Shown piece by piece: positions 1 to 49,454 of a stretch of DNA of 49,454 bases. Numbering within the stretch: position 1 is the first letter of the stretch; each line of letters begins with the position of its first letter. Position numbers and translations under genes: made by a program. The notes under the pieces are model-generated. The model was not told where the DNA came from. It ran no database searches and was given only the letters and a program-made list of their open reading frames with translations. Origin of the DNA: Nostoc sp. PA-18-2419 (lineage in GTDB: Bacteria; Cyanobacteriota; Cyanobacteriia; Cyanobacteriales; Nostocaceae); contig NZ_SZNH01000004.1 of the NCBI RefSeq assembly GCF_005869855.1, forward strand, positions 149,433-198,886. Reading direction: 5' to 3'.

Positions 1-200
1 CACTTCCATTCCTCTTCCCGCTTCGGCGAGAGGCTTTGAATTTTCCCCTTTTCCTACTACAGAAAGGGGTTATATGATGTCCGCGTAATTAACCGTAATA
101 CCCGAAACCCCACTCCGTAAAAGCTATGCTCTAGCTCTCCTAAGAGCTTGCTTTTAAGGGGTTAAGGGTGGAGTTGTTTTATCATGGGTAATTTGTTACG

Positions 201-515
201 AATCCCAAAGACTCATCCACGAAGCTGAAAAACTCATTCAGAGTTACAAACACTTGTAAGTGAATCTTAAATACTCATTGACGAGTTACGAAAACTCGTC
301 TACGAGCAAAATATCCTCATTAACCAGCAAAATATCCTCATTAACCGACAAAATATCCTCGTTGACGAGCAAAATATCCTCATTAACCGACAAAATATAC
401 TCGTTAACGAGCAAAATATCTTCATTAATCGGCAAAATATACTCGTCAACGAGTATCAAAGACTCATTAACGCAATTCCGAACCTCATTAATGAGTATCA
501 GAGATTCATTAACTA
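201..515. repeat. 21-bp tandem repeat array, about 15 diverged units
   Basis: Units in register every 21 bases from 201 to 515, built on a core like CAAAATATCCTCATTAAC with alternating CTCATTAAC and CTCGTTAACGAG variants; the latter is a perfect palindrome. One frame (GTG at 260 to a stop at 538) stays open and reads as heptads of the type KISSLTS or KISSLTD, with Ile and Leu at coiled-coil a and d positions. That may be a real small coiled-coil protein or only a consequence of the 21-base period. The stretch 1-200 before it shows no gene I can support. Confidence 0.85.
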
Positions 516-530
516 GTCAACCTCAGTACA

Positions 531-1259
531 ATGCATGATGAACTCTTGCGCCTAATGATCAACTTCAAACTGTGCTACGAGATTCCCAGAAGCCTAGGAA
601 AATACATTGCTCCACAATTGCTATCTGCTAATCAACCTTCCTATGACTGGAATGAAACTAATAATCTGATTCTGCGTTACACTTACGAGTTCATGCCCAA
701 GGGTATTATTACCCAGTTCATTGTCGTCATGCATGAGTTAATAAATGAACAAAAATGTGTTTGGAAAAGCGGCGTTATTCTCAGCAAAGACCAGACGAAA
801 GCAGAAGTGATTGAATATTATGACAAGCGAGAAATTAAGATTCGAGTTGCAGGTCATCACAAAAGAGATTTAATGACGATAGTTACACATGAACTTGATA
901 AAATTCATGACTCATATAATAAACGCCTGAAGTACAACAAGTTAATTCCCTGTAATTGCCACACCTGCAAAGATAGCCAAGAGCCACACTTTTACTCCTT
1001 TGAGATATTGCGAAAGTTTGTAGCCGATAAGCAAGAAAGTATTCAATGTCAAAAAAGCTATCAAATGGTTGATGCCTTGGGTTTAATTGATGTAATGAAC
1101 CGAAGAGAGTTCTTGAAAATAGAACAGCAGAAAGAAGGTGATTTTCTCTCTAATTATTCTGAGGTAAAAAATCACAATGTTGTTGTAACAATTAATAATG
1201 TAATTCAGCCATCAAAACAAGAGAATAATTTTATGACAGAATCATCTAAACAGCAATAA
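531..1259 (+). CDS. COR-domain fragment of a ROCO (LRR-Roc-COR) protein, probable remnant
   Basis: The 242-residue product resembles the COR region of cyanobacterial ROCO proteins, which normally carry leucine-rich repeats and a Roc GTPase upstream. Features seen are an N-terminal DELLRLMINFKLCYEIP stretch, the segment YEFMPKGIITQFIVVMHELI, WKSGVIL, and a Cys cluster near residues 142-147 (IPCNCHTC) followed by PHFYSFEILRKF. No LRR or GTPase P-loop lies upstream; the 21-bp array sits there instead, and an in-frame TAA at 510-512 closes the frame. The TAA at 1257-1259 is followed, still in frame, by 17 open codons leading straight into the next gene's ATG, so the two were probably one gene. 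I infer a 5'-truncated, stop-interrupted pseudogene, although the fragment could still be translated. Confidence 0.7.
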   Translation: MHDELLRLMINFKLCYEIPRSLGKYIAPQLLSANQPSYDWNETNNLILRYTYEFMPKGIITQFIVVMHELINEQKCVWKSGVILSKDQTKAEVIEYYDKREIKIRVAGHHKRDLMTIVTHELDKIHDSYNKRLKYNKLIPCNCHTCKDSQEPHFYSFEILRKFVADKQESIQCQKSYQMVDALGLIDVMNRREFLKIEQQKEGDFLSNYSEVKNHNVVVTINNVIQPSKQENNFMTESSKQQ

Positions 1260-1310
1260 AATTCTCAGCCAGAAGACATAGTTAAACTTCCGTTTGCGTT
1301 TAGAAATGGA

Positions 1311-1556
1311 ATGTTCTATTTATTCGTATTTGTAGTTGTATTTTGTCTAATTGCATTTTTTGGTGGTTCGCTACCATTTCATTATTTAGCTTTAACAATT
1401 ATTGGTACAGCAATATTCATCATCTTGATAGGCGTTCTGCAACTTCGGCAAGACAACCGCCTATCTGAAAAATCTTTTGTAGATTTGACAAAAATGGTAT
1501 TAGAACAGTTGCCTTTAATTGGCAATATTCTTAAGCAGTTTCAAGGCAACAAATGA
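1311..1556 (+). CDS. small membrane protein, probable C-terminal tail of the split ROCO gene
   Basis: 81 residues with two hydrophobic stretches near residues 1-19 (FYLFVFVVVFCLIAFFGGS) and 24-44, then a soluble tail ending LEQLPLIGNILKQFQGNK. It is in the same frame as the COR fragment upstream, separated only by the TAA at 1257-1259 and the codons for NSQPEDIVKLPFAFRNG. That linker reads like natural protein, so this is best explained as the membrane-anchor tail of a once longer COR protein. Whether it is translated independently from ATG 1311 is unclear; no convincing Shine-Dalgarno sequence is seen. Confidence 0.5.
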   Translation: MFYLFVFVVVFCLIAFFGGSLPFHYLALTIIGTAIFIILIGVLQLRQDNRLSEKSFVDLTKMVLEQLPLIGNILKQFQGNK

Positions 1557-1629
1557 AACTCCCGGTGAATAAAATTCGCGGCAAAACAAAGTTCAAAGTA
1601 ATTTTGTCTTCTGAATTTTGAATTATTAT

Positions 1630-4134
1630 CTACTCTTCTCGATTCTTCTCCTGAAGCAGCGATCGCCAATCTTCAATTGCTTTTTCTGTCCATAGCCAAT
1701 TTTTAGCTAATTTATCCACCTGAAAATTCACGCGATCAGACTTCATCACCATTTGTCGCAACTTGATCGCTTCATTCATATATTGTGGTTGTTTAGCACT
1801 AGATTGACCAAGTGCAGATTTATACAGTCCCAAAGCTAAACCAGCATAGGAAGTTAAAGCATCCTGAGGTACTGGTGTCTTTATAGATGCTGTGGTCGAG
1901 GCTGTATTCTGCGGTTTGAGAGCTAAATTTAAAGCCTTGAACCAAGAATCATTAGCTCGATTCAAATTACCTTCTGTGTAGTAAGCAAATCCTAAAGCGT
2001 TATTATACAATAGCGAATCTGGTTTAGCTTTGGCAGCAGTTTCCCAGTAACGACGGGCATCATCAACGCTATAGTTATTGTCTCCAGTTTGGATTGATTG
2101 CCATGCTAATCGTCCCTTTAAAAAGTTGACGGATGGATCGTTAGCTTGCTTGTTTGTAACTAGTTTCAAAGCAGTTTCAGCTGCCGCAAAAGCACCACGA
2201 TTGAGTAATTCTTCTACAGCAAATAACCCACCTTGTAAATCACCTTGGCTCAATTTTTCAGTAGCGGTGGCGGTGACAATTCCAGTTGGTGCTGTTTCTA
2301 AATCGATATTCGGTTGCTTTTGGATGGGTAAAGACTCGGTGGGAATTGCTGGTATCCTCGACAGAGTTGCCTGGGGTCGATTTTGCCACCAATTTAAACC
2401 GATGGCAATTGCGATCGCACTGATTCCTGCAATCCCAACAATTGGCCATAGCTTGCGCCGCCGAGTCCGATTTCTAGATGGAGATGAAATTGAGTGCGAT
2501 CGCGAATCAGAATTTTCCCAATGTCTTTCTAGGTTCCCAACAGTTTCAGGAGGCGGTGCTGAGACTTCTCCCCACAAATCTGTTTCCTCAAAGGAGGAAG
2601 TCATTTCTTCTGAAACCTGCCTATTTGGAAGACTATTTTCCTGAATTTGTTGCTCGATTTCCGTCGAGGCTTTTTGCTCATCCAGCCGCCGAAACAAATC
2701 CGAAACCATCGCCGAATCTTCTGCATAGCTTGGGTCATCATACTCAATTTCATCAACGAGATCGCCCCAAGTATCCTCACCTAGCCAATCCAAGCTAGAA
2801 GACTCACGTGCCATATCAGCAGGAATCATTTCCTCAATTCCTAAACCCATCTCGGTATCGTCTGTCATACCAGCATACATAGTATTGGGAATTGCCCCCA
2901 AAGGCGAACTATACTGGTTGAGCAACTCGCGACTTTCAGGTAAACCAGTTTCGTAGCTCAAAAAACCGTCAAATTCCGGCTGAAGATACAAAATTGGTAA
3001 TGCCCAGTACATTTGGTGAGAACCATAGGCAGAAATTAATCCTTGGCGCACCCGACTGACACATAAATCTACTGGATATCCCTGACTCAAGTTGCGGTAA
3101 AATAATTGCGTCAGTGTCAGTGCCACTTCATCAGGAATCCGCTCTGACATTGCCAAAACACTGGCAATTCCTCGTTTGACAAGACTTTCTGCCAGGTTGC
3201 GTTCGCCTATATCTCCAGCAGATCCAAACGCAGCTGTATACGCTCCTAAGCAGGAATTAAACACTGCCATCTGGATGTTATTGTTGACTAGCAAACCTGC
3301 TAAATCATCTCCAGTGAGAATTTCCGTTAACCCAGTTCTGCGACTGGCAAGATAAATTTCTCCGCCATTTGCGCCTAAGTTACTATGACCAGAGTAGTGG
3401 AGAACGTGGTATCTGCCTTGCTCTAAAGCTTGAGTCAGTTCTTCCCGTCCTGGTTGGTCTAAAACAGTGAGTTCAATTTCTGGAAGGTGATTGCTATTTT
3501 CAGCCAATCGTGGTATTTTTCGCCTAAGTTCCGCTTGGAGTTTGATAGCTTCGTGTTTGAGTAGGTCTAGCCGGACTTGATCTAAAGGCGAAGCAATTAC
3601 CATCAATACTTTTACACTACTTTCTTCTAGTGGTGTGGGCATATTTGGCGATCGCAAACGAGAAACCCCCAAAATTCCACTTTGGAAGCGAGAAAAAGCC
3701 ACATAAGGACCGGTGGCTAGAGGGCGATCGCCTGCGTGCATCACTTCCCAAGGCAAACGAGCTAACCTGGTGTCTTTCAGCCCCAAGCGTAAGCGGAGTA
3801 CTTGCTGGTGGTTCTGGGCAATACCTTGGGCAGTAATCCAGCTATCTCTGAGAGTGCCTTGAAATAGTGCATTATATAATTGTTGACCCAACGCCACCAA
3901 GTTAACAGAGTTTCTGGCAATATCGCTTTCCCGCCCACTAGAGGCAAATGCATCTCCCTGTAACACGGACTTCAACGGGTCATTCATCAAATGCCCAGCA
4001 GCCATCAACCAATCAGCTACAGGCCAAGTCACCAATTCTTCTGCCAATGGCACCCCAGGCGCGACTTGTTCCGTCCGCACCAAGTAGTCGTTTTGCCCTA
4101 CTGGGGTTACGGATATATGGAATTCCTGGGTCAC
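1630..4134 (-). CDS. hetF: HetF-type CHAT-domain caspase-like protease with TPR-like C-terminus
   Basis: The 834-residue product has a CHAT (caspase-like) domain at about residues 165-395: the His motif HYSGHS (His250, with His246 nearby) and the Cys motif VFNSCLGA (Cys295). An acidic, low-complexity linker follows (about 420-560), then a basic-flanked membrane segment near 562-583, then a TPR-like helical region from about 615 to 800. HetF of heterocystous cyanobacteria has this length and layout and is required for heterocyst differentiation and control of HetR. The identification is strengthened by the NsiR1-type array immediately upstream, the arrangement known in Nostoc PCC 7120. The start is a GTG at 4132-4134 preceded by AGGAG at five-base spacing. 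NsiR1 unit 1 is transcribed toward the array, antisense to the presumed hetF leader, so sRNA control of translation is likely. Confidence 0.88.
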   Translation of the reverse strand: MTQEFHISVTPVGQNDYLVRTEQVAPGVPLAEELVTWPVADWLMAAGHLMNDPLKSVLQGDAFASSGRESDIARNSVNLVALGQQLYNALFQGTLRDSWITAQGIAQNHQQVLRLRLGLKDTRLARLPWEVMHAGDRPLATGPYVAFSRFQSGILGVSRLRSPNMPTPLEESSVKVLMVIASPLDQVRLDLLKHEAIKLQAELRRKIPRLAENSNHLPEIELTVLDQPGREELTQALEQGRYHVLHYSGHSNLGANGGEIYLASRRTGLTEILTGDDLAGLLVNNNIQMAVFNSCLGAYTAAFGSAGDIGERNLAESLVKRGIASVLAMSERIPDEVALTLTQLFYRNLSQGYPVDLCVSRVRQGLISAYGSHQMYWALPILYLQPEFDGFLSYETGLPESRELLNQYSSPLGAIPNTMYAGMTDDTEMGLGIEEMIPADMARESSSLDWLGEDTWGDLVDEIEYDDPSYAEDSAMVSDLFRRLDEQKASTEIEQQIQENSLPNRQVSEEMTSSFEETDLWGEVSAPPPETVGNLERHWENSDSRSHSISSPSRNRTRRRKLWPIVGIAGISAIAIAIGLNWWQNRPQATLSRIPAIPTESLPIQKQPNIDLETAPTGIVTATATEKLSQGDLQGGLFAVEELLNRGAFAAAETALKLVTNKQANDPSVNFLKGRLAWQSIQTGDNNYSVDDARRYWETAAKAKPDSLLYNNALGFAYYTEGNLNRANDSWFKALNLALKPQNTASTTASIKTPVPQDALTSYAGLALGLYKSALGQSSAKQPQYMNEAIKLRQMVMKSDRVNFQVDKLAKNWLWTEKAIEDWRSLLQEKNREE

Positions 4135-4279
4135 AGCTTCTCCTGTTCGCCTCCTAAATTCGGTTTGAAACGTGAAAGTTTCAAGTAGATTTTTTGCTCC
4201 CTCTGATAACTTAGATGCATCCCACCCCTGAATGTTTCTAATTTTTAATTGTTCTGCTTTTTGTACCTCTACAACTTTA

Positions 4280-4285
4280 TCCGGA
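4280..4285 (+). promoter_or_regulatory. DIF-class promoter motif of NsiR1-like unit 1
   Basis: TCCGGA, 38 bases before the TAGATGC that opens the RNA-like unit. TCCGGA in the -35 region is the motif linked to HetR-dependent, heterocyst-specific transcription starts in Nostoc PCC 7120. Confidence 0.7.
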
Positions 4286-4317
4286 TCGGATTACTTGGGT
4301 CTAGAACACTTTATTGG

Positions 4318-4375
4318 TAGATGCACCTTGATCTTCAACTCCCCTAGTTGGCTAACACCCACTGGGGGTTTTTTT
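4318..4375 (+). ncRNA. nsiR1: NsiR1-like sRNA, unit 1
   Basis: About 58 nt from TAGATGC to the end of the T-run. It contains CTCCCCTAGTTGGC and CACTGGGGG, which can pair (CCCC/GGGG extended by AGT/ACT), followed by seven Ts: a Rho-independent terminator. Its middle differs from the other units (TTGATCTTCAACT in place of CTGATAACT). It lies divergently upstream of hetF, within about 190 bases of the hetF start, so its transcript would be antisense to a hetF leader that begins upstream of it. Confidence 0.8.
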
Positions 4376-4658
4376 ATTTTGGCAAACAACAGCAACCTCC
4401 GATCTAGTAATCCGAAATGATTCGGAAAAAATCTATTACCTTTTGTCTGTTGCCTGTTGGCTTGGCATCACCACTCAGCTCACAATTCAAATACAGTTGC
4501 TAGATCAAGTTTGTATAAATACTTATAGTAAAGGCTGATGCCCAAACACTGCGACACTCTGCGCGGGGCGTTTTGAATTATAAGTAATTAAACGAACTCG
4601 AGATAACGCAGACATTCTCTATTAGAAAATAGTGCTTAACTTAAGAATGCTTGATTGG

Positions 4659-4715
4659 CAGATGGATGAGCCTCAGTCTTTAACTCCCCTAATTCAGTTA
4701 ATATCCACTATTACA
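4659..4715 (+). ncRNA. degenerate NsiR1-like unit 2
   Basis: Aligned to the other units by ATTGGCAGATG, AACTCCCCTAATTC and TAATATCCACT, but there is no TCCGGA at the expected position and no GGGGG plus T-run, so both promoter and terminator look lost. Probably a decayed copy. Confidence 0.5.
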
Positions 4716-4845
4716 GCACGGCAAAAGCATAGACTAACATCTAAATTAATCAGACTTGGGACTTAAGCCTCCGATCTCAAAGGTAGGAAAACTTGTGCCA
4801 CTAATTTTTTAACACAAAACAACAATCAACTTTCTCCCAAATCTA

Positions 4846-4851
4846 TCCGGA
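4846..4851 (+). promoter_or_regulatory. DIF-class promoter motif of unit 3
   Basis: TCCGGA exactly 38 bases before the unit's TAGATGC, with an AT-rich TTTAAT at a plausible -10 position. Confidence 0.7.
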
Positions 4852-4883
4852 GCATAGTGGTTAAACTTAGAACATTTAATTGG

Positions 4884-4942
4884 TAGATGCACCCTGATAA
4901 CTAGCTCCCCTGGTCGGCTAATAGCTACTGGGGGTTTTTTTT
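4884..4942 (+). ncRNA. nsiR1: NsiR1-like sRNA, unit 3
   Basis: About 59 nt: TAGATGCACCCTGATAACT, then CTCCCCTGGTCGGC, then ACTGGGGG followed by eight Ts. Promoter motif, 5' half and terminator are all intact. Confidence 0.8.
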
Positions 4943-5085
4943 ACTCATTACACACTTATTTTTCAGACAGCCACTAATACTGCAAGGCGGAATCTAAACT
5001 TCCAAATCAATACAGCATAAGCATTTCATTGATTTGGAATTGGTTATTTATTTCCGCCATGCTGTAGTAGTCATTTAATAATTGG

Positions 5086-5144
5086 TAGGTTTTAACTGAT
5101 AACTAACCCCTCTGATTGGCTAACACCTGTTGAGAATTTTTTTT
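5086..5144 (+). ncRNA. partly degenerate NsiR1-like unit 4
   Basis: Keeps ATTGGTAG, CTGATAACTAACCCC, TTGGCTAACACC and a T-run, but TAGATGCACC has become TAGGTTTTAA, the terminator stem is weak (CCCCTCTG against TGTTGAGAA), and there is no TCCGGA 38 bases upstream; a TCCGCC lies 33 bases upstream instead. Confidence 0.5.
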
Positions 5145-5186
5145 CTGGTGAACAAACAGCAATAACCTCAACTTGTGCATAATTTA

Positions 5187-5192
5187 TCCGGT
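5187..5192 (+). promoter_or_regulatory. DIF-class promoter motif of unit 5 (TCCGGT variant)
   Basis: TCCGGT at the same 38-base spacing, with one change in the last position compared with units 1, 3, 6 and 7. Confidence 0.6.
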
Positions 5193-5224
5193 GGATAGCC
5201 ATTAACTTGAGAAAAAATAATTGG

Positions 5225-5283
5225 TAGATGCACCCTGATAACTCAACTCCCCTAGTTGGCTAATACCCACTGGGGGGTTTTTT
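5225..5283 (+). ncRNA. nsiR1: NsiR1-like sRNA, unit 5
   Basis: About 59 nt with intact 5' half (TAGATGCACCCTGATAACTC), CTCCCCTAGTTGGC and CACTGGGGGG followed by six Ts. Confidence 0.8.
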
Positions 5284-5322
5284 CTAATTGGGATCGCCAT
5301 CAACTCTGATTTTGAGCATTTT

Positions 5323-5328
5323 TCCGGA
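5323..5328 (+). promoter_or_regulatory. DIF-class promoter motif of unit 6
   Basis: TCCGGA exactly 38 bases before the unit's TAGATGC. Confidence 0.7.
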
Positions 5329-5360
5329 AGATACTGGCTGCCCCGAGAAGACATTGTTAG

Positions 5361-5417
5361 TAGATGCACCCTGATAACTCACTCCCCTAGTAGGTTAACA
5401 CCAACTGGGGTTTTTTT
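5361..5417 (+). ncRNA. nsiR1: NsiR1-like sRNA, unit 6
   Basis: About 57 nt: TAGATGCACCCTGATAACTC, CTCCCCTAGTAGG, CAACTGGGG and seven Ts. The upstream ATTGGTAG box is altered to TTGTTAGTAG. Confidence 0.8.
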
Positions 5418-5451
5418 ATTTTAAAAAATAACTGACCTTTGTACAAATTTA

Positions 5452-5457
5452 TCCGGA
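5452..5457 (+). promoter_or_regulatory. DIF-class promoter motif of unit 7
   Basis: TCCGGA exactly 38 bases before the unit's TAGATGC, embedded in AAATTTATCCGGAG, shared with units 3 and 5 in part. Confidence 0.7.
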
Positions 5458-5489
5458 GTATGGTGTTCAACCTCAGAACATTTAATTGG

Positions 5490-5547
5490 TAGATGCACCC
5501 TGATAACTAACTCCCCTGGTTGGGCTAACACCCACTGGGGGTTTTTT
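5490..5547 (+). ncRNA. nsiR1: NsiR1-like sRNA, unit 7
   Basis: About 58 nt: TAGATGCACCCTGATAACT, CTCCCCTGGTTGGGC, CACTGGGGG and six Ts. Last recognisable unit of the array. Confidence 0.8.
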
Positions 5548-6027
5548 CTACTCTAGACGCGTAGCAGCTTGTCGTTAGACATCACCAGTCTCCATAACCT
5601 GCCCACATAGCTATAATGCACCTTATTACTACTGCTAATAGAGCTTGAGTATTTCCTAATTGCCAGCACAGAACAAAACCCAGTCACTCTAATTCCTGAA
5701 CCGCTTTGCTTTTATTGTCGGCGAAAAACGCGACTTCAAAATGATTGCTATGATATTTAATCACATTCTTAAGTTTTTTTCTAGATTCCTACTTTTCGAT
5801 TTTTGGACTGCTGCTTTCTCAAAAATTGGCTGGGTACGCGGCAAACAGGGAGTGCTGAGTCCGGAGCCTTGCTGGAGACGTTTGGGTTGCTTTGGTTAAG
5901 AGTTATTATCTCCCCCTCTTCCCTGATCTCCTCAAGCGCTTTTTGTTGACATTAATAACATGCTATGTGGTATATTTCATGGCGTTATGCTAGGATGTCT
6001 AGCCTAAAACCAAAGAGTTGCCAACCG
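5548..6027. other. spacer after the NsiR1 array, with one possible small ORF
   Basis: No gene is certain. A 52-codon frame runs from ATG 5741 to TAA 5897-5899 and begins MIAMIFNHILKFFSRFLLF; I do not recognise it and see no ribosome site. A further TCCGGA occurs at 5860-5865, possibly by chance. A candidate promoter for the next gene is TTGACA at 5946-5951 with TATATT at 5971-5976 (19-base spacing, so not ideal). Confidence 0.4.
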
Positions 6028-6351
6028 ATGAGTTTAGCTGTAATTAAGTTCTCTTCAGAAGAGTGCGGCATCTGCCACAAAATGTCTTTTTACGACAAAA
6101 AGGTGACTGAGGAACTGGGTTTAGAATTTATCGATGTGAAAATGCAGGATACTGCTGCTTACCGCAAGTATCGCAAGATTTTATTAACTCAGTATCCAGA
6201 TAAATCAGAAATGGGATGGCCTACTTACATCGTTTGCGATTCTCTAGAAGGAGAATTTCAGATTGTGGGTGAGGTAAAAGGAGGTCATCCCAAAGGTGAA
6301 TTTAGAACCCGTCTCCAACAGGTTCTCGATTCTACTACTAATCAGAATTAA
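6028..6351 (+). CDS. thioredoxin-family protein
   Basis: 107 residues from ATG 6028. The CxxC active site EECGICHK lies near residues 12-15, after a first beta strand (SLAVIKFSS), and a WPTY segment follows near residue 66, matching the cis-Pro region of thioredoxin folds. It is a short, soluble, single-domain protein, so a thiol-disulfide role in the cytoplasm is likely; the partner is unknown. An in-frame start upstream at 5965 would add 21 unlike residues and is less likely. The 3' end overlaps the convergent next gene by 14 bases. The upstream spacer carries the NsiR1-like array, but nothing visible links the two functionally. Confidence 0.85.
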   Translation: MSLAVIKFSSEECGICHKMSFYDKKVTEELGLEFIDVKMQDTAAYRKYRKILLTQYPDKSEMGWPTYIVCDSLEGEFQIVGEVKGGHPKGEFRTRLQQVLDSTTNQN

Positions 6352-6571
6352 CTACTTCAAAAGATTTAACCTCTAGGACAGGGCCGATCATGGCAGTTGT
6401 CATGATGTCTTCACGTACCTGTCCTTTAACTTTTGCTTTTTGTCCGGCTTTGAGTAAGTCTTTGTCAGCCCCTTTAAGGATTTCGTAAGTAACGCCTTCT
6501 TCTGTAACTAACGCCCATGCGCCTGGGCCAATATCACGGCGTTGAATTGTACCTGTAAGTGTAATGCTCAT
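6338..6571 (-). CDS. conserved small cyanobacterial protein, OB-fold-like
   Basis: 77 residues with no signal peptide or membrane segment. The short alternating strands (SITLTGTIQRRDIGPGAWALV, then EGVTYEILKG, KAKVKGQVRE and VLEVKSFEVV) look like a small five-stranded barrel of OB or similar type. I recognise it only as a small hypothetical protein of cyanobacteria. It converges on the thioredoxin-like gene and overlaps its last 14 bases, so the two stops are buried in each other. The spacer before its start contains heptamer-like repeats. Function is unknown. Confidence 0.75.
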   Translation of the reverse strand: MSITLTGTIQRRDIGPGAWALVTEEGVTYEILKGADKDLLKAGQKAKVKGQVREDIMTTAMIGPVLEVKSFEVVNSD

Positions 6572-6680
6572 AAATAGTACTGAGTGCTGAGTAGGGGTGG
6601 GTAGTTGGTACTAGGGACTGGGGACTAAGGATTAACAAAGTAATTTTCCCAATCCCCAATACCCAGTACCCAATCCCTAT

Positions 6681-8531
6681 TTATGCTGTTTTTTCTTCGT
6701 TTTGCAATGCTAAACGAGCAAGTCCATAACAAAGTATGGCGTTGGCGATGAGGAATAGGCGTGCTAAGTGAACATTTCCGAATCCCCAAACTGCCGGGTC
6801 ATAAATAGCACTTACCATCAAGCAGGCTGCTACTCCTAATGTTGAACCAATAGCAAACCATTTCCAACTAGGATGTCCTAACAGTAATGCCATTAACACA
6901 ATTGGAATCAATACGCTAGCAAACACGGGATTTAATGCACCAGTTCCCTGGAGGGTATTACCGAGTTCCGGAATTGAACTGCCTAAAACCCTGAAAGGCC
7001 ACTGGGGAAGATCAAAGATATAGATTCCTTTAAGGAAGAATAACCCTGAACTGCCAGCAATTAAACCACTAAATAAAGACCAACTCCAAGTGAAGGGGAA
7101 GTAAACCCGTAGAAACCAAGCCAGCAGGTAGGAACCAACTACCATTAAAATCTTAGGTAACAGTGCTATTGCACCGCCATCAATCCAAAAGCCGGGATTT
7201 AAATAGCCGCTATCCCGTAACCACCGGAAGAAATCTTGAAAACTGATTTGCCCTTCAACAGCCAGTTTGACTGCTGCTTCTGCATTGAGTTGTCCAGCGC
7301 CATAATAATTCAAACCATCATCTTGGATAACTCGTGCTGACTGTTTGAGGACTTTTAAAACTTCATCTGGTTCTTTAATACCAGTAGCTTTGATTAATGC
7401 CGCAACACCAGCAATGTGGGGAGAAGCCATACTTGTACCTTGGAAGCCAAGAAATACGCCTTGGCCATTTTCATCGATAGTTTCTTGCAGAATCTTACCA
7501 GCTTCACTACCACCAGGAGCAGAGATATCTACCCCTGCACCAAAGTTAGAATAGGGTGCTTTTTCGCCGTCAGGCCCAATTGCGGAAACGCCAATGACAT
7601 GAGGATAGCGGGCTGGATAGCTTGCCCCATTGGTGCTTTCATTGCCAGCTGCGGCAACTATAACTACACCTTTTCTATGGGCATAGTCGATCGCATCTTT
7701 CATCAATTTACTTTCACCACCACCACCCAAGCTCATATTAATCACATCTGCGCCTTTCTCAGCTGCAAATTTAATCGCTTCGGCAATATCGGCAACAGTA
7801 CCGCCACCGTATGAATTCAGTACCTTTAGCGGCATCAGACTGGCTTCATAAGCAATCCCAGCTACACCATATTTATTATTTGTAGCTTGAGCAATGGTTC
7901 CAGCAACGTGAGTACCATGACCGTTATCGTCATCAGCTTGTTCTCGGTCGTTAACAAAATCATAGCCTTTGACGAATTTGGTTTCATACAAGTCGCGCAC
8001 CTTAGTAATCCCGGTGTCAATTACTGCAACAGTGATGCCGCTGCCTTTGGTTTGACTCCATGCGCCTTCAATCCCGATTTTGTGCAAGTTCCACTGCTTG
8101 CTGTAATATTGGTCATTGGGGCCAGTTAATGAAACACTGACCTCATCATTTTCTTCGGGTCGCAAAAATTCTCCTAGCCAAGCGGGTTGACCTGGTTGTG
8201 GAATCTTTCTGTAGATATAATTTGGCTCTATAAATTCTGTAGTTTGGGCAAACTGAGATTTTTTCAGTTCTTGGAGTCGCTGGCGATCGCCCTTGATAAT
8301 ATACACATTATCCTTCGCCGAAAACTTGTTGTCTAATTGGGGTGTAACGTTATATTGTTTGGCGAGCGCTTGGAGATTCTGTTGCACCACAACTGAGGGA
8401 ATATCTTCCCGAAAATCAAGCAAAATTGTCTCAAACTCGCCTTTAGCTGCCAATCCCTGGAAATTCAGGAAACCAAATACGGCAGCTCCCAACCCAATGA
8501 CAAACAAGCACAATAATATAAGTTTTCTCAT
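6681..8531 (-). CDS. membrane-anchored subtilisin-like serine protease (S8 family)
   Basis: 616 residues. An N-terminal hydrophobic segment (about 3-23) acts as signal or anchor; a short prodomain follows. The S8 catalytic domain runs from about 140 to 425 with Asp172 (VAVIDTGIT), His205 (NGHGTHVAGTIA), oxyanion Asn297 (AAAGNES) and Ser367 (GTSMASPHIAGVAAL). Unusually, about 170 residues of hydrophobic sequence follow (from about 445) with roughly five membrane spans. The protein is therefore an integral membrane protease, probably with its active domain in the periplasm. All catalytic residues are intact. It stands alone between the small convergent gene and the divergent hypothetical gene at 8649. 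Confidence 0.92.
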   Translation of the reverse strand: MRKLILLCLFVIGLGAAVFGFLNFQGLAAKGEFETILLDFREDIPSVVVQQNLQALAKQYNVTPQLDNKFSAKDNVYIIKGDRQRLQELKKSQFAQTTEFIEPNYIYRKIPQPGQPAWLGEFLRPEENDEVSVSLTGPNDQYYSKQWNLHKIGIEGAWSQTKGSGITVAVIDTGITKVRDLYETKFVKGYDFVNDREQADDDNGHGTHVAGTIAQATNNKYGVAGIAYEASLMPLKVLNSYGGGTVADIAEAIKFAAEKGADVINMSLGGGGESKLMKDAIDYAHRKGVVIVAAAGNESTNGASYPARYPHVIGVSAIGPDGEKAPYSNFGAGVDISAPGGSEAGKILQETIDENGQGVFLGFQGTSMASPHIAGVAALIKATGIKEPDEVLKVLKQSARVIQDDGLNYYGAGQLNAEAAVKLAVEGQISFQDFFRWLRDSGYLNPGFWIDGGAIALLPKILMVVGSYLLAWFLRVYFPFTWSWSLFSGLIAGSSGLFFLKGIYIFDLPQWPFRVLGSSIPELGNTLQGTGALNPVFASVLIPIVLMALLLGHPSWKWFAIGSTLGVAACLMVSAIYDPAVWGFGNVHLARLFLIANAILCYGLARLALQNEEKTA

Positions 8532-8648
8532 ATTAACTCATCACCGCTTTTTGCCAGTTTGCTCACTACCATAACTTATCTATGTCCCTTATTGGTGGAT
8601 TTGGCACTTTAGTTTACCTTCACTTTATTACTCAGGACAGTTGAAACG

Positions 8649-9080
8649 ATGGAACATGGTCTTTTGTGGTTACCCCTGTTAGCAATGTTTTTCTGGCTAG
8701 CTTGGCAAGGCTCAAAGGAGTATCAAAAAGTTGAAGCCTATCGTGTCTGGGCTGAGCAATTTGAACGGGCTAAGTACGATATTTATTCAGTATTGGGTCA
8801 AAAAGGCAACTCTATAACTTGGGGTAAACCCACACCTCAAGGCCCAATTAAACTTGAAACATTTTCTTTAATTGATGTTAATGAAATATCTCTTTTGATA
8901 GATGGAAAATCAGTAAATATTGATAGTATACCTGACAAAGGTCGTTCTATAGAGTTAGAATTTATCTTTTTCCAATCAGCTGACTCAGTTAGGGTTCCGT
9001 TTACAGAAATCCCTTTGGCAGCGGAATGGGGAAAGTATTTGCATTCAGCGTTAGCAAGTTTACGATCGCCAAACCAGTAG
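8649..9080 (+). CDS. hypothetical membrane-anchored protein
   Basis: 143 residues. Residues 2-19 form one hydrophobic segment (EHGLLWLPLLAMFFWLAW), and the rest is soluble with mixed alpha/beta character ending ALASLRSPNQ. I do not recognise a domain. It is divergent from the membrane subtilase across a 117-base spacer that probably holds both promoters, so a shared regulator is possible, but nothing in the sequence proves a link. Confidence 0.75.
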   Translation: MEHGLLWLPLLAMFFWLAWQGSKEYQKVEAYRVWAEQFERAKYDIYSVLGQKGNSITWGKPTPQGPIKLETFSLIDVNEISLLIDGKSVNIDSIPDKGRSIELEFIFFQSADSVRVPFTEIPLAAEWGKYLHSALASLRSPNQ

Positions 9081-9249
9081 CGATTTCAAGTCAGGCTAAT
9101 TATGTAATAGATATCATCAACCTAGAGTCAGAATTTCTCATTTAGAATTGGTAAATATTATTCGAATCCTGAGTTTTAAATTGGTGAATTATTCCTCACA
9201 AATTAGTTGAGCTTGTTACAATTAAGATAATACTTCTGCAACTCAAGCA

Positions 9250-9609
9250 ATGAATTCAAACGTAATCGGTGGAAACCTAGAAGCTTGCTGTACTTCTCCA
9301 ATGACTGGGTTCTACCGCGACGGCTTTTGTCGTACAGGTGGTCAAGATTTTGGGTCGCACGTTATCTGTGCCGAACTAACATCAGAATTCCTTGAGTTTA
9401 CCAAATCACGCGGGAATGACCTGAGTACTCCGGTTCCAGAATATAATTTTCCCGGACTCAAACCTGGCGATCGCTGGTGTTTGTGTGCTTCTCGCTGGCA
9501 AGAAGCTCTTGATGCTGGGGTTGCTCCTCCAGTAATTCTTTGTGCAACCCACCCTAGAGCTTTGGAAGTAGTTTCCTTAGACGAACTCAAAAAACATGCC
9601 CTTTCTTGA
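9250..9609 (+). CDS. DUF2237 family protein
   Basis: 119 residues, close to the usual family length. It has the family hallmarks GxCxTGGxDxGxHxVCA (here DGFCRTGGQDFGSHVICAEL near residues 25-43) and LKPGDRWCLCASRWQEAL near residues 70-87, plus ATHPRALEVVSLDELKKHA at the C-terminus. Conserved cysteines suggest metal or redox chemistry, but the role of this family is not established. The preceding spacer (9081-9249) is AT-rich. Between this gene and the convergent kinase lies 170 bases of G/C-rich palindromic repeat. Confidence 0.92.
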   Translation: MNSNVIGGNLEACCTSPMTGFYRDGFCRTGGQDFGSHVICAELTSEFLEFTKSRGNDLSTPVPEYNFPGLKPGDRWCLCASRWQEALDAGVAPPVILCATHPRALEVVSLDELKKHALS

Positions 9610-9782
9610 TTGGGCATCCCTTCGACTTCTCCTAACAAAGACGCTCTTGCTAGCTTGCTTAAGAGCAAGGGTACGCTCAGGGCATGGCCACGAGTGGGAA
9701 GCTTTTTTATAATTTCCTCACACTCCTCCATCTCCTTATCTCCCCATTACCCCTTATCCCCAGAGGGGGCCCACCTTCGGCA

Positions 9783-11912
9783 CTACCTGAGTGATACTTC
9801 CAGAGGTAGTTTTAAGATATTAACAACCACACCAATTAATTTAGTAGGGTCAATTGGTTTAGATAGGTACTGTTGAAATCCTGCTGCAAGTGCTTGTAAG
9901 CGGTCTTCTTCTCTAGTGTATGCAGTTAAAGCGATCGCCGGAATGCCTCCGCCTTTTTCTGGTTCTAATGAACGCAGTTTACGAATTAGCGTGTAGCCAT
10001 CTTGCTCTGACATGCCGATGTCACTAATCAAAATATCTGGTTTTGCTTGTTCCACTACTGCTAGTGCTTCATCCACTGAGGCCACAGCAGTGGTAACTGC
10101 TCCATAATCCTCAAACATAAAACTGAGAAAGTTACGGGTATCTGCTTCATCATCGACAACTAAAACCTTTAATCCAGCAAGAGGAGTAGAAACTCCAGGG
10201 GAGGAAATTTCTGCTGTTACTTCTGTAGTTGCTATGTTATTAATATTATCTTGTAGCAATGGCAGTCTTACAGTAAAGGTTGCCCCTTGTTCTGTGCCTG
10301 GACTTTCGGCACAGATGGTACCTTTGTGTAGTTCTACTAAATGACGGACAATTGCTAGTCCTAGTCCTAGTCCATTGTGCGATCGGGTTGTGGTGCTGTC
10401 TGCTTGCCGAAAACGCTCAAATACTTTCGGTAAAAACTCTGCACTGATGCCAATGCCAGTATCAATGACTTGAATTTGGGCGTATTGAAATTTGAGATTT
10501 GCAATTTCGGATTCGGGATTAATATTTTCGTCAATGTTTGAAGAGTTAAAATTTTTGCTCTCAGATTTCGTTCCCAAATCCTCAATTGAAAATCCAAAAT
10601 AGGTAGACAGGCTGACTTCTACCCTACCACCTTTGGGTGTAAACTTAATGGCGTTGGTTAGTAGATTCCAAACAACTTGCTGTAAACGGGCTGAATCTCC
10701 GTACACTGACCCTATTGAAGTATCCAAAGCAGTCTGTAACTGAATTTCTTTGGCTTCTGCCAAGGGACGCACTGCTTCTAAGGCTGCCTCCATCACTGAG
10801 ATTAGATTTACTGCACATATATTTAATCGCAACTGACCGCGGATAATCCGCGATACATCCAAGATGTCCTCAATTAATTGCATTTGAGATGTAGCGTTGC
10901 GTTCGATCGCCTCCAAGGCGCGGGAAGTGGCTTTATCATCAAGCTTCTTAGAACGCAGGATTTTTGACCAGCCAAGCATCGAAGTTAGGGGTGTGCGGAG
11001 TTCGTGGGAGAGAACAGCGAGAAATTCATCTTTCATGCGATTTGCTGCTTCTGCTTCCTGTCTTGCTGTTTGTTCTCGAATTACTTGAGCGCGGACTTCT
11101 TCTGCTTGCTTGCGTTCAGTAATATCTTCCAAAGTGCCTACATACCCCAGTAATTCCCCTTGACCGGAAAGCATCGGTGATGAGCGTACCTGAACCCAAC
11201 GAACATTGCCATGAGCAGTTTGAAAGCGAAATTCTTGGGAGTAGTCGCGACCTTGATTAATATAAATAGACCAACTAGTAACTGCTCGTTCTTTATCCTC
11301 AGGATGAACAGATTCCAGCCATCTGTTTTCTAAACTTTCTGCCGCTTTCATGCCACAAATTGTCTGATAACGCGGATTAGTATACCTACAGCGCCCTTCT
11401 GTATCAATTTCAAAAATGCCAACTGGTGAGCAGGTACTTAGAGAACGAAATCTTTCTTCACTTTGCCGCAGTTCGGCATTAACTGCTACTAGTTGCGCTG
11501 CTTGTCGCTTGACGGCTTCTGTTTTTTTAAATAGTTCTACGAATACTGTGACTTTAGAAGTTAGGATATTGGGATCTATTGGTTTGAGCAAATAATCTAC
11601 TGCACCCAAGGCATAGCCTTTAAATAGCATTTGGTCACTGGTGCTGAAGGCGGTAAGAAAGATGATTGGCGTATGACGCGATCGCCCACGATTACGAATT
11701 AAAGTAGCAGTTTCAAAGCCATCCATTCCTGGCATTTGCACATCCAACAAAATCACTGCAAAGTCCTGATGCAGCAGACACCTTAAAGCTTCTTCCCCAG
11801 AAGTAGCTCTAACCAGATTCTCACCCAGTTTTTCTAGGATTGCCTCTAGTGCAAGTAAATTTTCCAGCTTATCATCTACTAGGAGGATGTTTACTTTGGG
11901 TTCCATCTGCAT
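9783..11912 (-). CDS. hybrid sensor histidine kinase (REC-PAS-HisKA-HATPase-REC)
   Basis: 709 residues, no membrane segment, so cytoplasmic. In order: receiver domain 1-125 (Asp57 in VILLDVQMPGMDG, Lys110), a short coiled coil, PAS/PAC 150-268, dimerisation/phosphoacceptor domain with His303 (FLAVLSHELRTP), ATPase domain with N-box QQVVWNLLTNAIKFTP, G1 box VIDTGIGI, and a C-terminal receiver (Asp631 in ILISDIGM, Lys-containing SKPIDPTK). All phosphotransfer residues are present. The ATPase domain carries about 39 extra residues (439-477) just before the G1 box, whose DNA resembles a spacer repeat. It lies 16 bases downstream of cheB on the same strand, probably co-transcribed. The input signal is unknown. 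Confidence 0.93.
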   Translation of the reverse strand: MQMEPKVNILLVDDKLENLLALEAILEKLGENLVRATSGEEALRCLLHQDFAVILLDVQMPGMDGFETATLIRNRGRSRHTPIIFLTAFSTSDQMLFKGYALGAVDYLLKPIDPNILTSKVTVFVELFKKTEAVKRQAAQLVAVNAELRQSEERFRSLSTCSPVGIFEIDTEGRCRYTNPRYQTICGMKAAESLENRWLESVHPEDKERAVTSWSIYINQGRDYSQEFRFQTAHGNVRWVQVRSSPMLSGQGELLGYVGTLEDITERKQAEEVRAQVIREQTARQEAEAANRMKDEFLAVLSHELRTPLTSMLGWSKILRSKKLDDKATSRALEAIERNATSQMQLIEDILDVSRIIRGQLRLNICAVNLISVMEAALEAVRPLAEAKEIQLQTALDTSIGSVYGDSARLQQVVWNLLTNAIKFTPKGGRVEVSLSTYFGFSIEDLGTKSESKNFNSSNIDENINPESEIANLKFQYAQIQVIDTGIGISAEFLPKVFERFRQADSTTTRSHNGLGLGLAIVRHLVELHKGTICAESPGTEQGATFTVRLPLLQDNINNIATTEVTAEISSPGVSTPLAGLKVLVVDDEADTRNFLSFMFEDYGAVTTAVASVDEALAVVEQAKPDILISDIGMSEQDGYTLIRKLRSLEPEKGGGIPAIALTAYTREEDRLQALAAGFQQYLSKPIDPTKLIGVVVNILKLPLEVSLR

Positions 11913-11928
11913 GGGTTAATTTCCGTGA

Positions 11929-12489
11929 TTAGTAACAAAGCTTGACCATTTGGTCAGCAATGTCTGAGAGTGTCAAAATCCAGTCTACTGCAACAGCAGA
12001 AATTGCTGCCTCTGGCATAATACAGCTCTCAGCCGTAGCGGGTTTTTGTACTATAGTGGTTCCTCCCCGCGCTTTTATCTTTTTTAATCCTTGCATACCA
12101 TCGTGGTTTGCTCCTGTCAATATTATACCAATAACTTGCTCGCCATAGATATCGGCTGCTGACTCAAACAACACATCGATTGATGGTCGGGCATAGGAAA
12201 CAGGCTCATCAATTGAAAGGGCAAAGTAACCTGGTTCAACGAGTAAGTGATAATCTGGTGGAGCTAGGTAGACATGTCTTGGTAGTATTTCGTCTTTGTC
12301 TTCTACTTCTCTAATTGGCAAGAAAATTGATTCTTGTAATAATTGCTGGAGTACATTGTTCGACTCTTTGTGACGGTGTTGCACGATCGCGATCGGTACT
12401 GAAAAATCTTTTGGTAATTTTTCTAAGATAATTTTTAGTGCTGATAATCCACCTAACGAAGTACCAATTACTACAATTTGAAATGACAT
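11929..12489 (-). CDS. cheB: CheB-type methylesterase domain protein, stand-alone
   Basis: 186 residues from ATG 12487-12489, chosen over an upstream GTG because AGGG lies eight bases before it. The product is the CheB catalytic domain alone, without a receiver: Ser11 (VVIGTSLGG), His38 (AIVQHRH), Asp130 (LTGANHDGM). The family removes methyl groups from receptor glutamates; the receptor and CheR methyltransferase are not in the window. It is the first gene of a two-gene unit with the hybrid kinase, a pairing seen in cyanobacterial signalling clusters, so the kinase receiver domains may replace the missing regulatory domain. Confidence 0.9.
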   Translation of the reverse strand: MSFQIVVIGTSLGGLSALKIILEKLPKDFSVPIAIVQHRHKESNNVLQQLLQESIFLPIREVEDKDEILPRHVYLAPPDYHLLVEPGYFALSIDEPVSYARPSIDVLFESAADIYGEQVIGIILTGANHDGMQGLKKIKARGGTTIVQKPATAESCIMPEAAISAVAVDWILTLSDIADQMVKLCY

Positions 12490-13214
12490 TAATTTAGCCC
12501 TCATACCCACTGAATGTCGTCATTGGGCATGGGGTATGGGGCAAACAGCGAGTGTGGGAGGAGTAGGGTGGTGGGGTGAAAATCTCTCCCCATTGCCCAT
12601 CTCTCTTATCTCCCTCATTTTCCCCATTCCTCATTCCCTAATCCCTACTTTTCCCCAAACTACTGAAGATTATATATTTTTGTTATTTTCTTTACAAATA
12701 AATATTTTTGAAATGTGAAATACTTGACATCAAATTATTATTTTTAGTTTTAATAATATTTTAATTATGCAAAATTAAATACAGTAAGAAATATTTAATT
12801 TTGCTAACTAACTAACCTTAAAATTTTAATATTTTATTTTTTGACAATTCATAAAAATTTACTTAAGCTAAAAGATAGGTTAAGTAAATCAATGAATAAC
12901 AGCAATTATGTTTAGCTCCATCAAAAATTGCTGTTGTAGACTATCAGCATGAGGAAAGGAATCGGAAGAACCATTATTTTTTCGAGGCAATTTCACTAAA
13001 ATTGACTCCAAAAGGCTAAGACACAATCGAGGATATTGCACCGCGCAAATATTAAATTAGTAAACAGTTATTAGACTTTTCCTATATAACTGATGGCTAA
13101 TAACCGTTGAACAGATTTCCGTAATTTTTGAATGGATGCTTTTGGTGAGATTAGTGAGTATCCATAAAACTTTGAAGTTTGATTTAGTGCGGTATATATA
13201 TCCAGGAGAATACA
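12490..13214. other. long AT-rich spacer upstream of the DUF2231-cox cluster
   Basis: 12525-12655 is a G-rich then C-rich repeat that can fold back on itself (GGGCATGGGG against CCCCATTGCCC). From 12660 the DNA is very AT-rich with no gene. Near 13190 a TATATATAT stretch could be a -10 region, and AGGAG at 13203 is a good ribosome site for the gene at 13215. No TCCGGA and no convincing NtcA box (GTAN8TAC) was found. Confidence 0.5.
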
Positions 13215-13715
13215 ATGCTTGAGAATTTTACATCTTTAAATGACCACAATTTGCCGTATCCAGATACGATTCATCCTATCTTTGTCCATTTTGTAATTGC
13301 GATGGTATTATTTTCCTTTTTCTGCGATGTAATTGGCTACTTTACTGGTAAAACTCGGCTTTTTGAGGTGAGTTGGTGGAATATGTCTGTTGCCACTCTT
13401 GCCATCTTCATCGCCATCATTTTTGGTCAGTTTGAAGCTGGTTTAGCACACCCTTACAGCCTAGCCAAATCGGTGCTGAATTTGCATACATTGATTGGTT
13501 GGTCGCTTTCGGGAATTATCGCTGGAATTACAGCTTGGCGCTATGTAATTCGTACCCGAAACCCCCAAAAAGTACCGATTTACTATCTAGGAGCCGGACT
13601 AATTTTAATCTTGATAGTTGGCTTGCAGGTATATCTCGGAGACCAACTTGTTTGGGTATATGGACTGCATACAGTACCAGTTGTAGAAGCAGTAAAGGAT
13701 GGTTTATTGCCATGA
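13215..13715 (+). CDS. DUF2231 membrane protein, first gene of the oxidase cluster
   Basis: 166 residues with four membrane spans (about 25-45, 58-75, 92-112, 125-145). It carries the DUF2231-type IHPIFVHFVIAMVLF segment with conserved His residues near 20-26 and a second His in LNLHTLIGW. AGGAG with a six-base gap precedes ATG 13215. It overlaps the next gene by ATGA and both lie ahead of coxB, so it is probably co-transcribed and translationally coupled. Members of this family sit next to oxidase genes in cyanobacteria; heme or quinone binding by the conserved histidines is only a guess. Confidence 0.88.
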   Translation: MLENFTSLNDHNLPYPDTIHPIFVHFVIAMVLFSFFCDVIGYFTGKTRLFEVSWWNMSVATLAIFIAIIFGQFEAGLAHPYSLAKSVLNLHTLIGWSLSGIIAGITAWRYVIRTRNPQKVPIYYLGAGLILILIVGLQVYLGDQLVWVYGLHTVPVVEAVKDGLLP

Positions 13716-14329
13716 ACTCAGAACTGATTGACCAATTAAAAGCACAATTAGGTGCAAACGGACTACCTTATACAATTCCCATTCATCCTAACTTAGTCCA
13801 TCTGACTCTGGGTTTATTCATCATTGGCATCATCTTTGATATCGTTGGTGTTTTCTTCCCCTTTCAAAAATGGGTCTTCAAATATTTAGCAATTACTGTG
13901 GAACGCGACAACTTCTTTGATGTTGGCTGGTACAACATGTTTGCATCCAGCATCATTACATTTTTCACAGTAGGAGCAGGTTTTTACGAAATGCTGTTAG
14001 CAGCACCACCAGCAGATGTGAAAAGTGCCTGGGGATTGCAGGCAATGGAAACGATGCTTTGGCATGGTTTAGGTGGTGTGTTCTTGTTAGCAATGATGGT
14101 TATCATGACCGTCTGGAGAGGATGGCAGCGCTTCATTTGGAGCAAACAAGAATATAGACAGACAGATAGACAAGTGCAATGGAGTTATCTGTTCGCAGGC
14201 GTAGCAGTCATATTAGTGATGTACGTCCACGGCACACTGGGAGCGCAAATGGCTACTGAGTTTGGCATACACAATACCGCAGATAGGTTGTTACGACTAG
14301 GCCAAGACCTCAACACAACACTTAAATAA
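13712..14329 (+). CDS. second DUF2231 membrane protein
   Basis: 205 residues from ATG 13712, which overlaps the stop of the preceding gene (ATGA). Four membrane spans; the family segment IPIHPNLVHLTLGLFIIGI near residues 20-38 parallels that in the upstream protein, so the two are diverged paralogues. Further His residues occur in LWHGLGGVF and VHGTLGAQMA. Reading from an upstream in-frame start at 13499 would overlap the first gene completely and is rejected. The tight coupling suggests a heterodimer that works with the oxidase encoded next. Confidence 0.88.
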   Translation: MNSELIDQLKAQLGANGLPYTIPIHPNLVHLTLGLFIIGIIFDIVGVFFPFQKWVFKYLAITVERDNFFDVGWYNMFASSIITFFTVGAGFYEMLLAAPPADVKSAWGLQAMETMLWHGLGGVFLLAMMVIMTVWRGWQRFIWSKQEYRQTDRQVQWSYLFAGVAVILVMYVHGTLGAQMATEFGIHNTADRLLRLGQDLNTTLK

Positions 14330-14360
14330 GTCATTTGTCCTTCGTCATTAGCCATTTGTC

Positions 14361-14444
14361 TAATGACTAATGACTAATGACCACTGACCACTGACCAATG
14401 ACCACTGACCAATGACCACTGACCAATGACCACTGACCAACGAC
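14361..14444. repeat. short tandem heptamer repeats (STRR) before coxB
   Basis: First TGACTAA units, then alternating ACCACTG and ACCAATG heptamers, running to two bases before the coxB ATG. This is the STRR class known from heterocystous cyanobacteria. It leaves coxB without a visible Shine-Dalgarno sequence. Confidence 0.9.
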
Positions 14445-14445
14445 T

Positions 14446-15372
14446 ATGAAAATCCAGAAGATTTTAAATATTTTGACGCTGTTTACAGGTGCGATCGCAG
14501 TAAGTGCGACTAGTCTGTGGATAGGTAAACAGGCTTATTCTTGGCTTCCCCCACAAGCAGCAGTTGAATCCCGACTAATTGATGATTTGATTAGTTTTTT
14601 AGTAACCCTTGGTGCCTTTATCTTCTTGGGAGTAACGAGTACTCTAATGTATTCTGTGATTTTCCATCGGGCAGTTAAGGATGACTTTACCGATGGCCCT
14701 CCAATTGAAGGTAATATCACCTTGGAAGTTGTCTGGACGGCAATCCCAATTCTATTAGTGTTTTGGATTGCAGGTTACAGCTACCAAGTCTATGAGCAAA
14801 TGGGAATTCAAGGCCCAGCCCAACTAGTTCACCTGCATAATCCGTTGGGAATGGAATCAGCTTATGCAGCAGCAAAAGACGCACCTGCCAAGGCTTTAAC
14901 TGAACCCGTCGAGAAAATCGATGTCCTAGCTAAACAATGGGCGTGGGTATTTCATTATCCAGAAACAGATGTCACTAGTAGTGAATTGCATTTGCCGAGC
15001 GATCGCCGCGTACGTTTAGCGCTAAACTCACAAGATGTTCTCCACGGCTTTTATATACCTGCATTTCGCCTCAAACAGGATATTATTCCCAACCATACTA
15101 TTGACTTTGAATTTACTCCCATCCGTCCCGGTCAATATCGATTGACCGATTCCCAATATAGCGGTACATATTTTGCAACCATGCAGGCAAATGTGGTTGT
15201 CGAATCTCCTGAAGATTACCACCAATGGCTGTCCCAAGCGGCAACTCAAAAGCCATCCCCAGCCAAAAATCAAGCAGCTTCTGAGTATGCTCAAACATCC
15301 AATCAATCAGTTCAAACTGGTTGGACTACAATTGCCCCTGCTGCACCAACTCTGGTCAATTCTCCTGGTTGA
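14446..15372 (+). CDS. coxB: cytochrome oxidase subunit II without CuA site (ARTO type)
   Basis: 308 residues. Membrane spans near 5-25, 45-70 and 92-112, then a periplasmic cupredoxin domain (about 155-255). The first CuA ligand is kept (His200 in LHGFYIPAFRLKQD), but where a cytochrome c oxidase has CxExCGxxHxxM this protein has DSQYSGTYFATM (235-246): both Cys, the Glu and the second His are gone. Loss of CuA is the hallmark of the cyanobacterial alternative respiratory terminal oxidase, thought to take electrons from quinol; in Nostoc PCC 7120 the corresponding operon (cox3) is heterocyst-specific. The ATG follows STRR repeats directly. Expression in heterocysts is an inference from homology. 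Confidence 0.93.
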   Translation: MKIQKILNILTLFTGAIAVSATSLWIGKQAYSWLPPQAAVESRLIDDLISFLVTLGAFIFLGVTSTLMYSVIFHRAVKDDFTDGPPIEGNITLEVVWTAIPILLVFWIAGYSYQVYEQMGIQGPAQLVHLHNPLGMESAYAAAKDAPAKALTEPVEKIDVLAKQWAWVFHYPETDVTSSELHLPSDRRVRLALNSQDVLHGFYIPAFRLKQDIIPNHTIDFEFTPIRPGQYRLTDSQYSGTYFATMQANVVVESPEDYHQWLSQAATQKPSPAKNQAASEYAQTSNQSVQTGWTTIAPAAPTLVNSPG

Positions 15373-15438
15373 AAAAATTAAACAACCACTTTGTCCCCAT
15401 CTCCCTATTCTGTGTATTTATTAACACGAAAGTAACTC

Positions 15439-17100
15439 ATGACTAATGTTCCTATTGACGGCATCAGTATCGCCAGTGAGAACTCTCACCATGAATCAAA
15501 TGGCGATTGGAAGCGATACTTTAGCTTTAGCACTGACCATAAAGTTATTGGTATCCAATATCTTGTAACCTCATTCTTCTTCTTTCTTGTCGCCGGTATC
15601 TTTGCAATGGTGATTCGGGGAGAACTGATTACACCCGAATCAGATTTAGTTGATCGCACAGTATACAATGGCATGTTTACCATGCACGGCACCATAATGC
15701 TGTTTTTGTGGACATTCCCCTCACTGGTTGGTTTTGCTAACTATCTAGTGCCATTGATGATTGGGGCGCGAGATATGGCATTTCCCCGCCTCAACGCCGT
15801 TGCCTTTTGGATGGTGCCGGTAGTGGGTATTCTGTTGATGAGTAGTTTCTTTGTTCCTGGCGGCCCAGCCCAAGCAGGCTGGTGGGCTTACCCTCCGGTG
15901 AGTCTCCAGAATCCCACCGGTAACTTAATTAACGGGCAAGTTCTCTGGCTGTTAGCAGTCGCAATATCTGGCGTGTCCTCAATTATGGGGGCAGTTAACT
16001 TTGTCACCACAATTGTGAAAATGCGTGCGCCAGGGATGACCTTTTTTCGGATGCCCTTGTTTGTCTGGGGAGTATTCAGCGCCCAGATTATCCAACTATT
16101 TGGACTACCTGCACTAACAGCAGGTGCAGTAATGCTACTGCTCGACCTCACAGCTGGTACTAGCTTTTTCGATCCTAGTAGGGGAGGTAATCCAGTAATG
16201 TTCCAACATTACTTCTGGTTCTACTCCCACCCAGCCGTTTACGTGATTGTTCTGCCTGTATTTGCGATTTTCTCGGAAATCTTCCCAGTTTATTCTCGTA
16301 AACCTCTGTTTGGCTATAAGGTAGTCGCTGTTTCATCAATCTTGATTGCAGTAGTCAGCGGCATCGTTTGGGTACACCACATGTACGTCAGCGGTACACC
16401 AGGCTGGATGCGGTTGATTTTCATGCTGACAACAATGTGTGTATCTGTACCTACTGGAATTAAGGTATTTGCTTGGGTAGCGACCATCTGGGGAGGTAAA
16501 CTACGACTGCATACACCCATGTTGTTCGCTCTAGGTGCATTAGTTATGTTTGTTTTCGCTGGCATTACAGGCATTATGCTTTCCTCTGTGCCGGTCGATG
16601 TCCACGTTAACAATACCTACTTTGTAGTGGGACACTTCCACTACGTCCTCTATGGCACCGTAACGATGGGCTTGTATGCTGGTATTTACCACTGGTTCCC
16701 CAAAATGACTGGGCGGATGTACTCCGAAGGCTGGGGTAAATTGCACTTCTGGTTAGCCTTCATCGGCACCAACCTCAACTTTTTACCCATGCACCCTTTA
16801 GGACTGCAAGGAATGCTGCGCCGAGTTGCCTCCTACGCCCCAGAGTATGCATTCTGGAATATCATCGCTAGCATCGGCGGATTTCTGTTGGGAATGTCCA
16901 CCTTGCCTTTCATTTTCAACATGGTGATTTCTTGGATGCAAGGTGAAAAAGCACCTGATAACCCTTGGCGGGCAATTGGACTAGAGTGGTTAGTATCTTC
17001 ACCGCCCCCAGTAGAAAACTTTGAAGAAATTCCCATCATCATCTCTGAACCTTACGGCTACGGCAAATCAGAACCCTTAACAGCAAACCTCCCAGAATAA
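15439..17100 (+). CDS. coxA: heme-copper oxidase subunit I
   Basis: 553 residues with 12 membrane spans. Heme ligand His83 (TMHGTIMLF), CuB ligands His264 (YSHPAVY, with Tyr268 for the His-Tyr crosslink) and His313/His314 (WVHHMYVSG), and the heme pair His399/His401 (VGHFHYVLYG) are all present. The usual D-channel Glu of HPEVY is Ala266, and the preceding residues are Tyr262-Ser263; this YS signature defines A2-type oxidases. As the catalytic subunit it reduces oxygen and pumps protons. It follows coxB by 66 bases in the same operon. Confidence 0.96.
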   Translation: MTNVPIDGISIASENSHHESNGDWKRYFSFSTDHKVIGIQYLVTSFFFFLVAGIFAMVIRGELITPESDLVDRTVYNGMFTMHGTIMLFLWTFPSLVGFANYLVPLMIGARDMAFPRLNAVAFWMVPVVGILLMSSFFVPGGPAQAGWWAYPPVSLQNPTGNLINGQVLWLLAVAISGVSSIMGAVNFVTTIVKMRAPGMTFFRMPLFVWGVFSAQIIQLFGLPALTAGAVMLLLDLTAGTSFFDPSRGGNPVMFQHYFWFYSHPAVYVIVLPVFAIFSEIFPVYSRKPLFGYKVVAVSSILIAVVSGIVWVHHMYVSGTPGWMRLIFMLTTMCVSVPTGIKVFAWVATIWGGKLRLHTPMLFALGALVMFVFAGITGIMLSSVPVDVHVNNTYFVVGHFHYVLYGTVTMGLYAGIYHWFPKMTGRMYSEGWGKLHFWLAFIGTNLNFLPMHPLGLQGMLRRVASYAPEYAFWNIIASIGGFLLGMSTLPFIFNMVISWMQGEKAPDNPWRAIGLEWLVSSPPPVENFEEIPIIISEPYGYGKSEPLTANLPE

Positions 17101-17329
17101 CCTCAGGGAAGACGCAGAGGCCCTCGGCATACCTCTGCGCTTCCCTTCGCGTGACGACAGTCGCTACAACGGGGAGCCACTCCGTTGTCCGGGTTCCCCG
17201 GCTTGAAGGAAGTGACGTGGGAACCCCCCGAAGTTCTGATCGCAGGAAGCCTCCGCTCAGACTTCTCTTTGCAACCCCCTGCCTCCCCTTTTCGTTTTAA
17301 ATTCACCCCTCAAAAACCAAACTCCACCA
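17101..17329. repeat. G/C-rich palindromic repeat between coxA and coxC
   Basis: 229 bases without a gene, much richer in G and C than the flanks. It includes foldable parts such as CCGGGTTCCCCGG and CAACGGGGAGCCACTCCGTTG (imperfect arms CAACGGGG and ACTCCGTTG). Similar elements occur at about 21120-21200 and 43839-43953. It may act on transcript stability within the operon. Confidence 0.65.
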
Positions 17330-17932
17330 ATGGACAGTTATATCAATTCCCATGAATTACACCAGACACACGCAGAACATAGCCACGATGAAGAAGGCAA
17401 TAAAATGTTTGGCTTCATTGTGTTCTTACTGTCTGAGAGCGTAATTTTTCTCAGTTTTTTTGCAGGATATATTATCTACAAAACAACAACTCCTAACTGG
17501 CTACCTGTCGGTGTTTCTGGACTAGAAGTAAAAGAACCAGCAATCAACACAGTAATTCTTGTTGCCAGTAGCTTTGTAATTTACTTAGCAGAACGCGCCC
17601 TTCAACGCCATGACTTAGTGAAATTTCGCCTATTTCTTTTGGCAACAATGGCGATGGGAACTTACTTTTTGGTTGGACAAGCAATTGAATGGAATAGCCT
17701 CGCCTTTGGGTTTACCTCAGGGGTATTTGGTGGGACGTTCTATTTACTTACAGGTTTCCACGGTCTGCATGTTTTAACTGGTATTCTGTTGCAGTTGATT
17801 ATCTTAGTACGCTCTTTTATCCCTGGCAACTACGATTCAGGTCACTTCGGTGTTAATGCAACCTCGCTGTTTTGGCATTTCGTCGATGTTATCTGGATTA
17901 TTTTGTTTATTCTCATCTATGTCTGGCAATAA
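17330..17932 (+). CDS. coxC: cytochrome oxidase subunit III
   Basis: 200 residues with five membrane spans, typical of the short bacterial subunit III. Family segments include FLLSESVIFLSFFAGY (31-46), GFHGLHVLTGILLQ (about 145-158) and FWHFVDVIWIILF near the C-terminus. It assembles with subunits I and II and supports proton uptake. It is the last gene of the cluster, 229 bases after coxA, across the G/C-rich palindromic element. Confidence 0.95.
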   Translation: MDSYINSHELHQTHAEHSHDEEGNKMFGFIVFLLSESVIFLSFFAGYIIYKTTTPNWLPVGVSGLEVKEPAINTVILVASSFVIYLAERALQRHDLVKFRLFLLATMAMGTYFLVGQAIEWNSLAFGFTSGVFGGTFYLLTGFHGLHVLTGILLQLIILVRSFIPGNYDSGHFGVNATSLFWHFVDVIWIILFILIYVWQ

Positions 17933-18164
17933 ATATTGATGGGGATATCTTGTGTATAAGTCCCCACCGCTAACTTGTTTCCCAACTGGGAAGAAGGGAT
18001 TGGCGGATGGGGAAAATCACAGCAAATTACTATATCTGCACAAAAAAATCAATGCAATAAACTTAAAAAAGTTACTATTTTAACAAAAAAACAATCTCAC
18101 AAAAAGCTTGACTATACTATTTTTTATCCCAACTTAATAATATAACGTATCTCGATTTTGTATT

Positions 18165-18190
18165 AAAAAAGGGACAGTTATATTGCCCCT
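18165..18190 (-). terminator. Rho-independent terminator of the molbindin gene
   Basis: On the minus strand GGGGCA and TGTCCC can pair (one wobble) and are followed by six Ts. It lies 23 bases after the molbindin stop codon. Confidence 0.6.
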
Positions 18191-18212
18191 TGTTTGAGAA
18201 ATTTCCCAAAAA

Positions 18213-18422
18213 TTAGTCAACAGCGATGATGACATCTGATGATTTGATGATGGCATGTACTTGTTTGCCTTCAGCAAGTTTCAAATTTTCTGCCGATGAT
18301 TTGGTAATAATAGCAGTCACCTCTACTCCTGGTGCTACTTCTACGGTAACTTCTGTGTTTACAGAGCCAACAACAACGCTTTTTACAGTTCCTTTGAGAG
18401 CATTACGAGCGCTAACTTGCAT
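18213..18422 (-). CDS. molbindin-like Mop protein (single TOBE domain)
   Basis: 69 residues, the length of a single Mop domain. The sequence SARNALKGTVKSVVVGSVN at the N-terminus and EVTVEVAPGVEVTAIITKSS in the middle match molbindins, which bind molybdate or tungstate as oligomers in the cytoplasm for storage or homeostasis. It is convergent with the oxidase cluster and has no molybdate transporter beside it. A clear hairpin terminator follows. Confidence 0.93.
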   Translation of the reverse strand: MQVSARNALKGTVKSVVVGSVNTEVTVEVAPGVEVTAIITKSSAENLKLAEGKQVHAIIKSSDVIIAVD

Positions 18423-18429
18423 TTTTTAA

Positions 18430-19277
18430 ATCTTTTAATGTTTATAACTACATAAAAATAATAACAAGTAGCTCAATAAATTTATCTGGCTACAGATAGA
18501 AAATACACGAATTTTTACTGTTTTTTAATATAGCAAATATACACACTGTTTGCCAAATTTTTTGGTAATTATATTTGATAGGCGAACTTACATGGTAAAA
18601 GACTCTAACAAAGTTTACTGAATATAATAAACAGTTTTTGCGATCGCCCAATTCTAAATAGTCTATTTTTTTACCAATTAAATTGGTGTTTTAGCACTAA
18701 GCTGGTAAATTATTAATTAACTAGGAAAAAATGCTTGAGAGACTGATTGAGCATTCAACACATTACTCAAACTAGCCCTAATAAATAGCTTTCCGATCCA
18801 AAAAACTAAGCCACTAAATTTATCACTCCTATGAATATGATTTAAAACTTTATTTCTTGCATTACCTCTAAAAATTCCTCAATTAAGTTATGGGTTCTTA
18901 ACAAATAGGAAAAGCTTGTGTATGGCATCAATAATCAAGCAATAATCAAGGGGATATTATAGGATTTTTCTACAATCGCACGAAAAGACGTGGTTTAATA
19001 GCACGCAAAAATCCTACAGTCACATCTAGCAAAGTTGTCTTGGTAGACCCAAAGAATTATGCTAAATGAGAAGTAAGGTATGAGAACAAGCCTGTGATTG
19101 AGTCAAAGCGATAAAACAGGGAGAGGGTTAGCCTCTTACAAAAAATCAGTCTAGCTTAACATTCGCGGCTTTTTGTAACAGAACCGCTATAACTAAGCTA
19201 TATAAAAGTATTCTTGACAAGCGAGGAAATCAGTTTGCAGAAGGTCAATTGCTCAGGTGTTACGAAGGATAAATATC
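18430..19277. other. 848-base spacer with an orphan coding-like fragment
   Basis: AT-rich, with HIP1-like sites and no full gene. On the plus strand the frame 18935-19069 is open without an ATG and ends NPTVTSSKVVLVDPKNYAK before a TGA; the composition looks protein-like (basic FYNRTKRRGLIARK, then beta-prone), but I cannot place it. It could be the remnant of a gene whose 5' end is lost. AAGGA at 19267 is the ribosome site of the next gene. Confidence 0.4.
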
Positions 19278-19826
19278 ATGAAAAGAGTTATTCTAGGATT
19301 TTTACCTTGGATCATTTATTCTGAGTTCGCAAATAGAGGGGAAAAGGGTATCCTCCACGGAGTAATTATTGCACTTATTTTGGCGGTGATTCTTGGACGT
19401 GATAATTTACGAAAAGGCTTCATTTTAGATTGGTGTACGATTGCCTTTTTTGCTTTCATCCTCGTCGTGGGTGTTTACTTGCAGCACCCATTTGTCACAC
19501 AACATCCCGGACTTTTTTCCGACGGAGCCTTAGCGGTGATTGCGATTGGCTCCTTGCTAGTGGGCATTCCATTTACGATCCAGTATGCTCGTGAGCAAAC
19601 GGCTCAAGAACATTGGAATAGTCCAATTTTCATTCGTGTGAATCAGATTCTTACTTTGACATGGGGAATTACCTTTGCGCTGAGTGCGTTAGCCAGTTGG
19701 TTGCTGCCACTCAGCGCCTATACGGTGCTGCACCTTGCCCTGCTTGCGATCGCCATCTTGATGACGGTGCGTTTCCCCAGTTGGTATCGCGAGCGGGCAG
19801 TAAAAAATAGGACGCCAGAGTTATAG
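19278..19826 (+). CDS. hypothetical five-span membrane protein
   Basis: 182 residues from ATG 19278, preceded by AAGGA eight bases upstream; the GTG at 19257 would add seven residues but lacks that site. Hydrophobic spans lie near 1-15, 25-40, 55-75, 85-105, 125-145 and 150-165, so four to six membrane passes. The motif PWIIYSEFAN at the N-terminus and QYAREQTAQEHWNSPIF in a middle loop are the most distinctive parts. I know similar sequences only as hypothetical membrane proteins in other bacteria. No operon partner is visible; the FTR1 permease follows after 193 bases. Confidence 0.8.
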   Translation: MKRVILGFLPWIIYSEFANRGEKGILHGVIIALILAVILGRDNLRKGFILDWCTIAFFAFILVVGVYLQHPFVTQHPGLFSDGALAVIAIGSLLVGIPFTIQYAREQTAQEHWNSPIFIRVNQILTLTWGITFALSALASWLLPLSAYTVLHLALLAIAILMTVRFPSWYRERAVKNRTPEL

Positions 19827-20019
19827 TTAACAGCTAACAGTCAATAGCCAATACAAAAAGATGTGCTTTGCTAAATGCAACGGCAGCTTAATACTCTGAT
19901 TGCGATCACTGTTAGCATAGCTTTAGCAGAAGTTTGTGAAAGGTTGTTGGAAAACTCAGCAAGTATACTCAAAACCTCCCTCTAAACTTCTGTTACTGAA
20001 ATTATCTAATTAACATACT

Positions 20020-20934
20020 ATGAATTGGAGTGCTGCATTACCAACTTTTTTTATTACCTTAAGAGAAGGTGTAGAAGCTGCTTTAGTTGTAGGAATCGTT
20101 TTTGCCTGTTTACAACAAGCTCAACAACAAAAATTGTATCGTTGGGTTTATTTAGGAGTTATTAGCGGGATTTTTGCAAGTTTTGTATTTGGTTTGCTAA
20201 TTCATTTAGGGATACAAGGATTACAGACATCTGAGCAACTATACGCACCTGTTTTTAAGCAACTTTTTGAAGTTGGATTAGGACTAATTGCGATCGCCAT
20301 GCTCAGTTGGATGTTGATTTGGATGACACGACAAGCCCGATTTCTGAAAGCAGAGATTGAAGGTTCTGTTAAAAGTGCCTTGGGCGGAAGTGATAGCGCA
20401 GGCTGGGCGATTTTTAGCTTAATTTTTATTGCTGTGTTTCGTGAAGGTTTAGAAACAGCTTTGTTTATCGTCGCTAAGTTTCAAGAAGGTTTGACACCCG
20501 TTTTAGGTGCAATGGGAGGATTAGCGATCGCATTTCTCATCGGGATACTGCTGTTTAAATGGAGCATTCGGATCAATTTGAGTCGATTTTTCCAGGTGAT
20601 GGGTGTGTTTTTGCTGCTGATTGTCTCTGGGTTGGTAATTTCTGCCCTACGCCATCTTGATGCTGCGGCGATCACTTTTAGCCAAATTAATCCCGAAGTT
20701 TTGGGCATTTGCGGACAAGGAAATACATCTTGTCTTTTAGGCCCCCAAGTTTGGGATTTATCAACTAGCTTACCTGATCGTGAGTTTCCTGGTATTTTAT
20801 TGAAAACTTTATTTGGCTATACTCAAAAACTGTATTTAGTTCAAGCTGTCGGTTATTTGCTTTTCTGGATAACTGTTGGTGGTCTTTATTTCCGCAGTCT
20901 CAGTCAACCGAAACAATTAATTACTAACTCGTAA
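20020..20934 (+). CDS. FTR1-family iron permease
   Basis: 304 residues with seven predicted membrane spans. Two REGxE iron-binding motifs are present, as in the family: REGVE at 15-19 (FITLREGVEAALVVG) and REGLE at 141-145 (AVFREGLETALFIV), each in a span and reflecting the internal duplication. It probably moves iron across the inner membrane. No oxidase or lipoprotein partner (EfeO/EfeB type) lies beside it. A TOBE-domain gene lies further upstream but is convergent and unlikely to be related. Confidence 0.93.
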   Translation: MNWSAALPTFFITLREGVEAALVVGIVFACLQQAQQQKLYRWVYLGVISGIFASFVFGLLIHLGIQGLQTSEQLYAPVFKQLFEVGLGLIAIAMLSWMLIWMTRQARFLKAEIEGSVKSALGGSDSAGWAIFSLIFIAVFREGLETALFIVAKFQEGLTPVLGAMGGLAIAFLIGILLFKWSIRINLSRFFQVMGVFLLLIVSGLVISALRHLDAAAITFSQINPEVLGICGQGNTSCLLGPQVWDLSTSLPDREFPGILLKTLFGYTQKLYLVQAVGYLLFWITVGGLYFRSLSQPKQLITNS

Positions 20935-21378
20935 TTCCTAATTATATAAAATGCAGTTCAGTTAAACATTTATTCGTTTTTTTGCGTAGGCGATTTATTA
21001 AAAATTGACTTCTACAAAGAATCTTAGCCTTAACTGAACTGTATTAAATTCTATTGCAATTCCCAGTTTGCCGAGGTGCAAAACCAATATTTTTAAACGC
21101 AGAGTAACACAGAGTCAAGCGCAGAGGTACGCAGCGAAAAGTTTGAGCGCCGGCTTCCGGCGTAGACACCCGGAGGGCGGCTTGCCGGAGGCATCAAAGC
21201 TTTTCAAGACAAAGGTTTAGCCAAATTTATTAGCAATTTACTAACTAACTGAGCAGATTAATAAATATTATATAATTCAATTACGAATTACGTTAGCGAA
21301 GCGGTAGCGATAGCGAAGCGTTAGCGACGGAGGAGCGTCGGAACGAGCGTCATTACGAATTACGAATTATTTCACCTG
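20935..21378. repeat. repeat-rich spacer before the ACC deaminase family gene
   Basis: 21100-21205 is a palindromic G/C-rich repeat (GCGCCGGCTTCCGGCGT and CCGGAGGGCGGCTTGCCGGAGG). 21284-21367 is a tandem element of GTAGCGAAGCG-like units flanked by ATTACGAATTACG copies. No gene was found. Confidence 0.7.
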
Positions 21379-22335
21379 ATGTCCTTAATACTTATTCCTC
21401 CTTTTGTACAACAAATCAATAGCGAAATTGCTCGTCAGGCTGACGTTGATTTGTTTGTACTACGCCTTGATGTGATGCATCCGTGGGTTAATGGCAATAA
21501 GTGGTTTAAGTTGAAATATAATCTTTTGGAAGCTGAGCAGAAAAATTTCACAAGGCTGCTGACGTTTGGCGGCGCTTATTCTAACCACATCTATGCAACC
21601 GCCGCCGCCGGGAATCTTTTGGGTTTTCAGACCATTGGGGTTATTCGTGGCGAAGAAAATTTACCGCTCAATCCAACGCTGAGTTTCGCTCTACAGCAGG
21701 GTATGGAGCTTGTGTACCTCTCGCGCCAGATGTATCGACAACGCAGCACAGTGGCGCTAAATGAATATCTGCAACAGCGTTTTGGCGAGGTATTTATCAT
21801 TCCTGAAGGCGGTAATAATTTAAACGGTGTGCGTGGTTGCACAGAGATAATTAGTCAAGCGATGCCTACGCCTGGCTACGCCTACGCATTTGATTATATT
21901 TGCGTAGCCTGCGGTACGGCTACAACACTAGCTGGAATTGCGCTTTCGTTGCACCAAGGACAAAAAGCGATCGCTTTTCCTGTTTTGAAAGGTGCTTTTC
22001 TCAAACAGGAAATCGAAAATATATTGACAAATTACCTCGCTTCTAGTTTACGGACTCCATATAATTCTCCCGCAGCTTGGGAATTAATGTGTGATTATCA
22101 TTTCGGCGGCTATGCAAAGGTGAATCAGCAGTTACTACGATTCAGTCAGGAATTTAGCTCGGCGCACGGCGTACCTCTCGATTACGTATATACTGCAAAA
22201 ATGTTTTATGGAGTGATGGATTTATTACAGCAGGGATTTTTTGCTAAAGGCAAAAGTTTGCTGCTGGTACATACAGGTGGCTTACAAGGTAATGTTGGTA
22301 TGGAATATAGGTTGCAGAAAATGTGTCAAATCTAA
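21379..22335 (+). CDS. ACC deaminase/D-cysteine desulfhydrase family PLP enzyme
   Basis: 318 residues, fold type II PLP enzyme. Lys41 in NGNKWFKLKYNL is the likely PLP lysine; FGGAYSNHIYATAAAG (about 70-85), PEGGNNLNGVRGCTEI and the PLP-phosphate loop CVACGTATTLAG are present, with HTGGLQGNVGM near the C-terminus. The family cleaves 1-aminocyclopropane-1-carboxylate or D-cysteine, releasing ammonia and a 2-oxo acid; which substrate applies cannot be read here. Between REGION 21859 and 21887 an in-frame stretch reads AMPTPGYAYA and matches a spacer repeat, lengthening the loop before FDYICVACGT. Activity may survive because it lies in a surface loop, but this is inference. Confidence 0.9.
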   Translation: MSLILIPPFVQQINSEIARQADVDLFVLRLDVMHPWVNGNKWFKLKYNLLEAEQKNFTRLLTFGGAYSNHIYATAAAGNLLGFQTIGVIRGEENLPLNPTLSFALQQGMELVYLSRQMYRQRSTVALNEYLQQRFGEVFIIPEGGNNLNGVRGCTEIISQAMPTPGYAYAFDYICVACGTATTLAGIALSLHQGQKAIAFPVLKGAFLKQEIENILTNYLASSLRTPYNSPAAWELMCDYHFGGYAKVNQQLLRFSQEFSSAHGVPLDYVYTAKMFYGVMDLLQQGFFAKGKSLLLVHTGGLQGNVGMEYRLQKMCQI

Positions 22336-22523
22336 AAATGTAAGTTGCTAGCTAGGTAAATAGAAATTACTAATGCAAAACAAATGCAGTTAGTTGCTAG
22401 TTATGGCAGTTATAAAAATCGGATATTATATCACAATATAACCAAAAAATATTTTTATTACTGATAATAATAAAATTTGATAATATAGATTAAAAATCGT
22501 CCCTTGTGAATGGAATCGATAAT

Positions 22524-23675
22524 ATGGCTGATACTCAGAGGGCAGGTAGATACGTAGAGCAAGTTACTGGATACAAAGCTTTTATACCTAATTCTTTGCC
22601 GCCTAAACCTAAATTATATATTGACGATGAAATGTTAGAACTTTTATCACAAGCAGATAGAGCGTTAGGTCGTTTAGATGGGTCAACAGACGCTCTACCT
22701 AATCCTGACTTGTTCGTATTTATGTATGTTCGTAAAGAGGCAGTGTTATCAAGTCAGATAGAAGGAACACAAGCTTCTTTGATAGATGTTCTTGAATTTG
22801 AATCTCATACAGTGGAACCAGACAACCCACAAGATGTAACCGAAGTTGTCAACTATATTGCAGCAATTAATCACGGACTCAAAAGATTAAAGGATTTCCC
22901 TTTATCATTGCGATTAATCCGTGAAATTCATAAAGAATTATTGAGAGAAGGACGAGGTTCTGAAAAGGAACCAGGAGAATTTCGCCGTAGCCAAAATTGG
23001 ATTGGTGAGGGAAGATGTTCTTTAAAGGAAGCTACTTATGTTCCACCTCCACCTCATGAAATGCAAGAAGCTTTGAGCAATTTTGAGAAGTTTTTACATG
23101 ACTCCGCTCCAATGCCAGCTTTAATTAAAATTGGATTAGCTCATGCTCAGTTTGAGACAATTCATCCTTTTGAAGATGGCAACGGAAGAACAGGACGCTT
23201 GCTAATTACTTTCTTACTATGTGAAAAAAATATATTAAAACGTCCGTTATTGTATATCTCTCATTACTTCAAAAAATGCCGTTTGCAATATTATGATTAT
23301 CTCCAATCTATAAGAGATAATGGAGATTGGGAAAGCTGGGTTAAGTTTTTTCTAAAAGGTGTATATGAAGTTGCTCAGGAAGCGTCTAGTGTTGCTCGTC
23401 AAATAGTTAATTTAAAAGAAGAACATCGTCAAATAGTTATGAATAAAATGGGCAATCGTAAAGCAGGAAATGCTATAGCTTTACTTGAACAACTCTATTA
23501 CAAACCAATTTTTAATATAGAAATTGCTCAAGAAATTACCCAGTTATCATATACTAATGCTAACAACTTAGTTAAAGAATTATCTACTATCAAACTTGTG
23601 CAAGAAATTACTGGAAATAAACGTAATCGAACTTTTGCTTATGAACCATACCTATCTATTTTTAGGGATTCTTAA
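22524..23675 (+). CDS. Fic-family protein (probable AMP-transferase, self-inhibited)
   Basis: 383 residues from ATG 22524 (a GTG at 22506 is possible). An N-terminal Fic_N region includes the inhibitory helix motif SSQIEG (Ser76, Glu80), the Fic core has HPFEDGNGRTGR with catalytic His214, and a C-terminal winged-helix region (about 300-383) suggests DNA contact or oligomerisation. The family transfers AMP from ATP onto target proteins; the glutamate of the inhibitory helix normally blocks ATP binding. No partner antitoxin gene flanks it, consistent with intramolecular inhibition. The preceding spacer is very AT-rich, so the gene may be laterally acquired. Confidence 0.92.
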   Translation: MADTQRAGRYVEQVTGYKAFIPNSLPPKPKLYIDDEMLELLSQADRALGRLDGSTDALPNPDLFVFMYVRKEAVLSSQIEGTQASLIDVLEFESHTVEPDNPQDVTEVVNYIAAINHGLKRLKDFPLSLRLIREIHKELLREGRGSEKEPGEFRRSQNWIGEGRCSLKEATYVPPPPHEMQEALSNFEKFLHDSAPMPALIKIGLAHAQFETIHPFEDGNGRTGRLLITFLLCEKNILKRPLLYISHYFKKCRLQYYDYLQSIRDNGDWESWVKFFLKGVYEVAQEASSVARQIVNLKEEHRQIVMNKMGNRKAGNAIALLEQLYYKPIFNIEIAQEITQLSYTNANNLVKELSTIKLVQEITGNKRNRTFAYEPYLSIFRDS

Positions 23676-23813
23676 TAAAGAAGGATTAGTATATTACTCG
23701 TTTCCATTAATTCAGCTTCTATTCTTACAAGCAACGCTGTGCGGACACAGAGTGAATAATGAAATATTTAAATGCATAATACACTGTATTATAAAAAATC
23801 TCAAAAAGTTGGT

Positions 23814-24470
23814 TTACTTTGTTGCTATGCCGATGATATGTGGACTGACAATCGGTAATTCGACTTCAAAATGCTCATAATTGACGCTGCTAAAACCTGC
23901 CTTTTCTAAGGCTATCCAAGTTTCTCGATTTGGATGACAATTATCTCCTAATCTTTTCCAAATCGGACTAATTATATTTTGCACTTTTCGTAAGAAACTT
24001 CTTTGAGGTGCGGCGATGTGTTCAATAAATAATAAGCGTCCACCTGGTTTTAGTACTCTTAAAATTGCCTGTAATGTATAGTTGATATTTGGCACTGAGC
24101 ATAAAACTAAAGTAGTCACAACTGTATCTATGCTGTTATCTTCAACGTCTAGCCATTCAGCATTACCAATGCGGAGGTCAATATTTAAACCGAGTTTTTT
24201 TGCTTGTTTTTGGAGATAGGAATGCATCTGGAGATTTGGCTCGATTCCAATTAATTCAATATTTTGAGGATAGTAGGGTAAATTAGAACCATGTCGGGGA
24301 CTAATTTCTAATACTTTACCTTGAAGATTAGCAAAAAGAGAGCGTTTGCGCTCACTTACAACTCTCTCATAAGTATTGCTCCGTTGAGCTATCATCCCAG
24401 CAAAAAGTTTTTTACCTAAATTGGCATAAATTTGATTTGGTAATTCTCTAGGTATTTGGTTTACATTCAT
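23814..24470 (-). CDS. class I SAM-dependent methyltransferase with unusual motif I
   Basis: 218 residues. The layout matches Methyltransf_11: motif I at LEISPRHGSNLPYYP (about 54-68), the acidic residue in IGIEPN, IDTVVTTLVLCSVPN as motif post-II, and LRVLKPGGRLLFIEH as motif IV/V. Motif I normally reads ExGxGxG; here the first two glycines are Ser and Arg, so SAM binding may be altered. The substrate is unknown. The gene is convergent with the Fic gene across 138 bases. Confidence 0.88.
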   Translation of the reverse strand: MNVNQIPRELPNQIYANLGKKLFAGMIAQRSNTYERVVSERKRSLFANLQGKVLEISPRHGSNLPYYPQNIELIGIEPNLQMHSYLQKQAKKLGLNIDLRIGNAEWLDVEDNSIDTVVTTLVLCSVPNINYTLQAILRVLKPGGRLLFIEHIAAPQRSFLRKVQNIISPIWKRLGDNCHPNRETWIALEKAGFSSVNYEHFEVELPIVSPHIIGIATK

Positions 24471-24655
24471 TATCCGCTTCCTATTTTTGAGGCTATAAAT
24501 TTGTGTGTAGATTAACTATTTACAGCCTCAAGATATAATATTTATTTTTATAAGACTTCACCCATCTGACTCACCTGATTGGGTGATTTTCATCAATTTA
24601 GATGAATATGACTTGCTATACCAATCTGATTTGATTTTTCTAAAAATCTCAATAA

Positions 24656-24683
24656 GGTGCGTTAGCCTCCAGCGTAACGCACC
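24656..24683. repeat. 9-bp inverted repeat
   Basis: GGTGCGTTA and TAACGCACC around a ten-base loop, a palindrome type scattered in cyanobacterial spacers. It lies between the methyltransferase start and the 24745 gene and lacks a T-run. Confidence 0.8.
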
Positions 24684-24744
24684 AAAACCTTCGCACTATT
24701 CAATCATCTAGTTTTTTATTTGGAATTCCTGCAACCAAATTGGA

Positions 24745-25005
24745 TTATGCATGAAGGTTCGCTTGTTCTTGCAACCAAGGATCTACGGGTTGTCCATCTT
24801 TGCGACGTAATTCAATCTCTACCACCATCACTTGTTTTGAACCAGGAGGCGCAGGTTTTTGATGGAAAATAATGTCATAATCTGATGGATTGTGTTGGCG
24901 TTCTTTCAACCAATCGTGTACTTTTGTTGTAGCAAATAATGATTGTCCTTGCTCAAACATCCGGGTAATCTGCATTTGCAGTGTATAGGGATTTATGCGA
25001 CCCAT
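24745..25005 (-). CDS. conserved small cyanobacterial protein
   Basis: 86 residues, soluble, no signal. It begins MGRINPYTLQMQITRMFEQG and contains DYDIIFHQKPAPPGSKQVMVVEIELRR, so it probably has a helix followed by a short beta sheet. I recognise it only as a small hypothetical protein of cyanobacteria. It is transcribed toward the methyltransferase but 274 bases away, with a palindrome between, so an operon is unlikely. Function is unknown. Confidence 0.7.
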   Translation of the reverse strand: MGRINPYTLQMQITRMFEQGQSLFATTKVHDWLKERQHNPSDYDIIFHQKPAPPGSKQVMVVEIELRRKDGQPVDPWLQEQANLHA

Positions 25006-25328
25006 TTTCTACCGCCTTTGTTAAATAAATTTTAGGCAAAGTAATCTGCTTGTTTTATCTAATCTGATGTTAATTTAACGATGGCAAGATGGCTACTCAT
25101 TCTCAAGAAGTATCTCCACTACACCTGTAGAAAAAATCTTTTTCCAGTCTTAGTCATAAGTAGATAATGTAAAAAATTAGTTCTTCCAATAGACGTACTT
25201 ACTGAAATACAAGCTGTCACAGGATGAATTCAACGCCTAAGCTTTAGTATATTTCACCAGATTACTACTTAATTTTGTTATAGATTGGAGAGAGGCACGC
25301 CGCTTCAAGAATTGACCAAGAGATTGAG
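25006..25328. other. AT-rich spacer between divergent genes
   Basis: 323 bases without a gene. It must hold the promoters of the 24745 gene and the coiled-coil/TPR gene, but no clear -35/-10 pair stands out. GAGAGAGGCACG near 25290 is weakly purine-rich but too far from the start to be a ribosome site. Confidence 0.5.
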
Positions 25329-27404
25329 ATGGTTGTTATGAAGACCAAAAATCAAGCTATTTTCGCTTTATTTGTAAAAAGCGCTATTATCTTTTTACCT
25401 TTACTACTACCTGCTAGTATTGCCAGTGGACAATCTGCACCACCATCCAAACCAGCAGTAACTCCTGCTGCGGTGTTATCAAATCAGGAACGCGAAGAAT
25501 TAACGCGATTACGAGCCGAAAAGGAAGTTCAATCTGATTTAAAGAGAGCTTTTAGCCGTACAACTATTTTAATCAATATCTGGCTATTTATATTAAGTTT
25601 ATTTCCATTAGCAATTATTGCTTTACTTTGGCTATTACGACGAGCCATCATTCGTGAAGTTGTTGATAGAGCAATGCAACAAATAGATGGGGTAGAAAAA
25701 TTACAAAATCAACTAATAAGTGTGAAGCAAGATGCACAAAATATTATTCAAGAAACGAACAAAATAAATTATGACTTACAACAGGAAACTGCTACCCTGA
25801 GACAAAAAATTAAAAGTCAAGGAGAAAATTTATCTTTTGCCGCATCTGATATAAATTTAGTTAAAACAGAAATATTAAATAGATTAGAAGCAGAAATCAA
25901 AAAATCTCAAGAAAATATTGAATCTTTAAAGTCTAAATTTTCTTCTAAGTTAGATAACTTAGAGTTGGCAGCTCAACAACAAAGAGATTTAGCACTGCAA
26001 AATATCACAAAAGTAGCATCTAGTTTATCCGAAGAACTGTCTAATTTAAAGTTGAACGTCAAACAACAACAAGAATCAGCCGTTACTGATTTAGAACTAT
26101 CAAGGTCTGAATTCACATCTCAACTTTCTGGATGGCAATCTGATACTCAACAGCAAAAAGATATCATTGTTGAAAGTTTAACAAAATTGCAGTCAGAATT
26201 TGCTTCTCAATTATCTCAGTTAGAAATAGATGCTCGACAGCAAAGAAATTTGACGTTTGAAAAATTAGATAATCAATTTCAATCTCAATTATCTGAACTA
26301 CAAGCAGAAGCTCAAGAGCAAAAAAATAAAATTATTAGCAACTTAACAGTTTTACAATCAGAGATTGCTACTGAATTATTTCAATTAAAAGTAGATGCTC
26401 AAAAATCTCAAGAGTTAATTGTTGAGAATTTAGAAAAATCTGGTTATGAGTTTACTTCGCAATTTTCAGAATTACAATTAAATGCCCAACAACAAAAGAT
26501 TCTGATTCTTGAAAAGCTAGAGAAATTAGAAACAGAGTTTGTCTCTCAACTATCTGAGTTACAATTGGATGCCCAACAAAGAAAAGATATTCTTCTTCGG
26601 GAATTGATTGAGATGACATCAGCATCGATTCCAGAGAATATGAATTCTGAAGTTGAAGAAATAAAACAAGAACAGCCACAACAACCAGAATTTACTGCTG
26701 AAGAGTATGTAAAACAGGGAGATGTGCTGTTTTCTGAAAAACGTTATGAAGATGCGATCGCCATTTACAACCAAGCAGTTAAAATCCAAGCTGATGACCC
26801 TGTAATTTGGTTAAAACGTGGCTTAACTCTCGCCAGATTGAAACGCTACAAAGATGCGATCGCTTCCTACGACCGAGCAATTCAGATTCAACCAGAATAT
26901 CATCAAGCTTGGTGCGATCGTGGTGTTGCTTTTGGGAATTTACAACAGCATCAGCAAGCTTTTGCATCATTTGAAAAAGCTACACAAATCAAGCCTGATG
27001 ATACTGTTGCTTGGTTGAATCGCGGTCTTTCCCTAATAGCATTAGAACAATATGAAGAAGCAATCCCATCTTTGGAAAAAGCTCTAGAATTCCAACCAAA
27101 TTCTCCCAAAATTTGGGATAAACACGGTTATACTTTAGTAAGACTCGGACGCGATGAGGAAGCGATCGCTAGTTTTGACAAAGCATTAGAAATTAAGCCA
27201 GATTATGCCAGTGCCTATTACAACAAAGCAGCCTGTTACGCACTCCAAAGACAAGTTGAACTATCTCTAGGAACCCTGCAACAAGCAATTGAACTTAATC
27301 CTAGATACAAACAAGAAGCAGCAACCGACCTAGATTTTGATGATATTGCTAACGATGAGCGCTTTCGGCAATTAATTGCAGAATCCAATACAATTCCTGA
27401 GTGA
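25329..27404 (+). CDS. membrane protein with 29-residue coiled-coil repeats and TPR domain
   Basis: 691 residues. A signal-like segment (about 11-35, SIASGQS) is followed by a membrane span near 80-104 and a basic RRAIIREVV. Residues 115-440 are a long coiled coil; from residue 210 to 438 it consists of eight consecutive 29-residue units of the type LQLDAQQQKDILLEKL...SEFxSQLS, one of them three residues short. From about 455 to 680 TPR units follow (AIYNQAVKIQADDPVIWLKR and later copies). The layout suggests a membrane-tethered scaffold whose coil spaces the TPR domain from the membrane; partners are unknown. Confidence 0.88.
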   Translation: MVVMKTKNQAIFALFVKSAIIFLPLLLPASIASGQSAPPSKPAVTPAAVLSNQEREELTRLRAEKEVQSDLKRAFSRTTILINIWLFILSLFPLAIIALLWLLRRAIIREVVDRAMQQIDGVEKLQNQLISVKQDAQNIIQETNKINYDLQQETATLRQKIKSQGENLSFAASDINLVKTEILNRLEAEIKKSQENIESLKSKFSSKLDNLELAAQQQRDLALQNITKVASSLSEELSNLKLNVKQQQESAVTDLELSRSEFTSQLSGWQSDTQQQKDIIVESLTKLQSEFASQLSQLEIDARQQRNLTFEKLDNQFQSQLSELQAEAQEQKNKIISNLTVLQSEIATELFQLKVDAQKSQELIVENLEKSGYEFTSQFSELQLNAQQQKILILEKLEKLETEFVSQLSELQLDAQQRKDILLRELIEMTSASIPENMNSEVEEIKQEQPQQPEFTAEEYVKQGDVLFSEKRYEDAIAIYNQAVKIQADDPVIWLKRGLTLARLKRYKDAIASYDRAIQIQPEYHQAWCDRGVAFGNLQQHQQAFASFEKATQIKPDDTVAWLNRGLSLIALEQYEEAIPSLEKALEFQPNSPKIWDKHGYTLVRLGRDEEAIASFDKALEIKPDYASAYYNKAACYALQRQVELSLGTLQQAIELNPRYKQEAATDLDFDDIANDERFRQLIAESNTIPE

Positions 27405-27514
27405 TAATTGAGAATTCACAACTAATATCAAGTTCGGCTAATTACTTACAATATGGTTGGTCTTTTTGGTGATTAGTAATTGCTAATTGGGGAAGAGGTA
27501 TTTTCTCTTTCCCA

Positions 27515-28315
27515 TTACCCATTCCCTATTCCCCATTCTTTACTCTCTACTTCCTGCTCTTCAGACATCGCTTTGAGTTTAGACGTGAAAGACTCAGAGC
27601 GATCGCTTTTTTCTGGGGTAAATTGCCCTATTGGCGGACGAATAGCCGCAGGGGGTAGCAGTTTTGGCCGTTGAGGAGAGACTGGCGATGCACTTTCTGG
27701 TGAATTTTGCCTTTGGCTGACAGCAGGCGCTAACTGAAGCGTTGCTAAAGAAGCTGAGTCACCAGCAGGGGTAAGTCTGAGAGGGCTTTTATTCTCCCTA
27801 GCTTCCTGCTTATCTTCAGCCGAAGATGTCTTTTGTTCGTAACCCTTTAATTGTAGAGTTGTAGTACTACTTGTTTTATGACCATTGCTAACTTTCCCAG
27901 GCGGTAATTGAGGCTTCGTTACTTTCTCTAAAGTCGGGTTTATCTTGGCTGGCGGTAGGGCTGGCGCAGCCGATGAGGTTAGGCTTTGGGGAAACTTGCT
28001 ACAAATCATCCGTTCAAATTCCATATTGAAATGATATGTAGCCTGTTCCCGGCGCTGCCAAAATACTAAGATTTGCTGCACAGAAACCGCTTTATAACGA
28101 CCTTGATATAGTGCTTCAATCACTGCCAAGTGTAGCCAATTGAGCGGGTATTCTGCTTGCCAACGTTCAACTAGCTCATTGGCACTATACCCACTGAGAT
28201 CAAAACTGTAGTGAATTAATAAGGCGATCGCCAAATTGGCAGAAGTGTCCGGAAGTGGTGTTAACATGCGGCAGTTAGCTTTTGGCAATAGGTTTAAAAT
28301 TTTCACCCATCGCAT
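27515..28315 (-). CDS. hypothetical protein with helical N-domain and disordered C-half
   Basis: 266 residues. The first 115 residues look globular and mostly helical (ANLAIALLIHYSFDLSGYSA, ELVERWQAEYPLNWLHLAV, VLVFWQRREQATYHFNMEFE), while the rest is rich in Pro, Ser, Lys and Gln and probably disordered. I know it only as a cyanobacterial hypothetical. Its last codons read through a spacer-type repeat (GGAATGGGTAATGGG), so the natural stop may have been moved. It is convergent with the coiled-coil/TPR gene. Confidence 0.7.
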   Translation of the reverse strand: MRWVKILNLLPKANCRMLTPLPDTSANLAIALLIHYSFDLSGYSANELVERWQAEYPLNWLHLAVIEALYQGRYKAVSVQQILVFWQRREQATYHFNMEFERMICSKFPQSLTSSAAPALPPAKINPTLEKVTKPQLPPGKVSNGHKTSSTTTLQLKGYEQKTSSAEDKQEARENKSPLRLTPAGDSASLATLQLAPAVSQRQNSPESASPVSPQRPKLLPPAAIRPPIGQFTPEKSDRSESFTSKLKAMSEEQEVESKEWGIGNG

Positions 28316-28477
28316 ATAGCCTATCGTGCTTTTAACTACATGGTTTTTCCCAGAGTTTTCAAGTCAATAGGCAGTGTTTCCTATTCTACTTGCCAAATTT
28401 TCAGATGCAAGTGTCTATAGAGTGATTTTATAGTTATTGTTATTACTAACAGACTTCCAGTTAAAAAATATCCCATC

Positions 28478-28505
28478 TTAGGGGCGCAAGGCTTAGCGCC
28501 CCTAA
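28478..28505. repeat. 10-bp perfect inverted repeat
   Basis: TTAGGGGCGC and GCGCCCCTAA around an eight-base loop, 54 bases past the stop of the minus-strand SLH gene. It could serve as a terminator but has no T-run. Confidence 0.8.
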
Positions 28506-28558
28506 TACCTGTGTGCCCCTACCGTACATAGTATCCATCCAAGCCCTACAAATCCCCA

Positions 28559-30142
28559 TTAAATCGCTGATAACTGTTTATTGTTCGCTGATTTAATCGC
28601 AGATGCCCGTCCAATGGCGACTAAAGCCTGATAAACCATCGCTACAACTTCAGCGCATGTTGCCGGACGTAATGGCGCAAGCAGTTTCGGGTCTGGGTAG
28701 TTGACAATTATTCTTTGATGTGTTGCAGTAGCAACAGCTTTTTGAGCATATTCAGGAATGGTATGACGATCGCTATACACTTGTAAATTGTTAGCAGTCT
28801 GTAGTAATCCGAGTCCGTTAACTAAAGAGACAATCACCTGTAGCCGTTGCACATTTTGATCCGGGCGGAAAGTGCGATCGCTAAATCCGCCAACAAAACC
28901 ACCCTTAGCCGCAATTTGAATAGCATCATACGCCCAAAAATCCTGAGTTACATCCGTAAAATCCGGTGCTGAGCATTTAGCAGTCGGCTGAAAAGCAACC
29001 GCCACTAAAGCCGCATACTGAGCGCGAGTCATCAGTTTATCTGGCTCATAGTTACCACCGACAAAACCGTGAATTAAATCCATACTCAGCAATGCCTGAA
29101 TAAACGGGTCTGCCCAATGGTCATCTAGTTGAAGAGATGCAATAACGCTCTGAGGCTCTGATGCGGTGACTGTTTGTGATAAATTCCCCGCCTCCTCTTT
29201 GCTTGCGAGCAATTCTACCAATCCCTTGACTAGAGCAGAATTCAACTGATTACCTGCACAAACAAGCTTTTGTGTAGTCAAATTGTGTAAATCAAATTCA
29301 CCATTATCACGAAAAATATTGTCACCGGGATCGTCGCTACTACCTAAATCGGGGACTGCATTGCCATTGACTAACAGACCTCCTTGGGTATTTTTAATAA
29401 TCACATTTTGACGCAGCACAGGACGGGCATTGCGAGAAAGTGCGATCGCCGTGCGATTTTCTGATAGTTTATTATTGGCGATCGCCGCCGCCGCAAAATC
29501 ACTTACTACTATCCCCAAAGGGTTTCTTTGAAATACATTCCCTAAAACTTCTCCCTGGCTATGACCTGCCATCACTAACCCGCTGGCAGTGTTTTGCACA
29601 AATACATTATCCAAAATAGTTGGTTGAGCAGTGCCAGTGGCAAACACACCTTCCCGTCCACAGTTACTCAAAGTATTGTTGGCTAAAGTAGGTGCAGCCG
29701 ATTCAATCCAAATACCAGTACCTTTTGTCGAGGGATTGCTGACAGTTATACCTACAACACTGGCATTTTCTAATAACAGCAGCGCGATATTTTGCATCCC
29801 GAAGCTGTCACTTTTATACTCGCCACCCCCAGAAATTACAATCCCTGCTCCTTTGTTAGCTTCATTACCTACCACCTTCACTCCTCCACGGATAATTAGA
29901 GGAAATACCTCGCCACTAGCGACGCTGTAAGTCCCAGCTCCTAAATGAACGATTGTCGGGATTTTGGTTACTTTTAAAGCACGGGTGAAGCTTTTAAACG
30001 GACTTAACCGGGAACCAATATTAGTATCATTCCCTGTCATTGGGTTGACATAGAGTGTGAGAACAAGGGTAGAGTTCACCATTGATGATTGAGAGTCAGT
30101 TGTTTTAATTATGACAATCATAAATAACACGACTTCTAGCAA
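28559..30142 (-). CDS. DUF1565/beta-helix protein with SLH domains
   Basis: 527 residues. The N-terminal half is a right-handed beta-helix beginning with a DUF1565 segment (LYVNPMTGNDTNIGSRLSPF, FKSFTRAL), with repeated rungs like NNTLSNC, DNVFVQN and NNKLSENRTAI. The C-terminal half has SLH-type repeats: WADPFIQALLSMDLIHGF, the second with FTDVTQDFWAYDAIQIAAKG and the third with RHTIPEYAQKAVATAT. SLH domains usually tie proteins to cell-wall polymer. No clear signal peptide is seen; an internal ATG at 30082 (MVNSTLVLTLYVNP) fits the domain start better than 30142. Confidence 0.9.
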   Translation of the reverse strand: MLEVVLFMIVIIKTTDSQSSMVNSTLVLTLYVNPMTGNDTNIGSRLSPFKSFTRALKVTKIPTIVHLGAGTYSVASGEVFPLIIRGGVKVVGNEANKGAGIVISGGGEYKSDSFGMQNIALLLLENASVVGITVSNPSTKGTGIWIESAAPTLANNTLSNCGREGVFATGTAQPTILDNVFVQNTASGLVMAGHSQGEVLGNVFQRNPLGIVVSDFAAAAIANNKLSENRTAIALSRNARPVLRQNVIIKNTQGGLLVNGNAVPDLGSSDDPGDNIFRDNGEFDLHNLTTQKLVCAGNQLNSALVKGLVELLASKEEAGNLSQTVTASEPQSVIASLQLDDHWADPFIQALLSMDLIHGFVGGNYEPDKLMTRAQYAALVAVAFQPTAKCSAPDFTDVTQDFWAYDAIQIAAKGGFVGGFSDRTFRPDQNVQRLQVIVSLVNGLGLLQTANNLQVYSDRHTIPEYAQKAVATATHQRIIVNYPDPKLLAPLRPATCAEVVAMVYQALVAIGRASAIKSANNKQLSAI

Positions 30143-30474
30143 ACTTTATGAAAGTAGTATCTCTGTGTGTAGAAAATGTATCCGCTTTACCCTTTCTTTC
30201 AAGCAGATAATGTCTACACAAAAGTTATAGACTCTCATGCAACATTCCAAGTTCTCATCTCGGCATTCTGAGTTTACAAGCTCAAAATTCCAAGTTATGG
30301 CAGTCCTTGTTTGGATGAAATACGCTTCAAGTCATAACTGTTACAGAACGTGAGTTGGACAAACCTCACCTTCTGTGCAAAGACTACGCTGGTATAAACT
30401 AACCCGGATTTCTCACAAGAGTGTCGGGAGTGTGGAAAGTGTGAGAAATCCAGGACTAAGTGTGTTGAGCAGTT

Positions 30475-30604
30475 ATGCCAATACATCGACCTGCAATGCC
30501 AATGCATCGACCTGCAATGCCAATGCATCGACCTGCAATGCCAATGCATCGACCTGCAATGCCAATGCATCGACCTGCAATGCCAATGCATCGACCTGCA
30601 ATGC
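30475..30604. repeat. six-unit 21-bp tandem array, nearly perfect
   Basis: Six consecutive units of 21 bases (core ATGCATCGACCTGCAATGCC), differing only by one base in the first unit, then a partial copy. No spacers, so not CRISPR. The period of seven codons keeps frames open on both strands without any gene I can support. It lies 85 bases before the polysaccharide lyase start. Confidence 0.92.
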
Positions 30605-30689
30605 GATATTCCGTAAAAAGTCAGCTTAAATAGGCATAAGTATTGTGGTAACATCACTAGGAATCAAACCATACAATAGAACCTACTAA

Positions 30690-32039
30690 ATGATTAATTT
30701 ACGCTTACCTTCTCTTCACTACTTGCGTACATTTGCGATCGCACTTTCTCTTTTAACTGCTCAAGATTTAGCAGTTGCCCAACAACCACCAGCGTTTGAT
30801 GGTGATTTTGAAAACGGTTTAGGTAGCGGCTTAAAGCTTGAATCTTGTTGTTCTCATTCATTTTCTACAGTACCTATAATTACTCGGCATGGGAGTTACG
30901 GAGCACGATTTGAGCTAAGAAGAACCGATTCTGATGTAGCAACAAGTAGAAGAGTGGAAGCAAAAACAACTTTTCTTTCGCAGCAAGAGATGTGGTTTAA
31001 CCTTAATTATCTGTTTCCACAAGACTACACACCAGAAGAGTCTCGTGAAATTATCGCCCAGTGGCATGATCTTCCTGATAAAGGGGAGTCTTGGCAAATG
31101 CCATCGCTTAATTTATGGGTTTCAAATAACAAAATTAATATTACAAATCGATGGCAGCTGAAAAAAATTGGTGATCAAAACAAATTTGATGGTCAATTAG
31201 GCTATGATTTAGGAGATATCAAGCGTAATCGTTGGACAAATATTGTTGTTCATATTCGATGGGCACTTGATAATACCGGATTAATTGAAGTATGGCGAGA
31301 TGGTGTTAAGAAGGTTAATCAAGTAGGTCCTAATCGATATAATGACGATCTTTATCCTTATCTAAAATTTGGGATTTATAAATTCGATTGGAAAACCAAA
31401 CCTCAAGCTTCGACATTAAACACTCGAGTACTTTATATTGATGATGTTCGAGTTGGTTTTAAAGACTCAAATTACGCGAAGATTAGTAGCGTCGGTACTC
31501 TCAACATAAGAGATCCATTCACTTCAACAATAGATCCATTTGAGGTAATAACAGGAGGGGCGTGGCTTCGCCGTTTAGAACGTTACGATCTGGCATCACC
31601 TGTACAATCAAATGGCTCGGTGGCTACTAACCTCACTCTTCATCAAAAAACTATTTCTACTAATTTCAATTTAAAGGTAGATGCTCAAGTTAATTCTCCT
31701 AGTACTACAGGAGATTATTCGATAGTTTTTAATTATAAAGATTTAAATAATTTTTCTTATATAAATTTTAGTTTAGTTAATCGTAGAGGATCTAATGGAA
31801 TATTTACTGTGAAAAATGGAGCTTTGACAACGCTTGGAGTATTTACTTCACCAATACAGGCTGGCAAATGGGATCATCTTGAACTAAAACAAGTCGGGTC
31901 TACGATTGATGTGTGGAAGAATAGTCAGTTAATCGGACAAGCAACAACTAATGTGCCGATATCGGGACGTGTAGGGTTTAGTAGTTCTGGAAGTAATGTA
32001 TCGTTTGATAATTTATTAGTCTATGATCTTCCGCAATAA
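30690..32039 (+). CDS. secreted polysaccharide lyase (heparin lyase I-like) with jelly-roll C-domain
   Basis: 449 residues. The signal peptide ends near AQDLAVAQQPP (residue 31). The first domain (about 35-260) has the heparin-lyase-I-like features GSYGARFELRR, EMWFNLNYLFP, IAQWHDLPD, WTNIVVHIRW and LYIDDVRVGF, and the C-terminal domain (about 275-447) looks like a concanavalin-like jelly roll (WDHLELKQVGSTIDVWKNSQ). It probably cleaves or binds an extracellular uronate polymer such as sheath or a competitor's polysaccharide. The upstream 21-bp array lies in its presumed promoter region. Confidence 0.88.
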   Translation: MINLRLPSLHYLRTFAIALSLLTAQDLAVAQQPPAFDGDFENGLGSGLKLESCCSHSFSTVPIITRHGSYGARFELRRTDSDVATSRRVEAKTTFLSQQEMWFNLNYLFPQDYTPEESREIIAQWHDLPDKGESWQMPSLNLWVSNNKINITNRWQLKKIGDQNKFDGQLGYDLGDIKRNRWTNIVVHIRWALDNTGLIEVWRDGVKKVNQVGPNRYNDDLYPYLKFGIYKFDWKTKPQASTLNTRVLYIDDVRVGFKDSNYAKISSVGTLNIRDPFTSTIDPFEVITGGAWLRRLERYDLASPVQSNGSVATNLTLHQKTISTNFNLKVDAQVNSPSTTGDYSIVFNYKDLNNFSYINFSLVNRRGSNGIFTVKNGALTTLGVFTSPIQAGKWDHLELKQVGSTIDVWKNSQLIGQATTNVPISGRVGFSSSGSNVSFDNLLVYDLPQ

Positions 32040-32102
32040 AATTCGCTATTCTTGATATTTTACAGAATCGCAATTCTGAAAATGATTCCTTGGCATAATA
32101 AT

Positions 32103-32127
32103 AGAGACGTTGCACTGCAACGTCTCT
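32103..32127. terminator. perfect palindrome between convergent genes, possible bidirectional terminator
   Basis: AGAGACGTTGCA and TGCAACGTCTCT around one C: 12 bp arms, perfect. It lies between the lyase and mnmA, which converge. There is no T-run, so it may instead be a mobile palindromic repeat common in Nostoc. Confidence 0.55.
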
Positions 32128-32137
32128 GGATGAACTA

Positions 32138-33193
32138 TTAATTAAACTGTTCGATAATTCCGCCACCTAACACTTTTTCTTTGTCATACCACACCGCAGC
32201 TTGTCCGGGTGTGATGCTGAATTGAGGTTCATCAAACACCAAACGCACGCGGGAGTTTTCCAGAGGAATCACCGTCACTGGTGTAGGTGTGGAACGATAG
32301 CGAATTTGCACTTGGGCATGAATTGGACTAGATGGTTCGGCGATAGAAACCCAATTTACTTGCGCCACACTACATTCTGGCTGAGTTACCAAAGTGCGAT
32401 CGCCAACAACAACTCGATTATTCACTGCATCTAATTCAATCACATATAGCGGCTGGGCAGCAGCAATTCCCAAGCCTTTGCGCTGTCCAATTGTGTAGTG
32501 ATGCACACCATCATGCTGTCCCAAAACTTTGCCAGTGGTATCCACAATATCGCCTGTTTTGGGAGCTAAATATTTATCCAGAAATGCCCGCATAGAACCG
32601 TTACTTTCTACTAAGCACAAGTCTTGACTTTCTGGTTTATCAGCAGTTTTTAAACCATATTCAGCAGCAATCCGACGGGTATCAGTTTTTTCCAATTCCC
32701 CTAAAGGAAAGATACTTGCCTTTAGTAAATCTTGAGACAAATCATAGAGAAAATAAGACTGATCTTTGTTGCTGTCAACAGCTCGTAATAACTGATAACG
32801 CCCAGTAGCTTCATCATAGTTAATTCGCGCATAATGACCAGTGGCAATGCGATCGCACCCCAAATGTTCGCGGGCATATTGCACCATTGGGCCAAACTTT
32901 ACCGTTTTATTGCACTGAGAGCAAGGTAAAGGCGTGATCCCAGCACTGTAACCAGTCACCAAGAAATCAACAATATTTGTTTGGAAGACATCCCGAATAT
33001 CCACAACCTCATGGGGAATGCCCAGTTGTTCACAAATACCAGCCGCGTCGATCATGCCTTCAGAGCAACATTGACCTTTGCCTTTCATTAGCCAAAGAGT
33101 CAAACCAATTACTTCATAGCCCTGATGGTTCAGGATAGCAGCGGCGGTGGAACTGTCAACACCACCAGAAAGACCAACGACGACTTTTTTCAT
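32138..33193 (-). CDS. mnmA: tRNA-specific 2-thiouridylase MnmA
   Basis: 351 residues from ATG 33191-33193; the in-frame extension to 33286 adds residues unlike the family. The ATP PP-loop SGGVDSS is at 9-15, the catalytic Cys pair is Cys94 ([12 protein letters not shown]) and Cys193 ([17 protein letters not shown]), and the C-terminus shows GQRKGLGIA and [10 protein letters not shown]. MnmA makes 2-thiouridine at tRNA position 34 using a sulfur relay. It stands alone, as is common in cyanobacteria. Confidence 0.97.
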
Positions 33194-33451
33194 ACAAACC
33201 CAACACGGTAGTTGCGTGGTTGTCCAATTGTAGCATAGACTCTTCAAAGCCTTGCTGGTAAAGCATTTCAGTTGAGTAACAATCAATTAGAGAGTTGTTG
33301 CTCGCTTGCTCATCTAAGATTAGTAACAGATGTATTGTTTAGAACCTAAATGAGGTAAGTTATCACTAACGCTATATAGTTGCTACAACAGCAAACTAGT
33401 TAGTTCCTGACAGCAATTGCCTAAAAATATTTAGATTACTTTCTAACTAAT

Positions 33452-34306
33452 ATGTCTAGTAAAATACCAAGTCAATTTATTCAATTTCAGATATTCTCTT
33501 TATTAATAGGAGGATATTTAATGCTGCTTGCCGACTCTATCCCAGCAGAAGCACAAATTTCCAACAGCAACCTGCTACTGGCTCAACAAGTTGAAACTTT
33601 ACCACCACCAGTTATCTTTGGTCAAGAATCACCACAGTTACCGCCAGCAGAACCAGCACAAACTTATCAACCTGAGCAGAACTTTCAGCCCTCTGAACCA
33701 CCACAAACTTATCAACCCCAGCAGAACTTTCAGCCTTCTCAACGACCACAGTTGAGTCAATATAACCAAAACTTTGAACGCTACTTAGTTTACGTTGATG
33801 CTAATGATTACCAAACCTTACAAGAAATACGTCAGCTTGAACCCAGTGCTTACATTCGAGAATACCAAGGACGTAATGTAATTCAATCCGGAGTTTTTAG
33901 CACAGCATCTAACGCCCAACAAAGGGTTTATCAGCTACAGTCACGAGGCATTTCTAGTGCACGAATTATCAGCTTTGCTAACGGACAAGAAATAGCCTCT
34001 TTTGATAGAAATAATAGAGATTTTATTAGCGATCGCAATAATAGAAATGTTACCAAAGTCTCTAGATATTACGTTATCATTCCCACTACTTTACAAGATT
34101 TACCTGGGATCGCCGCTCAAATTAGACAGAATTTAGCCCGATTCAGCCAAGATTTAGGACGCTCTGGCGGAGTCCTCGAAAGAACGCAACCACGAGGACC
34201 ACACGTAGCAGTAGGGCCTTTCGCTGACCGAGTACAAGCACAAGAATGGAACAAATATCTGCGAAATACAGGATACCGTAATGCCAGAGTCTATTATGGA
34301 AAGTGA
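33452..34306 (+). CDS. secreted SPOR-like protein
   Basis: 284 residues. A signal peptide (hydrophobic 10-28, then AEAQIS) is followed by a Gln/Pro-rich stretch with three TYQPEQNFQPS-like repeats (about 65-105). The rest contains two SPOR-like halves: YLVYVDANDYQTLQEIRQLEP with VIQSGVFSTASNAQQRVYQLQ, then YYVIIPTTLQDLPGIAAQIR with PHVAVGPFADRVQAQEW. SPOR domains bind denuded peptidoglycan, so a periplasmic or septal role is likely. The ribosome site is not clear. Confidence 0.85.
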   Translation: MSSKIPSQFIQFQIFSLLIGGYLMLLADSIPAEAQISNSNLLLAQQVETLPPPVIFGQESPQLPPAEPAQTYQPEQNFQPSEPPQTYQPQQNFQPSQRPQLSQYNQNFERYLVYVDANDYQTLQEIRQLEPSAYIREYQGRNVIQSGVFSTASNAQQRVYQLQSRGISSARIISFANGQEIASFDRNNRDFISDRNNRNVTKVSRYYVIIPTTLQDLPGIAAQIRQNLARFSQDLGRSGGVLERTQPRGPHVAVGPFADRVQAQEWNKYLRNTGYRNARVYYGK

Positions 34307-34355
34307 ACAAGTTTGTCATTTGTCATTTGCAGTAAAATAAAATTCATCAACTCCT

Positions 34356-34387
34356 CACTCAGCACTCAGCACTCAGCACTCAGCACT
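34356..34387. repeat. STRR heptamer array before nnr
   Basis: CACTCAG units repeated about four and a half times, ending one base before the nnr ATG, so no Shine-Dalgarno sequence is visible. Confidence 0.9.
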
Positions 34388-34388
34388 G

Positions 34389-35981
34389 ATGTCAGATAGG
34401 CAAGAACAAATTTCACAAGTGGTAGTAACTGCTGAGCAAATGCGCGATATTGAAGCGCGAATCTTTGCAGCAGGAATGCCTGTAGTAGCTTTAATGGAAA
34501 AGGTGGCGGGATTAATTGCCCGTCGCATTCAAAATATTTACCCAAACCCCCCAAAAAAGCAAGAATTTACTCCCTCACCCTCCTCAAATCTCCGTGTCGG
34601 CATTCTCGTCGGCCCCGGTCATAATGGGGGAGATGCTTTGGTAGTAGCGCGTGAATTACATTTTCACGGTTATCAAATTTGGATTTATTCTCCTTTCTCT
34701 AAGCTTAAGGAATTAACTTCCCAACACTTGCAGTATGCTCAGAGTTTGGGCATTCGAGTTTATCAAGAGATTGAGCAATTGCCAGATTCGGATTTATTGA
34801 TTGATGGATTGTTTGGATTTGGTTTAGAAAAAAACCTCACCGATCCCATCGCCTCTGCAATCAATCGGCTAAATGAATTGTCTGTGCCAATTTTGAGTAT
34901 CGATTTACCTTCGGGGTTGCACACCGACACAGGCGAAGTATTGGGAACTGCGATTCGGGCGACTCAGACGTTTTGCTTGGGTGTATGGAAGTTGGCTTTC
35001 TTGCAAGACCAGGCGCTAGAATATCTCGGCAAAGCTGAATTAATCGATTTTGATATTCCTTTGGCTGATGTACAAGCTGTTGTGGGAGATGTACCCAGAA
35101 TTAAACGCATTACACCAAAAACCGCACTTTCAACTCTACCTTTACCCCGTCCATTAGTTACCCACAAATATAAGGAAGGACATTTACTACTGATTTGTGG
35201 TTCGCGGCGCTATGCAGGTGGAGCAATTTTAAGTGGTTTGGGTGCGCGGGGTAGTGGTGTAGGGATGCTTTCGGTTGCTGTACCAGAATCGCTGAAATCT
35301 CTTTTGGTGTCCCATTTGCCAGAAGCGCTGATTGTCGGTTGTCCAGAAACAGAAACCGGAGCAATTGCCCAATTGCAACTACCTGCAAAAACGAATCTGA
35401 GTTCCTTTAGTGCGATCGCTTGTGGCCCGGGTTTAACAACAGATGCCACTCCAATTGTACAAGAGGTGATAGAAAGCGATGTTCCTTTGGTTCTCGATGC
35501 CGATGGTTTAAATATACTCGCCCAAATCGGAACTATCCCCACTTTAGAAAAACGCCAAGCAGTAACCATACTTACACCCCACGCAGGTGAATTCCAGCGA
35601 TTATTTCCACAGCTTGCCGATGCGAAACGCGATCGCCTCAAAGCAGTACGAGAAGGAGCAGCCCAAAGTGGGGCAGTAATATTGTTAAAAGGTGCAAGAA
35701 CTGCCATAGCCAATGCCCAAAACGAAGTTTGGATTGTTGGAGAAAGTACACCAGCTCTAGCACGTGGCGGTAGTGGTGACGTGTTAACTGGACTACTAAG
35801 TGGATTGCTCGCACAAGCGGTGACTAAACAGATTCCAGTAGAAGATATTGCTGCAACTGCTGCTTGGTGGCATTCCCAAGCAGGTATTTTAGCAGCCGAA
35901 GAGCGTACCGAATTAGGTGTAGATGCGTTTACATTGACACAATATTTAATAAGATGTCTCAGTAATTATTACCGCTTTTAA
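34389..35981 (+). CDS. nnr: bifunctional NAD(P)H-hydrate epimerase/dehydratase
   Basis: 530 residues. The N-terminal YjeF_N domain (about 10-225) has GPGHNGGDALVVAR at 75-88 and DLLIDGLFGFG; the C-terminal carbohydrate-kinase-like domain (about 240-520) has TPHAGEFQRL and RGGSGDVLTGLLSG with Asp464. The enzyme repairs damaged NADHX and NADPHX, epimerising the R form and dehydrating the S form with ADP or ATP. The fused form is usual in bacteria. The start codon is directly preceded by heptamer repeats. Confidence 0.96.
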   Translation: MSDRQEQISQVVVTAEQMRDIEARIFAAGMPVVALMEKVAGLIARRIQNIYPNPPKKQEFTPSPSSNLRVGILVGPGHNGGDALVVARELHFHGYQIWIYSPFSKLKELTSQHLQYAQSLGIRVYQEIEQLPDSDLLIDGLFGFGLEKNLTDPIASAINRLNELSVPILSIDLPSGLHTDTGEVLGTAIRATQTFCLGVWKLAFLQDQALEYLGKAELIDFDIPLADVQAVVGDVPRIKRITPKTALSTLPLPRPLVTHKYKEGHLLLICGSRRYAGGAILSGLGARGSGVGMLSVAVPESLKSLLVSHLPEALIVGCPETETGAIAQLQLPAKTNLSSFSAIACGPGLTTDATPIVQEVIESDVPLVLDADGLNILAQIGTIPTLEKRQAVTILTPHAGEFQRLFPQLADAKRDRLKAVREGAAQSGAVILLKGARTAIANAQNEVWIVGESTPALARGGSGDVLTGLLSGLLAQAVTKQIPVEDIAATAAWWHSQAGILAAEERTELGVDAFTLTQYLIRCLSNYYRF

Positions 35982-36572
35982 ATAAGGCGATCGCTTTAGT
36001 TAAAATTTGAGACAGAGAATTAGAGATTAAATTCTCTTGATGGCTATAACTGTTAACTATATCGTGAAGATGGATAAGGTTGATTTGAATAAGTACTCAA
36101 GCATATTGTATTCTCAAAATGCTTAATTAGTTTTTAATTTCAGTAGATTTAATAAGCTAAAATGTATATTTTTTTAAGCTGATTATAATAATTCACTTAC
36201 TTATAACAATTATCATTCGTTTGATGGCAAAAGCTATTGGATACTTGGCAAAATAATTTACCAGATCAACAATATCACTAAATTTTAGTGTAAATAATAT
36301 ACTTACTTTTCAGTACAAAAGATATTTTCTTAGTCATTGACTAAAGACAAAATCCCCGATTTCTTAAATAAATCGGAGATTCAAAGGTTTTTTATAACTT
36401 TAGTTATATTTCTACTGATTATCTTTAGTATTAAATTTTAATTTTGGCGTTATAGAGTATGAACTATACACTAAGAAATATCTCTATTTAATTCAGCCGC
36501 CAGCAAGAGGAGATTCAATACAATATTTTTTAAAGTAGTCAATAAACACTCTAAATAACTTGGAAATAGCAT
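35982..36572. other. spacer with a near-perfect hairpin
   Basis: No gene. AT-rich. At 36351-36381 AATCCCCGATTT and AAATCGGAGATT can pair with one mismatch around seven bases. The ribosome site before 36573 is weak (TTGGAAATAGC). Confidence 0.6.
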
Positions 36573-37412
36573 ATGCCTCTTCACAAACTTGAACAATTTG
36601 ACCCAAATTATCGAGAAACTTTTGGTGGAGATGAAGTTAAAGCACTTGATGTTTATACTGAGGGAGGAGAGAGAGTCGGTTTAGTTGTTGATGTTTTAGT
36701 TGATGATGATGGTCGTTTTCGGTATTTAATTATTGACACCAATGTAGATTCTGTTAATAAAAAAATATTACTACCAGTTGGTCTTTCCCAGATTAATTAT
36801 TCATCAAGACGCGTTTATCTCAATGAGCTAAGTAGAGACCAAATTGAAAGATTACCTGAGTATCAAGAAATAGGAAACGTTGATAACGATTACGAAGAAA
36901 AAGTACGTAGCGTATTTCGTTCTTCAACCGATGGCGTTACAGATAACAAAACATACAATTACCAGAAAGAACCAGCTTTATACGAGTTAAATGATCAATA
37001 TCATCAAACTTTTAGACTTTATGAAGAACGATTAATTGCTAATAAGCATCGGATCAAAACTGGAGAAGTTGCTCTTGGTAAGCATATTGAAACAGAAACC
37101 GCACGTGTTACAGTACCTATTCAAAAAGAACGAATTTTAATTGAGCGAGTTCTACCAACACAAATAGGAACTGTTGTAAATACTAATGAACTTAAGTTTC
37201 AAGAGGGAGAGGTAGCACGTATAGAAGTCTACGAAGAAACACCTGAAATACGTAAAGAAGCCTTTGTGCGTGAAGAAGTGAGAGTTAAGAAAGTAGTAGA
37301 ACAGGACATTGTAGAAGCACAAGATACTGTTCGGCGAGAAGAGTTAAATGTCGATACTGCTGGAGAACTGCATGTGCAACAAACTAATACTACTAGAGAT
37401 GAAACTGTTTAA
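36573..37412 (+). CDS. PRC-barrel/DUF2382 stress protein, copy 1
   Basis: 279 residues. A PRC-barrel (about 15-85; VKALDVYTEGGERVGLVVDVLVDDDGRFRYL) is followed by a linker and a DUF2382 domain (about 138-255) with RLYEERLIANKHRIKTGEV, the segment TARVTVPIQKERILIERV and EVYEETPEIRKEAFVREEVRVKK. The family is common in cyanobacteria and linked to general stress and desiccation; a direct function is not known. It is highly charged and soluble. It opens a run of three paralogues in the same orientation, each separated by its own spacer. Confidence 0.9.
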   Translation: MPLHKLEQFDPNYRETFGGDEVKALDVYTEGGERVGLVVDVLVDDDGRFRYLIIDTNVDSVNKKILLPVGLSQINYSSRRVYLNELSRDQIERLPEYQEIGNVDNDYEEKVRSVFRSSTDGVTDNKTYNYQKEPALYELNDQYHQTFRLYEERLIANKHRIKTGEVALGKHIETETARVTVPIQKERILIERVLPTQIGTVVNTNELKFQEGEVARIEVYEETPEIRKEAFVREEVRVKKVVEQDIVEAQDTVRREELNVDTAGELHVQQTNTTRDETV

Positions 37413-37907
37413 AATTGAACAGTTATCAGTTAAAAAGAGATTTGCCAACTGTTAACTGTATTGTGATGTAAGTAGTGGGTTAATAGAGTCAGATAGATTT
37501 ATATCCATAATTCATGCAGGCACAGTTAATTTTTATCTCTGCCTGTATTTTAATGTTTATAAGAAAAATTAAAAATAATATAAGATTCTTATTTTATTTT
37601 TAAATAGAATTAGGTACTGTAGGGTGTGTTAGGACAAAATCCGCAAAGCACGATTATCAAGAATTTGATGCCCTACTAAAAGGCGTGAACACAACGCCAA
37701 TCTAGTAAAGTCGGCAAACCTGCTGTTACAAGGCTGGCTCCCTACCTATGTTTTCACGCAATCAAATAGTAGCCCTCTATAAAAAATAGCTATAACTTTT
37801 GATAATTGACTTTTAATTAAAGTTCTTTCGACAGAAGGAGGTAAATTAAGTATAAAAATGTTTAACCTATTAATAAGGAAATGTAAATTAAATTTTTGAG
37901 GTATCAA
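37413..37907. other. spacer between the DUF2382 paralogues
   Basis: No gene. It holds a repeat-like stretch at 37620-37770 (GTAGGGTGTGTTAGGACAAA and later AGTAGCCCTCTATA) and, before the next start, GAGG seven bases upstream of ATG 37908. Confidence 0.5.
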
Positions 37908-38789
37908 ATGGTTCTTTATAAATTAGAAGATTTTGAACCTAGCTATCGTGATAGCTTTGAAGGTCGTGATATTAAGGGACTTGGGGTCTATACACAAGGA
38001 ACTGATGAAAAAGTTGGCACTGTCAACGATGTTTTAGTTGATGAAGAAGGGCATTTCCGCTATCTAGTTGTTGACTTGGGCTTTTGGATTTTTGGTAAAA
38101 AAGTACTACTACCAATTGGTCGTGCCAATGTTGATTATAATGCTGATCGCGTCTATACCATTGGCTTAACTAGAGAACAAGCAGAAGATTTACCTGAATT
38201 CGATGAACGCCAAGCGCTTGACTACGACTATGAAGAACGGGTGCGTGGAATATATCGTCGCCCGGAAAACTATACCCGCTCTCTAGAAGCGTCAGCACCA
38301 CTAGATACAACACCAGTAGATACAAGCTATACAACTCCTAATTACAACCGTGATAGTTACACATACGAAAATGAGCCATCTTTATACAATATAAATGAGC
38401 AAGACCATCAAACTTTAAGATTGTATGAAGAAAGACTAATTGCTAGCAAACAACGCCGCAAAACTGGAGAAGTAACAATCGGTAAACGTGTTGAAACTGA
38501 CACTGCACGAGTCGCAGTTCCAATAGAAAAAGAGCGAGTTGTGATTGAGCGTGTAACTCCTGCTGATGCAGGTACACCTGTTTCTGCACGTGAAGCAAAC
38601 TTCCGTGAAGGTAATGTTGCTCGCGTGGAACTCTATGAAGAAACTCCTGATATTCGCAAAGAAGCAGTTTTGCGCGAAGAAGTCAGAGTTAGAAAAGTGG
38701 TAGACCATGACACAGTTGAAGCTCAAGAAACTGTACGTCGTGAAGAGTTAGAAGTGAATGCTCCTAATCTTCCGGTTGAAGAACTCTAA
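37908..38789 (+). CDS. PRC-barrel/DUF2382 stress protein, copy 2
   Basis: 293 residues from ATG 37908 (GAGG seven bases upstream). Same architecture as copy 1: PRC barrel (DIKGLGVYTQGTDEKVGTVND, FRYLVVDLGFWIFGKKVLLP), a Thr/Tyr-rich linker (about 118-155), and DUF2382 (LYEERLIASKQRRKTGEV, TARVAVPIEKERVVIERV, RVELYEETPDIRKEAV). It is close to copy 1 in both domains, so they arose by duplication. The C-terminal VNAPNLPVEEL is short and acidic. Confidence 0.9.
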   Translation: MVLYKLEDFEPSYRDSFEGRDIKGLGVYTQGTDEKVGTVNDVLVDEEGHFRYLVVDLGFWIFGKKVLLPIGRANVDYNADRVYTIGLTREQAEDLPEFDERQALDYDYEERVRGIYRRPENYTRSLEASAPLDTTPVDTSYTTPNYNRDSYTYENEPSLYNINEQDHQTLRLYEERLIASKQRRKTGEVTIGKRVETDTARVAVPIEKERVVIERVTPADAGTPVSAREANFREGNVARVELYEETPDIRKEAVLREEVRVRKVVDHDTVEAQETVRREELEVNAPNLPVEEL

Positions 38790-38931
38790 CTAATTCCTAA
38801 TATTTGCCTTCGGAGCTCGGCACACTCCGGGAACAGGGACTAGGGATAAAAATTAAAAATACTCTTTGACAATCTCTAGTCTCTTTTACAACAAAGCAGT
38901 TGATAAATTTTGCATATTGAATAGCTATCCG

Positions 38932-39852
38932 ATGGCAAACAATACTGGGCAGAAAAACTCGAATAGTCGCACTCACAACTTACTGGCAAGTTTAAAAAAT
39001 AAGGTAAATAATTTTGTTGTATTTGATAGTCAAGGTGAGCTAGTAGGAAAGGTTCAGGATTTAATTGTAGATGCTGATCATCGGCTAAACTTAGTTATCT
39101 CTAACCAGGTGAATCAACAAATTAGAGAATCGGGTCACCATTTAGCCCAGAAACATGCTTCTTTATTCCAAGTGCAGAGCCAGAGAATCAAAAAAATTGA
39201 CAACCCAACTAAATCTGTTTTTATAGACTTAGAACAATCACAAATAGAATATATGCCTGAATATATAGAAGAAACACCAGGCGATGTCTACGATGAGATG
39301 CGCTTACGCAAACCTTTAGAAATATCAGAAAACTCAACTAAACAACTAGCTTTTAATCAAACTACAAATAACTCTATTGAGCCAGTAAATTTAGAAGACG
39401 TTAGTGAAGAAAAGATTATTCGTTTACTAGAAGAACGACTAGTTGTTGAAAGCAGGAAGCGGAAAATTGGTGAAGTAATTGTTCGCAAAGAAATCGAAAC
39501 CAGGATGGTACAAGTTCCTGTCCGCCGTGAGAAATTGATTGTCGAACAAGTCAGCCCCGAATACAAGCAACTCGCAGAAATTGACTTAAGTCAAGGAGAA
39601 ATTTCTGGACTTGAGTTGAGTGAAGTAGAACTAGAAAGACTTGAAGCTACACATTTCAATAATGGTTTAACAGTTAGTGGCGAATTTGCTTCACCTAAGA
39701 TTGCTAGTTTATTATTGAATGCGATCGCTCTAGAGCAGAATCATGGATCTAAGCAGGTGCGAATCACAATAACTGTTGAAGATGAATCACATCAGAAAAA
39801 ATACCAGGAGTGGTTTGACCGCTGTTCTAAAGGTCAGCAAATAAAATCTTAA
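38932..39852 (+). CDS. DUF2382 protein, diverged copy 3
   Basis: 306 residues from ATG 38932; an upstream in-frame start at 38866 would add residues unlike the family. The N-terminal part (FVVFDSQGELVGKVQDLIVD) is a diverged PRC-like region and the DUF2382 core is LLEERLVVESRKRKIGEVIV followed by TRMVQVPVRREKLIVEQV. About 65 extra residues at the C-terminus (LNAIALEQNHGSKQVRITIT) are not in the other copies. It is the most diverged of the three, and a clear terminator follows. Confidence 0.88.
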   Translation: MANNTGQKNSNSRTHNLLASLKNKVNNFVVFDSQGELVGKVQDLIVDADHRLNLVISNQVNQQIRESGHHLAQKHASLFQVQSQRIKKIDNPTKSVFIDLEQSQIEYMPEYIEETPGDVYDEMRLRKPLEISENSTKQLAFNQTTNNSIEPVNLEDVSEEKIIRLLEERLVVESRKRKIGEVIVRKEIETRMVQVPVRREKLIVEQVSPEYKQLAEIDLSQGEISGLELSEVELERLEATHFNNGLTVSGEFASPKIASLLLNAIALEQNHGSKQVRITITVEDESHQKKYQEWFDRCSKGQQIKS

Positions 39853-39879
39853 AAATAAGTTTCTAGCAGATAAATCATT

Positions 39880-39908
39880 AGGGTGAGCATTGCACGCCCT
39901 ATTTTTTT
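39880..39908 (+). terminator. Rho-independent terminator after DUF2382 copy 3
   Basis: AGGGTG and CGCCCT pair (one wobble) around GAGCATTGCA, followed by seven Ts, 28 bases past the stop codon. Confidence 0.75.
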
Positions 39909-40013
39909 GTAAATAATTTAAGTGGGGTATGTGAGATTAAAGATATAAATCACTCTACTTATTAAATAGAATTATGAAGCTTTATTAGCTTTTATTGGCA
40001 GAGTTTGTGGGAA

Positions 40014-40536
40014 TCAGAAGATTGTAATTAACAAAGCTACAAATGCGATCGCACCGGAAACTATAAATCCAAATCCCAAAGAAATCTGCTGTGCTAACAA
40101 GCTAGTGACTGGGCCGAGTACAAAGCCTAATTTTATATGGTACTCCATAAATTCCAAAGCCTTAGAACTTTTCAGGAATGGTAATATCTGAAATAATCGC
40201 TTGAGCTACCGAAGTATTTTTGCCGACGATCCCATCTCAAAGTCGAGCAATAAAAAGAATTACTGCTGTTGTAGTACTTCCAGCTATCAAGTTAGCGATT
40301 GCAGTTTTGTCTAAACTGGTGATTAGTAAAAGTTTGTGTCCAAAGCGATCCGATAATTTAGCAATCACCGAGGTCGTCAAAAACCCAGCTATAGAGTAAA
40401 TCGAAAATAACAAACTTGTCTGAAAATCGCTCAGGTCAAATTATTTGCCATAAAGATAGATAATGGGAATTAAAACTGTAAAACTGGGGGAATTAATAAA
40501 GGCAATTAGAGCGGTAATCCAGAAATTTCGATTCAT
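40014..40536 (-). pseudogene. MFS transporter pseudogene (N-terminal half)
   Basis: On the minus strand from ATG 40534-40536 the frame reads MNRNFWITALIAFINSPSF, then YLYGK, stop (TAA), FDLSDFQTSLLFSIYSIAGF, LSDRFGHKLLLIT (the MFS loop-2 motif), FIARL, stop (TGA), DGIVGKNTSVAQAIISDIT. After EKF a further stop and a frame change follow, and the reading resumes as LGFVLGPVTSLLAQQISLGF and VSGAIAFVALLITIF. The first two stops fit CAA to TAA and CGA to TGA changes. About 170 residues are represented and the C-terminal half is missing. The gene has clearly decayed from a drug or sugar exporter of the major facilitator family. Confidence 0.9.
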
Positions 40537-40621
40537 CACTCGCAAGTTGTGACTTTGCAACTAAACTTTACTTTTCAACCCTAGTCATACTATTTACTTG
40601 TCGTTCTTTCGGCTACCCCAG

Positions 40622-41545
40622 ATGAAATTTCGAGTGAAGCGACTTTTACGCAAGCAGCAACGACGTTTGCTTCCACGTATTCACATTCAAGTTCGAGATG
40701 GAAAGTTTGAGATTATGGGTATGGGTGTGTGGTATTCCTACTGGCGCGAACCCTACCATCTGCTGCTAACAATTCCCTGGACTGGCTTTTTAATACTGAT
40801 TTTTTTGTTCTATGTAACTATTAATGCTTTGTTCGCCCTATTTTACTTGGTAGGAGGAGATTGTATTGCCAACGCCCGCCCCGGCTCTTTTTTAGATGTT
40901 TTTTTCTTTAGCGTCCAAACCTTAGCATCCATCGGCTACGGTGCGATGTATCCTAAAACAACTTACGCCAACATCATTGTTACCATTGAAGCGATGATGG
41001 GTTTAGTTGGAATTGCTTTGATGACCGGACTTGCATTTGCCCGATTCTCTCGACCGACTGCCCGTGTGATATTTAGCCGTGTAGCAGTAATTACAGCTCA
41101 TGATGCCAAACCGACTTTGATGTTTCGCACCGCTAATCAGCGCCGCAACATGATTTTGGAAGCGCAGATGCGAGTATATTTAATGCGCGATGAAATCACA
41201 GCAGAAGGTCTGTTTATGCGTCGAATCTATGATTTGCAACTGCTGCGGAACCAAACACCTAGCTTTTCCTTAAGCTGGTCAGTGGTACACGTGATTGATG
41301 AATTTAGTCCTTTATATGGGATGACAGCAGAATCGCTAATCCAGACAAATTCTATGCTGATGATTTCTTTGAGTGGCATTGATGAAACAGTTGCACAAAT
41401 AGTCAATGCCCGTCATAGTTATAGTGCTAAGGAAATTTTGTGGAACAATCGCTTTGTCGATATCTTCCACGAAACACCGGATGGACATCGTTACATCGAC
41501 TATAATGGCTTTCACGATGTCTTGCCTTTAGATGAAATCAGGTAA
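40622..41545 (+). CDS. KirBac-type inward-rectifier potassium channel
   Basis: 307 residues from ATG 40622 (a TTG at 40598 would add eight). Two membrane spans (about 48-75 and 120-145) surround the pore with the filter TLASIGYGAMYP at residues 100-111, and the C-terminal IRK-type cytoplasmic domain covers about 150-300 (TLMFRTANQRRNMILEAQMRVY, WSVVHVIDEFSPLYGM). It moves potassium across the inner membrane as a tetramer. The first 25 residues are very basic (KRLLRKQQRRLLPR). The MFS pseudogene ends shortly upstream. Confidence 0.95.
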   Translation: MKFRVKRLLRKQQRRLLPRIHIQVRDGKFEIMGMGVWYSYWREPYHLLLTIPWTGFLILIFLFYVTINALFALFYLVGGDCIANARPGSFLDVFFFSVQTLASIGYGAMYPKTTYANIIVTIEAMMGLVGIALMTGLAFARFSRPTARVIFSRVAVITAHDAKPTLMFRTANQRRNMILEAQMRVYLMRDEITAEGLFMRRIYDLQLLRNQTPSFSLSWSVVHVIDEFSPLYGMTAESLIQTNSMLMISLSGIDETVAQIVNARHSYSAKEILWNNRFVDIFHETPDGHRYIDYNGFHDVLPLDEIR

Positions 41546-41725
41546 GAATTCAGAATTAAAAAGATTTTCATACCCAAGCTTAAGTAAGTCGGCGCTAATA
41601 TTTCAAGCTATATTAAGAAACTTAAATCTCGGGTGGGTTACTGCTGAGGGTAGGACATCATCAACAATTCCAGGTGCGTCCTACCTCTGTGTAAATTTAT
41701 CCAGATGTAGCACTCTTTTTACTTT

Positions 41726-41920
41726 TTAGCTGGAAGTCTCATTAGTTGGTGGTTGTGAGGGCTTAACCACAACCCGACCATTTTCAACCACAGTAGAATT
41801 TTTACCAGTATTCTGGCTGTAGTTAGCTGGCATGTCCCGGCACTGCTTTTGGTGGGAGATATTTTGCTCTTGTTGTTGAGCGAGGACGACAACACAAGAG
41901 GAACAGCAAGGGAAAGACAT
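41726..41920 (-). CDS. possible small Cys-containing protein
   Basis: 64 residues: SFPCCSSCVVVLAQQQEQ at the start and GRVVVKPSQPP near the end. The composition looks protein-like, but no ribosome site is seen and I do not recognise it. The surrounding 41546-42093 otherwise holds a repeat (GGTGCGTCCTACCTCTG at 41673) and no other gene. Confidence 0.3.
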   Translation of the reverse strand: MSFPCCSSCVVVLAQQQEQNISHQKQCRDMPANYSQNTGKNSTVVENGRVVVKPSQPPTNETSS

Positions 41921-42093
41921 AAAAAAGTATTTTGATCTCTATAATCTATTATCGCCTTATTAAATACCGTTTGGCTAAAGAATTTACTGCTAATAGCGAT
42001 TTTAACTGGGTAGAATACAGATGATTGTAGGGAGTCACAGTTGTGCGTGCTTACAATGCTTGTTTGACAGGGGTTAGACAGTGGGTTTTTCTA

Positions 42094-43782
42094 ATGAAAA
42101 AATTTTGGCGATACCTGGGTTTAAGTTTCGTATCTACATTTTTGACTGCTACTCCGGGATTAGCAGCCGATCGCATTAGCTTTTATTACCCTCCCTTCGG
42201 TGAATTCTCTTTGTCTGTGGACTCGCTGGAAACTTTTGCTAAAGAAGGCAAAATCGATCAAGATTTTTCCTTTTATGCCAGCCGCGCCACTCCCGAACAA
42301 CTCGCCCAACTGCGGGATCTACTCCAGCAGCGCTTCAATATCAGTCCCACTTTAGTATCTCAGGTTACCTATTCACCTATAGGTGAAGAGGTGATACAAC
42401 GTATAGGAGAATTACTCCAAACTGAATCTCGACAAAATGGTTTCTATGCTATACGTGGAGCTTTGATTATAGCTGCTGCCGATCCACAAGGCTTAACAGT
42501 TGTGAATTTGCTGCGGAGATTTCCCAGCAATACTATCAGGCTGAATTATACAGAGGGGCTAAGCATAGTCGATAACTTGTCACAACTGTTGAAAAAAAAG
42601 GATGAAGTTGTAGCTTATCTGCAAAAAGAAGCGACCGCAGCCGCAGCCAATTCAACCGTTAATTTTTCACAACTACCTGATTTGCGATCAGCAGGAAAAT
42701 TTCCTTGGCAGAAAAAAACCCTGGAACTAAATGACTATTCTCGCAATCGCCGTCTCCCAGTAGATATCTATTTACCTGAAGGTAATTCACAAACCCCAGC
42801 AAAACCCCCGTATCCGTTGATTGTAATTTCTCATGGTCTGGCTTCTGATCGCTCTAGCTTTGCTTACCTAGCTCAACATCTGACATCCTATGGTTTTGCC
42901 GTTGCAGTACTGGAACACCCTGGTAGTAATGCCGAACGCTTTCAGCTATACTTTGCTGGTTTAGCAGGGCCACCAGACCCAGCAGAATTTATCAACCGAC
43001 CTTTGGATATCAAATTTTTACTCAATGAACTTGAGCGTTTGGACAAATCCGATCCCTCGCTCCAGGGAAAACTTAATTTTCAGCAAATTGGGGCGATCGG
43101 TCAGTCCTTTGGTGGTTATACTGTTTTAACTCTCGCAGGAGCAACGATTAACTTTAATCAACTCTACCGAGACTGTAATCCTAACAATTCATACTTTAAT
43201 TTGTCGCTGTTGTTGCAGTGTCAAGCAATTAAGTTATCTCCAAAAAATTACCAACTCAAAGACGATCGCATCAAGGCGATTATGGCGATTAATCCTATTG
43301 ATAGCTCGATTTTGGGTCAAGGGAGCATCAGTCAAATCAAAATTCCCGTAATGTTGGTAGCTGGTAGCCAAGATATTTTTGCCCCACCTGTATTTGAGCA
43401 GATTCGCCCTTTCACCTGGCTAACTGACTCCAATAAATATCTCGCTTTGATCGAAAACGCCACTCACTTTTCAGCGATCGCCGAACCTACTCCTGGGAAT
43501 AGTGTATTACCTGTGCCGCCTGCTTTAATAGGCCCCAATCCTGCTCCTGTTTATTCCTATCTCAACGCCTTAAGCGTAGCTTTTTTAGAAACCAATCTCC
43601 TCAACCACCCCGAATACGGCTCTTATTTGCAGCCATCTTACGCCCAATTTATTAGTCAAGAGTCTTTAAAGCTCAGTCTTTTACAGTCTTTGACACAAAA
43701 TCAATTCAGTCAAGTCTGGAATGGGGTAATTCCTGAGTCAGTCAGACCTTCAAATCCTCAACCTACCCCTACACCACCTTAG
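42094..43782 (+). CDS. secreted DUF1400/alpha-beta hydrolase
   Basis: 562 residues from ATG 42094 (a GTG at 42043 is possible). The signal peptide ends near TATPGLAADRI (residue 25). A DUF1400 domain covers about 25-160 (ADRISFYYPPFGEFSLSVDS), then an alpha/beta hydrolase domain (about 215-520) with LIVISHGLASDRSSFAYLA, nucleophile motif GQSFGGYT, and a late Asp (AGSQDIFAPP) and His (IENATHFSAI) completing a plausible triad. This cyanobacterial family is annotated as a lipase or chlorophyllase-like dienelactone hydrolase; the substrate is unknown. The last 12 residues are Pro and Thr rich. Confidence 0.92.
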   Translation: MKKFWRYLGLSFVSTFLTATPGLAADRISFYYPPFGEFSLSVDSLETFAKEGKIDQDFSFYASRATPEQLAQLRDLLQQRFNISPTLVSQVTYSPIGEEVIQRIGELLQTESRQNGFYAIRGALIIAAADPQGLTVVNLLRRFPSNTIRLNYTEGLSIVDNLSQLLKKKDEVVAYLQKEATAAAANSTVNFSQLPDLRSAGKFPWQKKTLELNDYSRNRRLPVDIYLPEGNSQTPAKPPYPLIVISHGLASDRSSFAYLAQHLTSYGFAVAVLEHPGSNAERFQLYFAGLAGPPDPAEFINRPLDIKFLLNELERLDKSDPSLQGKLNFQQIGAIGQSFGGYTVLTLAGATINFNQLYRDCNPNNSYFNLSLLLQCQAIKLSPKNYQLKDDRIKAIMAINPIDSSILGQGSISQIKIPVMLVAGSQDIFAPPVFEQIRPFTWLTDSNKYLALIENATHFSAIAEPTPGNSVLPVPPALIGPNPAPVYSYLNALSVAFLETNLLNHPEYGSYLQPSYAQFISQESLKLSLLQSLTQNQFSQVWNGVIPESVRPSNPQPTPTPP

Positions 43783-44884
43783 TTATACTGATAGTAAGCT
43801 GCCAAGAGCATTTAAGAAAGCATATCTTTTCGTGTTGAGAGCCAGTTGCTACCCTACGGGTCCCGTGTTAGCGGTACAAGCCGACGGCAGTTCCTCTTTG
43901 GGGAAACCACCTTTGTGCGGACTGCCTTGGGAACCTGTCCAACGCACTGGCTCCTGTTGACGGTTGAGAGTTAACCGTCAGCAGCCAACGAACTTAGGAA
44001 GTAACTGTGCAATTTAAAAGCGTAATTATACTAAGTTGCATTTTGTTCTAGTAGCTTGGCTCTGCTGAGATTGCTTCCTTGCGCTCCGCTCCAATCGCAA
44101 TCACACAATACTATTATCTTTGAGAGCAACTTGGTATCACCAGGCAAGTCTCAAACATTTCTTTGATGAACTCAACGCTCAGACAAAACAAATTACCATT
44201 TTTTTTATAAGTTTTAGCAGATATATATGCTGTTGTAATTTGCATTAAAGACAATAATTTAACTATCTTCTATTATTTTAAAAATATAAATTGAAAACCT
44301 TGATTTAAATTAATTCTGTAAATATACTGATACAGGTTTGTGAAATAGCTAAGAAACTTAAGTGTTACAACCATAGTCGAAAGCCTATATGTCTTTTTTG
44401 TTTCTTCTCTATAACTTAAGGAGTATAATTTTCCCAAACCAGTGTTAATTGTCAGCAAATTGATATATTTCTACGCACTTATTTATAAAAACTTATTTAA
44501 AAAAATTTTTCTATATATATGCTTGGTGTTAAGAGGTATTAAAAAATCCTTATTAAAGAATGTTGCAAAGACTTGATTTAATTGCTAACGTGTGTATGAA
44601 AACGATGCTGATGAGCGCTCGGATCTAGGAGAAGTAAAATCTATGAGCTATATGCATTCAGCCAAGTACGTTGGGGTTTGACGAGTTAAAAACGAGAAAC
44701 TTCTGTCTCATATAGACAATGTATGAGGGATTGCAGATTAACCAAGAAATATCTCGTTGCTAAAGGCTTAGTTTCAGTTTGATTTATTTGTCTTATCTTG
44801 TGCCGACAAGGGAGTAGCTGTTGATTGTGTTTGTCGGCAATAACGAAGAATTTGGTAAGACTTAGATTTTGGAGAATAAAACCT
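43783..44884. other. 1.1-kb spacer with a nested palindromic element
   Basis: No gene. 43839-43953 is a repeat element closed by GAGCCAGT and ACTGGCTC (perfect 8-bp arms) with a second stem GGCAGT/ACTGCC inside (43886-43926). Next to it TGACGGTT and AACCGTCA (43958-43980) form a hairpin. 44000-44880 is AT-rich with nothing I can support, apart from GGAG before ATG 44885. Confidence 0.7.
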
Positions 44885-45757
44885 ATGGAGATTCAAGGTA
44901 AAGTAGCTCTAATTACAGGGGCTTCCCGTGGTATTGGTAGGGCAATCGCCCTTGAACTAGCTAAACAAGGCATCAAGCGGCTGATATTGGTAGCACGCGA
45001 TCGCCAGAAGTTAGTTGAGATAGCGAACAAAATTGAGGCGATGGGTGTCGAGACTGCGATCGTTGCCTTAGATTTGACTCAGCCAACAGTTGTAAATATT
45101 GCCATTGCCCAAGTTTGGCGCAACTATGGCCCGATTCATTTGCTGGTTAATTGTGCCGGAGTCGCATATCAAAGCTCGTTTTTGCAATCTAAACTATCCC
45201 AAGTTCAAGAAGAACTTTCTGTGAACTTATTAGGAATGTACAACCTGACGAGTCTGATCGCTCGACGTATGGCCAGCCAAAAGCAAGGAACAATTATCAA
45301 TGTATCGAGTCTGATGGGGAAAGTTGCAGCTCCAACAATGGCGACTTACTCAGCTACCAAATTTGCCATCTTGGGATTTACCCAAGCTTTACGTCAGGAA
45401 CTCGCCCAATACAATATCCGAGTGATTGCATTATTACCTTCCTTGACAGACACAGACATGGTGCGCGACTTAAAATTATTTCGCTGGGTGATCCCGATGA
45501 CTCCCCAACAAGTAGCTCAAGCACTCGTCGCGGGAATGCAAAATAATTCAGCAGAAATTTTAGTAGGGTGGCAAAGTTATCTTGCTGTGTGGTGTCAACG
45601 TATTGCTCCTTGGTTGTTAGAACTAATTTTACAAATAGCAACTCCACCAGCACTAAGAAGACAACCTTCTGAAAAACCGAGTTTTTTCACAAAAATCCAG
45701 CGTTTTGGCGATTTGTTTTTGTTCAGAAAAAATCAATGTCAGGCCAAATCGCTGTAA
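44885..45757 (+). CDS. short-chain dehydrogenase/reductase (SDR)
   Basis: 290 residues from ATG 44885, which follows GGAG at ten bases; the in-frame extension upstream is not protein-like. The Rossmann motif TGASRGIG is at 11-18, NAG-type LLVNCAG near 87-92, and the catalytic set is Ser141, Tyr155 and Lys159 (NVSSLMG, YSATK), so it is a complete classical SDR using NAD(P)H. The substrate cannot be inferred. A basic C-terminal tail of about 40 residues follows the fold. Confidence 0.93.
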   Translation: MEIQGKVALITGASRGIGRAIALELAKQGIKRLILVARDRQKLVEIANKIEAMGVETAIVALDLTQPTVVNIAIAQVWRNYGPIHLLVNCAGVAYQSSFLQSKLSQVQEELSVNLLGMYNLTSLIARRMASQKQGTIINVSSLMGKVAAPTMATYSATKFAILGFTQALRQELAQYNIRVIALLPSLTDTDMVRDLKLFRWVIPMTPQQVAQALVAGMQNNSAEILVGWQSYLAVWCQRIAPWLLELILQIATPPALRRQPSEKPSFFTKIQRFGDLFLFRKNQCQAKSL

Positions 45758-46095
45758 CTATTAAGCTGTTCCACATTTAACTTGCATAATTAGAGCGGGC
45801 AAGATGCCCACTCCACAAGAGTTATAGAAATTTTAGATATGCAAACTAGATGTGGTTTAGCTTATCCTACTGTTAATACCTTAGCCCTGTTTTGTCACTC
45901 TCACTAAAACAATAATCTCAGCTAAATTTTGAGACTTTGATTCAATCAGGTTTGAGGCTTTAATTTCTAACATCAACTAGAATTTATAGACAAAAAGTTG
46001 AAACTAAAGCCCCATAACCGTTTGGACGATTGGATTATCTCAAAATGACAAAATAGGGATAAACATCAAATTCAGCATTTCCTTGGCTACTTTTA
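45758..46095. other. spacer between convergent genes
   Basis: No gene. A small hairpin GGGCAAGATGCCC lies near 45798; nothing else stands out. Confidence 0.5.
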
Positions 46096-47343
46096 TTAAG
46101 AAAATGACTTATTTTCTGGAAGTCTCTTAAGTCGCTTGGCTTTAGCCTTCGGCAACAAAGTAACACTCGCAGTGCCAAGAAGCGCTAATAAGCCGAAAGT
46201 AGAAGTTGATTCAGGAACAGACTTGGGATTCTCAATTCTGATAACTTGTCCTTCTCCTGGGCTATCGCCTCGATTTGTTACGTAAATATCACCGTCAGCA
46301 CCAATAGTCAAAGCAGTAGGAGACTCTAATCCATTGCCACTAAGAATAGTTGTGCGAGTCCCATCCTTAGCTATTTTAATTACAGAACCATCTAGATTAC
46401 CTTTCCACAGTGACTGATTAGCGTATTGCAAAGCATACAAATTACCCTGAGGATCGAAAGTTAAGTCAGTAAGTTGAGTAAAGCCATCAGCATAGACTGT
46501 TGGTTGACCATCAGCACCAATTCGGTAGATTTTGGCCTCACCTTCTGGAAAAGGAAAACCAGTTAATTGGCTAATATAATAAGCACCATCTGGACCTTTG
46601 ACAACATTTGTGGGTACTGCTTGAATTTCAAATGGCGATGACGATGGGCCAGTGGGAAAAATTGGATTAGTTATTGTTTGTCGGGGAATTGTGGCGATCG
46701 CTTTTAAATTACTTCCATCAGTACCTACGCTTAGTAATTCATTAGCACCCGTATCAACTGCAACAATCTTATTTCCATCTAAAAGAAGAGAGAAGGGATT
46801 GCTAATTAGATCGCCTCCATCAGGATTATTTGCAAGTTCATAATTAGCTAAATCAGCCACACTAGTCCAAGAATTTGTATTAAAATTAGCAGTGATGATT
46901 TTTCCTAAGTCAGTGTTACCTAATGTAGCGCGAAATGTGGGATTAGAAGCATACCCAACTGCAATATAAGGCTTGCCACTGGCATCAAATTTGATATCAT
47001 GAGGCCCAGCAGTATCAGTACCATCTGGTAATGCTAAAGAGGGAAGTCCTGTAAGTACACGTTCTTGCGTACCATTTGCAATTTTTGTCACTGCACCAGT
47101 TGTGCCATAACATAAAGATTGACCTGCGGCACTCGGTGAAGGAACACAAGCTCCATTTCCGCCTGTTCCTGCCTCTGTGACATAAAGACTACCGTCAGGA
47201 GCAAAAGTTAGACCTCGTGGACTATTAAGATCATCAGCAATTACTGAAAACGATGCCGCCTCTGCTGCTTTGATTCCTGAAAAAGTAGCAATACAAGCAC
47301 TCAAAAATGTAATCCCAAATTGGTTTAGTTTCATTAATACCAT
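46096..47343 (-). CDS. ScyD/ScyE-family secreted propeller protein with PEP-CTERM
   Basis: 415 residues. The signal peptide ends near GIKAAEAASFS (about residue 30). Repeated DSLYVTEAG, GPHDIKFDASGKPYIAV, VKGPDGAYYISQL, LTFDPQGNLYALQY and LTIGADGDIYVTNRG units form a beta-propeller as in the ScyD/ScyE family, whose founding members are encoded in scytonemin clusters. A C-terminal VPESTSTFGLLALLG with a basic tail (KAKAKRLKR) is a PEP-CTERM-type sorting signal, so the protein is exported and then anchored or processed by exosortase. No scytonemin biosynthesis gene is in the window, so its role here is open. Confidence 0.92.
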   Translation of the reverse strand: MVLMKLNQFGITFLSACIATFSGIKAAEAASFSVIADDLNSPRGLTFAPDGSLYVTEAGTGGNGACVPSPSAAGQSLCYGTTGAVTKIANGTQERVLTGLPSLALPDGTDTAGPHDIKFDASGKPYIAVGYASNPTFRATLGNTDLGKIITANFNTNSWTSVADLANYELANNPDGGDLISNPFSLLLDGNKIVAVDTGANELLSVGTDGSNLKAIATIPRQTITNPIFPTGPSSSPFEIQAVPTNVVKGPDGAYYISQLTGFPFPEGEAKIYRIGADGQPTVYADGFTQLTDLTFDPQGNLYALQYANQSLWKGNLDGSVIKIAKDGTRTTILSGNGLESPTALTIGADGDIYVTNRGDSPGEGQVIRIENPKSVPESTSTFGLLALLGTASVTLLPKAKAKRLKRLPENKSFS

Positions 47344-47974
47344 CCTAAAATTAAATTTTTGTAGAAATGGAATTTTACAATCGAGAAATTCTAATATTTT
47401 CTATGTAGATAGTGAGTAAGGAATAGGGCTAGAGGCTTTTTGAGTTGAGGGTAAGTTTTTTTTACACAATCAAATCATAGTCCTATAAACCTTTATTGCT
47501 ACGTTTAATGAATTAAGACATATAATCAATCTTTTAACCCTTGTACAGAGTGAATTGTGAATCTTATAATAAGTCTATTTGTTGCAACATTGGCCAATTA
47601 GAGAAGTTTAAAAATTTTTTTAATTGATTAGGACTTATACCATTTCTCTAAAAGAGGGCAACAGATTCAAACCCAAAAACCCAGATGAAATCTGAATTTT
47701 GTAAATTTGGATTGTATTATACCATTTACAAAAATCTTTGCAACACATAAATCAGGTATAGGGATGTACAGATGTACGCCCTAATTAACCAAATCAAATA
47801 GTAGTCCTGTAGTTCACAAGACGCTTGGTTTTGCGGAAATTTATCTATTAAGGCAAACTATTCTTGAGACAGGAGGGAGGAAAAAGCTTAACCGAAAACG
47901 TTACATAAAGTTGCAGTTCAAAAAGTGTTGTGCGATCGCATAATTAAACATACCTTGTTTCGGAGCAACCAGAA
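47344..47974. other. spacer before the GH57 gene
   Basis: 631 bases, AT-rich, no gene. It contains ATACCATTT spaced copies near 47639 and 47719 and a HIP1-like GCGATCGC at 47932. GGAG nine bases before ATG 47975 supports that start. Confidence 0.6.
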
Positions 47975-49454
47975 ATGCTGACATTACCTACCAATCTCTC
48001 CTTTTTGCCCGAAATCATTGATGGCTTGCCGAATATTTCTGGTTGGGAAGCAGAGGTTCTCTCTGTAGTTAACCATGATGCTCCTGTTTTTTTACCAACA
48101 ACAAATATTAAGTTAGATGACGTAAATGCTGTATTTGCGATCGCTTTACACATGCACCAGCCTACAATCCCTGCTGGATATGGTGGTACATTCATCAGCA
48201 ATCTGCAATACATGTTTCAACATCCCAATGAAGGCGATAACCATAATGCAGGGCCTTTTGCTTATTGTTACAGCCGCATGGGAGAATTTATTCCTGAACT
48301 TGTAAATCAAGGTTGTAATCCCCGTGTGATGTTGGATTACTCAGGTAATCTTTTGTGGGGACTCAGGCAAATGGAACGCAGTGATGTTCTTGATAACTTG
48401 AAACGCATCACTTGCGATTCAAGTTATCAACCTTATGTAGAATGGCTGGGTACAATGTGGAGCCATGCTGTTGTTCCTTCCACTCCCATAGCAGACATTA
48501 AATTACATATAATTGCATGGCAGCATCACTTTGCAGCAATTTTTGGTTGGGAAGCATTAGCGCGAGTTAAAGGATTTTCACCTCCAGAAATGCACCTACC
48601 AAATCACCCTGATGTCCTGTTTGAATTTGTGAAAGCGCTCAAAGAATGTGGATATCGCTGGCTACTCGTTCAAGAACATTCTGTAGAAACAATTAGTGGT
48701 CAATCTCTCAGCCATAAACATTTACCATATCGTCTGATTGCTCGTAATTCTCAAGGCGAAACAATTAGTATTACGGCTTTAATTAAAACTCAAGGTTCTG
48801 ATACTAAATTAGTTGCTCAAATGCAGCCTTATTATGAAGCAAAAACCTTATCTAAACAACAACTAGGAAGTGTATTCGTGCCACCGATAGTTAGTCAAAT
48901 TGGAGATGGTGAAAACGGCGGTGTGATGATGAATGAATTTCCTAGTGCTTTCAAACAAGCTTGGTGGGATATGGTAAATCATGGGGGAGGAAAATCAGGT
49001 GTTGTGGGGATGTGTGGTACAGAGTATTTAGAATTAATCGAAGCTGCTGGATGTAAACCTGAAGACTATCCAACTTGCCAACCGATTGGACAGCATCAGA
49101 TTTGGGAGCGAGTTCCATCAGAAAATTGCCAACCTGAGGCTGTAGAGAATGCCATTCAAGAATTAAAACAAATCAACCATAATTTTCACATGGATGGAGG
49201 CTCATGGACAAATCATATTAGTTGGGTGAAAGGGTATGAAAATGTCTTGTCTCCCATGTATGAATTAAGTAGCTTATTCCATAATGAGTTTGATAAATTA
49301 CAACAAAATAACTCAGTAGAACCTGTTACTAGACAAACCGAATATCGTAATGTTCTTTTACATAACCTTTTGCTAGAAACTAGTTGTTTTCGTTATTGGG
49401 GACAAGGTGCTTGGACTAATTATGCAGAAGAAATTTATCAACGAGGTAAAAGCT
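47975..49454 (+). CDS. glycoside hydrolase family 57 protein, partial at the right edge
   Basis: From ATG 47975 the frame stays open to the end of the window (493 codons); the 3' end lies outside. GGAG nine bases upstream supports the start. The N-terminus carries the family 57 first region ALHMHQPTIPAGYGG, then VMLDYSGNLLWGLRQM, WLGTMWSHAVVP, and WQHHFAAIFGWEALARVKGF. The family acts on alpha-glucans and related polymers through a retaining mechanism, usually inside the cell; which polymer applies here is unknown. The neighbour upstream, a ScyD-like propeller gene, is divergent. Confidence 0.92.
   Translation, partial: MLTLPTNLSFLPEIIDGLPNISGWEAEVLSVVNHDAPVFLPTTNIKLDDVNAVFAIALHMHQPTIPAGYGGTFISNLQYMFQHPNEGDNHNAGPFAYCYSRMGEFIPELVNQGCNPRVMLDYSGNLLWGLRQMERSDVLDNLKRITCDSSYQPYVEWLGTMWSHAVVPSTPIADIKLHIIAWQHHFAAIFGWEALARVKGFSPPEMHLPNHPDVLFEFVKALKECGYRWLLVQEHSVETISGQSLSHKHLPYRLIARNSQGETISITALIKTQGSDTKLVAQMQPYYEAKTLSKQQLGSVFVPPIVSQIGDGENGGVMMNEFPSAFKQAWWDMVNHGGGKSGVVGMCGTEYLELIEAAGCKPEDYPTCQPIGQHQIWERVPSENCQPEAVENAIQELKQINHNFHMDGGSWTNHISWVKGYENVLSPMYELSSLFHNEFDKLQQNNSVEPVTRQTEYRNVLLHNLLLETSCFRYWGQGAWTNYAEEIYQRGKS

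Follow-up and report, generated by a model that had tools for sequence, protein, structure and literature searches.

The window, by which we mean the whole analysed stretch of 49,454 nucleotides from Nostoc sp. PA-18-2419, contains hetF and, upstream of it on the opposite strand, a series of seven direct-repeat units of the small RNA NsiR1 (Rfam RF02399), five of them intact and two decayed, which spans 4280-5549 on the + strand (Table 1). The seeds of the array lie 183-1355 bp upstream of hetF. Two further reading frames were noted in the window: one at 531-1259 encodes COR-B and just the end of COR-A, resembling the tail of a Roco protein with no Roc domain in frame, and one at 6681-8531 encodes a subtilase fused to a membrane-type DUF5942.

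Table 1. Features of the hetF-NsiR1 locus (window positions) and related units at other loci
Feature	Position	Strand	Evidence
hetF, 834 aa	1630..4134	-	NF045509 CellDiv_HetF 1465 bits, cut-off 1200; CHAT domain
Conserved hetF-leader site GATGCATCTAAGTTATCAGAGGG, complementary to NsiR1 seed and CCCTGATAAC	4199..4221	-	GCATCTA conservation and pairing
DIF1 motif, unit 1	4280..4285	+	TCCGGA, pattern search
Unit 1, NsiR1.1-like, probably antisense to hetF leader	4315..4376	+	67.7 bits; TAGATGCACCTTGATCTTCAAC signature
Unit 2, decayed, without motif or terminator	4656..4720	+	promoter-plus-RNA profile
DIF1 motif, unit 3	4846..4851	+	TCCGGA, pattern search
Unit 3, intact	4881..4942	+	69.1 bits
Unit 4, decayed: promoter and seed gone, RNA body partly retained	5083..5144	+	23.3 bits, below cut-off
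DIF1 motif, unit 5	5187..5192	+	TCCGGT, pattern search
Unit 5, intact	5222..5284	+	69.0 bits
DIF1 motif, unit 6	5323..5328	+	TCCGGA, pattern search
Unit 6, intact	5358..5419	+	63.2 bits
DIF1 motif, unit 7	5452..5457	+	TCCGGA, pattern search
Unit 7, intact	5487..5549	+	69.4 bits
Solo NsiR1-type RNA between cobM and lgt	L136 3027-2977 (G000:C46:364026-363976)		51.5 bits, over 39 cut-off; DIF1 at 37 bp
Three tandem seed units, promoter core GGATTAATAAATAG type, other terminators	L137 2800-3162 (G000:C5)	-	best 32.9 bits
TAGATGCACCCTGATGATC and terminator, DIF1-less seed unit	L138 2965 (G000:C31)	-	sequence inspection

An earlier note on this DNA had read the repeats as a seven-unit NsiR1-type array with a TCCGGA promoter motif, pointing to the multi-copy NsiR1 beside hetF in PCC 7120, and had proposed a covariance-model scan. 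This reading was borne out by the Rfam scores, the NF045509 match and the motif spacing. Five units matched RF02399 at 63.2-69.4 bits, well over the gathering score of 39, with E values of about 1e-10 to 1e-11; unit 4 stayed under the cut-off, and unit 2, with no Rfam match, was recovered at 18.2 bits by a promoter-plus-RNA profile. The promoter motif was indeed locked in place: TCCGGA (TCCGGT in unit 5) starts exactly 38 bp before the start of TAGATGC in five of the seven units. A search of the window for TCCGGW-N28-36-TAGATGC returned these five matches, against a mean of 0.02 and a maximum of 1 in 100 shuffles. Units 2 and 4 had been described as lacking the motif and having weak or no terminators, and we found the same. 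Their best TCCGGA-like sites 33-43 bp 5' of the seed carry three and two mismatches, respectively; a hairpin with a T-run was sought in unit 2 and none was found, and unit 4 retains the T-run behind a weak stem (-4.2 kcal/mol).

The stem and T-run ending the five intact units were recovered by the Rfam model and by RNA folding, although a simple terminator scan of 4100-5700 gave 0 sites (1.2 expected from shuffles); the stems contain bulges and mismatches. A sigma-70 promoter scan was uninformative (3 sites versus 4.1 in shuffles), and an AGAACA-type -10 core could be discerned by eye in units 1, 3 and 7 and less clearly in units 5 and 6. The five motif-bearing units are probably expressed. 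Starts had been placed near 4318, 4884, 5225, 5361 and 5490; the choice of units stands and the positions shift, as transcription is expected to begin about 3 nt 5' of TAGATGC, near 4315, 4881, 5222, 5358 and 5487, because DIF1 sits near -35, and the Rfam model begins there too.

For comparison we scanned named genomes for HetF and analysed 81 upstream regions, namely those of the best 80 of 146 loci and that of the window; 20 of them, at contig ends, are shorter than 3 kb. At least one unit was present in 76 of the 81. The comparison of unit number suggested by the earlier note gave 0-12 intact units in the 61 regions of at least 3 kb, with a median of 6 against 5 in the window. Where both TCCGGA and TAGATGC were exact in this set (best 80 of 146 loci plus the window), the spacing was 38 in 304 units, 37 in 36 and 39 in 15. 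Within 5 kb upstream of hetF no array unit was found at L060, L068, L070, L074 and L084; the antisense unit would therefore be dispensable there. The genomes of these five loci still hold 10-14 NsiR1 matches including the solo RNA described below, the array having moved or split. Array-type units also occur as two distant groups per genome in G002 (C83, 62242-63035 and 98776-99474) and G003 (C1, 2.559 Mb and 5.512 Mb), a layout that would fit an array prone to rearrangement.

The first unit differs from the remainder. Of the 73 first units whose seed is exact (best 80 of 146 loci plus the window), 72 read TAGATGCACCTT (CACCTT) and 47 are exactly TAGATGCACCTTGATCTTCAAC. The other exact-seed units of this set (n=370) have C at the diagnostic base in ~97% of cases, giving TAGATGCACCCT (CACCCT) and usually CACCCTGATAAC; the unit-1 sequence also appears in at least four non-first units of the same loci. 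In 64 of the 76 unit-bearing loci, again from the best 80 of 146 plus the window, the distance between the first unit and the hetF start is 175-195 nt. In the window, the position and the divergent sequence of unit 1 match the first-copy type of NsiR1, with the hetF start taken from the open reading frame and not from a mapped transcript. By sequence, then, unit 1 is a type separate from the remaining units, and the two types form a two-state sequence code that is conserved among the named heterocyst formers.

In Nostoc (Anabaena) PCC 7120 the hetF start site is reported at -256, inside nsiR1.2 (PMC8406250), which puts unit 1 of that strain within the hetF leader; the same is likely in this genome. 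Altering the -10 box of nsiR1.1 had little effect on the fluorescence of a hetF-promoter reporter, according to the available part of the same report (PMC8406250). The leader contains a further candidate site. Among all 7-mers in the final 130 nt of hetF leaders, GCATCTA, the complement of UAGAUGC, was present at the most loci (72 of 81; best 80 of 146 plus the window), followed by AGGAGGC (71 of the same 81). Unit 7 was predicted to pair with this site at -23.2 kcal/mol, a value that 1 of 500 shuffles equalled or undercut; pairing by the solo RNA (35 of 500) and by unit 1 (62 of 500) was not clearly better than shuffles. GCATCTA persists at -64 in four of the five array-less leaders, the fifth having GCATCT at -126. 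Six outgroup hetF leaders contained no GCATCT in the last 130 nt, their sole site being within the antisense unit. With the chance of a given 7-mer in 130 nt at ~3%, these data are suggestive of a seed target.

Candidate targets in trans were sought in the HetP family. This genome has four HetP-family genes, one of which (contig C73, L171) carries a complementary site. Duplexfold, which ignores accessibility, predicted pairing of the C73 hetP-like start region with units 3 and 7 at -24.1 and -23.8 kcal/mol, lower than for any of 26 background start regions; the values for units 5 and 6 were reached by one of the 26. Unit 1 gave just -17.8 kcal/mol, still below all 26 backgrounds, and the solo RNA -20.4 kcal/mol. 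Among 19 HetP genes examined, AUCAGG(G)UUAGCUAUG precedes the start in L171, L215 and L217; L213 belongs to the same HetP branch, and its start placement is uncertain. The outgroup gene L204, which lacks the site, still gave a predicted pairing of -20.8 kcal/mol. Of the four HetP genes here, one has the site, and a single HetP gene was seen in four of seven same-genus relatives searched; the C73 target is therefore not universal. The better pairing of unit 7 than of unit 1 follows the order published for NsiR1.4 and NsiR1.1 of PCC 7120 on alr3234 (PMC9045159), of which L171 may be a counterpart.

We consider it very probable that the locus is a functional NsiR1 array with HetR-linked units, an antisense unit 1 and trans-acting others. 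Under HetR-linked control, each of the five intact units, with its predicted DIF1 (-35) promoter and terminator, would produce an RNA of ~60 nt in differentiating cells. Unit 1 would be read across the hetF leader, and its antisense RNA would repress hetF in cis. The other intact units, which share the seed and differ downstream, would act in trans; their best predicted targets here are the C73 hetP-like start region and the further complementary stretch of the hetF leader. The anatomy, spacing, conservation and separate type of unit 1 come from the present comparison, as do the predicted pairings. HetR dependence, cell-type expression and repression are carried over from PCC 7120, in which activation of all 12 nsiR1 copies depends on HetR and NtcA (PMC8406250) and the multi-copy array, its DIF1 promoters and the antisense first copy have been published (PMC9045159, PMC8406250). 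As far as these reports describe it, the PCC 7120 array also consists of tandem ~60-nt units beside and opposite hetF, each with DIF1, the first being divergent and antisense to the leader (PMC9045159, PMC8406250), and its non-first copies likewise show the better pairing with the start region of a hetP-like gene (PMC9045159). In contrast to PCC 7120, the window has seven units, five of them intact, instead of 12, no run of identical copies, and a decayed unit 2 that lies ~340 bp from unit 1 (PMC9045159, PMC8406250). Nodularia spumigena CCY9414 has a comparable tandem array upstream of hetF with a different number of units, 12 repeats (PMC3610870).

The array is accompanied elsewhere in the genome by related RNAs (Table 1). 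The solo RNA between cobM and lgt, counted by hand at ~43 nt before the U-tract, was found at up to three mismatches in 25 nt in 213 of 217 family genomes, with one copy per positive genome; it was missing from G109 (72% complete), G081 (54%), G191 (84%) and G185 (100%). In this genome and the first 30 listed, cobM always lies upstream in divergent orientation (31 of 31), and lgt follows downstream in convergent orientation in 22; in the other nine lgt was not found, the fetched stretch often being short. Mean identity over the first 26 nt was 97.7% for the solo RNA, a figure inflated by the choice of these 31 genomes by motif, compared with 88.3% for array units. The three units on contig C5 have one exact DIF1 and two with one mismatch, all at a spacing of 38. 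A C5-class pattern found in 166 of 217 genomes at two mismatches also matched array and solo units and is not a count of the C5 class. Related units elsewhere often have TCCTGA instead of TCCGGA. The C31 unit is perhaps an NsiR1-like RNA with another promoter. The C5 units (L137), the C31 RNA (L138) and the unit of genome G387 (L253) did not reach the RF02399 cut-off and share the seed; the C5 and G387 units also share the promoter motif.

Beyond the family, the occurrence of such units was compared with that of HetR. The pattern TCCGGW-N29-34-TAGATGCACC was present in 230 and HetR (PF03574) in 236 of 388 genomes of the order, own family included. Both were found in 223 genomes, HetR alone in 13, the pattern alone in seven and neither in 145 (Fisher p 8e-81, kinship ignored). 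Of the seven pattern-only genomes, G532, G409 and G459 are 81-89% complete and G358, G253, G275 and G387 97-100% complete; among the latter four, G253, G275 and G387 carry a terminator-bearing unit. Terminators followed 36 of 38 units from 30 loci examined, as against 29 of 900 random positions. Within the order, G330 had five pattern matches together with HetR, and G472 had neither. In a class-wide sample that includes other orders, the pattern occurred in 145 of 291 genomes.

Among 33 genomes of other families, most of them represented by one locus, 17 (families f2, f3, f4, f15, f18 and f33) have a unit adjacent to cobM, 16 of these at no more than ~300 bp and G437 at ~900 bp. Six (f5 and f15) have one adjacent to hetF, at ~160-480 bp and divergent from the gene as here. 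Families f2, f3, f4, f5, f15, f18 and f33 are presumably without heterocysts. The cobM-lgt unit is repeated in G406 (five units) and G219 (four, two with one motif mismatch). Two 19-kb stretches from f15 genomes with neither hetF nor cobM in the stretch hold 17 (L270, G374) and 14 units (L271, G303). These distributions suggest that the NsiR1-type RNA family goes with HetR and not with heterocysts, and that this HetR-linked family is older than heterocysts.

Several other explanations of the repeats deserve consideration. TCCGGA is short, and clustering of a short palindrome with repeats could in principle arise by chance; the probability is negligible given that none of the 100 shuffles reached five matches and that five Rfam matches have E values of the order given above. 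A recent, strain-specific decay of units 2 and 4, as part of an ongoing graded loss, would fit their lack of motif and seed, yet we regard it as highly improbable. The order intact-decayed-intact-decayed-intact-intact-intact is common to 8 of 60 other regions of at least 3 kb (from the best 80 of 146), and the same decayed sequences are recognisable in relatives, more changed in L016 and L018; the decay is thus old and inherited. In the eight loci sharing the order, no intact unit 2 or 4 was seen. Moreover, the 'graded decay' of the earlier note gave way to a mostly all-or-none picture: of 555 unit hits in the best 80 of 146 loci plus the window, six at region ends were dropped, and among the 549 full-length units 416 had motif, seed and terminator, 81 none and 52 a mixture. 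Motif and terminator co-occurred (two-way counts 427, 12, 22 and 88 of the same 549), an association that is partly built in, since the profile was made from exact units and under-counts decayed copies, and related species are non-independent. Units 2 and 4 are therefore best described as old copies that are probably silent. Of the 47 second units that have decayed (best 80 of 146 loci plus the window), 27 carry at the expected place of the DIF box a shared 13-mer, AAATARTGCTTAA, which may be kept for another role, perhaps as part of the hetF promoter, since the PCC 7120 hetF start lies in nsiR1.2; a search for that promoter in decayed second units of this set returned the shared 13-mer and nothing further.

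Two other readings concern the start of the units. Since TAGATGCACC occurs at a near-fixed distance from TCCGGA in every class seen, it could serve DIF1 promoters as a promoter element or initial-transcribed signal instead of being an RNA seed. This appears unlikely: seven of the ten TCCGGW-TAGATGC matches in this genome are small-RNA units, the other three being TCCGGT sites with no hairpin and T-run visible within 75 nt, and a copy of the seed on C31 stands without a DIF motif. An alignment of 58 DIF promoters from -120 to +40 is described, in the part of the report available, as conserved at -35 and at about -10/start, with no downstream motif named there (PMC6133370). Alternatively, the units could encode a near-leaderless micropeptide, MHPDN (ATG CAC CCT GAT AAC TAA). 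ATGCAC is invariant and many units have a stop within a few codons, but we give this idea very little credence. The classes differ at second codon positions (CCT/CTT, GAT/GGT) with the third fixed, the opposite of coding; the early stop is missing in some homologues, and no ribosome-binding site is visible.

Several related systems are described in the literature. RNA162 of Limnospira indica PCC 8005 is a 57-nt NsiR1-like RNA in a strain with hetR, as here; this strain has no heterocysts, and the accessible text leaves array, promoter spacing and locus of RNA162 undescribed (PMC8400943). The DIF1 promoters of hetR, patS, patX and PsynDIF have TCCGGA ~35 bp before the start and are heterocyst-specific and HetR/HetZ-linked, as is predicted for the units here; they differ in driving proteins or reporters, and UAGAUGCACC is unmentioned in the portions consulted (PMC7377430, PMC6133370). 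NsiR8 and NsiR9 of PCC 7120 are HetR-dependent small RNAs like NsiR1, but of 171 and 122 nt, and the study describing them had a lower limit of 45 nt, compared with ~43 nt for the solo RNA (PMC4734099). The literature thus already covers NsiR1 and its array, DIF1 and the antisense nature of the first copy, the targets hetF and alr3234 (PMC9045159, PMC8406250) and the Limnospira RNA (PMC8400943). A non-exhaustive search of the literature on NsiR1 and HetR small RNAs did not return the cobM-lgt solo RNA, its near-universality, the co-occurrence with HetR or the second hetF-leader site; the solo RNA may already be catalogued elsewhere.

Taken on its own, the array adds one more species to a known system. 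We lean slightly towards a wider view in which NsiR1 belongs, as one branch, to an ancient family of tiny HetR-linked RNAs. The family would be defined by the 5' seed UAGAUGCACC together with a DIF1 promoter and would have two old loci, one adjacent to hetF and one between cobM and lgt. Heterocyst formers would have amplified the hetF branch and split off unit 1, and the shared seed would pair with conserved targets such as GCAUCUA in the hetF leader. This opens the question of the role of HetR in filamentous cyanobacteria without heterocysts, for which the solo RNA provides a compact and nearly invariant handle.
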